Shown here: positions 1-40,347 of the stretch, piece by piece
Layout of the letters: each line of letters begins with the position of its first letter
Numbering within the stretch: the stretch's first letter is position 1
DNA from: an uncultured Eggerthellaceae bacterium
Lineage (GTDB): Bacteria; Actinomycetota; Coriobacteriia; Coriobacteriales; Eggerthellaceae
Direction of reading: 5' to 3'
NCBI GenBank assembly: GCA_904420215.1
Contig: CAJFUR010000111.1
Coordinates: 1-40,347 of the forward strand
Length of the DNA stretch: 40,347 nucleotides
The notes under the pieces: generated by a model
Database searches by the model: none
What the model was told of the DNA's origin: nothing
What the model saw: the letters and a program-made list of their open reading frames with translations, nothing else
Program-made: the position numbers and the translations under genes

Positions 1-816
1 GGTGGTGAACTCGGGGTTGTGGTAGGGGTCCATGCCCTCGTTGCGGAACTGGCGCCCGATCTCGAACACCTTCTCGAAGCCGCCCACCAGCAGGCGCTTC
101 AGGTGTAGCTCGGTGGCAATGCGCAGGTAGAAGTCCCTGTCGAGCGCGTTGTGGTGCGTGACGAACGGGCGCGCGTTCGCGCCGCCCAGAATGGGGTGCA
201 GGATGGGCGTCTCCACCTCGTAGAAGCCCTGATCCTCCATGTAGCGGCGGATGGCGGAGACGATTTTGAAGCGCTTCTCGAACACGCCGCGCACCTCGGG
301 ATTCATCACCAGGTCCACGTAGCGCTGGCGGTAGCGCGTTTCCTTGTCGGCCAGCCCGTGGAACTTCTCCGGCAGGGGACGCAGGCTCTTGCTCAGAAGC
401 TCGAAGCGCTCCACCGCAACCGACAGCTGCCCGCGGCGCGTGCGCATCATGGTGCCGTGCGCGCCAATCCAGTCACCCACGTCCAAGTCCTTCAGCCGCG
501 CGTAGGCGTCTTCGCCAAGCGCATTCACGCGGCAGAACAGCTGGATGGTGCCCGTTGCGTCGCGCAGCTCCAGAAACGCCACCTTGCCCTGGTCGCGCTT
601 GGCCATGACGCGGCCGGCCACCGACACCGCGTCTTCAGTGGACTCCCCGTCTTCCAGATGGCCGTAGGCTCTTTCGAGGTCGCTCACGTGATGCGAATAG
701 GCAAAGGCATGGCCGTAGGGGTCCTCCCCGGCGGCAATGAGCGCCTCGCGCTTGGCGCGGCGCACTGCAATGGGGTCGTCTTCAGCGGCTGGTTGGGTTT
801 CTGTGGTTTCGCTCAT
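1..816 (-). CDS. lysS: Lysyl-tRNA synthetase, class II (N-terminal part; C-terminus outside window)
   Basis: Class II lysyl-tRNA synthetase, which charges tRNA-Lys in the cytoplasm. The visible 272 residues start at ATG 816-814 ([15 protein letters not shown]). They hold the OB-fold anticodon-binding domain (about residues 60-170, [21 protein letters not shown]-like) and the start of the catalytic domain with class II motif 1 and the run [11 protein letters not shown] (motif 2 region). The reading frame stays open to the first base of the window, so the gene is cut by the window edge and not broken. It lies downstream of greA with a 180-base gap that carries a strong hairpin and a dispersed repeat. 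greA-lysS is a common actinobacterial order and the two may still be cotranscribed. The identification is secure. Confidence 0.96.
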
Positions 817-841
817 GGAAATCCTCGCGGGTCGGCTCGGC

Positions 842-995
842 AAGTCAGCGAGGGCCTGCGCGGCGCGCGCGGCTGGCGCGGAAGGGAGGGCGGGAACGCG
901 CCTTGCACGCAAGCCTTCCCCGAAGAACCAGGCGCGGCGGGGCGCAAGCCCGCAGCGTCGGCGGGTTCCGCCGTTCGTGAGACGGCGGAACCCGC
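842..995 (-). repeat. Dispersed intergenic element, copy 1 (greA/lysS gap)
   Basis: This block shares both ends with the block at 4837-4986. One end has AAGTCAGCGAGGGC (842-855). The other has CCCGCAGCGTCGG (949-961) followed by GTTCCGCCGTTCG and its inverted copy. The roughly 90 bases between are GC-rich and differ in sequence between the copies, but both contain short internal hairpins. In each case the element starts a few bases after the stop codon of a minus-strand gene (greA here, the AICAR formyltransferase there). It could be a structured 3'-UTR element or a miniature mobile repeat. No coding capacity was seen. Confidence 0.6.
961..995 (-). terminator. Strong hairpin just after greA
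   Basis: A perfect 13-bp stem (961-973 GCGGGTTCCGCCG with 983-995) and a 9-base loop lie one base past the greA stop. No T-run follows on the minus strand, so this may protect or process the 3' end, or terminate only partially. lysS follows. Confidence 0.5.
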
Positions 996-996
996 T

Positions 997-1467
997 TTAG
1001 TGCTCGATCTTGATGATGGTCATGGAAATGTCGCGGCCGGTGGGGCCGGTGGCCTCCACGGCATCGCCCTTCTTGTGGCCCAGCAGGGCCGCGCCCACAG
1101 GCGACTCGTTGGAGATCTTGCCGGCCGCCACGTCGCTTTCCGCGCCGCCCACGATGGTGAAGACGCGCTCGCGCCCGCCCATTTCCACCGTAACCGTGGA
1201 GCCGATGTTCACCTTGCTCGAGCGCTTCGGCGTGTTCACCACCGTGGCCTCGGAAAGGATGCGGCTGATCTCGGCAATGCGCGCCTCCATCATGCCCTGC
1301 TCGTTCTTCGCGTCGTCGTATTCGGAGTTCTCCGAGATGTCGCCGAATTCGCGCGCGACCTTGATGCGCTCGCCAATTTCGGCGCGCTTCTCCGTTTCCA
1401 GGAAGTGAAGCTCTTCTTCGAGCTTCTCCTTGCCTTCCTGCGTCAAGATGAAATTGCTGTCTGCCAT
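997..1467 (-). CDS. greA: Transcription elongation factor GreA
   Basis: GreA, 156 aa, the usual length. It binds the secondary channel of RNA polymerase and stimulates cleavage of backtracked transcripts. The N-terminal coiled coil (about 8-75) carries the conserved tip sequence GDISENSEYDDAKNEQ, with the acidic residues D43 and E46 that coordinate the catalytic Mg2+. The C-terminal half (about 80-156) is the FKBP-like domain, including SPVGAALLGHKKGD and the closing ITII strand. The start MADSNFILTQEGKEKLEEEL matches the family's typical N-terminus. It lies between tatA and lysS on the same strand. Confidence 0.97.
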   Translation of the reverse strand: MADSNFILTQEGKEKLEEELHFLETEKRAEIGERIKVAREFGDISENSEYDDAKNEQGMMEARIAEISRILSEATVVNTPKRSSKVNIGSTVTVEMGGRERVFTIVGGAESDVAAGKISNESPVGAALLGHKKGDAVEATGPTGRDISMTIIKIEH

Positions 1468-1640
1468 GTGGACTCACCTGTTCTCGTCAACAAAACGGCA
1501 CGCCCGGACGCGAGCGTGCTGCCATACCCTGCATTGTTCTTGGAGGGCCTTGCCTCGAAGCATGCAAGGCAAGGTACGAAAAAGCGGCATGCGCGACGGA
1601 GCAGCCGTCGTCGCACGCCGCGCATGCATTCGCGAAACGC

Positions 1641-1898
1641 CTATTCGGCTTTCTTCTTCGTGGTGGCCTTCTTGACCGTCTTCTTGACCGGCTTTTCCTC
1701 CTCCACTTCTTCCACCACTTCTTCTTCCTCGTCCTCGGCTTCCTCGACGTCCTTGCCGGCACCCATGCCGTCGCGCAGGTTCTTCACCGTCTTGCCAAGG
1801 GCAGAACCCAGTTTCGGAAGGTTCTTCGGCCCGAAGATGAGCAGGATGACCGCCAGAATGATGAGCAGCTCCGGCACGCCCATACCAAAGATCTTCAT
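1641..1898 (-). CDS. tatA: Sec-independent translocase protein TatA/E
   Basis: An 85-aa pore-forming component of the twin-arginine translocon. A short N-terminal membrane segment (VPELLIILAVILLIFGP, about 8-24) is followed by the diagnostic hinge FGPKNLPKLGSALG and an amphipathic helix to about residue 48. The tail is extremely charged: an acidic block (about 51-68, mostly E/D) and then a lysine-rich end (KKTVKKATTKKKAE). ATG 1898-1896 is chosen over an upstream ATG at 1931 because GGAGG sits at the right distance before it and the family begins right at the membrane helix. No tatC is in the window, and none of the molybdoenzymes here carries a Tat signal. Confidence 0.93.
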   Translation of the reverse strand: MKIFGMGVPELLIILAVILLIFGPKNLPKLGSALGKTVKNLRDGMGAGKDVEEAEDEEEEVVEEVEEEKPVKKTVKKATTKKKAE

Positions 1899-2392
1899 AC
1901 GTTTCCTCCAAGTTTCCGCGTGGAGCCGCATGCGTTTTCGGCCCCATCACACTGACCTTCGAAAGGGTATCACAACCACCGTGCAAAGGGGTATACCTCA
2001 ATAGAAAGAATACATCGCACCCCGCAGGGCGCAGAAAGCGCGCCTGCGGGGTGCAGGAAGGGTGCCGCAGCGGGGCACGGCAGGGATACCCGCAGGGCAC
2101 AGGGCGGCGCCATGGCAGGGTCAGGAAGGGAAGAAGGCCAGGGGAGGCTCGGCGACGGCGGAATGCGAAGAAGGGCGAGACGGCCGCCACGGCGGGACCG
2201 CACGGAGAGACGCGAGCCGCGAGCGCTTCCATGCTCACAGCGCACAGGGCACAGGACAGGCGCCCGAATGCAAAACAGGCCACCGGCTGATTCCCGATGG
2301 CCTGCTGATTCGACTGGTCGGGACTACTTCCCTGTTTGCGAACCCTGAAGCACGCGAACCCCGCACAAGGCAGGGTTCGCGAACTGAATTTC
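1899..2392. other. Gene-free interval between tatA and tRNA-Pro
   Basis: About 490 bases without a convincing gene. The open frames here are GC-bias artefacts with no family resemblance. It holds the hairpin at 2017-2054, a small hairpin directly after the tRNA (2353-2361 with 2373-2381, CGCGAACCC stem), and several imperfect repeats of the word CAGGGCAC/CAGGGATAC between 2080 and 2120. Confidence 0.6.
2017..2054 (-). terminator. Long hairpin between tRNA-Pro and tatA
   Basis: A 12-bp stem (GCACCCCGCAGG 2017-2028 with 2043-2054) extends through a second GCGC/GCGC pairing to a 5-base loop. On the minus strand it is followed within 20 bases by the T-rich run TTCTTTCTATTG, so it probably ends transcription coming from the tRNA side before tatA. 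Confidence 0.5.
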
Positions 2393-2469
2393 TGGTCGGG
2401 TTGACAGGATTTGAACCTGCGACCTCTGCGTCCCGAACGCAGCGCTCTACCAAACTGAGCCACAACCCG
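2393..2469 (-). tRNA. tRNA-Pro (anticodon CGG)
   Basis: Read on the minus strand: acceptor CGGGTTG pairing with CAACCCG, D-arm GCTC...GAGC, anticodon arm CTGCG-TTCGGGA-CGCAG with anticodon CGG, T-arm GCAGGTTCAAATCCTGTC, discriminator A and an encoded CCA. The total is 77 nt. All four arms pair. An extended -10 promoter lies about 28 bases upstream. Confidence 0.96.
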
Positions 2470-2496
2470 CACATGCCGCCTGTGGCAGCGACGGCT

Positions 2497-2524
2497 ATAA
2501 TAGCACAACCTCCCCCAAATCGAA
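2497..2524 (-). promoter_or_regulatory. Promoter of tRNA-Pro
   Basis: Minus strand: extended -10 TGC-TATTAT (hexamer at 2502-2497) with a weak -35 TTCGAT (2524-2519) 16 bases upstream. It is correctly placed for the tRNA 5' end at 2469. Confidence 0.5.
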
Positions 2525-2734
2525 AGAAGAACGCGCAGAATTTCGCAGCACGCGCGAAGGCGGCGCCCCGACACGGCGGGAAGCCGCACGCGCAGGAAAC
2601 GCCCGCGGAACCACTCCTGCGCCGGCGCGACGCCTTCCGCATCCCGGCGCGACACGAAACCGCACACGCGCGGAAAGCGCGCGCAGCCGGCGCGCGCAGC
2701 CCCGCCGTCCGCGCCCCTAGCGCGCGCCCGCAGG

Positions 2735-3178
2735 TCACTCCCCTGCAGCACGCTCCCGCGCGGCGGCGCGTTCGCGCTCCTTTTCCTCCAGGCGGGAAAG
2801 CGGCACGATCTTCACCATCACGCTGCCCTCCGAAACGACGTCGCCCTCGTCGTCGTAGGCCGCAACGGCCCAGAACTGCTTGACGCCGCCCGCGCGCGAA
2901 GGCTCGGTGCGCGCGAGGTCGGCCACGCCGCGCAGCGTGCCCGCGCGCCCCGGCTTGCGGTGCCGCACCTGCACGTCCACGCCGAATGGGCGCTCGCTTG
3001 CCGCATCGAAGCTTTGCGCGGCACCCAGGCTCGCCGCCGTTTCCAGAAGCGCGAGGGTCGCGCCGCCGTGCACGAAGCCGTAGGGCTGCATCACTTCGGG
3101 CGTGACGAGCATGACCGCCTCGGCATGCGTGGGGCCTGCCGAAACCGGCTCTATGTGCAGGGTGTCCGTCAACCCCAT
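2735..3178 (-). CDS. PaaI-family hotdog thioesterase
   Basis: 147 aa, single hotdog domain. The signature is GFVHGGATLALLETAASLGA (about 34-53), in which the HGG turn and following helix carry the catalytic site of PaaI/YbgC-type acyl-CoA thioesterases. Later strands VDVQVRHRKPGRAGTLRG and VKQFWAVAAYDDEGDVVSEGSVMVKI fit the fold. The last 20 residues (EEKERERAAARERAAGE) are an added charged tail. The exact acyl-CoA substrate cannot be read from the sequence. It lies alone downstream of the flippase-like gene on the same strand with a 242-base GC-rich gap in which I see nothing else. Confidence 0.85.
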   Translation of the reverse strand: MGLTDTLHIEPVSAGPTHAEAVMLVTPEVMQPYGFVHGGATLALLETAASLGAAQSFDAASERPFGVDVQVRHRKPGRAGTLRGVADLARTEPSRAGGVKQFWAVAAYDDEGDVVSEGSVMVKIVPLSRLEEKERERAAARERAAGE

Positions 3179-3420
3179 GGCAGCCTCCCGCCGTCTTCTC
3201 CGCCCCGCGCGCAGCCCGCGCTCCCATGCCCCGGCGGACGTGCGTGCCGCGCGGACCGCGCTCCGGCAGCCGACGGCGCCCTCCGTCCGAGTCCGCGCGC
3301 GCCCGCCAGGGCCACACGCTCACCGCAACACGACCCCGGTCGCCGCCCGCCGGGGCTACGCGCTCGCCGCAGCCCGGCCCCGTGCGCCACCTGCGCTTCC
3401 ACGCCCCGCGCGCCGTGCGC

Positions 3421-4539
3421 TCACTCGTCCTTGCGGCAGGGCCGCACGCTTTCCTTCACCTCGTCCAAGCGCTTGGCCGTGCGCTCGACGCCGCGCAGCG
3501 CGTCGCTCTTGCCGTGCGCGCGCACGGTCTTCTTCGCCTCGTGACGAAACGTCTTCGTCGTCTGGATGAGGATGGCCCCCACCAGAAACGGGAACCAGAA
3601 CACGATGCCGCGGTACACCAACGCGATGGCCATGCCGGCCGCGCTCGACACCCCGAACGACGTGAACGCCACCAGCACCGCCGCCTCCACCACGCCCACG
3701 CCCTGCGGCGTGAACGATATCATGGCGAACAGCGTGGCGACCACGTACCCGCAGATCAGCGCTTCGGGATGATACACGCCGAACCCCACGCCCACCAGGC
3801 TGAAGCACGCCAGCTCGCACGACGACGCCACGATGGAGCAGCCGAACGCCTTCGCCGTGGCCTTGGGGTTGTGCGCGATGAGGCCCGCCGCGTCGGAGAA
3901 CGAGCAGACGATGCGGTTGGCCCACGGATCCAAAGGCTCCTTCTTGAAGCGCGCGCGGATGCGGTTGACCAGCCGCTCCACGGGGCGCAGCACCTTCAGC
4001 ACCAGCGCCGGACGCTTGCGTCCCAGCACCAGCACGCCCACCATGGCCGAAACGAGGGCGATGACCAGAAGCCCCAGCAGGAACCACAGGGGCGAAAGCC
4101 CCACCGAGAACGCCAGGATGGCGAACCCCACCAGCATGATGGTGGCGAAACCCGAATCGACGGTGATCTGCATGAGCAGCGCGGCGCTCGTGGCCTTGCC
4201 GGGGTCGATGCCGCGCCGGCGCGCGTCGTCCACCACCAGCGTGGTGCCTGCCAGATTGAGCGAGGGGGCGATGGTGTTCATGAAGAACGTGCCGAACACC
4301 AGCGGCAACGTCGAGCGCGGGTTCATGCGCTCGCCCACTGCCTCGAACGCGAACGAGTAGGCGAAACTCTGCGAGAAGTACTTCCCCAGCTGCGTGCACA
4401 AGGCCGCAACGAGAGGAATGGCCGCGCCCTTCTTCATGGTCTCCACCAATTCGACCAGCTGGTCGCCGCGCAAGAGCACCACCGCCAGCACAATGACGAT
4501 GACAAGGCCGATCAGAAGGTTGCGAATGCTGAACTTCAC
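3421..4539 (-). CDS. YbhN / LPG-synthase transmembrane-domain (flippase-like) protein
   Basis: A 372-aa polytopic membrane protein with about eight hydrophobic segments, the first at residues 8-24. Family features are the block NTIAPSLNLAGTT (about 88-100), QITVDSGFATIML, and the C-terminal FTPQGVGVVEAAVLVAFTSFG (about 283-303) typical of the lysylphosphatidylglycerol synthetase/flippase-like family (UPF0104, YbhN). The soluble synthetase domain of MprF is absent, so only the membrane half is present. The likely role is in lipid or glycolipid movement across the membrane, but the substrate is unknown. The last 45 residues are a basic cytosolic tail. It has its own promoter upstream. Confidence 0.85.
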   Translation of the reverse strand: MKFSIRNLLIGLVIVIVLAVVLLRGDQLVELVETMKKGAAIPLVAALCTQLGKYFSQSFAYSFAFEAVGERMNPRSTLPLVFGTFFMNTIAPSLNLAGTTLVVDDARRRGIDPGKATSAALLMQITVDSGFATIMLVGFAILAFSVGLSPLWFLLGLLVIALVSAMVGVLVLGRKRPALVLKVLRPVERLVNRIRARFKKEPLDPWANRIVCSFSDAAGLIAHNPKATAKAFGCSIVASSCELACFSLVGVGFGVYHPEALICGYVVATLFAMISFTPQGVGVVEAAVLVAFTSFGVSSAAGMAIALVYRGIVFWFPFLVGAILIQTTKTFRHEAKKTVRAHGKSDALRGVERTAKRLDEVKESVRPCRKDE

Positions 4540-4663
4540 CGGGGCAAAAACTCCATCGAATCGCAGGTCTTCACGTATTCTAATTCAGAAGCCGCGCCTT
4601 CGCAGGCCTCTGGGGGCAAAAATCACAGGCGTTGCCGCACTGTAAGAACGCAAAGTGCCCGCT

Positions 4664-4672
4664 AGTATACCA
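4664..4672 (-). promoter_or_regulatory. Extended -10 promoter of the flippase-like gene
   Basis: Minus strand TGG-TATACT (hexamer 4669-4664), an extended -10, 125 bases before the start codon. No good -35 hexamer is present. Confidence 0.4.
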
Positions 4673-4778
4673 CGGGCCGCCCCTGCAAACGCAGGATGCG
4701 GCCCGAGTTGGAGCCAATGGGCAGCCGAACGACGCGCACCGGCTGGATGGGAGCGCCGCAGGCCGGGCAGCCCCACGT

Positions 4779-4820
4779 CACAGGTTGAAAAGCATTTGCC
4801 ACAGGTTGAAAACCATCTGT
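4779..4820. repeat. Two 21-bp direct repeats plus a degenerate third
   Basis: CACAGGTTGAAAAGCATTTGC (4779-4799) followed directly by CACAGGTTGAAAACCATCTGT (4800-4820), then a decayed unit starting CGCAGGCTGG. The units share the word CACAGGTTGAAAA. They lie about 110 bases upstream of the flippase-like promoter. Confidence 0.7.
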
Positions 4821-4836
4821 CGCAGGCTGGCGTAGT

Positions 4837-4986
4837 AAGTCAGCGAGGGCGCCTCTGGCGAGTGCGATTGGAGCGAAAACCCGAGGAAGCGCACTTCGGT
4901 GCGCGACGAGGGCTTGGAGCGCCAAGCGCGCCGCCAGAGGGGCCCGCAGCGTCGGGCGGTTCCGCCGTTCGTAGAACGGCGGAACC
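4837..4986 (-). repeat. Dispersed intergenic element, copy 2
   Basis: This is the partner of 842-995. It starts with the same AAGTCAGCGAGGGC (4837-4850) and ends with GCCCGCAGCGTCGG plus the GTTCCGCCGTTC inverted repeat. Inside it, GCCTCTGGCG near 4851 pairs with CGCCAGAGG near 4932, and GCGCAC-TTCG-GTGCGC forms a tight tetraloop hairpin, so the element could fold as one branched RNA when read from the minus strand. Confidence 0.6.
4958..4986 (-). terminator. Hairpin after the AICAR formyltransferase gene
   Basis: A perfect 13-bp stem (GGTTCCGCCGTTC 4958-4970 with 4974-4986) and a 3-base loop lie 4 bases past the stop codon. It lacks a T-run. It probably defines the 3' end of the purine transcript. 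Confidence 0.55.
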
Positions 4987-4990
4987 TACC

Positions 4991-6169
4991 CTAGTGATGG
5001 AACAGGCGCATGCCGGTGAAGGCCATGGCCATGTTATAGCGGTTCGCGGTTTCTATCACGTGGTCGTCGCGGATGGAGCCGCCGGGCTGCACGATGTATT
5101 CCGCGCCCGATTTGCGTGCGCGCTCCACGTTGTCGCCGAAGGGGAAGAACGCGTCCGAACCCACGGTCACGCCGGCCATGCGGGCAATCCATTCCTTCTT
5201 TTCCTCACTGGTCAGCGGTTCGGGGCGCACGGCGAACACCTGCTGCCACTCGCCGTCGCGCAGCACGTCTTCCCACTCGTCGGAAATGTACACGTCGATG
5301 GCGTTGTCGCGGTTCGGCCGGCGGATGCCCTCCACGAACTGCAGGCCCAGCACCTTGGGATGCTGGCGCAGCCACCAGTTGTCGGCCTTGTTGCCCGCCA
5401 GGCGCGTGCAGTGGATGCGGCTCTGCTGGCCCGCGCCCACGCCGATGGTCTGGCCGCCCTTCACGTAGCACACCGAGTTCGACTGGGTGTATTTCAGCGT
5501 GATGAGCGCCACCAGCATGTCGGTCTTCGCGCTTTCGGGAATGTCCTTGTTCTCGGTCACCACGTTTTCCAGCAGCGCCCCGTCTATCTTGAAGTTGTTG
5601 CGCCCCTGCTCGAACGTGACGCCGAACACGTCTTTCAACTCGGTTTCGGCCGGCACGTATGCCGGGTCTATCCGCACGACGTTGTATTTGCCGCCCTTCT
5701 TGGTCTTCAGGATCTCCAGCGCCTCGTCGGTGTAGCCCGGCGCGATGATGCCGTCCGACACCTCCGCCTTCAGATAGCGCGCCACGTCGGCGTCGCACGT
5801 GTCGGAAAGCGCCGCCCAGTCGCCATACGAGCACAGGCGGTCGGCGCCGCGCGCGCGGATGTAGGCGCACGCGATGGGGCTCGGGTCTCCCTCGCCCTCC
5901 ACGAAGTACATCTGGCGGTCCACCTGCGCAAGCGGGTGTCCCACCGCAGCGCCTGCGGGCGACACGTGCTTGAACGAGGCGGCCGCCGGCAGCCCCGTGG
6001 CCGCTTTCAGCTCGCGGGCCAGCTGCCAGGAATTGAGGGCGTCCAGGAAGTTGATGTAGCCGGGCTTGCCGTTCAGCACCTCGATGGGCAAATCGGAGCC
6101 GTCCTTCATGAAGATGCGCGACGGCTTCTGGTTCGGGTTGCACCCGTACTTGAGTTCCAGTTCGTTCAC
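4991..6169 (-). CDS. purH: Stand-alone AICAR formyltransferase (PurH without the cyclohydrolase domain)
   Basis: 392 aa. It transfers a formyl group from 10-formyl-THF to AICAR to give FAICAR, the penultimate purine step. Characteristic runs are LKYGCNPNQKPSR (residues 6-18), AASFKHVSPAGAAVG (the KH catalytic motif), TQSNSVCYVKGGQTIGVGAGQQSRIHC and SDAFFPFGDNV. The N-terminal MGS-like IMP cyclohydrolase domain of normal bifunctional PurH (about 190 aa) is absent. The preceding gene (13-base gap) supplies that activity as a PurO-type enzyme. It is the last gene of the cluster and is followed by a strong hairpin. Confidence 0.93.
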   Translation of the reverse strand: MNELELKYGCNPNQKPSRIFMKDGSDLPIEVLNGKPGYINFLDALNSWQLARELKAATGLPAAASFKHVSPAGAAVGHPLAQVDRQMYFVEGEGDPSPIACAYIRARGADRLCSYGDWAALSDTCDADVARYLKAEVSDGIIAPGYTDEALEILKTKKGGKYNVVRIDPAYVPAETELKDVFGVTFEQGRNNFKIDGALLENVVTENKDIPESAKTDMLVALITLKYTQSNSVCYVKGGQTIGVGAGQQSRIHCTRLAGNKADNWWLRQHPKVLGLQFVEGIRRPNRDNAIDVYISDEWEDVLRDGEWQQVFAVRPEPLTSEEKKEWIARMAGVTVGSDAFFPFGDNVERARKSGAEYIVQPGGSIRDDHVIETANRYNMAMAFTGMRLFHH

Positions 6170-6182
6170 GTGAGTTCGCTCC

Positions 6183-6818
6183 TTAATCGCCCAGGTTCTT
6201 GTTGTACAGGGTCACCTTGCCGGCCACGTTGGCATACAGCGACACCTTGTTTTCGGGGTTCAAGGCCGCCCACACCTCGTCGGGTTCGGGCAGCGAAACC
6301 TCCACCGGCTCGCCGGCAAAGGTGGGCAGCGGGTTCCCGTCGCCCTGATAGGTGCTGATGAAGTAGCCCACGCCGGCATCCGCGCCCTCGTAGGCGAAGA
6401 ACTCGCGCAGGCAGCGGCCGTTTTCCTGATGCTTCAGGATGGAAAGCTCGAAGGAGCCGTCCGGGTTCACCACCGCCGATATGCGCGGCGTGAAGTTGGG
6501 GGCGTCGGGCTCGAACTCGCGCGCCATGCAGCCCGCGCGGAAGTCGCCCGCCTCCACGATGGTGTCGGTCTGGTCGCCGTTCGTGACCACCAGCGCGTCG
6601 CCCATCGTGCGCACCGGGTGGTAGATGATGAGGCTGGGGTCTTCCAGCAGGGCCGGGTCGTGGGCTTCGGTGCGGATGCCGTCGTCGGTTTCCACGAACA
6701 CGCGGTTGCGGCTGTTCTGGCTGCGGCCCATGATGAAGTAGTACACGCGGTCGCATCCCACCACGATGCCGCGACCCGGATACGGGTTGCTTTCCAGCAG
6801 TTCAACGAGATTCCGCAT
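6183..6818 (-). CDS. purO: IMP cyclohydrolase, PurO type
   Basis: 211 aa. It closes the purine ring: FAICAR to IMP. The sequence matches the IMP_cyclohyd (PurO) family first known from archaea: GRGIVVGCDRVYYFIMGRSQNSRNR-type N-terminus, DALVVTNGDQTDTI, NFTPRISAVVNPDGSFEL, and GYFISTYQGDGNPLPTFAGEP. It is unrelated to the PurH cyclohydrolase domain. Its place directly before the truncated AICAR formyltransferase makes the functional pairing convincing. The start ATG 6818 is preceded by GGAAAG. The family assignment rests on recalled motifs. Confidence 0.85.
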   Translation of the reverse strand: MRNLVELLESNPYPGRGIVVGCDRVYYFIMGRSQNSRNRVFVETDDGIRTEAHDPALLEDPSLIIYHPVRTMGDALVVTNGDQTDTIVEAGDFRAGCMAREFEPDAPNFTPRISAVVNPDGSFELSILKHQENGRCLREFFAYEGADAGVGYFISTYQGDGNPLPTFAGEPVEVSLPEPDEVWAALNPENKVSLYANVAGKVTLYNKNLGD

Positions 6819-6899
6819 CGGCGCTTTCCTTTCGTCGTGTTCCTTCGCCGTGTCCCCGGCCCGTCGCCCTTCGGCGCGCCGCCGCGCGCGGCAGGCGCC

Positions 6900-7889
6900 C
6901 TACCGGCCCAGGCTCTTTTCGTGGCGCTCGCGCGCTTCTTCACTGTAGCGCTGTCGATAGCGCACGTCCACCAGTTCGCCGACGATGGCTATCGCCAGTT
7001 CGGCGGGCGTCTTGGCGCCGAACTTCAAGCCGATGGGGCGCTTGACGCGCGCCCAGTCGCCCTCGGTGGCCCCGGCGGCCAGCACCAGTTCGCGCACGCG
7101 GTCGTTCTTGCCGGCGCAGCCCATCATGCCCACGTAGTGCACGTGGTGCTTCGTGGCCCACACACACCCTTCGGGGTCGAACATGTGCCCGCGCGTGAGC
7201 ACGCACACGTAGTCTTCCGGCGCGGCGGCGTGCTCCGCAAGCGCGTCGAAGTTGCCGCCCGGAAGGACGATGCGGCGGGCGCGGGGGAAGCGGGCCTCGC
7301 TCACGTAGGCGGGGTCGTAGTCCACCACGGTCACGTCGAAGCCCACGTGGTCGGCGAGCGCCGCCACTTCGCTGGCCGCGTCGGATGCGCCCAGAAGCCA
7401 CACCCTCACCTGGTCGAACAAAGGCACGCTCAGCCACGTGAGGCCCTCGAACTGCTCGTTGTGCATGGAAGGGCCGCGCGTGACGTCCTTCATTTGGAAC
7501 ACGTCGCGCGGGCTGGGTTCGCGCGAGGCGACGATCTCCTTCGCGTCGTTGCAGAAGAACACGAGCGGCTGCCCGTCGGCCGAACCAGCATCGCCGTATT
7601 TCTTCGTCACTTCGTTGTCGGTGTTGCGCTGCGCCTCGTCCGCATCGTAGACCACCTTGAAGCCCAGCCATGCCAGATCACCCTCGTCGATGGCGCGCAG
7701 CGCGCGTTCGAACGTGGCGGCGTCGGCTTCGGTCAGGCTCGCGGCAACCGCGTCCAGATACGCCGGGTCCACATGCTGGTTTCCTTCGAGCGCTTCAGCC
7801 GAGAAGCAGGGGAAGTCCTCCACGCCCAGCGTGGGCGTGCGCCCCGCCCTCAAGTCTTCCACGATCCCCTCAAGCACGCTTCGATCCAT
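6900..7889 (-). CDS. XdhC/CoxI-family protein
   Basis: 329 aa from ATG 7889, which is preceded by AGGTGG; an upstream in-frame ATG at 8015 lacks a site. The C-terminal half has the Rossmann-type XdhC domain: VWLLGASDAASEVAALADHVGFDVTVVDYD, then RGHMFDPEGCVWATKHHVHYVGMMGCAGKNDRV and IGLKFGAKTPAELAIAIVGELV. XdhC proteins bind molybdenum cofactor and hand the sulfurated form to xanthine dehydrogenase-type enzymes. No such hydroxylase is in the window. Its place between purN and purO suggests a purine-catabolism link. A role with the bis-MGD enzymes 8 kb away is not supported by family knowledge, which assigns that job to FdhD-like proteins. Confidence 0.85.
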   Translation of the reverse strand: MDRSVLEGIVEDLRAGRTPTLGVEDFPCFSAEALEGNQHVDPAYLDAVAASLTEADAATFERALRAIDEGDLAWLGFKVVYDADEAQRNTDNEVTKKYGDAGSADGQPLVFFCNDAKEIVASREPSPRDVFQMKDVTRGPSMHNEQFEGLTWLSVPLFDQVRVWLLGASDAASEVAALADHVGFDVTVVDYDPAYVSEARFPRARRIVLPGGNFDALAEHAAAPEDYVCVLTRGHMFDPEGCVWATKHHVHYVGMMGCAGKNDRVRELVLAAGATEGDWARVKRPIGLKFGAKTPAELAIAIVGELVDVRYRQRYSEEARERHEKSLGR

Positions 7890-8179
7890 GTTCCACCTGC
7901 CCTTTCCTCTTCCGCGTCTTCCGCACGCGCCCTGCGACGCCCCGCAGTGCCTCAAGGCGCATGTCGAAAACCCTTCGTTTTGCGCCAATCCGAAAAACAC
8001 CCTACGAACTGGCAAAACTCAACGTATTACCTGACAGGAGGCTTGGCACTAAATGCACGGTTCCTGCGTTTTCCGCCCCGCGCCTGCGCCCGCACGCCGG
8101 TTGCGCCCCGGCCTCGCGTGCGCGCGTCCGCCGCACGCGCCCCGCAACGCCCCGCGGCGCGGGCGGCCGCTTGCCGGCC

Positions 8180-8794
8180 TCACTGCACATGCACTTTGCC
8201 GTCCTCGCCCACCTGCACGCGGCCTGCGGCCAGAAGCCCCAGCACGTGCGGGTACAGCTCGTGTTCCGCCGCGTGGATGGCCGCCTCCAAATCGTCGAGC
8301 GTCCATCCCTCGCGCACCTCCACGGCGCGCTGCGCCACGATGGGGCCCTTGTCGTAGTCTTCGTTGGCGAAGTGCACGGTCACGCCCGTCACCTTCACGC
8401 CGGCCTCGTAGGCGTCGCGGATGGCATGCGCGCCCTTGAATGCCGGCAGCAGCGCCGGGTGCAAGTTCAACACGCGGTTGGGAAACGCGTCCAGCACCAC
8501 GGGCGTCACCTTGCGCATGTAACCAGCCATGACCACGTATTCCGCGCCCGCCGCGCGCAGGGCCTCCACGATGCGCGCGTCGGCGGCCTCGGGGTCGGCA
8601 TACACGTCGCGGTTGAGCGCCACGACCGGGATGCCCGCTTTCCGCGCGCGCTCGATGCCATAGGCGTCCGGCCGCGACGACACCACCTGCACCACTTCCA
8701 CCGGCAGCCCATCGTCCGCCACCGCATCGAGAATGGCCTGCAGGTTCGTCCCGCTGCCGGAAAGCAAAACTCCTATCTTAAGCGGCTCGGCCAT
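8180..8794 (-). CDS. purN: Phosphoribosylglycinamide formyltransferase 1
   Basis: 204 aa. It formylates GAR using 10-formyl-THF (step 3 of purine synthesis). It shows the N-terminal IGVLLSGSGTNLQAILDAV phosphate-binding loop and the catalytic region YMRKVTPVVLDAFPNRVLNLHPALLPAFKG, containing the conserved N-x-HPALLP with the catalytic His, plus GVTVHFANEDYDKGPI with the catalytic Asp. Normal length. It lies 66 bases after purM. A 290-base gap (7890-8179) separates it from the XdhC-like gene; I see only GC-rich sequence and short dyads there. Confidence 0.97.
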   Translation of the reverse strand: MAEPLKIGVLLSGSGTNLQAILDAVADDGLPVEVVQVVSSRPDAYGIERARKAGIPVVALNRDVYADPEAADARIVEALRAAGAEYVVMAGYMRKVTPVVLDAFPNRVLNLHPALLPAFKGAHAIRDAYEAGVKVTGVTVHFANEDYDKGPIVAQRAVEVREGWTLDDLEAAIHAAEHELYPHVLGLLAAGRVQVGEDGKVHVQ

Positions 8795-8860
8795 ACGGCT
8801 CCTTCCTGCGCGCTGCGAGCCCCGCGCGCAACGCTCGGTGCGCCCGCCACGCCCGACACG

Positions 8861-10006
8861 TTACCCCTCGTACCCGTAGAGCTTGCCTTCGTTCGCGTAG
8901 CGCACCTCGCCGGCGCCCTCCACGATGCGGCCCACGCGCCACGTTGTCTCGCCGGCTTCGGCAAGGGCGGCCTCCACGGCCTCCACCTGCACGGGATCCA
9001 CCACCAGCACCATGCCGAGCCCCATGTTGAACGTCTTCAGGGCCTCGTCCTCGCCCAGATGCGCGGCGCCGCACACGAACTTCGCAATGGCCGGCACGGG
9101 CCACGTGCCCAAATCCACCTCGGCGTCGCAGGCGGCCGGCAGGGCGCGGTTCAGGTTCTCCGTGATGCCGCCACCCGTGATGTGCGCCAGCGCGCGCACG
9201 GCGCCCGGACAGGCGGAAAGCACGGCGCGCACCGGCTTCACGTAGATGCGCGTGGGTTCCAGAAGGGCGTCCTGCAGGCTGGCGCCGCCCAGTTCCTCGC
9301 GCGGAAGGCGCAGCTCGTAATGGGTCTTGCCCTCCACGCACACCTTGCGGGCAAGCGAGTAGCCGTTGGAGTGCAGGCCGCTTGACGCCAGCCCCACCAG
9401 CACGTCGCCCACGCGCACGCTCTCGGGATCCAGCATGCGCGGCCGATCCACCACGCCCACGCAGAAGCCGGACAGATCGTAGTCGTCCGGGTCCATGACG
9501 CCGGGGTGCTCGGCCATCTCGCCGCCGATGAGCGCGCATCCCGCCTGTTTGCACCCCTCGCCGATGCCCGCGACGATTTCCGCCACGGCCTCGGCCTTCA
9601 GCTTGCCGATGGCCACGTAGTCCAGGAAGAACAGAGGCTCGGCGCCGGTTGCCAGGATGTCGTTGGCGCACATGGCCACCAGGTCGATGCCCACAGTGTC
9701 GTGCTTGCCGGCCAGCTGCGCCACCTTGAGCTTCGTGCCCACGCCGTCGGTGCCGCTCACCAGCAGTGGATCCTCCATGTCCTTGGCCGCCGCGATGGAG
9801 AACAGCCCGCCGAAGCCGCCGATGTCGCCCACCACTTCGGGGCGGTACGTGGCATGCACGACGTCCTTGATGGCCTCCACGGCACGCGCGCCTTCCGCCG
9901 TGTCCACGCCGGCCTGCGCGTAAGTGACGGCGTCCTCGTCCATCCAGCTGGGCATTGCCGGCGCGTCCCCCTTGGAAGCGGCGCTCACCGTGACTCTCTC
10001 GGTCAT
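8861..10006 (-). CDS. purM: Phosphoribosylformylglycinamidine cyclo-ligase
   Basis: 381 aa from ATG 10006, preceded by AAGGAGAG. AIR synthetase, ATP-dependent ring closure (step 5). Signature segments are VTYAQAGVDTAEG, GFGGLFSI, LLVSGTDGVGTKLKVAQ, DLVAMCANDILATGAEPLFFLDY, GCALIGGEMAEHPG, GLASSGLHSNGYSLAR and HITGGGITENLNRALP. Length is slightly above average because of a short N-terminal extension. It follows purF by 50 bases. Confidence 0.97.
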   Translation of the reverse strand: MTERVTVSAASKGDAPAMPSWMDEDAVTYAQAGVDTAEGARAVEAIKDVVHATYRPEVVGDIGGFGGLFSIAAAKDMEDPLLVSGTDGVGTKLKVAQLAGKHDTVGIDLVAMCANDILATGAEPLFFLDYVAIGKLKAEAVAEIVAGIGEGCKQAGCALIGGEMAEHPGVMDPDDYDLSGFCVGVVDRPRMLDPESVRVGDVLVGLASSGLHSNGYSLARKVCVEGKTHYELRLPREELGGASLQDALLEPTRIYVKPVRAVLSACPGAVRALAHITGGGITENLNRALPAACDAEVDLGTWPVPAIAKFVCGAAHLGEDEALKTFNMGLGMVLVVDPVQVEAVEAALAEAGETTWRVGRIVEGAGEVRYANEGKLYGYEG

Positions 10007-10056
10007 GCTCTCTCTCCTTGTCCTCTCTGTCCCACAAGCAGGGCTCGCCACGCGCC

Positions 10057-11616
10057 CTAGACGCCCTGCGCGCCCTGGACGCCCTGCGCGCCCTGGACTC
10101 CCTGCGCGCCCCGCGTCTCGCGCGCAGCCCCATCGCCGCGCATGCGTCCCTCCGCCGCGCGCTTTTGCACTTCCCGCTTGGTGGCGAAGCTCCTTTTCGC
10201 CAGCGCCTCGGGAATGGGCAGCGGGTAGTCGCCCGTGAAGCACGCCTCGCAGAAGCCCGGGTGTGCGGCGCCCGCCACGGCATCGCGCAGGCCGGCAAGC
10301 GATATGAACGCCAGCGAGTCCGACCCTATCCACGCGTTCATCTCGTCAAGCGTCATGTTCGCGGCTATCAGCTGGTCGCGCGCGTCGGTGTCGATGCCGA
10401 AGAAGCACGGCCACTGCACCTCGGGGCTCACGATGCGCAAATGGACCTCGGCCGCCCCGGCGTCGCGCAGCATCTGCACGAGCTTCTTCGACGTGTTGCC
10501 GCGCACGATGCTGTCGTCTATGACGACAAGCCGCTTGCCGGAAATGACCGAGGAAAGCGGGTTCAGCTTCAGGCGTATGCCCAGCTGGCGCATGGCCTGT
10601 GTGGGCTCGATGAAGGTGCGTCCCACGTAGCGGTTCTTCACGATGCCGTCGGCATACGGAATGCCGCTGCCCTCCGCGAAGCCGAGCGCCGAAGGCACGC
10701 CCGAGTCGGGCACGCCCAGCACGAGGTCCGCCTCGGCCGGCGCCTCCTGCGCCAGAATGCGCCCCATGGCGCGGCGCGACTGGTAGACGCTCTGCCCGTC
10801 GATGGTGCTGTCGGGGCGGGCGAAGTAGACGTACTCGAAGATGCACGAGGCGCGGCGCGCGGCGGGAACGCCCTGTTCGGAATGCATGCCCTCGCGGCTG
10901 AAGCGCACGATTTCCCCCGGCTCCACGTCGCGCAGGTAGCGCGCGCCCACGATGTCGAGGCCGCACGTCTCCGACGAGACGGCCCAGCCGCGCCCGTCGG
11001 GCAGCTGCCCGATGCACAGCGGGCGGATGCCGTGCGGGTCGCGGAACGCGTAGAGCGAATCGGGGCTGGCCAGCACCATGGCATAGGCTCCTTCTATGGC
11101 CTCCATGGCATGCCGGATGCCGTTTCGCAGATGATGCGTCTCCTGCGTGGCCTGGCCGATGAGCTTCGCGGCCGCCTCGCTGTCGGTGCCGGCGCGCAGC
11201 TGCGCCCCGTCGCGCACCAGCCGCGCCCGCAACGCGCCCGTGTTCACGAGCGTGCCGTTGTGCGCAAGCGCGATCAGCACGTCGTCTATGGCCGAAATGT
11301 GCGGCTGGGCGGCCTCCCACGAAGCCGCGCCGCCACTCGTGGAGTAGCGCGTGTGCCCCACCGCCACGAAGCCTTCGAGCGCCGCCAGCGTCGATTCGTC
11401 GAACACTTGCGTGACCAGGCCCAAGTCCTTCGCCACCATCACCGTTTCGCCGTCGCCCACCGCAATGCCCGCGCTTTCCTGCCCGCGGTGCTGCAGCGCC
11501 TGCAGGCCGAAGCACGTCATGCGCGCCACGTCCTCGCCGGGGGCGAACACGCCGAAGACGGCGCATGCCTCCTCGGGACGGTCGGGGCGGTCGCCGGGAA
11601 AAACAGACCCGCTCAT
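10057..11616 (-). CDS. purF: Amidophosphoribosyltransferase with collagen-like tail
   Basis: 519 aa. The first committed purine step: PRPP + glutamine to phosphoribosylamine. The N-terminal glutaminase domain uses Cys18 (EEACAVFGVF), implying removal of a short propeptide. The C-terminal domain has the PRPP loop RLVVIDDSIVRGNT. Cysteines matching the [4Fe-4S] ligands of the Bacillus enzyme are visible (SCIFEYVYFARPDS, PCFFGIDT, and CEAC near the end). The last 18 residues are an in-frame repeat GAQGVQGAQGVQ, a Gly-X-Y pattern, encoded by three 18-bp tandem units. The start codon overlaps the sortase stop (ATGA). Confidence 0.96.
   Translation of the reverse strand: MSGSVFPGDRPDRPEEACAVFGVFAPGEDVARMTCFGLQALQHRGQESAGIAVGDGETVMVAKDLGLVTQVFDESTLAALEGFVAVGHTRYSTSGGAASWEAAQPHISAIDDVLIALAHNGTLVNTGALRARLVRDGAQLRAGTDSEAAAKLIGQATQETHHLRNGIRHAMEAIEGAYAMVLASPDSLYAFRDPHGIRPLCIGQLPDGRGWAVSSETCGLDIVGARYLRDVEPGEIVRFSREGMHSEQGVPAARRASCIFEYVYFARPDSTIDGQSVYQSRRAMGRILAQEAPAEADLVLGVPDSGVPSALGFAEGSGIPYADGIVKNRYVGRTFIEPTQAMRQLGIRLKLNPLSSVISGKRLVVIDDSIVRGNTSKKLVQMLRDAGAAEVHLRIVSPEVQWPCFFGIDTDARDQLIAANMTLDEMNAWIGSDSLAFISLAGLRDAVAGAAHPGFCEACFTGDYPLPIPEALAKRSFATKREVQKRAAEGRMRGDGAARETRGAQGVQGAQGVQGAQGV
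10060..10113 (-). repeat. Three 18-bp tandem repeats at the end of purF
   Basis: Plus-strand unit GACGCCCTGCGCGCCCTG at 10060-10077 and 10078-10095, with a third unit carrying changes at 10096-10113. Read in the purF frame they encode repeating Gly-Ala-Gln-Gly-Val-Gln. Confidence 0.85.
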
Positions 11617-12965
11617 GCCACATCACCCGACGCGTCTTCGATGGCGTCCGCCGCCTCGGGATCCACCACGCCGGCGCCTTCGCCCACGATTGCGCCGGCG
11701 CCTTCGCCACCGCCGGAGCCCACGGGGGCGTACTCGGCGACGGAGCAGAACAGCACGTAGCGCTTGTCCTCGTAGTGGTCGTGGTCGCAGGTGGAGAACG
11801 CGAACGTCTGGGTGATGGAAGCGGCATCGGGCATGCCCTCGTCGGGTGTCACGATGCTGCGGTCGATCTTGTCCTGCACGTAGGCGGCGTAGTCCTGTTC
11901 GCTTGCGAAAGAGGTCTGCACCAGCGGGTCGTCCGCGAACACATTCACGACGGCAAACGACGTCAGGCGGTAGTTCCCCTGCGGCGTGAGCAGGTAGACG
12001 GTCCGGTGGGAATTGAACTGCCCGTTGTCGGCGAACTTGGCAATGTCTGCGAACATCGAGCCGTTCAGGAGGTTGTGGCCGTACACGATGCTGTTCGTGT
12101 CGGAGAAGTCGGGCGTGTTGTAGCCGGAAAGGAACACCGCCCCGTAGTCGGCCATCCACCAGCCGCCCTCGTTGCCGTAGAAGTCGCGCGTCAGGTACGT
12201 CTCGTCGTCGCCGGAGTACATGATGGGGTAGTTCACGATGGTGTCGGGGATGTAGATCCAGCCCACCACGTCGGGGTTGATGGCGCGCAGCGCGTCCCAG
12301 TCCACCGTCAGGTCGGCAAGCGACGTGCCCTCCACATCGGAAGGCGCATCGAAGGCCTCCTCTGCCAGCGTGTCGTAGGCGTGCTGGCCTTGCCAGTACG
12401 AGAAGGCGATGGCTCCCAAAGCCGCAATGGCCAACACGAACACCACCAGGGCGACCCAGAACACCACGCGCCACGGCCCGCCCTTCTTCGGGGCGCGTCC
12501 CGCACCCGGCATCTGCGGCGTGCGCCCCTGCGGGCTGCGGGGATCGCGGGGGCCGCGGGGGCCGGCCGCGCCCGTTCGCGCGGCATACGCCCCGGACGCA
12601 GGGGCGCCGGCGTGCCGGGCCGTGCCCGTGGGCACGGGTCGCACGGCGCCGTAGGAGGCCTGCGGACGGGCGGCCGGCGTGCCCTGCGGACGGGCGGCAG
12701 GAGCGCCTTGCGGGTGCGGGACGGATGTCTGCCCCTGCCGGCGCTCCGGGGAAGGGCGCCGCTGCGCATTCGGCCGCACTTGACCTGCGGAAACCTGTTG
12801 TCGGGCGTGCAGGGAGCCGCCCTGCACGCCACCTTGCGCAGGACGGGCATGCGAGGCGCCCGCAGCACGCGGGAACCCTTCGCCACCGCCGCGCCCGTGC
12901 GCTGCCGCATGCCGCGCAGGACGATCCTCCGGCGGAATATCCTGCCGTTGACGATGGTCGGCCAT
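11613..12965 (-). CDS. Class B sortase with long disordered cytosolic N-terminus
   Basis: 450 aa. A sortase cleaves sorting-signal proteins and attaches them to the cell wall. The catalytic triad is readable: His297 (SIVYGHNLLNGSMF), Cys393 (FAFSTCDHD) and Arg402 (DKRYVLF). The SrtB-type region TDVVGWIYIPDT-like and YLTRDFYGNEG support class B. Residues 1-160 are a low-complexity Arg/Pro/Gly/Ala/Gln tail before the single membrane helix (about 166-190), giving an N-in/C-out protein. The C-terminal 35 residues are Gly/Ala/Glu-rich. ATG 12965 is preferred over 12971 because GGAGG is 6 bases before it. Its stop overlaps the purF start, so the two are translationally coupled. Confidence 0.88.
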   Translation of the reverse strand: MADHRQRQDIPPEDRPARHAAAHGRGGGEGFPRAAGASHARPAQGGVQGGSLHARQQVSAGQVRPNAQRRPSPERRQGQTSVPHPQGAPAARPQGTPAARPQASYGAVRPVPTGTARHAGAPASGAYAARTGAAGPRGPRDPRSPQGRTPQMPGAGRAPKKGGPWRVVFWVALVVFVLAIAALGAIAFSYWQGQHAYDTLAEEAFDAPSDVEGTSLADLTVDWDALRAINPDVVGWIYIPDTIVNYPIMYSGDDETYLTRDFYGNEGGWWMADYGAVFLSGYNTPDFSDTNSIVYGHNLLNGSMFADIAKFADNGQFNSHRTVYLLTPQGNYRLTSFAVVNVFADDPLVQTSFASEQDYAAYVQDKIDRSIVTPDEGMPDAASITQTFAFSTCDHDHYEDKRYVLFCSVAEYAPVGSGGGEGAGAIVGEGAGVVDPEAADAIEDASGDVA

Positions 12966-13044
12966 GCTCATCCTCCGAATTCTTCCCCCACGCATTCCAC
13001 CGGAAGCGGCGGGCGGCAAGCGGCCCCGCACGCGTTTGCTACCA

Positions 13045-13074
13045 TAATAAACAAACGCCCCCGGATGGGGGGCG
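13045..13074 (-). terminator. Intrinsic terminator after the 40-aa membrane peptide
   Basis: Minus strand: CGCCCCC stem (13074-13068) pairing with GGGGGCG (13062-13056), a 5-base loop, then TTTGTTTATT. It separates the small peptide gene from the sortase-purF operon. Confidence 0.75.
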
Positions 13075-13126
13075 CGATGCGCATCGTTTACGCAAATTCA
13101 ACGGTCGGGCGACAGAGCGGCACCCG

Positions 13127-13249
13127 CTACTTCTTCTTCATCTCGTCGATGAAGCCCTTGGCGATGAACACCACGATGATGAGCACGATAATGGCGACGA
13201 TAACCCATACCACCCACACAGGAACGGGACCGAGAAATGTTTCAATCAT
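13127..13249 (-). CDS. Small single-pass membrane peptide (40 aa)
   Basis: A short gene: [15 protein letters not shown], then a continuous hydrophobic helix ([15 protein letters not shown], about 16-30) and a charged end ([10 protein letters not shown]). An AAGGGG ribosome site lies about 9 bases upstream and an intrinsic terminator lies 53 bases downstream, which makes it a self-contained unit. Family unknown. It could be a regulatory membrane peptide or a toxin-like peptide, but no antisense promoter was seen. Confidence 0.65.
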
Positions 13250-13324
13250 ACTGTCTACCCCTTAGATCAAGCGCTCTTGACGCGCGCGGTCATGCAAATG
13301 GACAGTGCCCATGGTACCGCTAAC

Positions 13325-15121
13325 TCACGCTTCGCGCAAGCGCGCTTCGAGTGCGGCGACGATGATTTCCAGCGCCTTGACGCGCGCGTAGCGCTTGTCG
13401 TCGCTTTCGAGCACCGCCCATGGGGCGAACTCGGTGGAAGTCAGGCGGAACATGTCGTCCACCGCCTCCAGATACTGGGGGCGCTTCTCGCGGTTGCGCC
13501 AGTCCTCCTCGGTGATCTTCCATTGCTTGGCGGGATCGGCCTCGCGCTCGCGGAAGCGGCGCAGCTGTTCTTCGGGGCTGACCTCCACCCAGAACTTGAT
13601 CAGGATGGCGCCCCATTCCACCAAGTCGCGCTCGAACTCATTGATCTCGTCGTAGGCGCGCGACCACTGGGCGGGCGTGGCGAAGCCCTCCACGCGCTCC
13701 ACCAGCACCCGCCCGTACCAGCTGCGGTCGTACAGCCCCACGTGCCCCGCCTTCGGCAGGCGCGTCCAGTAGCGCCACAGGTGGGGGTGCAGCAGCTCGG
13801 GTTTGGTGGGTGCGGGGCTGGGATAGACGGTGTAGGCCCGCGCGTCGAGCGCCTGGGCGACGCGCTTGATGTTGCCGCCCTTGCCGGCGGCGTCCCACCC
13901 CTCGTACATGACCATGAGGGGAATGCGCTTCTGGTACATGAGGTTCTCCAACGCGTTCAGGCGCTTCTGCAGGCTCTTGAGCTGCTGGTGGTATGCCTGT
14001 TCGTCAAGCGTCAGGGAATGGTCTATCTCGTCGAGGCGGGGGCGGCAGGCCGCAAGGGGGAACCGCGAGGACGCGGGGGCCTGCGCGGCGGACGCGGCCG
14101 CGGCGCCGGACTGTGCGGCGCCCCCCGACGCGACGGAGGCATCGGGCGCAGGCGCTGCAGCGGCAACGCCCCCTGCCACGGCGCCCATGCGCGCAGCGGC
14201 ATGCCCCGGCACGGCGGACGCAGACGTTGCGGCGGCGTTTCCCGGCGCGACCGCGGCGCCGGTCGCGGGCGTCGCGGCGGGCGCCGGCCCGTCTTCGGCC
14301 GCGAACCCGCCCCCAAGCGCCGACTCGATGGCGTTCACCAGCGTTTCGGCCACTGCGATGTTCGCGCGGCGCTTGTCCTCGCCGTTCAGCAGCGTCCACG
14401 GCGCAAAGGCGAAGTCGCTCGCCTCCAGAAGCCGGTCGTAGACCGCATAGGCTTCCTCGTAGTTGCCGATGCGCGCAAGCTTCTCCTCGCTCACGCGCCA
14501 ACGCGTGACGGGGTCGTCGTGCAGGCGCGTCAGGCGCTTCTTCTGCCCCTTCTTCGTCATGTGGACGAAGAACTTCACCACCACGTAGCCGTCGTCAACC
14601 AGCTGGCGCTCGAACGCGGCGATGGAGTCCACGTGGCGACGCACCGCCTGGACCTGCCACTTGTCAAGGCCGTCGAACAGCGCGTCCGGCTTCCGCGGGC
14701 CTTTGGGCAGCGAAAGCGCACCGAACAGGTTGTAGAGCACCTGCTGCATGGCGGCCGTGTACCAGCCGCGGTCGTAGAACGTGATGTTGCCGCGCGGGCC
14801 GAGCGCCCGCCAGAACTCCTGCATGAACGGGAAATAGCCCGTGACGCCATGGTCTTTGCCGGCGAACGCGCGCGCGGCGGCGACGTCGAGGTTTTCGGTC
14901 ACGTGCACGCTGGTGGCGCGCGCGTCCAAGTGATACATGAGATCCGAGATGCGGCTGCCCTTGCCCGCGCCGTTCCAGCCCTCGAACAAAACGACCAGCC
15001 CCACGCCCGCCCGGCGGGCCTCTTGCTGCAGCACCACCAGCTTCTCGGTCAGCTGGCGGTGGCGGCGCTTGTAGGCGTCTTTGGGCAGCGGTTCCAGCGA
15101 GAAATCGACGGCTTGCAGCAT
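13325..15121 (-). CDS. pap: Polyphosphate:AMP phosphotransferase (two-domain PPK2)
   Basis: 598 aa with two fused PPK2 domains, the arrangement that phosphorylates AMP to ADP with polyphosphate. Domain 1 (about 10-265) has a modified Walker A, GWNGAGKG (49-56), with Asn where Asp is usual, and YDRGWY. Domain 2 (about 370-595) has the canonical GWDAAGKGG and YDRSWYGR plus a lid RFREREADPAKQWK. This suggests that only domain 2 is catalytic, as known for such fusions. Residues about 271-355 are an unusually long Ala/Pro/Gly linker, making the protein longer than the roughly 500 aa norm. GGAAGGAG precedes the start. Other polyphosphate genes lie 15 kb away, across the island. Confidence 0.92.
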   Translation of the reverse strand: MLQAVDFSLEPLPKDAYKRRHRQLTEKLVVLQQEARRAGVGLVVLFEGWNGAGKGSRISDLMYHLDARATSVHVTENLDVAAARAFAGKDHGVTGYFPFMQEFWRALGPRGNITFYDRGWYTAAMQQVLYNLFGALSLPKGPRKPDALFDGLDKWQVQAVRRHVDSIAAFERQLVDDGYVVVKFFVHMTKKGQKKRLTRLHDDPVTRWRVSEEKLARIGNYEEAYAVYDRLLEASDFAFAPWTLLNGEDKRRANIAVAETLVNAIESALGGGFAAEDGPAPAATPATGAAVAPGNAAATSASAVPGHAAARMGAVAGGVAAAAPAPDASVASGGAAQSGAAAASAAQAPASSRFPLAACRPRLDEIDHSLTLDEQAYHQQLKSLQKRLNALENLMYQKRIPLMVMYEGWDAAGKGGNIKRVAQALDARAYTVYPSPAPTKPELLHPHLWRYWTRLPKAGHVGLYDRSWYGRVLVERVEGFATPAQWSRAYDEINEFERDLVEWGAILIKFWVEVSPEEQLRRFREREADPAKQWKITEEDWRNREKRPQYLEAVDDMFRLTSTEFAPWAVLESDDKRYARVKALEIIVAALEARLREA

Positions 15122-15144
15122 GGGCGCGCTCCTTCCGCGAAGGT

Positions 15145-15162
15145 GTCCCGCCCATCATAGCA
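15145..15162 (-). promoter_or_regulatory. Promoter of the PPK2 gene
   Basis: Minus strand extended -10 TGC-TATGAT (hexamer 15159-15154) followed by GGGCGGGAC. The 15-base word differs at two positions from the one upstream of ppx (30114-30128). Confidence 0.45.
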
Positions 15163-15199
15163 CAGCACCTCCGCAAGCCCCCATGCGCGCCGCCCTGCG

Positions 15200-15256
15200 T
15201 CAAGGACAGGTAAAATCTTGCTGCCGCTTTCGTGCGCACGCTGGGCAGGGCGGGCG
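15200..15256 (+). repeat. 57-bp direct repeat, left copy (island boundary)
   Basis: It begins TCAAGGACAGGTAAAATCTT and ends CTGGGCAGGGCGGGCG. It matches 30049-30105 in the same orientation with two mismatches in 57 (15222 T versus C; 15235 G versus A). Both mismatches would change the amino acid in the one frame open in both copies, so it is not conserved as a coding sequence. The molybdoenzyme block lies between the two copies and polyphosphate genes lie outside. Confidence 0.9.
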
Positions 15257-15300
15257 TCGAGCATCTCCCACAAGAGTCGCCCACCGCAAGCGAGCCTCGC

Positions 15301-16554
15301 CTACTTCGACGCCTTCATGCGGACGAACAGCACTTCACGCAACGTCTCCAGAACAGCAGCCAACAAGCAGAATGCAGCTATGACGGCAAAAGCGTCCGTG
15401 GGCGATTGAGATCCGAACACCGCCCCCCGCAAGGAGTTCACAACAAGTGGCGAAAATGAAATTCCCACGTTGATCATGGCGTTTCCCACAGCCAAACCAA
15501 TCCCGTACCCTCCCTTGGGCACGACGTTTGCCAAATACACCAGGGAAGCAGACTGCACCAGCGAATTTCCAATGCCCCACACGACACCTCCAAGAATGAA
15601 TGCAGGCACGCAGTCCCCAAGATAGAAAATGGCATACGCCACGCACATGACGCCCATTGCCACAGCCAAAGTGTATTTCTTCAGCACGCTTGCAATGGGC
15701 ATGTATGCCAAACCGAACACCAGCGTCAAAACGTTTTGGACCGAAAACACGATGCTTACGAGCGTCGCATCACCAAGGCCCTTCTCCGCAACGGACATCG
15801 AGCCATTGAGGTAGAAACCGAACGCGCTCAAACCACAAAACATCATGAAAACGCACATGAACAGGTAGTGCGGGGTCAGAAGAAACCGTATGCCCTTGAA
15901 CCCCTGCTTGGAACTGTAAATTTTCGCATCCGGCTCCCCCATGGGCATGTACTTGGCAACGAGGACAATTATGGGAATTATCAGAACGTAGACCGAATAG
16001 GACAATTGCCATGCAATCAGGCAGAACTGACCCACTGCAACGGCAATGATAGTGTTGCCTATGCTATCGGTGACCTGCTTCAGGCCCATGGCGAAGTCGC
16101 GATCCTTGCCATAGAAATTCTCAGCAAACATGCCCGTGGACGTGGTGATGATCAGCCCCTGCGCAACGCCGATAAGCCCACTGCTGACAAACAGGCAGTA
16201 AATGTTCTCATGAAAGAACAACGGGAACAAGCCTCCGACAAGCATAATGGCAAGAGCAGCCAAGCCTATCTTCTTGCGAGGAAAAAACGTCGCCAAAACA
16301 CCCGAGCACAACGACACGGGAATGGCAGTCGCGGAAGGAGCGGCAACCACCATTTGGATCATCGTCTGCGAAGCATCGGGAAAATACTGCGCCAAGTTGT
16401 CGAGAATAACGCCAAATTGACTCAATCCCTGCTGAAAGGAAATCAGCAAACAGACGGGAACAAGAACGCGAAGCTTGTCCCTGAAGCTGGAGTACCGAGG
16501 GAAATCTTCGTCCGAAAGTTCCAGAATAGCGACATTGGCTTTTTCATTCGCCAT
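15301..16554 (-). CDS. MFS transporter (oxalate/formate-antiporter-like)
   Basis: 417 aa, 12 predicted membrane helices with the central cytosolic loop around YMPMGEPDAKIYSSKQGFKG. GLIGVAQGLIITTSTGMFAENFYGKDRDFAMGLKQVTDSIG resembles the fourth-fifth helix region of MFS carriers for organic anions. ATG 16554 is taken over an upstream ATG at 16599 because of GGACGGGG before it and the better N-terminal length. The substrate is unknown. By position it should serve the molybdoenzymes: it is the last gene of the island and follows a LysR gene, with its own promoter and a perfect inverted repeat upstream. Confidence 0.82.
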   Translation of the reverse strand: MANEKANVAILELSDEDFPRYSSFRDKLRVLVPVCLLISFQQGLSQFGVILDNLAQYFPDASQTMIQMVVAAPSATAIPVSLCSGVLATFFPRKKIGLAALAIMLVGGLFPLFFHENIYCLFVSSGLIGVAQGLIITTSTGMFAENFYGKDRDFAMGLKQVTDSIGNTIIAVAVGQFCLIAWQLSYSVYVLIIPIIVLVAKYMPMGEPDAKIYSSKQGFKGIRFLLTPHYLFMCVFMMFCGLSAFGFYLNGSMSVAEKGLGDATLVSIVFSVQNVLTLVFGLAYMPIASVLKKYTLAVAMGVMCVAYAIFYLGDCVPAFILGGVVWGIGNSLVQSASLVYLANVVPKGGYGIGLAVGNAMINVGISFSPLVVNSLRGAVFGSQSPTDAFAVIAAFCLLAAVLETLREVLFVRMKASK

Positions 16555-16652
16555 AATCCCCGTCCTTTTCGCGCGAACTTCCACGTTCCCACCAAACAAG
16601 ACATGTGTTCCGCAGTAATTCGTCTCGAATCTTCTGCTGCGGATTCTTTTAG

Positions 16653-16681
16653 ATTATGGCACATTTTCGCACTATGAATAA
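16653..16681 (-). promoter_or_regulatory. Promoter of the downstream MFS gene
   Basis: Minus strand: TTATTC (16681-16676), 17-base spacer, CATAAT (16658-16653) with an extended TG motif (TGC before CATAAT). The weak -35 touches the edge of the inverted repeat at 16680-16712, as expected for an activator-dependent promoter. Confidence 0.45.
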
Positions 16682-16712
16682 CGTATCGTAATAATTATTA
16701 TTACGATACGTT
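16680..16712. promoter_or_regulatory. Perfect 15-bp inverted repeat, candidate LysR operator
   Basis: AACGTATCGTAATAA (16680-16694), spacer TTA, then its exact complement (16698-16712). It is AT-rich against a GC-rich genome. It is placed immediately upstream of the MFS promoter and downstream of the LysR gene. It lacks a following T-run on either strand, so a terminator role is less likely than a regulator site. Confidence 0.55.
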
Positions 16713-16745
16713 ACATCAGAATATTGAGGCCCACAAACAACGGTT

Positions 16746-16774
16746 GTCGTCTCGCGATGCAGAGGCGAGACGAC
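16746..16774 (-). terminator. Hairpin after the first LysR gene
   Basis: A 10-bp stem GTCGTCTCGC (16746-16755) with 16765-16774, 9-base loop. On the minus strand it is followed by AACCGTTGTTTGTG, a weak T-rich end. It lies 24 bases after the LysR stop. Confidence 0.5.
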
Positions 16775-16798
16775 TTCGCCACGAGAAACCCCAAAGAA

Positions 16799-17710
16799 TC
16801 AGGCATCCCCCCTTTCCGTGGACCCGACACCGTCCTCGTTTTCAACGACCTCCCGCACGCTGCTGAGAAACAAGGGCACGAGCGGGTTTCTGTTATCTGT
16901 CTTGTAGGCGAAAAACACCTGCGAAAAAACGGGACTCGCGAGGTCGGCGATCCAAATGCCCGGATAACCCCGAATGGCCTTGCACATCCAATCGGGAATG
17001 ATCGTATACCCTCCTCTGAGAGAAACCATAAGGCCTGCGGCGTGAGGGTCGTCAACGTATCCCGTGCGCCTCGACCGATACCCGACGGTTCTCAAGAGCC
17101 CATTCATGAATTCGAGCGATTTCAGGCAGGTGTAGGCGTCTTGGGCAACGTCATCGGGCACTATAACATCCTTGCCAGCCGCAGGGTGGCTTTCGCCCAC
17201 GACGATGCGCAACGGATACCTTCCCAAAGGTTCGTACGACAGCGAGCCCTTGTCGTCGAAGTCCCCCTGCATGAAAAACCCGATGTCAACCCTATTGGCA
17301 AGCAGCTCCTCGGCAATGGTCCACGGCTTTTCGATGACGAGATCGATGTCCACACTGGGAAACCGTTTGAGGAAGTCTTCAAGCGCCGGAAGATAGTAGC
17401 TTTGTATGTCGGTTCCAACCGAGCCCAAACGCAGAGAGCCGTGCCCCGACGCCTTGTTCGCCACAAGGGCATCGGCCAGATGATCGTACCGATCCACGAT
17501 CTCTGCAAACGCCTCGTAGGCAATGACGCCGTTGTCGGTCATCCTGATTCCGCGCGGGGAACGGGTCAGGAGTTCGGCTCCAAGCGCACTTTCCAACATC
17601 TGCATGTGCTTGCTCAAAGCCGGCTGGGTGATAGCCTCTTTCTCGGCGGCCTTGGTAAAGCTCGCCTTGTTAACAACCGTGAGGTACTCGCGCATATAGC
17701 TGATTTTCAT
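16799..17710 (-). CDS. LysR-family transcriptional regulator (1)
   Basis: 303 aa. The N-terminal winged helix (about 1-60) reads MKISYMREYLTVVNKASFTKAAEKEAITQPALSKHMQMLESALGAELL, a standard LysR HTH. The effector domain (about 90-290) has the periplasmic-binding fold with LRLGSVGTDIQSYYLPALEDFLKRFPSVDIDL and a late block GGYTIIPDWMCKAIRG. It likely senses the substrate of the adjacent enzymes and controls the MFS gene and possibly the operon. It is separated from the upstream ferredoxin-molybdoenzyme operon by an intrinsic terminator, so it is transcribed on its own. Confidence 0.93.
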   Translation of the reverse strand: MKISYMREYLTVVNKASFTKAAEKEAITQPALSKHMQMLESALGAELLTRSPRGIRMTDNGVIAYEAFAEIVDRYDHLADALVANKASGHGSLRLGSVGTDIQSYYLPALEDFLKRFPSVDIDLVIEKPWTIAEELLANRVDIGFFMQGDFDDKGSLSYEPLGRYPLRIVVGESHPAAGKDVIVPDDVAQDAYTCLKSLEFMNGLLRTVGYRSRRTGYVDDPHAAGLMVSLRGGYTIIPDWMCKAIRGYPGIWIADLASPVFSQVFFAYKTDNRNPLVPLFLSSVREVVENEDGVGSTERGDA

Positions 17711-17899
17711 ACGTCGCTTCTCTCGTTATTCGCGTTGCACGCCAATCGCCCCCATAAGCATAGTAGCAAATCACTCCCGAAAAAACGCATTCCAATCGTC
17801 CGTTTGCCGCCAAACGCAAGCCAAACCCCAAGAGTCGGCACATGCTCGCCCAACACGCCTCCCCCCAAGCACCCGCCACCGCTCCATACGCCGCCCCTC

Positions 17900-17936
17900 A
17901 CAAAAGAAAGGGACGGGATCCGTTTCGATCCCGTCC
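17900..17936 (-). terminator. Intrinsic terminator ending the molybdoenzyme operon
   Basis: Minus strand: stem GGACGGGATC (17936-17927) with 17920-17911, 6-base loop, then CTTTCTTTTG. A clean rho-independent terminator 48 bases after the last ferredoxin gene. Confidence 0.85.
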
Positions 17937-17984
17937 TCTCAAAACCGTTCGGCAAGCAGTCGTGGAGCTTCACGCTTCAGAATC

Positions 17985-18320
17985 TCAGGGAAGGAACACC
18001 GAGCACTTGTATCCCTTGGCCTCCATCTTCTGAGCAAGCTCGTCAAGAGTTCCGTACTCGATGCATTGGGCAAGGCAATGCAGTTGGCAGGAAGGAACGC
18101 CCCCTGCAGCCACACGGTCCTCACACAAAGTGCATGACGACGTGGGGACGGGCACATACTTGGTTTCCCAAGTGCCATCGAGCTTCTTCCAGGGACCCAG
18201 TTCAAGCAGCTTGATTCCCCATTGTCCCCTCGGCAAGCCGAGTTCGTTTCTGCAGGCGATTTCGCATGAATGGCATCCGGTGCACCATTCGTTGTCGATC
18301 ATCAAACCATAGGTGGCCAT
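17985..18320 (-). CDS. Two-cluster ferredoxin-like electron-transfer subunit (1)
   Basis: 111 aa. Cysteines at 13, 16, 19, 23 (CTGCHSCEIAC) and 63, 66, 78, 82 (CTLC...CQLHC) fit two [4Fe-4S] clusters. The closest large relatives are DmsB/PhsB-type subunits, but this is about half their length and has two clusters, not four. It starts at ATG 18320, with GAAGGGAG upstream (an in-frame ATG at 18338 is less well placed). It lies 27 bases downstream of catalytic subunit 1 and should feed it electrons. No membrane anchor (DmsC/NrfD) is present, so the pair is probably soluble. Confidence 0.88.
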   Translation of the reverse strand: MATYGLMIDNEWCTGCHSCEIACRNELGLPRGQWGIKLLELGPWKKLDGTWETKYVPVPTSSCTLCEDRVAAGGVPSCQLHCLAQCIEYGTLDELAQKMEAKGYKCSVFLP

Positions 18321-18347
18321 AACGGATTCTCCCTTCACCCCTTGCGG

Positions 18348-20642
18348 TCAGTCTTCGGCGCGGTAGATCTTGCAGGGCAACGCCCCGTAGTGGGATCCCA
18401 GGCCGAGTTTGCCAATCTCTTTGTGGGGCATGAGCTCGTTGATGTTGGACTTCCAAACATCGAACAGTTCTGCGTCCTTCGCTTCGGGATACCACCAACC
18501 ATGATCGCAGTTAACCACGTATTCCTTCACAATGGGAGTGACGTCCGCCTTGAACTTGGCCCTTCCCCATGGGTTTTCGACGTACACCCAGTCGCCTTGG
18601 CTGATGCCGTATTTCTCCGCCGTGACCGGATTGATCTCCATCATGGCTGCAGGACGAATTTCGCGCAGGCTATCGATCATGCGATGCTCGGTATGGAACG
18701 AGGTGGGCCGGCGGGCGCCCGTGGTGAACTGGAGCGGGTATTTCTCGGCCCATTCGGGGCGGGAAATCTTCGAGAAGCGCGGCTCTTCGTAATAAGGCAG
18801 CGGATCCTCGCCCAGCTTGTTTTTGACCGTGCTCCAGAATTCCACGCGCCCCGTGGGAGACTTGAATCCCGGTTGCCCATCGGCGCGAAGAAGACCCAGC
18901 TTGTACTGATAGTACGGGATCTCGTAGCGCCCATACACCCACTCGCACAAATCCGCGTAAGTCACGTCTTCGGGAACGTCCGGGAAATTATGAATCTTCG
19001 CGTTAAGGTAGTTGTAGGGGTCTTTCCACTTGGGCTCGGCTTCCAAGTCCCGGTCGGGATTTATGCGGTGATCGAGATCGAGCATGATCTCCAAGTCCGA
19101 CTTGCATTCTCCCGCCGGCTCGATGACCTTGCGAATGGCGTTGAACTGGCCGGGCTGGTTGCAGCCATGCAACGAAACGAAGCCGTCATGCTCAATGGCG
19201 AAACTCAGCGGAAGAACCAAATCGGCCAAACCTTGGATGGTGGGATTCATCATGATGTCCGTGGCCATGATGAACTCCTTGTGGCGACAAGCCTCCAGCC
19301 AGCGTTTGGGCTGCTGCGTGATGCACGAGGAAATGAAATTGGAAGACTGGATGTAAAGGAACTCTATCGGGTACGGAATGCCCGTCAGCAGGGTATCGAG
19401 CGTGCAGTCGGGCTGGGTCGTGTTGATGATGAAATCCATGGCAGGATACTGGTCGTGACCCGCAATGGGAATGGGATTCGTATCCTCTTCCTCAATCTGG
19501 CAGCCCACGCCCTTACGCCCCGTGGCTCCCGCAGTCTTCATCGTCTGCCCCAACTTCACGCCCCCCGGATTGTCGAGGTTTCCGCACAAGGCGAAAATCC
19601 CCCAAACGGCATGGCAGATTTGCAAGGTATTCGGATTCTGATCAGCCTTGAGGCCAACAGAGGCCGTGCAAGGCTTCTGGGCCAGAAGGCGGGCGGCGCG
19701 ATAGATGTCCTCAGCGGGAACGTCGCATATCTCTGCGGCCATTTCGGGAGTCATCGTACAGCACCGCTCGGCGTATTCCTCAAAGCCATACGTCCAGCAT
19801 TCGACAAACTCGTGATCATAGAGATCCTCGTTTATGATGACGGCATTCATGGCCATGGCCAACGCGGCGTCGGTGCCAGGGCGCAGCTGCAAATGGATTT
19901 CCGCATGCATGGCAAGCCAACTGGCGCGGGGATCCACCACGATCAGCTTCATACCGCGCTTCATCATGTCAACGGTGCTGTGGCCGAAGAGCCCGTCGGG
20001 GTTCGACCATAGGGGATTGCGACCCCACACGAGCATGTATTTGGGGCATTCCCAACGAGGATCGTCATAGCGATCCTCGAATCCGAAAGCACCGTCGTAT
20101 TCCACATAGGCAGATCCCAACAGCCAGTCCATGGCAGTCTGACGCGGGATGACACAGGACCATCCGCCATTGGCATGGATGGCGGTGCGGCTGTGGAAAA
20201 CCTCGTTGCATAGCTGGAACTGGTAACCCGAAGCCTCACGGCCTGTGCCGCACCACACCGACACCGTGTCATAGCCGTACTTCTCGGTCAGGCGGTGGTA
20301 CTCGGAGACGATGATGTCATACGCCTCGTCCCAAGAAATACGCTCCCACTTGTCGGCCTGCCCGCGGTACTTCCTGTCCCGTTTCATGGGATAGAGCAGG
20401 CGGTCGGGATGATAATAGTACTCAGGAAGCGTCAGGCAGCGCACACACAGGCGGCCATTGGTGATAGGCTGCTCGGGATCGCCTTCCACCTTGACAAGCT
20501 TGCCGTCCTTCACGAACACGCGCAAACCGCATGCGACATCGTGGCACCCCGGAGGCGACCACTGCGTCGTACGAAAAACCTTCGTGCCGTCCTCGAGTTC
20601 GGTCATGTTCGGTGCTTCGCTCACCCGGCTCAACAAACTCAT
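18348..20642 (-). CDS. Molybdopterin oxidoreductase, catalytic subunit (1)
   Basis: 764 aa, DMSO-reductase superfamily with bis-MGD. N-terminal cluster motif: Cys33, 38, 66, 69 (C-x4-C-x27-C-x2-C; GCHDVACGLRVFVKDG and RLCVRC). Then the conserved VWCGTGREASGY, GWSC163VIPR (candidate Mo ligand), CPKYMLVWGRNPLWSNPDG, IVVDPRASWLA, LRPGTDAALAMAM, and the C-terminal molydop-binding domain with FTTGARRPTSFHTEHRM and NCDHGWWYPE. No signal peptide. Cytosolic location and pairing with a small ferredoxin and MFS/LysR recall catechol dehydroxylases and, more distantly, acetylene hydratase. The substrate is unknown. AAAGGAGAG precedes the start. It closely resembles catalytic subunit 3. Confidence 0.9.
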   Translation of the reverse strand: MSLLSRVSEAPNMTELEDGTKVFRTTQWSPPGCHDVACGLRVFVKDGKLVKVEGDPEQPITNGRLCVRCLTLPEYYYHPDRLLYPMKRDRKYRGQADKWERISWDEAYDIIVSEYHRLTEKYGYDTVSVWCGTGREASGYQFQLCNEVFHSRTAIHANGGWSCVIPRQTAMDWLLGSAYVEYDGAFGFEDRYDDPRWECPKYMLVWGRNPLWSNPDGLFGHSTVDMMKRGMKLIVVDPRASWLAMHAEIHLQLRPGTDAALAMAMNAVIINEDLYDHEFVECWTYGFEEYAERCCTMTPEMAAEICDVPAEDIYRAARLLAQKPCTASVGLKADQNPNTLQICHAVWGIFALCGNLDNPGGVKLGQTMKTAGATGRKGVGCQIEEEDTNPIPIAGHDQYPAMDFIINTTQPDCTLDTLLTGIPYPIEFLYIQSSNFISSCITQQPKRWLEACRHKEFIMATDIMMNPTIQGLADLVLPLSFAIEHDGFVSLHGCNQPGQFNAIRKVIEPAGECKSDLEIMLDLDHRINPDRDLEAEPKWKDPYNYLNAKIHNFPDVPEDVTYADLCEWVYGRYEIPYYQYKLGLLRADGQPGFKSPTGRVEFWSTVKNKLGEDPLPYYEEPRFSKISRPEWAEKYPLQFTTGARRPTSFHTEHRMIDSLREIRPAAMMEINPVTAEKYGISQGDWVYVENPWGRAKFKADVTPIVKEYVVNCDHGWWYPEAKDAELFDVWKSNINELMPHKEIGKLGLGSHYGALPCKIYRAED

Positions 20643-20700
20643 GACTCTTCTCTCCTTTCCTCGAAAACCGCTTTGCTTTTTTTGATAAAACCCAGATCAA

Positions 20701-20952
20701 CTATATGAAAGGCAAAATTACGTTGTCATAATCCGCTGGCTGCGCCCCGCAATGCCCGACACCAATCTTGCTTTCGCGTTGCTCTCTACCTTGGACGTAC
20801 CCCATCTCCCTACTACCGCATGCAGGGCATTCGCACCGGTTCTCCCCCGGTCTGACAACATGCCCGCATAGGGCACAGACAAGCTCAAGGGGCGCAATGG
20901 CCAACTCGCCATACTGGCATTTGCCGCATCCATGGCAGGTGTAGCATCCCAT
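20701..20952 (-). CDS. Small cysteine-rich protein (83 aa)
   Basis: The N-terminus is GCYTCHGCGKC, with cysteines at 3, 6, 9 and 12 (C-x2-C-x2-C-x2-C). It is followed by a zinc-ribbon or rubredoxin-like half with CALC (26-29) and CPAC (42-45). The C-terminus is uncharacteristic. A GGAGGGG site sits just before ATG 20952. It lies 58 bases upstream of catalytic subunit 1 and follows the ferredoxin of subunit 2 after a hairpin. It could be a metal chaperone, a small redox carrier or a cofactor-insertion helper. I do not recognise a named family. Confidence 0.72.
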   Translation of the reverse strand: MGCYTCHGCGKCQYGELAIAPLELVCALCGHVVRPGENRCECPACGSREMGYVQGREQRESKIGVGHCGAQPADYDNVILPFI

Positions 20953-21053
20953 GCCTCGCCCCTCCTTCCAGCATCTCCAGACTTACAAGCTCGACCAAAG
21001 TCGGGCGGGAACAAGCTCGGCAGCGCCCATCATGGCAACCAAAGCGGCAACGG

Positions 21054-21073
21054 GCGCCCGCCAAAGCGGGCGC
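21054..21073 (-). terminator. Hairpin between the module 2 ferredoxin and the Cys-rich protein
   Basis: An 8-bp stem GCGCCCGC (21054-21061) with 21066-21073 and a 4-base loop, 14 bases after the ferredoxin stop. There is no T-run, so partial termination or RNA processing is more likely than a full stop. Confidence 0.4.
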
Positions 21074-21087
21074 TCGTTCAAGCGGCC

Positions 21088-21435
21088 TTACTTCTCGCGC
21101 ACGGAAAACAGCACACGTTTGGGTTTCTCTTCCAGAAACGGAGCGAGTTCTTCAACGGATCCGTAACGCATGCACAGCGATTGGCAATGGTGCACGCATG
21201 CCGGCATCTTCCCCGCAGCAACGCGACCCTCGCACAGGTTGCACATGTCGGTTGGCACAGGAATGTTGTCGTACTGCCATATCTCGTTCTCTTCGTCTAT
21301 GGGCCAAGGCCCGCTCTGGAACACTTTGATGCCGTACTGTCCCTTGGCCAAGTCCAGCTCTTTTTTGCAGGCCACTTCACACGTATGACAGCCGTCGCAA
21401 TATTCGTAATCGATCAACAAGCCCATCTTTGCCAT
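21088..21435 (-). CDS. Two-cluster ferredoxin-like electron-transfer subunit (2)
   Basis: 115 aa, a homologue of the other two small FeS proteins: cysteines at 13, 16, 19, 23 (CDGCHTCEVAC) and 65, 68, 80, 84 (CNLC...CVHHC) for two [4Fe-4S] clusters. It differs from its paralogues in the linker (GPWPIDEENEIWQYDNIPVP) and in a longer basic C-terminus (KPKRVLFSVREK). AAGGAGG stands 7 bases before the start. It lies 18 bases after catalytic subunit 2, its probable partner. Confidence 0.88.
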   Translation of the reverse strand: MAKMGLLIDYEYCDGCHTCEVACKKELDLAKGQYGIKVFQSGPWPIDEENEIWQYDNIPVPTDMCNLCEGRVAAGKMPACVHHCQSLCMRYGSVEELAPFLEEKPKRVLFSVREK

Positions 21436-21453
21436 GGTGGCTACCTCCTTGTT

Positions 21454-23769
21454 CTACAGGCTCGCCGGAGGATGGTATCCAACGGCCTTCTTGACGCGGC
21501 ACAGCATATTTTTATAGGGAGAGCCATACGAGTGCGGACCCACGTCGAACTGCACCGTCAGACAGTTGGCATTCGACTCGAACACTCCGTAAAGCTCGGG
21601 TTCCGCACCCTCACGTTCGGGGAACCACCAGCCCTGTTCAGCATTGACGACGCCGCGGCGCATGCCGGGATTGACGGAGAGCTTGAACTTGCCCTTGCCG
21701 TGGGTGTTCTCAATCTCGATCCAATCGCCGTCTTCCAAGCCAAGTTCGGCCGCGTCCTCGGGGTTCATCTCGCTTACCGGCCACGGATGGAACTCGCGCA
21801 TGGTCTTCACCTGACGATGCTCGGAATGGAAGAACTCATAGGACCTCTGTCCCGTGGTAAGCACGAAGGGATATTCTTCCGCCAACTCAGGAGTGCGAAC
21901 GGGGGATTCCGTGGGCTCCTCCCAGTACGTGACTGCGGGGAGATCGAAGTCATCGAAGTTCAGGCAGAACAGTTCCACGCGACCGGAGGCGGTATTGAAC
22001 CCCGGCTGACCATCGGCACGCAGCCGTCCGGTCTCGTACTTGAAGTAGTCGATGTCCGTGTAAAACTCGCCGTCTTCTATCAAAGAGGCATGATTGCCCT
22101 CGTAACGCGAGGATTGAAGGTCTTCCATAACGTAGTCAATGAGTTCGACGGCGTTGTCCCACTTCGCATCCTCCGGATTCAGACGCTTGATGAGGTCGAG
22201 AGCTATCTCTTCGTCGGTCTTGGCTTCCCCCACGTCGATAACCTTGTATATGGCGCGCAGCGGATTCCACCATCCGCGAATGCCATCACGTTCGGGGCTG
22301 GTAGCCACGGGAAGGAACACGTCAGCACAGGCAACCGCCGTCGGCGTCAGCCACAAATCGGCGATGGCGACGAACGGAACCTTCTTCAAAGCCCTATAGA
22401 CGCGCTCTGCCTCGGCAGCCATGTTCGCAAACGTGTTCGTAGACGATATGAAGACCATGCCTATGGGATAGGGCTCCCCCGTTTCTATGGCATGGAGCGC
22501 CGCATCGGTGAAAGCTTGGCTGATGTGACCGTATTTGCGCAAAGGGGACCAGTCGTTCCCCAGACGGTCCTGAGTGACTTCGGGAGGAACGTTGTGAGAT
22601 ACCGCAGCGCGGATGTCGGCCTGAACATAGCCCGAATCGACAAGGATGTTGGAACCGGGCCTGTCAATTTGGCCCGTGATGGCCATAAGCGACATGATGG
22701 CCATGGCCAGAGCCGTCGCATGCTTGCAATGGTCGATGGCGACGCCCCATTGCATGGCCCACGGCTTTTCGGCGGCAAGCGTGCGGGCGGCCCGCACGAT
22801 CTGATCCTCCTTGATCCAGCAGATTTCGGCGGCGCGAGCCGGAGTCATCTCGGAAACGGCGTTCTTCATATCCTCGAAACCCCATGTCCATTTTTCCACG
22901 AATTCGCGATCGTAGATCTCCTCCTCGACAATGACGTGTAGCATGGCCATTGCCAAAGCGGTATCGGTTCCAGGACGGAGGCGAATCAGAATGTCCGAGC
23001 GGGCTCCAAGCCAAGTGACGCGGGGATCGATAGTCATCAATTTCGAACCGCGCTTCATCGCGTCGACGACCCAATGCCCATAGAATCCATCGGAGTTAGA
23101 TTTCAGCGGATCGCAACCCCACATGACGATGTATGCCGGAACCTGCCAACGGTCATCGTCGTACTTCCCGGAATGCACTTGAGCAAGGTCGGCAATGAAG
23201 GAGTTACCCATGAACGCGTTCATGGCCGCCAAGCGTGGTGCATAACAGGCATCGCCGGCAAGAAAGCCGCCACATGTATTGGGAGTCTTGAAGCCGACAA
23301 GTCCCAGAAACGGCAGCTGCCACGTGGCATTACGTCCGGTACCGAACAGGCAAAGGATGGACTTGGGGCCGAGTTCGTCCCATACCCTGCGCACGTTCTC
23401 TTCCACGATGTCGTATGCCTCGTCCCAAGTGATGCGCTCCCACTTGTTCTCACCACGTTCGCCCACGCGCTTCAAGGGAGTGGTGACGCGGGTTTCGTTG
23501 TACACGGTTTCGGGCAGGGCAAGGCAGCGCATGCACAAACGCCCATTCTGCACCGTGCTGTTCGGGTCGCCTTCCACTTTCTCCAGCTTGCCGTCTTTGA
23601 CATAATACAGAACACCGCATCCCTGATGACATCCGGGAGCAGACCAGACGCAGTTGCGGTAGACCGTATACTCGTCATCCTGCCACACGTGCCGGTCTTT
23701 CGGATAGGCTTCCTCGCTGAAGTCGTTCCTCAGATCAACCGTGACACCGTTATACTTGCTTCTGTCCAT
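21454..23769 (-). CDS. Molybdopterin oxidoreductase, catalytic subunit (2)
   Basis: 771 aa from ATG 23769 (AGAGGAG upstream; an in-frame ATG at 23838 lacks one). It is the most diverged of the three: cluster cysteines 47, 51, 79, 82 give C-x3-C-x27-C-x2-C, one residue shorter in the first spacing, plus an extra Cys40. The candidate Mo ligand is Cys175 in GDACYAPRL, aligned with GWSC of the other two. Other family blocks are VMWGCDPLKSNSDGFYGHWVVDAMKRG, MTIDPRVTWLG, LRPGTDTALAMAM and NAEQGWWFPE. No Tat signal. The extra Gly-rich region near 165-175 and the changed ligand environment suggest a different substrate from subunits 1 and 3. Confidence 0.9.
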   Translation of the reverse strand: MDRSKYNGVTVDLRNDFSEEAYPKDRHVWQDDEYTVYRNCVWSAPGCHQGCGVLYYVKDGKLEKVEGDPNSTVQNGRLCMRCLALPETVYNETRVTTPLKRVGERGENKWERITWDEAYDIVEENVRRVWDELGPKSILCLFGTGRNATWQLPFLGLVGFKTPNTCGGFLAGDACYAPRLAAMNAFMGNSFIADLAQVHSGKYDDDRWQVPAYIVMWGCDPLKSNSDGFYGHWVVDAMKRGSKLMTIDPRVTWLGARSDILIRLRPGTDTALAMAMLHVIVEEEIYDREFVEKWTWGFEDMKNAVSEMTPARAAEICWIKEDQIVRAARTLAAEKPWAMQWGVAIDHCKHATALAMAIMSLMAITGQIDRPGSNILVDSGYVQADIRAAVSHNVPPEVTQDRLGNDWSPLRKYGHISQAFTDAALHAIETGEPYPIGMVFISSTNTFANMAAEAERVYRALKKVPFVAIADLWLTPTAVACADVFLPVATSPERDGIRGWWNPLRAIYKVIDVGEAKTDEEIALDLIKRLNPEDAKWDNAVELIDYVMEDLQSSRYEGNHASLIEDGEFYTDIDYFKYETGRLRADGQPGFNTASGRVELFCLNFDDFDLPAVTYWEEPTESPVRTPELAEEYPFVLTTGQRSYEFFHSEHRQVKTMREFHPWPVSEMNPEDAAELGLEDGDWIEIENTHGKGKFKLSVNPGMRRGVVNAEQGWWFPEREGAEPELYGVFESNANCLTVQFDVGPHSYGSPYKNMLCRVKKAVGYHPPASL

Positions 23770-23806
23770 AGAGTTCTCCTCTTTCTTCCCGAAGGCAGCG
23801 CTTCGT

Positions 23807-24061
23807 TCAGCGCGGCCTGAGAACGAGCTTGCACCCATCGACGATTTCCGCGTTGTCCATCATCTTCGTCGTCTTGGGAACGCGTGACCCAGTCTGGTCG
23901 AACAAAGCGTATTTCGCTTGGTCGGCCAACGAAATGCCAAAGGCATCCAACGCTTTGGCGTACACGACGCTGAAGAAGTCACCGTACATGAACTCCGCTT
24001 CAACCGTCTGGCCTTCGTGCTCGAGCACGAGCACGACTTTGTCTGTAGGCAATCCGGCCAT
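23807..24061 (-). CDS. Ubiquitin-like small protein (84 aa) in the molybdoenzyme operon
   Basis: 84 aa from ATG 24061, GAGGAGG 6 bases upstream. The pattern of short strands (VVLVLEHEGQTVEAEF), a helix (FFSVVYAKALDAFGI), YALFDQTGSRV, and a closing IVDGCKLVLRPR resembles a beta-grasp/ubiquitin-like fold such as YukD/EsaB or MoaD relatives. The di-glycine tail needed for MoaD/ThiS sulfur transfer is missing, so sulfur carriage is unlikely unless processed. It lies 37 bases upstream of catalytic subunit 2, clearly part of the operon. The role is unknown; the fold call is an inference from sequence pattern only. Confidence 0.7.
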   Translation of the reverse strand: MAGLPTDKVVLVLEHEGQTVEAEFMYGDFFSVVYAKALDAFGISLADQAKYALFDQTGSRVPKTTKMMDNAEIVDGCKLVLRPR

Positions 24062-24235
24062 CCCGTCCTCCTCTTCCCTCAAACGTTTCCAGCAGTTCCT
24101 TTTCAGCCGCATCAGCCCAAAGCAGCCGCCTTCTGTGCATAAGGCAGCCGGGCCGACCGGCAGCACAATGTCCCCGAAACATCGCCGCCACACGCAAACG
24201 CAGGCGGCCATCTCCCATGCGGGCGAAAACCTTTC

Positions 24236-24574
24236 TCATGGAATGAAAATGGAGGTCATTTCCCCTTTCTCAGCCATGATTCCGGCAAGGTCTTCGAGCG
24301 TCCCATACTCGATCACGCTCGCGAGGCAGTGCATGACGCAGCTGGGTTGCTCCCCACTTGCAACCCGCTCCCCGCACAAGTCGCATTCCGCCGTAGGCAC
24401 GGGAACGTAGCGGTGCTCCCAATGTTTGCCGTCCGCGAGTTTGAACGGCTTCAATTCCAGCACTTTGATGCCCCATTGGCCAAGCGAAAGCTCGCGTTCG
24501 TTTCTGCAGGCAACTTCGCACGAGCGACAACCTGTGCAGTAACGGTTGTCAATAAGCAAACCGTAGGACTGCAT
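24236..24574 (-). CDS. Two-cluster ferredoxin-like electron-transfer subunit (3)
   Basis: 112 aa. Cysteines at 13, 16, 19, 23 (CTGCRSCEVAC) and 64, 67, 79, 83 (CDLC...CVMHC). Close to ferredoxin 1 (shared start YGL-IDN and end IEYGTLEDLA). ATG 24574 sits two bases after the stop of catalytic subunit 3, with AAGGAGG upstream, so the pair is translationally coupled. A 174-base gap then leads to the ubiquitin-like gene; I see no gene there and only weak dyads. Confidence 0.88.
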   Translation of the reverse strand: MQSYGLLIDNRYCTGCRSCEVACRNERELSLGQWGIKVLELKPFKLADGKHWEHRYVPVPTAECDLCGERVASGEQPSCVMHCLASVIEYGTLEDLAGIMAEKGEMTSIFIP

Positions 24575-24576
24575 GA

Positions 24577-26874
24577 CTATTCGCCTCCTTGCGCCCGATA
24601 CACTTTGCAGGGCATGCATTTGTAATGAGTGCCGAAACCAAGCGGACCGTTTTCTTCGTGTGGAATGAGGCTGCTGACATTCGCCTCGAAGACGCCGTAC
24701 AGGCTGTCGGGATCGCCTTCGGGATACCACCAGCCATGGTCACAGGACACCACATCTTCCTGCACTATGGGAGTTACCTCTGCAACCATGCGCACACGCC
24801 CGAAATGGTTCTCTATCCAGACCCAAGCCCCGTCGTCGATGCCAAGCCCCGCCGCAGTTGTGGGATTGATCTGAACGGTTGGCCACGGATGCATCTCGCG
24901 CAATGTTTTTATCTGCCGATTTTCGGAATGAAACGACGTGAAACGACGCGCGCCCGTGGTCATGGTCAGGGGGTATTCCTCGAAAAGATCGGGCCTTTCT
25001 TCCTTCGAGTATTTAGGGGCGAGGTAGTATGGTAGGGGATCTTCGCCAAAACGGGCAAGCTGGGTGCTGTAAAGTTCGATGCGCCCGGTAGGAGTATTGA
25101 ATCCCACCGCGCCGTCTGGTCGCAGAAGCCCTTTCTCGTATTTCCTATAGTCGAGTTCGTATTGACCGATCACCTTTTCGCGAATTTGGGAGAAACTCAC
25201 ATCCAGCCCGGGGACCTGCGACAGTTCGGCGTTGAAATAGTCTTCGGGCGAGCGATATTTCACGTTCGCGGAGCGAGGGTACAGGCGTTTGTGGAGCTCG
25301 ATGATGATCTCGAGATCCGACTTCGTCTCCCCCATGTTGGGAATGACCTTGATATTGGATCCCAACTGTCCTGGCTGCGAGAAGTTGTTGTTCGAAATGA
25401 GGCCGTCGTGTTCAAAATAGCTCGAGGCAGGCAGCACAATGTCGGCCAAGCCCAAGACAGTCGGCGTCATGAAAAGGTCGGCGACCACGATGAAGTCCAG
25501 CTTCCGCAGAGCCTCATACCAGCGCTTCGGTTGCGTGACCATGCAGGCAATGGGATTGTTGTTGAATATGTAGGCGAATTTCACAGGATGCGGAGCACCC
25601 GTCTCGATGGCGTCAAGAGCAGCATCGGGATGCGCCGTCATGACCAGAGCCCCCATGGCCGGATAGCGATCATGGCCGATCATCGGGGTATCCGTGTTGT
25701 CGTACTTCGCCAGCCCTTCGGGTTCCGCATCCTCGTCTTCGCCCTTGGGCTTGTTCTCCACTTGACCGCCGAACGTGGACGTCGCGCCCATGAGGCATCC
25801 CCCGGGAATGTCCATATTGCCGCAAATGGCGAAAAGCGAGAGCAGGGCGTGCCCTATTTGCAGGCAGTTGGGATTCTGATCGACAGCCAACCCCATGGAA
25901 AGCGTGGAGGGTTTTTCGGACAGGCAGCGCGCAGCGCCCCGGATGTCATCGGGATCGACGCCGGTGATCCTCGCAACGTCTTCGACCGGATACTCCCGGC
26001 ACCGCCTTGCCAGTTCGTCGAAGCCGTATGTCCACCGATCCACGAAATCGTGATCGTAAAGGCCTTCTTCTATGACCACATTGAGCAGCCCGATGGCCAA
26101 TGCGCCATCCGTCCCCGGACGCAGCTGGAGATGGTATTCGGCTCGCGTGGCAAGCCAATTCACCCGGGGGTCGGCCACAATCAGCTTGCAGCCACGCTTC
26201 ATCATCTCTATCATTGAATGGCCCCAAAGGCCATCGGCGTTGGAGCGAAGCGGATCGCGCCCCCACACCAACATGTACTTCGGGCATTCCCAAGCAGGGT
26301 CGTCGTAACGGCCGGCAAGGCCTGCCGCATTGTCGATTTCTATATATGGTGCACCCATGGCCCAGCGCATCATCGCCTTGCGGGGCACGATGCATGACCA
26401 ACCCGAATTGGGATGGATGACGGTCTGCGTCCCGAACACGTCGAAAGCCAGAGGATGGTGGTATTTGGAAGCTTCGCGACCCGTTCCGCATAAAACGGCA
26501 ACCGCATTGACGCCATAGCTCTCGACGGTTTGGCGATACTTCTCCACTACCGCGTCGAGCGCCTCGTCCCAAGTGATGCGCTCCCACTTGTTCTCACCCC
26601 GCTTGCCCACGCGTTTCAGGGGATGCAGAAGGCGGTCTTCGTGATTGATGTACTCAAGCGCGGTCAGGCACCTGACGCAAAGACGACCCTTTGTGATGGG
26701 ATGGTCGGGATCACCCTCCACCTTCCGAATGACGCCGTCCTTCACATGAACCCTCAAGCCGCAACCTTGGTTATGACAGCCAAGTCCTGCAGCACATGTA
26801 CGGTAGATCACCGTACCATCTCCCGTTTCGCGCACTGCAGGCGGCGCATCTTCGTTGAAATGAACCTTCAGCAT
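24577..26874 (-). CDS. Molybdopterin oxidoreductase, catalytic subunit (3)
   Basis: 765 aa from ATG 26874 (GGGAGAGG directly before it; an ATG at 26901 is in frame but has no site). Cluster cysteines 33, 38, 66, 69, the same spacing as subunit 1 (GCHNQGCGLRVHVKDG, RLCVRC). GWSC161IVPR holds the candidate Mo-ligand Cys. MLVWGRDPLRSNADGLWGHSMIEMMKRG, IVADPRVNWLA, LRPGTDGALAIGL, MTTGARRFTSFHSENRQ and SCDHGWWYPE follow. No signal peptide, so cytosolic. Subunits 1 and 3 end alike (PCKIYRAED and PCKVYRAQGGE), pointing to a duplication within the locus. Confidence 0.9.
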   Translation of the reverse strand: MLKVHFNEDAPPAVRETGDGTVIYRTCAAGLGCHNQGCGLRVHVKDGVIRKVEGDPDHPITKGRLCVRCLTALEYINHEDRLLHPLKRVGKRGENKWERITWDEALDAVVEKYRQTVESYGVNAVAVLCGTGREASKYHHPLAFDVFGTQTVIHPNSGWSCIVPRKAMMRWAMGAPYIEIDNAAGLAGRYDDPAWECPKYMLVWGRDPLRSNADGLWGHSMIEMMKRGCKLIVADPRVNWLATRAEYHLQLRPGTDGALAIGLLNVVIEEGLYDHDFVDRWTYGFDELARRCREYPVEDVARITGVDPDDIRGAARCLSEKPSTLSMGLAVDQNPNCLQIGHALLSLFAICGNMDIPGGCLMGATSTFGGQVENKPKGEDEDAEPEGLAKYDNTDTPMIGHDRYPAMGALVMTAHPDAALDAIETGAPHPVKFAYIFNNNPIACMVTQPKRWYEALRKLDFIVVADLFMTPTVLGLADIVLPASSYFEHDGLISNNNFSQPGQLGSNIKVIPNMGETKSDLEIIIELHKRLYPRSANVKYRSPEDYFNAELSQVPGLDVSFSQIREKVIGQYELDYRKYEKGLLRPDGAVGFNTPTGRIELYSTQLARFGEDPLPYYLAPKYSKEERPDLFEEYPLTMTTGARRFTSFHSENRQIKTLREMHPWPTVQINPTTAAGLGIDDGAWVWIENHFGRVRMVAEVTPIVQEDVVSCDHGWWYPEGDPDSLYGVFEANVSSLIPHEENGPLGFGTHYKCMPCKVYRAQGGE

Positions 26875-26918
26875 CGAACCTCTCCCGCTTGGATTCAACA
26901 TATCGTCATCGAACCAGA

Positions 26919-26961
26919 GGCAGAAAGGCCATCAAGCAGAATGCAAGACAGCCTTTCTGCC
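26919..26961 (-). promoter_or_regulatory. Intra-operon hairpin before catalytic subunit 3
   Basis: An 11-bp stem GGCAGAAAGGC (26919-26929) with 26951-26961 and a 21-base loop, in the 94-base gap between the zinc-ribbon gene and subunit 3. There is no T-run. It is placed to set the ratio of transporter to enzyme mRNA by processing or partial termination. Confidence 0.45.
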
Positions 26962-26968
26962 AATTACG

Positions 26969-27166
26969 CTACTCGGGTTTCTTCGGCGCCGGCGGCTTGG
27001 GTGCACCGGGGGCGGAAGGGGCGGAGGGATTGGCCATGGAGCCCAGCGCCGCCGCATCGGCAACTCCCGGCATGGGAGGCATCGCCCGCAACTTCGCACC
27101 GCACTGAGTGCACTCGGTTGCCCCCACCTCGTTGTCCGCACCGCACTTTTTGCAAATATTGGTCAT
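26969..27166 (-). CDS. Zinc-ribbon small protein with Pro/Ala tail (65 aa)
   Basis: MTNICKKCGADNEVGATECTQCG: two CxxC pairs (Cys5, 8, 19, 22) form a minimal zinc ribbon. It is followed by a Met/Pro/Ala-rich tail ending SAPGAPKPPAPKKPE. It starts at ATG 27166, with GAGGCGG upstream. It sits between the MFS gene (91 bases) and catalytic subunit 3 (94 bases). Function unknown: a scaffold, metal carrier or small regulator are all possible. It is different in sequence from the 83-aa Cys-rich protein further down the operon. Confidence 0.72.
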   Translation of the reverse strand: MTNICKKCGADNEVGATECTQCGAKLRAMPPMPGVADAAALGSMANPSAPSAPGAPKPPAPKKPE

Positions 27167-27257
27167 GACGACCGCCTCACTTGGTCTGAAACACATGGCA
27201 CGATCACCTTTCTCTAGAAGGTTGACAAAGAGCCGAAATAACAGCAGTTCGCCTTCG

Positions 27258-28520
27258 TCAGGCGTCAGCTCCAACTTCCTCGTCGGCAACTGCAACATCC
27301 TTGGCACCCATGACCGCAATGACGTTCACCACCGTCAGGGCGACGCAGATGACAACAGCCACCATGAAGATCATGTACTGGGGCGCATCCGGGGCTATTC
27401 CGAAGAACACCTGCGAAGTTGGCGAGGACGCGAACGAGCCGAAATTCATGGCCAAAGTGTTGATGCCGAGCAGGAACGTGATAATGGCAGGCTTGTTCAG
27501 AACGCTCAGAATCTGGGCCATGCCGCATGTAAGCATGTTCATGCCGAAGCCCATGCTGAAAGCGGCAATATAGGCAACGGGGACGTTCAAAACGCCCGAA
27601 GAAGCTAGCCAGAAAAACAGGGCGAAAGCGAGAGCGACAAGCGCGGCGCCGACTCCCAGGCAGAATTTCTTGGCAAATTTGTATATCAAGCCGAAAACGG
27701 CCGCCACAAGAATGGAACCGACGGTGCGCACCGACATGATGGTGCCGAATAGAGCCGAGTCAACGCCGATATCGGTCAGGGCCAAGCGTCCGAAGCTGGT
27801 GAACCAGCCCAAAGTGAGCATCACGGCGAAGAACGTGAACATCAGAATCCACGAGCGAGGCGTGATCTCTGAGAAACGACCCTTCTTCTCGGACTTATCT
27901 TCCTTTTCCTGAGACGCGGCGTTCGGATCCCCCTTGAAGAAGATACCCATGAGAATCATCGGGATGAAACCGATCAGGTAAAAGGCGAACGCCATTCTCC
28001 AGTTGATCAAGGCCAGCATTCCAGCAATGGTGGAACCGAACGCGAGCGACAAGTTGAAGCAGATGCCAGCAATACCCAACCAGTACGAGCGTGTGCCAGG
28101 TTCGGCGAACGTCTGAACCACCACAGACTGAGCCATGGGCGTAAAGCAGCCAAGCGCCAGTCCCAGCACGGCTCGCGTCAAAACCAGCACAATGAACGGG
28201 GTCCCGTCGGGCAAGACGAGCGGAGCCGCTCCGCCAACAACGAACAAAACGATGGCTATCATGGTGATGGTTTTGAACTTGACATATTTGCCCGCAAGAA
28301 CGCCAAACAGAAACGCGCCTGCCATGGCTAGCAAATTGGTAATCGTAAGGAAATAGGAAAGCGTACCTGGATCGACGCTCGAGTACACCGCCTGAAGTTC
28401 CGTCGTGATAACGTTTGGAATATTGGTGGTTGGCGCACAAGCGTAAACGGCAAGGGCGCCCACGAGCGTGCCGATTTGCGTGCCGGTAAGTTTTTGGCGC
28501 GGCTTTGTAGCTTCGGCCAT
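27258..28520 (-). CDS. MFS transporter (first gene of the molybdoenzyme operon)
   Basis: 420 aa with 12 predicted helices. MFS signatures include GVLAGKYVKFKTITMIAI (loop 2-3) and TRAVLGLALGCFTPMAQSVVVQTFAEPGTRSYWLGIAG. The central loop KGDPNAASQEKEDKSEKKGRFSE is charged. AGGAGGAG precedes the start. Not closely similar to the other MFS gene of the island, so the two probably handle different compounds (for example substrate uptake and product export). A good promoter with a LysR-type dyad lies 130-170 bases upstream, making this the likely first gene of a transcript running to the terminator at 17.9 kb. Confidence 0.85.
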   Translation of the reverse strand: MAEATKPRQKLTGTQIGTLVGALAVYACAPTTNIPNVITTELQAVYSSVDPGTLSYFLTITNLLAMAGAFLFGVLAGKYVKFKTITMIAIVLFVVGGAAPLVLPDGTPFIVLVLTRAVLGLALGCFTPMAQSVVVQTFAEPGTRSYWLGIAGICFNLSLAFGSTIAGMLALINWRMAFAFYLIGFIPMILMGIFFKGDPNAASQEKEDKSEKKGRFSEITPRSWILMFTFFAVMLTLGWFTSFGRLALTDIGVDSALFGTIMSVRTVGSILVAAVFGLIYKFAKKFCLGVGAALVALAFALFFWLASSGVLNVPVAYIAAFSMGFGMNMLTCGMAQILSVLNKPAIITFLLGINTLAMNFGSFASSPTSQVFFGIAPDAPQYMIFMVAVVICVALTVVNVIAVMGAKDVAVADEEVGADA

Positions 28521-28651
28521 TTTCTCCTCCTAAGTTATCCCCAATCGAACCAATACGGATCTCCCGAGACTGCCGGTGCACAGACGGGGCTTCGCGGAAG
28601 CCCTCCGAAACCACTCGGGCGAATACAGCTTAGCAGGATGAATTTACCGAG

Positions 28652-28680
28652 ATAACAGGCCTAATGTTTGCACTGTACAA
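28652..28680 (-). promoter_or_regulatory. Promoter of the MFS-molybdoenzyme operon
   Basis: Minus strand: TTGTAC (28680-28675), 17-base spacer, TGTTAT (28657-28652). The best-spaced sigma-70-type promoter in the island, 130 bases before the MFS start. Confidence 0.55.
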
Positions 28681-28691
28681 CCGGAAGTTGT
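28677..28691. promoter_or_regulatory. Dyad overlapping the operon -35, candidate LysR site
   Basis: ACAAC-CGGAA-GTTGT: two 5-bp arms with a 5-base centre, covering most of the -35 hexamer. Located between the LysR (2) gene and the operon it probably controls. Confidence 0.4.
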
Positions 28692-28830
28692 TGTTTGACT
28701 GCGCCGCCCGCAGGCCAAAGCGAGCGCATGTGAACCCCACGCCTTTCAAAAGCGCGGCAAAGGCGGGTCCCGCACGGCATGCAGTGGAGCCGCAGTTATT
28801 CGTTTGCGAGACTGAGTCCGTTCACCCGCC

Positions 28831-28856
28831 CAAAAACAACCCGTCCGGCGGAACGG
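28831..28856 (-). terminator. Intrinsic terminator after LysR (2)
   Basis: Minus strand: CCGTTC...GGACGG stem (28856-28841, one G-T pair) followed by GTTGTTTTTG. It lies 36 bases after the LysR stop. Confidence 0.65.
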
Positions 28857-28892
28857 CAGGGATTCCCCACTGCAGCAACAACAGAAGACGAA

Positions 28893-29819
28893 CTAATCGG
28901 CGAACTTGCCGAGACGCTTGCTTGAAGCAGTGTCCCTGATGTACTCTATGATTTCTTCGTAGCTGTATTTCAACTCGCTCTGGGGATTCCAAATGACCGA
29001 TACCGGCGGTCGCAAAAAACCCGCTTCTTTGGCAATGGGCTTGAACACGACCCTGTCTTCGTCTGCTTGATCCATATGCCGCCTGTCGAGCAGACACACC
29101 CCTACGTTTTCGTACACGCACTCCAAAGCCGTCGAATCGGAAACGTAAATCGAAGATGAAGCTACATTGGCTCCAGACTTCTTGCAGATGCGCCGAATGT
29201 TGGAATCCATGTCTGATTTGCTGTTGAGATGGATGACCCGCTGGCCCTCAAGGTCGGACCAGGCAATGGCCTCCTTGCGCGCCAAAGGGTTGTTTTTGTT
29301 GACGGCCCACACCAGATTCACCTTCAAAAGTTCCAAGCTCAGCAAATCACCCGACACTTCACCAACGCATATTCCCAGATCAAGCGAACCATTCCTTACC
29401 ATTTTGACAACTCGGTCATTCGGGTACTCGTAAATGGTCAAAAGCGTCTCGGGATGCATTTCCTCGAATTTCAGCAAATCAATGACCGACAAGGGAGATT
29501 TTTTGTTTCCCAGAAACCCGCAATAAAATCCAATGGTTATGCAGTTCTGTGGCGATCCTTTGCGAATGGCTTCGATGCCTGCATCGAATTCTTTCATGGC
29601 CTTTATAACGCATTTGGCTTTTTCAAGCACCATACTACCTGCTTCAGTGAGCTCGAGACCGCGCGTAGTTCGCTTGAAAAGATCGAAACCGATCTCTCTT
29701 TCGCATTTCAAAATGGATTTCGACAGGCCCTGCTCCGAAATGAACAACTCTCGGGAAGCTCCCGATATCGTACCGCACTCGTAGACCTTGCAGAAATTTT
29801 CGATCTGATGATAATCCAT
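28893..29819 (-). CDS. LysR-family transcriptional regulator (2)
   Basis: 308 aa. The HTH at the N-terminus is MDYHQIENFCKVYECGTISGASRELFISEQGLSKSILKCEREIGFDLFKRT. The effector-binding domain (about 90-295) has ITIGFYCGFLG and a C-terminal IWNPQSELKYSYEEIIEYIRD. It has more cysteines than usual and an atypical HTH (SEQGLSKSI in place of the common TQPALSRQI), so it is only distantly related to LysR (1). AAGGGGGGG lies upstream of the start. It is the first gene of the island as transcribed and is likely to control the operon beginning with the adjacent MFS gene. Confidence 0.92.
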   Translation of the reverse strand: MDYHQIENFCKVYECGTISGASRELFISEQGLSKSILKCEREIGFDLFKRTTRGLELTEAGSMVLEKAKCVIKAMKEFDAGIEAIRKGSPQNCITIGFYCGFLGNKKSPLSVIDLLKFEEMHPETLLTIYEYPNDRVVKMVRNGSLDLGICVGEVSGDLLSLELLKVNLVWAVNKNNPLARKEAIAWSDLEGQRVIHLNSKSDMDSNIRRICKKSGANVASSSIYVSDSTALECVYENVGVCLLDRRHMDQADEDRVVFKPIAKEAGFLRPPVSVIWNPQSELKYSYEEIIEYIRDTASSKRLGKFAD

Positions 29820-30048
29820 CGAATCGCCCCCCCTTCGGCAATAAGATGCGCGGTCTGGCTGTCGCTATGCCAACACGCTGACATAATGCCGACAATGCGC
29901 CTGCATGGGCGACAAGCCCCACGTTCATGCGACAGAAACCGTGCGCGCCCGCCCACATTATAATGCATAGGTTGAAGAAGACACCTTTGACTGCGCCTTT
30001 CAGTCTTGCCACCTCACGACAGGCGAAACAAGGCGAATGCCGCCCGCA

Positions 30049-30105
30049 TCAAGGACAGGTAAAATCTTGCCGCCGCTTTCGTGCACACGCTGGGCAGGGC
30101 GGGCG
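30049..30105 (+). repeat. 57-bp direct repeat, right copy (island boundary)
   Basis: Same orientation as the copy at 15200-15256 and 55 of 57 bases identical. It ends 8 bases before the -10 of ppx. Joining the two copies would place the PPK2 and ppx promoters back to back. Confidence 0.9.
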
Positions 30106-30113
30106 CCATCCCC

Positions 30114-30128
30114 TAGAATGGGCGGGAC
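30114..30128 (+). promoter_or_regulatory. Candidate ppx-ppk promoter
   Basis: TAGAAT (30114-30119) followed by GGGCGGGAC. The same word, with two changes in the -10, follows the PPK2 promoter on the other side of the island. No clear -35. Confidence 0.4.
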
Positions 30129-30354
30129 CATGCCATGCGGGGCGCCTTGCCCATGCGGCCGCACAGCCAGTCCATCGCCATGCGTGGCGTCATGCGGGGC
30201 GGCGGCTGCGCAGGCCGTGCGGGTGGCGGCCCACCCGCGTGCCGTCCGCCATCGCGCGGCCCGCCGCCGCCCGCACGGCCCCGCCAAAGCCGGCCGGCCG
30301 TGCGCTGCCCGACGCGGCTGCCGTGCGCGGCGCCACGAAGAGAACGGATTGCCC

Positions 30355-31389
30355 ATGCCCAACTACGGCGTCATCGACCTGGGATCGAACTCGGTGCGCC
30401 TCGTCGTCTACGAGGTCAAGAACGACCGCCAGGCCTCCTACACGAACAAAGACTTCCGCAGCCTCATGAACGACAAGGTCATGGCGGGGTTGTCCGCCTA
30501 CGTGCAAAACGGCACGTTCGTGCAGGCAGGCATTGAGCGTGCGGCGTCGGTGCTCAAGGGCCACTTGAAGCGCGCGCGGTATTTCGACTGCAAGCGCATC
30601 GACGTGTTCGCCACCGCCGTGCTGCGCAACTGCGAAAACTCGGCCGAGGCCGTGGCAGCCCTGCAGGATGCCATCGGCATGCCCATCGCATTGCTCTCCG
30701 CCCGCGACGAGGCCCACTTGGGCTTCGTGGGCGCCACCTGCGACCGCGCGATCGACCGCGGCACGCTCATCGACATCGGCGGCGGCTCCACCGAGCTCAC
30801 GCGCATCGAGAACGGCCAGGACTTCGCCAACGTCAGCATCCCGCAGGGGTCGCTTTCCTCGTATGCGCAGCACGTCGCCGGCGTGCTGCCCACGCGGCAG
30901 GAAGCGGAGGCCATCGCGCAGGCGTTCTGGCAGCAGGTGCGCGCCCTGCCGGATGCCAGCGCCTACCGCGCGGCGCGCTTCTACGGCATCGGGGGAAGCG
31001 TGCGCGCCGCCGCCAAGATGCACGCGCAGGTGCACGCCTTGGAAACGCGCCCGCGCGCGCTCGCCCCGCACGAGGTCGCCAGCATCCTCGATCTTTTGCA
31101 ACGCGACCCCGGAACCTTCGCGCACCAGGCGGTCAAGGCCGTGCCGGAGCGCGTGCACACGCTGGTTCCCGGCTGCCTGATCGCCCACGCCCTGCTGACC
31201 GGCTTCGGGGCCGATGCCTTGGAGATATGCAAATACGGGCTGCGCGAGGGCTACCTCATGGAGCGCATGCTGGCCCCCGCCGCCTCGCCGCGCCAGCGGG
31301 CGGCCAAGAAGGCCGCATCCGTATGCGCCGCCAAAGCCGCCGCAACCCGCAAGCAAGCCGCGCCCGAACGCGCAATCCTCGCGAAATAG
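30355..31389 (+). CDS. ppx: Exopolyphosphatase / guanosine pentaphosphatase family
   Basis: 344 aa from ATG 30355. ASKHA fold: GVIDLGSNSVRLVVYEV (phosphate 1 loop, residues 5-21), ATAVLRNCENSAEA, DIGGGSTELTRI (phosphate 2 loop) and GIGGSVRA. It releases Pi from polyphosphate ends or hydrolyses pppGpp; the two activities cannot be separated by sequence here. The family's C-terminal HD-like domain is absent and the protein ends in an Ala/Lys-rich tail. It lies 24 bases before ppk1 on the same strand, forming an operon in which synthesis and breakdown are encoded together. Confidence 0.92.
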   Translation: MPNYGVIDLGSNSVRLVVYEVKNDRQASYTNKDFRSLMNDKVMAGLSAYVQNGTFVQAGIERAASVLKGHLKRARYFDCKRIDVFATAVLRNCENSAEAVAALQDAIGMPIALLSARDEAHLGFVGATCDRAIDRGTLIDIGGGSTELTRIENGQDFANVSIPQGSLSSYAQHVAGVLPTRQEAEAIAQAFWQQVRALPDASAYRAARFYGIGGSVRAAAKMHAQVHALETRPRALAPHEVASILDLLQRDPGTFAHQAVKAVPERVHTLVPGCLIAHALLTGFGADALEICKYGLREGYLMERMLAPAASPRQRAAKKAASVCAAKAAATRKQAAPERAILAK

Positions 31390-31413
31390 CGCGCAGGCGC
31401 CACCAGAGGGAGT

Positions 31414-34194
31414 ATGATGGACCCAACCGCCACCAACATCGCGGCAGACGCAGCAGGAGCAAGCGCGGCGGCCGCAGCAGCCACAACGGCCGCAGCAGAC
31501 GCAGCAAGCGCAACTGCCGCAACAGGCACACCCGGCACAACAGGAGGCGAAGGCATCATGGACGACCCGCAGACGCCGAAGGCCGCACCGTATTTGCAGA
31601 ACCGCGAGTTGTCTTGGCTCGCCTTCAACGAGCGTGTCCTCGACCAGGGCGCCGACGAGACCGTGCCCCTGCTCGAGCGCCTGAACTTCATCTCCATCTT
31701 CTGGAGCAACCTGCAGGAGTTCTTCATGGTGCGCGTGGGCAGCCTGACCGACCTCGCGCTGGTGAAGAAGCACATCATCGACTCGAAGTCGGGCATGACC
31801 CCCTCCGAGCAGCTCGCCGCCATTTACGGGCGCTGCCGCGAACTCTACCCCATCTACGAGCGCACCTACGAAACGCTGCGCGGCCTTTTGCAAAAGGCAG
31901 GCATCTGCCATCTCCGCCCCGACGACCTGGACGACGAGCAACGCGCCTTCCTGCGCAATCACGTAGACCAAAACGTCCTGCCGTTCCTTTCGCCGCAGAT
32001 CATCAACGCGCGCCATCCCTTCCCCCACCTCGAGAACGGGGCGCTGTACGTGGTGGTGCGCCTGGACGAGCAGGCCGAGGCGGCAGGCGACGGCAAGGGC
32101 GCGCAAGGCGCGGCAGGCGCCAAGGGAAAGGACAAGGCCGCCAAAGGCGCCAAGGACGCGAAGGACACCGCCAACGCCAAGTCGGAAAAGGGCAAGGGCG
32201 GGCACGCGGACAAAGGCAAAGCCAAGTCCGACAAGGCAGACAAGGCCGGCAAGGCCGACCCCACCGAAAAGGCAGCCGTCAAACAGGCGAAAGCAGCGAA
32301 GAACCTCGGCGCCGAAGGCGTGCCGCTGGGGCTGGTGCCCATGCCGCGCCAATGCCAGCGCATCATCGCCCTGCCCGGCGACGGCCTGCAGTTCATCCTG
32401 CTCGAACACGCCATCGAAATGGCGGCGCCCGAGATATTCTCCATGTACAAGGTCAAGCACACCAACGTGGTCTGCGTCACCCGCAACGCCGACCTCGACG
32501 CCACGGAAGGCACCGACGAATCGGACGAGGACTACCGCGAGCACATGAAGCGCATCCTGAAGAAGCGCGCGCGGCTGGCGCCCGTCCGGCTGGAAAGCGA
32601 GCGCAAGCTGTCCAGCACCGTGGGGCCGCTTCTGATGAAGCGCCTCAACCTCAAGGAGCACCAGACGTTCGTGACGTCGGTGCCCCTCGACATGAGCTAC
32701 ACCTACGACGTGGCGGCGCGCCTGCCCGAGAAGCAGCGCGCAACCTTGACGAACGTGCCTTTCGCGCCGCAATGGCCCGCCTCGCTCGACCAGCGCCGCC
32801 CCGTCATCGACCAAGTGGCCGAGCACGAAGTGCTGCTCTCGTACCCCTACGAGAGCATGGACCCGTTCGTGCAGCTGCTGCGCGAGGCGGCGCACGACCC
32901 GGCCGTCGTCTCCATCAAGATCACGCTGTACCGGCTGGCGCGCCAGTCGCATCTGGCGGAGGCCCTCATCGCCGCCGCCGAGGAAGGCAAGGAGGTCACG
33001 GCGCTGTTCGAGCTGCGCGCCCGGTTCGACGAAAGCAACAACATCGAATGGTCGCAGCGCTTCGAGCAGGCCGGCTGCAACGTGATCTACGGGTTCCGCG
33101 ACTACAAGGTGCACTCGAAGATCTGCTGCATCACGCGTCAGACCGAGCACGGCCTGCAACACATCACCCAGCTGGGCACCGGCAACTACAACGAGAAGAC
33201 CGCGCGGCTCTACACCGACCTGTCGTTCATCACCACCGACCCCACCATCGGCCGCGACGCCGTGGAGTTCTTCCGCAACATGGGGCTGGAGAACACCTCC
33301 GACAACTACGACATCCTGTGGGTGGCCCCGCTGCAGATCAAGCCGAAGATCATGGAGCACATAGACGAGCAGATTGCCCTCGCCCGGGCAGGGCGGGCGT
33401 GCGGCGTGTTCTTCAAGACCAACTCCATCACCGACAAGGATATCATGGAGAAGCTGGTGGAGGCCGCGCGGGCGGGCGTTCCCGTGACGCTGTTCGTGCG
33501 CGGCATCTGCTGCCTCGTGCCGGGCGTGCCCGAAGCCACCGAAGGCGTGCGTGTGGTGTCCATCGTGGGTCGCCTGCTGGAGCACAGCCGCATCTACGGG
33601 TTCGGCCCGCGCGAAGACATGAAGATGTACCTTTCGAGCGCCGACCTCATGACCCGCAACATGGAGAAGCGCATCGAGATAGCCTGGCCCGTCCTCAACC
33701 GCGATTTGCGTGCGCAGATACAGAACTACCTGGACATCTGCATGGCCGACACGGCGAAGCTGCGCGAGCTTCTGCCCGACCGCACCTACACGCCGCTGGG
33801 TTTCTTCGCCCGCGAAGACGAACAGGGCCGCACGGTGCGGTTCGACTCCCAGCAACACCTCATCGAGGAGGCGCAGCGCCGCCACCAAAAGGCCGCCGAG
33901 CGGGAGGCGGCCCGCGACGCGAACCGCCCGCATGCGCCGTGGCGCGGGCAGGAGACCGTCGTGGAGGCCGTGGTGCTGCCGTCCGCCGACGCCGTGACGG
34001 TGCCGGCGGACGGTGCCGCAGTGCCGCCGACGCACGGCGGGCAGCCGGACGCCGCATGGCCGGGCGGCGCAGACGGCGCAGGCGGCAGCGCGGGCGAGCC
34101 GCTGCGCGCGCTGGCCGTCGCGCCGCAGCCGGCAACGCGCCCCAGAAAGCCCAGCCTTCTCGCACGCGCGCTCGCCCGTCTCCTGCGGCTTTAG
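31414..34194 (+). CDS. ppk1: Polyphosphate kinase 1 with lysine-rich insertion
   Basis: 926 aa, well above the usual 690-740. PPK1 makes polyphosphate from ATP. Core motifs: LQNRELSWLAFNERVLDQ (N domain), FFMVRVGSLTDL, LRARFDESNNIEWSQ, the catalytic-His region YKVHSKICCITRQ, LEHSRIYGF, and MYLSSADLMTRNMEKRIE. Three additions are visible: an Ala-rich N-terminal 50 residues, a Lys/Ala/Gly-rich block of about 80 residues (219-299) inside the head domain, and a Gly/Ala-rich tail of about 90. GAGGGAG precedes ATG 31414. A second start at 31558 with GGAGG would remove the Ala-rich part, so the true N-terminus is uncertain. Confidence 0.93.
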   Translation: MMDPTATNIAADAAGASAAAAAATTAAADAASATAATGTPGTTGGEGIMDDPQTPKAAPYLQNRELSWLAFNERVLDQGADETVPLLERLNFISIFWSNLQEFFMVRVGSLTDLALVKKHIIDSKSGMTPSEQLAAIYGRCRELYPIYERTYETLRGLLQKAGICHLRPDDLDDEQRAFLRNHVDQNVLPFLSPQIINARHPFPHLENGALYVVVRLDEQAEAAGDGKGAQGAAGAKGKDKAAKGAKDAKDTANAKSEKGKGGHADKGKAKSDKADKAGKADPTEKAAVKQAKAAKNLGAEGVPLGLVPMPRQCQRIIALPGDGLQFILLEHAIEMAAPEIFSMYKVKHTNVVCVTRNADLDATEGTDESDEDYREHMKRILKKRARLAPVRLESERKLSSTVGPLLMKRLNLKEHQTFVTSVPLDMSYTYDVAARLPEKQRATLTNVPFAPQWPASLDQRRPVIDQVAEHEVLLSYPYESMDPFVQLLREAAHDPAVVSIKITLYRLARQSHLAEALIAAAEEGKEVTALFELRARFDESNNIEWSQRFEQAGCNVIYGFRDYKVHSKICCITRQTEHGLQHITQLGTGNYNEKTARLYTDLSFITTDPTIGRDAVEFFRNMGLENTSDNYDILWVAPLQIKPKIMEHIDEQIALARAGRACGVFFKTNSITDKDIMEKLVEAARAGVPVTLFVRGICCLVPGVPEATEGVRVVSIVGRLLEHSRIYGFGPREDMKMYLSSADLMTRNMEKRIEIAWPVLNRDLRAQIQNYLDICMADTAKLRELLPDRTYTPLGFFAREDEQGRTVRFDSQQHLIEEAQRRHQKAAEREAARDANRPHAPWRGQETVVEAVVLPSADAVTVPADGAAVPPTHGGQPDAAWPGGADGAGGSAGEPLRALAVAPQPATRPRKPSLLARALARLLRL

Positions 34195-34236
34195 GGGCGC
34201 AGGAGAGCGGGGGCGCGGCACGCCATGGGAAGGCGA

Positions 34237-34286
34237 GGGCTGCGCCGTTCGCGGCGCGGCCGGCGGCGCCGCGAACGGCGCAGCCC
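34237..34286. terminator. 21-bp hairpin between convergent ppk1 and response-regulator genes
   Basis: GGGCTGCGCCGTTCGCGGCGC (34237-34257) pairs perfectly with 34266-34286 around an 8-base loop. It sits between convergent genes and is likely a shared terminator, although T-runs are poor on both strands. Confidence 0.6.
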
Positions 34287-34288
34287 GT

Positions 34289-35017
34289 CTACCCGCCCAG
34301 CTTGTAACCGAAACGCCACACGGTTTGCAGATACTGGGGCTTGCTGGGATCCTTCTCAATTTTCAGGCGAATGCGCCGGATATACACGGGTATGCTGATG
34401 GCCTCGCCGGTGTACTCGCTGCCCCAGATGGTTTCCACCAGCTCCTCGTTCGTGAACACCTCACCGGGATGATCGGCCATCAGGGCAAGGATCTGGAACT
34501 CCTTCGGCGTGAGAGTAACTGCCCTGCCAGCCACCGTCACCTCGTAGCGGCGGGGATCGATGGTGAGGTCGCCAAGAGTGACCGGATGCATGAGCCGGCG
34601 CGTTTCGACCGGGGAAAGCGCCGTTGCCTCGCCATCTGCCGGGACGGCCCCCATGGCGGCCCGACGCAAAAGGGCGCCCACGCGCAGCACGATCTCGTCG
34701 TCGTCGAAGGGCTTCACCACGTAATCGTCGGCCCCCACTGCGAAACCGCGCTTCTTGTCTACGATGTCGCCCTTGGCCGACAGGATGAGCACCGGCACGT
34801 CCTTCCGCATGCCGCGAATCCGCTCCACCACCTCGAACCCGTCGAGCTTGGGCATCATGACATCCAAGATGGCCAGATCGGGCTGTTCGCGCCAGAACAC
34901 GTCCACGGCCTCGCGCCCGTCGTGGGCCACGCACACCTCGTAGCCGGCGTCTTCCAAGATCATGCGCACCGCTTCGCACAAACTGCGTTCGTCGTCGGCC
35001 AGCAGAACCTTCGTCAC
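34289..35017 (-). CDS. OmpR/PhoB-type response regulator
   Basis: 242 aa. Receiver domain (1-120): LLADDERSL, phosphorylation Asp52 in LAILDVMMPKLDG, LSAKGD and VVKPFDDDEI. Winged-helix DNA-binding domain (about 150-242): LTPKEFQILALMADHPGEVFTNEELVETIWG and VYIRRIRLKIE. The start is GTG 35017, whose bases overlap the kinase stop (GTGA) and which has a GGGGGAGAGGGG site. This is better than an upstream ATG at 35053 that lies inside the kinase gene. It is coupled with the kinase and ends at the hairpin shared with ppk1. Likely targets are the upstream cytochrome gene or other respiratory genes. Confidence 0.93.
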   Translation of the reverse strand: MTKVLLADDERSLCEAVRMILEDAGYEVCVAHDGREAVDVFWREQPDLAILDVMMPKLDGFEVVERIRGMRKDVPVLILSAKGDIVDKKRGFAVGADDYVVKPFDDDEIVLRVGALLRRAAMGAVPADGEATALSPVETRRLMHPVTLGDLTIDPRRYEVTVAGRAVTLTPKEFQILALMADHPGEVFTNEELVETIWGSEYTGEAISIPVYIRRIRLKIEKDPSKPQYLQTVWRFGYKLGG

Positions 35018-35796
35018 CGCCCCTCTCCCCCTTCGTCCTCGTCTGGCGGGCATTGAAGGGGAAGCTGCACCGTGAACACGCTGCCCTTTCCCACTTCGCT
35101 TTCCACGCTCACCGTGCCACCGAGTTTTTCGGTCAGGCTTTTCACCAGATAAAGCCCCAACCCGCTGCCGCCTGCGGGCGGCTCGTCGCCTCTGCTGGGA
35201 CGATCGAACTTCTGGAAAATGGTTTCGAAGTCTTCGCGCCTGATGCCGCAGCCGGTGTCGCTCACACGCAACACGGCCGCTTGGCTGTTCGCGGCGGAAT
35301 AGGCTTCGACGTCCACTGCGCCGCCGGGTCCCGTGTATTTCAGCGCGTTGCTCACCAAGTTCATGGCAATTTTGCGCACCGCCTCCGCATCGGTGCGCAA
35401 AAAAGGGATTTCAGGGTCAACCGTGCGCGTAAGACGAATGCCTTCTTTGATGGCCAGAGGCTCGGCCACCGAAAACACCACCTCCACCACGTCCACGAGA
35501 TCCACGTCGCTGCACTGCACCCTCAAACTGCCGGCCTCGAGCTTCGCAGCGTCAATGGTGTTGTTCACCATGTTCAGAAGCGTGGTGCTGTTCTGTTTGA
35601 TTTCCTCGACAAGCCGCCGTTCGGCCGAGTCGTCGCCGGCATGGGACTTCTCCCAAATGTCCGTGAACGCGATGATGGAGGACAGCGGCGTGCGCAACTC
35701 GTGGCTCATCGTTGCCAGGAAGTCGGACTTCTGCCGGTTCTCGTCCTCGAGCCGCCGGTTCGACCGCTCCAACGGACGCGTTATCCACCGATGCAT
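35014..35796 (-). CDS. Histidine kinase catalytic half (separated from its sensor by an apparent frameshift)
   Basis: 260 aa as read from ATG 35796. H-box SDFLATMSHELRTPLSS (His32), N-box KIAMNLVSNALKYT, G1 VSDTGCGI, F-box FQKFDRPSRG and G2 GGSGLGLYLVKSL are all intact. There is no membrane segment and no ribosome site before the ATG. The preceding sensor gene ends 16 bases inside this one in another frame, just after its second membrane helix, exactly where a linker to this kinase would be expected (LLSR then MHRWITRPLERSNRRLEDEN). The two are most simply halves of one heme-sensing kinase. Confidence 0.88.
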   Translation of the reverse strand: MHRWITRPLERSNRRLEDENRQKSDFLATMSHELRTPLSSIIAFTDIWEKSHAGDDSAERRLVEEIKQNSTTLLNMVNNTIDAAKLEAGSLRVQCSDVDLVDVVEVVFSVAEPLAIKEGIRLTRTVDPEIPFLRTDAEAVRKIAMNLVSNALKYTGPGGAVDVEAYSAANSQAAVLRVSDTGCGIRREDFETIFQKFDRPSRGDEPPAGGSGLGLYLVKSLTEKLGGTVSVESEVGKGSVFTVQLPLQCPPDEDEGGEGR

Positions 35797-36482
35797 CGGG
35801 ACAGCAGCACCGCCACAATGGCGGCCGCAAGCAGGATGAAGAACCCCACCGAGCGGAAGAATTCGGCGCGCGACTCCCGCACGTAGGAATCCACGGGAAT
35901 GGTGATGCTCACCGCACCGGCCACGTCGCCCAGATCCATGCCTTCGCGCAGAAACCCCGTTTCATCGGGAGTGCCCGCAGGATCCCCATGGCACTCCAGG
36001 CAATTCCACTTGATTTCGAGCACCGAAGCGTAGCGGAACACCGGTTTGCCGTCCTGCTCGGCCATCTCATAGTATTCTGTCGCCCCATCCTCCGTGAATC
36101 GACGAAGGGCTGCCCGCTCGAATTCGTCGGGCACGTCGGTTGCCGATCGCGGGTTCTCGCGCACGTAGCGGATGCCGTAGCCATCGGAATCGCGCGTGAA
36201 GCGCTGGGCAATGGCCTTGCCTGCCATGGAGCAGTAAATGCCCTTGAAGTCATACGTGCCGTCGGCATTGACGTTTATGGCCTGCTGGGATTCGTCGATG
36301 TAGTCCCACACGGCGCTCATCTCGGTGTTCAAGGTGCGCGCCTCTGCAAGAACCTTGCTTTCCACGGCGGCGTTCTGGGCCCATTGGGTCCAAGCAATGT
36401 AAGCTGCCGCGGCAACCACCACAACCACCGTGACCAATGCCGCCAACTTGAGGGAAAGCCGCCCCGGTTCCGTTTTCCCCAT
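35781..36482 (-). CDS. Heme-binding (DUF3365/Tll0287-like) sensor half of a histidine kinase
   Basis: 233 aa from ATG 36482 (GGAGGG upstream). A first membrane helix (about 12-31), an extracytoplasmic domain of about 180 residues with one c-type heme motif CLECH (161-165), and a second helix (about 212-228). The domain matches the DUF3365/Tll0287-like heme sensor family found on kinases that respond to redox or nitrogen oxides. It stops after LLSRCIGG. A single inserted base near that point would join it to the downstream kinase. It lies after the cytochrome gene, beyond a terminator. Confidence 0.82.
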   Translation of the reverse strand: MGKTEPGRLSLKLAALVTVVVVVAAAAYIAWTQWAQNAAVESKVLAEARTLNTEMSAVWDYIDESQQAINVNADGTYDFKGIYCSMAGKAIAQRFTRDSDGYGIRYVRENPRSATDVPDEFERAALRRFTEDGATEYYEMAEQDGKPVFRYASVLEIKWNCLECHGDPAGTPDETGFLREGMDLGDVAGAVSITIPVDSYVRESRAEFFRSVGFFILLAAAIVAVLLSRCIGG

Positions 36483-36505
36483 GACGCCCTCCACGTCTCC
36501 TTCGC

Positions 36506-36543
36506 GCAAAAAGCCAGCACACCCTCCCCAAGGGCGTGCTGGC
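36506..36543 (-). terminator. Intrinsic terminator after the pentaheme cytochrome gene
   Basis: Stem GCCAGCAC (36513-36520) with GTGCTGGC (36536-36543), plus further pairs inside. Minus-strand T-run GGCTTTTTGCG follows. A plus-strand run (CTTTTT at 36547) also makes it potentially bidirectional. Confidence 0.8.
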
Positions 36544-36566
36544 CAACTTTTTCAGCCGAAGCTTCG

Positions 36567-37850
36567 CTAGGCCAAGCTGTCAATGGCCTCCGTCACCATT
36601 TGACGACCCTGCTGCATCAGGCTCATCATCTGATCGAAGTTATGGGCGGCCTTCTTGCCCACATTCTCGCCCTCATGCCCATAAGTGTAGCGCAAATACC
36701 AACTGCCCTTCGACCAAGCCATGCGCGCCTCGTCCAAAGTGGCCTCGTCCACGTTGCCCGTCGCGGCAGCGTCGGCAATAGCGTCTTTCAGCACTTCCAG
36801 ATTCTCCCGCATCCACAGCTGCCCCTCGGCAAGCTGCTCCTCTTTGTCCAGCACGAACTCTTTCATGGCCTCCGGAGAGTCAATACCTTGATTTTTATGG
36901 CACGTCAGGCAATAGTCCAGCGCCACAGGATTCTCGAGAGGCGAGCCTGATGCATCGTGACTCGTGTACGTTTCGCCCGTTTCGGGGTCGTTCGTCTGCG
37001 GCATATGGCACGAGGTGCACGTCAACCCCAAGCTCTGGTGGTTGCTTCCTTGGAAATTCTCCAAGTCAACCACCGAACCGCCACCGTAGTATTTCAACCC
37101 CGTTTCCTCGTCGTAGTCGGTAATGTAGCCGCCCTCGCCGCCGGGAACCGCTTTCGAAAGGCCCTCGGCTTCGGAATCGAGGAACGTTTGGAAAAGCCCA
37201 TCGGCACTCACGCCGTTACGGTAAATGTCGATGGCATCCCAATCGGTTTCCCACAAGTTCTCGGACGTGGCAGAATGGCACTGCCCGCACACGACATCCG
37301 CTTCAGGGAACTCGTAGCTCTTGGAAACGGCCTTGAACGTTTCGTTCCACGGCTCCAACACTTCTGCGGGATTGTCGCCATGGCACGTCCGACAATCCCA
37401 GAACTCCATGTCGGTAAATTCGTCGGCATAGCTGGCCATGGGAGAATCGAGCACCTCGGTGCTCGAACCATGGGCATTCACTATTTCGGTGAACCACGAG
37501 GAATGGCACCCCATGCAGCGTACCGAGTACGTGGCATCGGGAATGAAGGCCTCCATTTCCTCGGCCAGCAGCGCGTGGCTGTGGGAACGGTTGTCGCCAT
37601 CGCGTTCCTCGACGACATTCGCCCCGTTCAAAAACGAGGCGGTCTGCAACGGATACACTTCCTGCCAGTCGGCAATGTGCGCAACCCCGTTTGCCCCCAG
37701 CGTCACCTCGGGCACGGCCGGCGATGCCGCATTCGACGCTTCACCGCCGCCGGTCGCCTGAGGAGCGCAACCTGCCAAAGCCGCCCCGCCGGCAACGATG
37801 CCGCAAAGAGCCACTGTGGCAACGCCCATGCCCAGCTTCTTGCCTTTCAT
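36567..37850 (-). CDS. NrfA-family (cytochrome c552) pentaheme lipoprotein
   Basis: 427 aa from ATG 37850 (AAGGAGG upstream). Lipoprotein signal ending LAGC (Cys28), so it is anchored outside the membrane. Five CxxCH hemes: 112-116, 153-157, 188-192, 278-282, 314-318. The pattern of CGQCH, CTSCHMPQT, YTSHDASGSPLENP and YTYGHEGENVGKKAAHN fits the ammonia-forming nitrite reductase family. Differences: heme 1 is CxxCH, not the usual CxxCK; no Tyr follows heme 3 (CHSATS in place of CHVEYY); and no NrfH partner is next to it. Nitrite reduction is therefore possible but not assured. A heme-sensing kinase is downstream. Confidence 0.85.
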   Translation of the reverse strand: MKGKKLGMGVATVALCGIVAGGAALAGCAPQATGGGEASNAASPAVPEVTLGANGVAHIADWQEVYPLQTASFLNGANVVEERDGDNRSHSHALLAEEMEAFIPDATYSVRCMGCHSSWFTEIVNAHGSSTEVLDSPMASYADEFTDMEFWDCRTCHGDNPAEVLEPWNETFKAVSKSYEFPEADVVCGQCHSATSENLWETDWDAIDIYRNGVSADGLFQTFLDSEAEGLSKAVPGGEGGYITDYDEETGLKYYGGGSVVDLENFQGSNHQSLGLTCTSCHMPQTNDPETGETYTSHDASGSPLENPVALDYCLTCHKNQGIDSPEAMKEFVLDKEEQLAEGQLWMRENLEVLKDAIADAAATGNVDEATLDEARMAWSKGSWYLRYTYGHEGENVGKKAAHNFDQMMSLMQQGRQMVTEAIDSLA

Positions 37851-37943
37851 CGTCTCCTCCTTCTTGTAGAGCGATTGCTTCCACCCTGCAAAGAGGATAC
37901 GTTTCAAAAGCCCGATTGGCCATTGAGCAAGATTTGCATTCAG

Positions 37944-37959
37944 ATTGCGCATTCGCAAT
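37944..37959. promoter_or_regulatory. CRP/FNR-like dyad upstream of the pentaheme cytochrome gene
   Basis: ATTGCG-CATT-CGCAAT, a perfect 6-bp dyad with a 4-base spacer, the geometry of CRP/FNR-family boxes (TTGxx-N4-xxCAA). It is about 95-110 bases before the cytochrome start and 15 bases after the glmM stop. Confidence 0.4.
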
Positions 37960-37974
37960 AGTTGCGTGTTGCGC

Positions 37975-39309
37975 CTACAGCTCCGCCTCCACCACTGCGG
38001 CGATGGCGCGGGCATGGCGTTCGGCCACGTCGGCCTCGGAAGCCTCCACCATGACCCGCACGCACGGTTCGGTGCCGCTCGGGCGGATGATCACGCGGCC
38101 ATTCTCGCCCAGTTCGGCCTCTGCCGCAGCCACCGCCTGCGCAACGGCCTGACTGCCTTCGAGCGCATGCTTGTCACGCACTTGCACGTTGACGAGAGCC
38201 TGTGGGAACCGCGTCATCACCGCGGCCGCCTCCGCGACGGACTTGCCCGCACGCTTGCACGCCGCCAGGAACTGCAGCGCCGTCACCAGGCCGTCGCCCG
38301 TGGAGTTGTGCTCGAGGAAGATCATGTGGCCGCTCTGCTCGCCGCCGATCACATAGCCGTTCTCACGCATGGCCTCGAGCACGTAGCGGTCGCCCACCTT
38401 CGTCTGCACCAGCTCGATGCCCGCGTCGCGCAAAGCATGCGAAAGGCCCAGGTTGCACATGACCGTAGACACGGCGGCGTTGCCGGCAAGCAGGCCGCGC
38501 TCCTTGAGGTCGATGGCGCACACGGCCTCCACCACGTCGCCGTCGATCTCGTTGCCTCGCGCGTCCACCAACATGACGCGGTCGGCGTCGCCGTCGTGGG
38601 CGATGCCGACGTCCGCCCCAATTTCCGACACCAAGTCGCGCACGGGGCCCAAGTGGGTGGAACCGCACTGCACGTTTATGTCGGTGCCGTCGAAGTCCTC
38701 GTTGATCACCGTGACGTCGGCGCCCAAGCGGCGCAGCGCCTCGGGGCTCGTCATGCACGATGCGCCATGCCCCACGTCGAGCGCCACTTTGAGACCAGAA
38801 AAGTCGATGCCCTCGTCGGCCACCGTGGCCACCGCATGCGCGATATACAGCTCGCACGCTTCCTCCACCGGCAGCGCCACGCCCACGGCGTCGCCCGCCG
38901 GCAGGTCCGCAGGCGCGGCGCCGCCCGCGGCAACGAACGCCTCTATCTCGTCCTCCACCGCATCGGGCAATTTGAAGCCCGCGTTGTCGAACAGCTTGAT
39001 GCCGTTGTATTCCGGAGGATTGTGCGAGGCCGATATCACCACGCCGCCGTCGCACACCAGCTCGCGCACCAGAAGCGCGATGGCTGGCGTGGGAACGATG
39101 CCGGCGAGCAGTGCCGTACCGCCCATCGACATGACGCCGGCCGCCACGGCGGATTCCAGCATGTCGCCCGAAAGGCGCGTGTCTTTGCCAACGAGGATGG
39201 TCTTGCCCTGGAAGGCCACCGCCGCCTGACCCAACTTGAATGCCAAGTCGCACGTCAACTCCGCGTTCGCCACACCGCGAACGCCATCGGTCCCGAACAG
39301 CCTTGCCAT
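37975..39309 (-). CDS. glmM: Phosphoglucosamine mutase
   Basis: 444 aa, standard length. Converts glucosamine-6-P to glucosamine-1-P for cell-wall UDP-GlcNAc. N-terminal RLFGTDGVRGVAN, the phosphoserine loop VVISASHNPPEYNGIK (Ser95), the Mg2+ loop HDGDADRVMLVDARG, sugar-binding GGEQSGHMIF, and the phosphate-binding end RPSGTEPCVRVMVEA. ATG 39309 overlaps the hisE stop by one base (TGATG), so translation is coupled. Confidence 0.96.
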   Translation of the reverse strand: MARLFGTDGVRGVANAELTCDLAFKLGQAAVAFQGKTILVGKDTRLSGDMLESAVAAGVMSMGGTALLAGIVPTPAIALLVRELVCDGGVVISASHNPPEYNGIKLFDNAGFKLPDAVEDEIEAFVAAGGAAPADLPAGDAVGVALPVEEACELYIAHAVATVADEGIDFSGLKVALDVGHGASCMTSPEALRRLGADVTVINEDFDGTDINVQCGSTHLGPVRDLVSEIGADVGIAHDGDADRVMLVDARGNEIDGDVVEAVCAIDLKERGLLAGNAAVSTVMCNLGLSHALRDAGIELVQTKVGDRYVLEAMRENGYVIGGEQSGHMIFLEHNSTGDGLVTALQFLAACKRAGKSVAEAAAVMTRFPQALVNVQVRDKHALEGSQAVAQAVAAAEAELGENGRVIIRPSGTEPCVRVMVEASEADVAERHARAIAAVVEAEL

Positions 39310-39746
39310 CACTTGCCCCTTCTCACATGTCCTTCGCACAACCGGGTGCCGCCCGCGGGACGCTCGTCTGCCGTCATCCGGGCATTGAGTTCGGCGGCCA
39401 GTTCCTCCAGCGGAATGTCGTAGCGCTCCAACACCACGAGCACATGGTACAGCACGTCTGCCGCCTCGTAACGCAAGTGATCGATGGCCGCGTCGCGTTC
39501 TGCAGAAGGCGCGTCGGGCACGCAGGGTAGCGCCTCCACGTCCTTGGCGGCCAGCGCCACCTCCCCCGCTTCTTCCATGACCTTCTTCAGCGCCGCGTCC
39601 GGCGCGCCGGCCAGCAGGCGGTGCGTGTAGCTTTCCTCCCCCGCCCCGCGACGGGCGGCAATGGTGGCGGCCAGTGCCTCCAGCGTCGCGCCGATTTGGG
39701 ACGCAGGCGGCGTTTCGCCTGTTGGTATAAAGGTTTTGCGGCTCAT
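39309..39746 (-). CDS. hisE: Phosphoribosyl-ATP pyrophosphatase
   Basis: 145 aa. Second step of histidine synthesis: PR-ATP to PR-AMP. All-alpha MazG-like fold with LEALAATIAARRG, SYTHRLLAGAPDAALKKVMEEAGEVALAAKD (metal-binding EExxE) and ADVLYHVLVVLERYDIPLEELAAELNAR. It has about 20 extra residues at each end compared with the typical enzyme. AAGGTGGG precedes ATG 39746. It is upstream of glmM in a two-gene unit; no other his gene is in the window. Confidence 0.92.
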   Translation of the reverse strand: MSRKTFIPTGETPPASQIGATLEALAATIAARRGAGEESYTHRLLAGAPDAALKKVMEEAGEVALAAKDVEALPCVPDAPSAERDAAIDHLRYEAADVLYHVLVVLERYDIPLEELAAELNARMTADERPAGGTRLCEGHVRRGK

Positions 39747-39755
39747 GAACCCACC

Positions 39756-39785
39756 TTGCCTGTTGCGGACGAAACGTGGTACAAT
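39756..39785 (+). promoter_or_regulatory. Plus-strand promoter for the short antisense RNA
   Basis: TTGCCT (39756-39761), 18-base spacer, TACAAT (39780-39785). A good sigma-70-type promoter pointing away from hisE and into the small peptide gene. Confidence 0.6.
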
Positions 39786-39791
39786 ACCGGT

Positions 39792-39874
39792 ACCAGCAAA
39801 GCCCGGGTGGTGTAACCTTGGCGGGCGGCGCGGGATTTGTTAGGAGGGCCGGTGGCAGCCGGCCCTTTCCTTTT
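39792..39874 (+). ncRNA. Predicted short antisense RNA
   Basis: An approximately 83-nt transcript bounded by the promoter at 39756-39785 and the intrinsic terminator ending at 39874. Its last 35 nt are antisense to the end of the 49-aa membrane peptide gene on the minus strand. There is no open frame or known RNA family. The 5' end is an estimate. Confidence 0.5.
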
Positions 39875-39989
39875 CCCTTGCCATCCGTTGACGCTTATAC
39901 TTCTCCCTCTTGTCCAACACGAAGTCGGCAATGGTTGCCAAGGCGGCAACCCCCGAGAGAACTTCGCACATCGCAAACACGACATCCAT
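39840..39989 (-). CDS. Small membrane peptide (49 aa), possible type I toxin
   Basis: MDVVFAMCEVLSGVAALATI begins a single hydrophobic helix (about 2-25). It is followed by a strongly basic tail (DKREKYKRQRMAREKERAG). AAAGGAG lies about 10 bases before ATG 39989 and an extended -10 (TGC-TAGAAT) about 60 bases before. The final codons overlap a plus-strand terminator of a convergent short RNA. A one-helix peptide with a charged tail plus a 3'-overlapping antisense RNA is the classic layout of type I toxin-antitoxin loci. No sequence family was recognised. Confidence 0.6.
   Translation of the reverse strand: MDVVFAMCEVLSGVAALATIADFVLDKREKYKRQRMAREKERAGCHRPS
39845..39874 (+). terminator. Plus-strand intrinsic terminator
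   Basis: Stem AGGGCCGG (39845-39852) with CCGGCCCT (39859-39866), 6-base loop, then TTCCTTTTCCC. It functions in the plus direction only, as no T-run follows on the minus strand. Confidence 0.75.
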
Positions 39990-40048
39990 AGGCGATCACT
40001 CCTTTCGAAAAGAAGCGCCGCCCGCGTTCGGACTTTGCCAGTTCTCTC

Positions 40049-40057
40049 ATTCTAGCA
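40049..40057 (-). promoter_or_regulatory. Extended -10 promoter of the 49-aa peptide gene
   Basis: Minus strand TGC-TAGAAT (hexamer 40054-40049). A 9-bp dyad AAAACATGC (40062-40070) with 40087-40095 spans the -35 region, possibly a regulator site. Confidence 0.4.
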
Positions 40058-40093
40058 AATTAAAACATGCAATATGCCGTCAAATCGCATGTT

Positions 40094-40128
40094 TTCAAAG
40101 AAGGCGCGCCCCCTGTGTGGGGCGCGCC
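40094..40128 (-). terminator. Intrinsic terminator of the last gene
   Basis: Stem GGCGCGCCCC (40103-40112) with 40119-40128, 6-base loop. Minus-strand TTCTTTGAAAAC follows. It lies 8 bases after the stop codon. Confidence 0.75.
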
Positions 40129-40136
40129 CAGATTCC

Positions 40137-40347
40137 TTATTCCTCGGCGTCGTCGGCTTCCTCGTGCTCTTTGCTGGTAAGCCCGAAGCCGAAGGCTCCC
40201 ACCGAACCCAGAAGCGCGTCGAGTTCTTCCAGATTGCGCTGGTAGGAACGCGGCGGCAGGGCCTCGCCCAGCATGTCCTCGCCCGACGTGTCGAACGTGG
40301 GCGGCTCGTCGCCGCCGATGAGGATGGTGTCGTCGGGGCTGAACACC
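40137..40347 (-). CDS. Unrecognised protein, C-terminal 69 residues (start outside window)
   Basis: The frame is open to the window edge and ends at TAA 40139-40137. The visible end is acidic: FSPDDTILIGGDEPPTFDTS, then SYQRNLEELDALLGSVGAFGFG, and a tail of Glu/Asp. There are no membrane segments or cysteines. The GTG at 40346 could be read as a start, but nothing supports it, so the gene most likely begins beyond the window. Function not recognised. Confidence 0.6.
   Translation of the reverse strand, partial: VFSPDDTILIGGDEPPTFDTSGEDMLGEALPPRSYQRNLEELDALLGSVGAFGFGLTSKEHEEADDAEE

Follow-up and report, generated by a model that had tools for sequence, protein, structure and literature searches.

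Catechol dehydroxylases of the Gordonibacter type (Dodh, Gp Hcdh, Gs Vadh; PMC11585353, PMC11887054) have a cytoplasmic catalytic subunit of about 770 aa and a small 4Fe-4S subunit, and are encoded together with transporters and a LysR-type regulator. The locus considered here has the same composition. It differs in having three tandem modules and an extra gene, UBL, whose product has a predicted ubiquitin-like fold. The catechol dehydroxylase clusters of Eggerthella encode membrane-anchored three-subunit enzymes, whereas this locus fits the cytoplasmic two-subunit type. Like UBL, the accessory proteins of those clusters are encoded beside a molybdenum dehydroxylase; they are cluster-specific, as the Cadh accessory genes failed to support Dadh, and those of dadh are required for activity, among them the hypothetical protein DadhE, which is predicted to contact the catalytic subunit (PMC11887054).

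Small stand-alone ubiquitin-fold proteins lacking a GG function are represented by TmoB and TouB of the toluene and o-xylene monooxygenases (PMC1779556, PMC1949818). As with UBL, their genes lie in the operon of an oxidoreductase, in their case an aromatic-ring-modifying one. In toluene monooxygenase, TmoB is bound to the catalytic subunit (PMC1779556). The partner of TmoB and TouB is a di-iron oxygenase, whereas the putative partner of UBL is a bis-MGD enzyme. The ubiquitin-like proteins of bacterial conjugation operons (Bil/Bub type) are encoded with E1, E2 and deubiquitinase. YukD/EsaB is a ubiquitin-fold protein with no role in conjugation. No ubiquitin-fold accessory of a dehydroxylase-type enzyme was found in the open-access literature searched, in line with the earlier note on this DNA, which knew of none.

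The window is the whole analysed stretch of 40,347 nt from an uncultured Eggerthellaceae bacterium (contig CAJFUR010000111.1). The genes of the locus follow each other on the minus strand in the order MFS transporter, zinc-ribbon protein, CAT1-FES1, UBL-CAT2-FES2, CAT3-FES3, LysR-type regulator and then the second MFS transporter (Table 1). The solved structure nearest to CAT2 is acetylene hydratase (E 1.8e-70), as expected of a bis-MGD subunit of the catechol dehydroxylase family; catechol dehydroxylases are likewise closest to acetylene hydratase (PMC7028382). This match and the domain scan bear out the earlier description of a dehydroxylase-type molybdoenzyme operon with the small gene beside catalytic subunit 2. 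By eye, the CAT2 N-terminus has no evident export signal, and CAT2 contains no special insert suggestive of a docking site. The CAT2-FES2 pair fits the two-subunit cytoplasmic Gordonibacter type, with catechol dehydroxylation as its putative activity. The scan for terminator-like sites found none on the minus strand from FES1 to CAT2. Of the promoter-like sites, the best one (20729-20700, minus strand) precedes CAT3, the number of such sites being at the level expected by chance.

Table 1. Positions of the main features in the window
Feature	Position	Strand	Evidence
MFS transporter	27258..28520	minus	domain scan
Zinc-ribbon small protein, Pro/Ala/Gly-rich tail, MCFRP... type	26969..27196	minus	recurs in related operons
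CAT1, module 1 catalytic subunit	24577..26874	minus	relatives 67-68% identical in family
FES1, module 1 4Fe-4S subunit, gene stops 174 bp ahead of UBL	24236..24574	minus	domain scan, gene calls
Shine-Dalgarno GAGGAGG of UBL gene, 5 nt 5' of ATG	24067..24073	minus	sequence reading; gene-caller RBS score 6
UBL, 84-aa predicted ubiquitin-fold orphan without C-terminal GG	23807..24061	minus	translation, AlphaFold2 model, fold search, codon score
CAT2, bis-MGD catalytic subunit, 771 aa	21454..23769	minus	nearest solved structure acetylene hydratase
FES2, 115-aa 4Fe-4S partner subunit of CAT2	21088..21435	minus	domain scan, gene calls
CAT3, module 3 catalytic subunit	18348..20642	minus	relatives 80-82% identical in family
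FES3, 4Fe-4S subunit of module 3	17985..18320	minus	domain scan, gene calls
LysR-type regulator	16799..17710	minus	domain scan
Second MFS transporter, past LysR gene	15301..16554	minus	domain scan

Genes with matches to polyphosphate kinase families were observed on both sides of the dehydroxylase cluster. The ppk1 gene (31414-34194, plus strand, PPK1 domains) flanks it on one side. On the opposite side, downstream of the operon and past the genes for LysR and MFS, a protein of 598 aa that matches PPK2 repeatedly is encoded (13325-15121, minus strand). A 1389-codon open frame antisense to ppk1 (30190-34359, minus strand) led the crude gene caller astray and is probably a high-GC artefact.

Translation of the minus strand from 24061 to 23807 yields exactly 84 aa, closing EIVDGCKLVLRPR. 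The plus strand of this region has a stop codon in frame. Between the end of the UBL gene and the ATG of CAT2 (23769) lie 37 bp; thus the 84-residue protein reported earlier 37 bases before catalytic subunit 2, with no strand given, is confirmed and assigned to the minus strand. Its C-terminus reads LVLRPR-stop and, as had been noticed, lacks the GG tail of MoaD/ThiS. The codon score of UBL is 0.274 bits per codon, compared with 0.223 for CAT2 and 0.08-0.19 for the three FeS genes, so that its codon usage resembles that of its neighbours; as 17% of random frames equal it, by itself this score is weak evidence. A longer start at 24211 was dropped and the start at 24061 favoured, since the putative 50-codon N-terminal extension scores -0.07. 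Jointly, however, the Shine-Dalgarno site, the operon position and the predicted fold make a convincing case for a real gene.

The structure of UBL was predicted by AlphaFold2 from the single sequence. The full-length model (pLDDT 62) produced weak matches, with Foldseek E never below 0.8 and, in a second fold search, Z up to 4.4, chiefly to ubiquitin-like proteins. It was replaced in the search by a model of residues 6-84 (pLDDT 67), in which strand, strand, helix, short helix, strand and strand form a complete beta-grasp. The best PDB matches of this model are the bacterial ubiquitin-like proteins 8tyz (chain B: Foldseek E 1.8e-4, TM 0.82) and 8tyx (chain A: Z 11.5, rmsd 2.0 over 77 residues). 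The beta-beta-alpha-beta-beta core that defines ubiquitin-like beta-grasp proteins matches ubiquitin along the entire domain in this pLDDT 67 model. Two weak sequence signals agree with this fold. The sole PADLOC match, BilA (E 0.024), spans the whole domain. An in-register match to the YukD profile is weak and below the cut-off of the family PF08817, yet none of 400 shuffles and none of 271 small proteins from related loci scores as high. The source genome has no match to PF08817, and no type VII secretion genes were seen at the UBL locus. TmoB is not among the fold matches listed, which excludes nothing, and with E values of up to 10 allowed, the Pfam scan gave no match of UBL to the TmoB family PF06234. 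Sequence searches of Pfam, NCBIfam, PHROGs and PDB provided no usable name. Taken as a whole, the modelling supports a ubiquitin-like beta-grasp fold. The earlier note had proposed a strand-strand-helix-strand pattern resembling beta-grasp proteins; the predicted structure agrees with the pattern, and fold search with the pLDDT 67 model gave clear matches to the ubiquitin fold, so that the resemblance holds.

No homologues of UBL were found in 138 genomes of the family or in samples of the wider order, class and phylum. Viral contigs, plasmids and genome-contig collections also contained none. The best weak match (genome G062, E 0.007) was rejected as due to chance: it falls inside a 531-aa frame, and the aligned stretch resembles S-adenosylmethionine synthetase. 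UBL is therefore counted as an orphan at present, found in one genome only, as judged by sequence searches. The closest relatives of CAT2 in the family are at most 54% identical, against 67-68% for CAT1 and 80-82% for CAT3, and a scan of genome contigs with CAT2 as query gave no match. Thus both CAT2 and UBL are lineage-restricted in the genomes examined.

Small genes were surveyed in 80 related regions with 112 catalytic subunits, using a crude gene caller. Near these subunits, zinc-ribbon proteins are frequent. They recur in related operons, and many of them begin with MCFRP and end in a Pro/Ala/Gly-rich tail (PGAPKAPGAP...). A small non-zinc gene lies directly beside CAT or FES at 32 of the 112 catalytic genes. 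These 32 genes belong to mutually unrelated families: SLOT7x (10), a GRDWTKP type (9), an 86-aa Cys-rich family (5), a 99-aa family starting with MEVN (5), and singles including UBL. The scanned representatives have no significant Pfam match.

The SLOT7x proteins (75-79 aa, no Pfam match) have the invariant motifs EAY...G.L..R and AQK..K, and some loci contain two neighbouring copies. Their genes are upstream of CAT in loci L047, L048, L050, L058, L060 and L061, and downstream of FES in L051, L052, L054 and L059. Genes for the GRDWTKP-type proteins (55-58 aa, with this motif near the C-terminus) precede the catalytic gene by 39-101 bp; the nine loci that have them (L087, L094-L100, L104) belong to one clade.

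In the tree of catalytic subunits every multi-member family is confined to one clade, SLOT7x occupying two sister clades, one with the upstream and one with the downstream gene. The small-gene labels require 8 changes, which is the minimum, versus 31 when shuffled, although near-copies among the loci make this clustering partly expected. Such clade-linked small genes beside dehydroxylase catalytic genes are a new observation. CAT2 groups with the SLOT7x-bearing subunits with moderate support (SH 85 and 88 in two trees), and a small gene is present in 12 of the 13 rows of this group. Its nearest relatives mostly carry a SLOT7x protein, in three loci in the position of UBL. In these loci (L058, L060, L061) the gene of a 78-aa protein precedes the CAT2 homologue by 30-38 bp, and CAT3-FES3 homologues follow downstream, the subunit 3 homologue being 80-81% identical. 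Given the same layout around CAT2 and CAT3, UBL is the positional equivalent of the 78-aa protein, although no sequence similarity between the two was detected. The earlier suggestion of a factor specific to module 2 is thus supported for CAT2 itself. However, UBL is not a general feature of module 2-type subunits, as no CAT2 relative in the 138 family genomes has it.

On the predicted fold, the weak sequence matches, the gene position, the clade-linked small genes and the precedents of TmoB and dadh, there is about an even chance that UBL is a third component of the catechol-dehydroxylase-like enzyme CAT2-FES2, specific to it and bound non-covalently. Since it has no GG tail, UBL would serve neither sulphur carriage nor conjugation. 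One face of its beta-sheet could be a protein-binding surface, as in TmoB, with CAT2 as the most likely partner, and binding to CAT2 would stabilise the complex or aid its assembly. UBL would then fill the gene position that, elsewhere in this enzyme family, other clades give to unrelated small proteins. Probably, and most economically, it acts in dehydroxylase 2 as a subunit of the TmoB kind or as an assembly factor. The analysis establishes the gene, its predicted fold, the missing tail, its position and the clade-linked small genes; the binding to CAT2, its stoichiometry and its effect are what we infer. Counting against a third component, CAT2 lacks an insert of the docking kind, and most catalytic subunits of the CAT2 class have no such small gene.

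A role as a transient maturation chaperone of CAT2 is possible, although rather unlikely: UBL would then assist cofactor insertion or folding, as TorD/NarJ or DadhE, and be absent from the finished enzyme. Being upstream of CAT2, UBL is translated first. The window contig encodes no TorD homologues, and 22 matches were found elsewhere in the genome; any of these, however, could serve CAT2. TorD chaperones are helical proteins, and we know of no molybdoenzyme chaperone with a ubiquitin-like fold. For dadh, activity depends on accessory genes other than those of the subunits, while expression mostly does not (PMC11887054), which is consistent with maturation. It is less probable still that UBL is a recently acquired orphan, co-transcribed by chance and with no role in dehydroxylation. 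The lack of relatives in any collection searched, and the fact that CAT2 relatives manage without UBL, agree with this explanation. On the other hand, the gene has a strong Shine-Dalgarno site, good codon usage, a complete predicted fold and a 37-bp spacing to CAT2, and a small gene recurs in the same position beside CAT2 relatives.

Very diverged kinship with the SLOT7x proteins is highly improbable. Position and length are similar, and there is a 12-residue local match around TVEA. However, the profile comparison detected no homology (probability 0.3%), and the conserved SLOT7x pattern is not visible in UBL. Least credible is a ubiquitin-type modifier or a sulphur carrier of the MoaD/ThiS kind. 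The predicted fold, the best matches to ubiquitin-like proteins of bacterial conjugation systems, and the lack of a ThiS/MoaD-family match in the incomplete source genome would fit such roles. They are unlikely, since UBL has no GG and the window proteins scanned include no ThiF/E1, E2 or JAB/deubiquitinase; moreover, UBL has no match to the ThiS family PF02597 in the Pfam scan and occurs in one genome only.

Matches to PF02597 (ThiS/MoaD) are absent from the source genome (84.7% complete), despite very many molybdoenzymes, and from 77 of the 137 family genomes searched. MoaE has a weak match in the source genome (29 bits, L173). In the genomes without a PF02597 match, the sulphur carrier of the molybdenum cofactor pathway may have diverged beyond detection.

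If UBL is indeed a third component of dehydroxylase 2, a wider scheme can be put forward, somewhat more tentatively. Cytoplasmic catechol dehydroxylases may have a variable third-component position occupied by clade-specific, unrelated small proteins. With the recruit in this lineage, which has a predicted ubiquitin fold, CAT2-FES2 would be the first bis-MGD molybdoenzyme to have a ubiquitin-fold subunit. Drugs, neurotransmitters and dietary polyphenols are among the substrates of gut catechol dehydroxylases, enzymes that have been difficult to produce in standard hosts, since they need accessory proteins. For missing subunits or assembly factors, the clade-specific small genes next to the catalytic genes offer concrete candidates. 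As a result, the variable small-gene position reaches further than UBL itself and may also prove the more useful.
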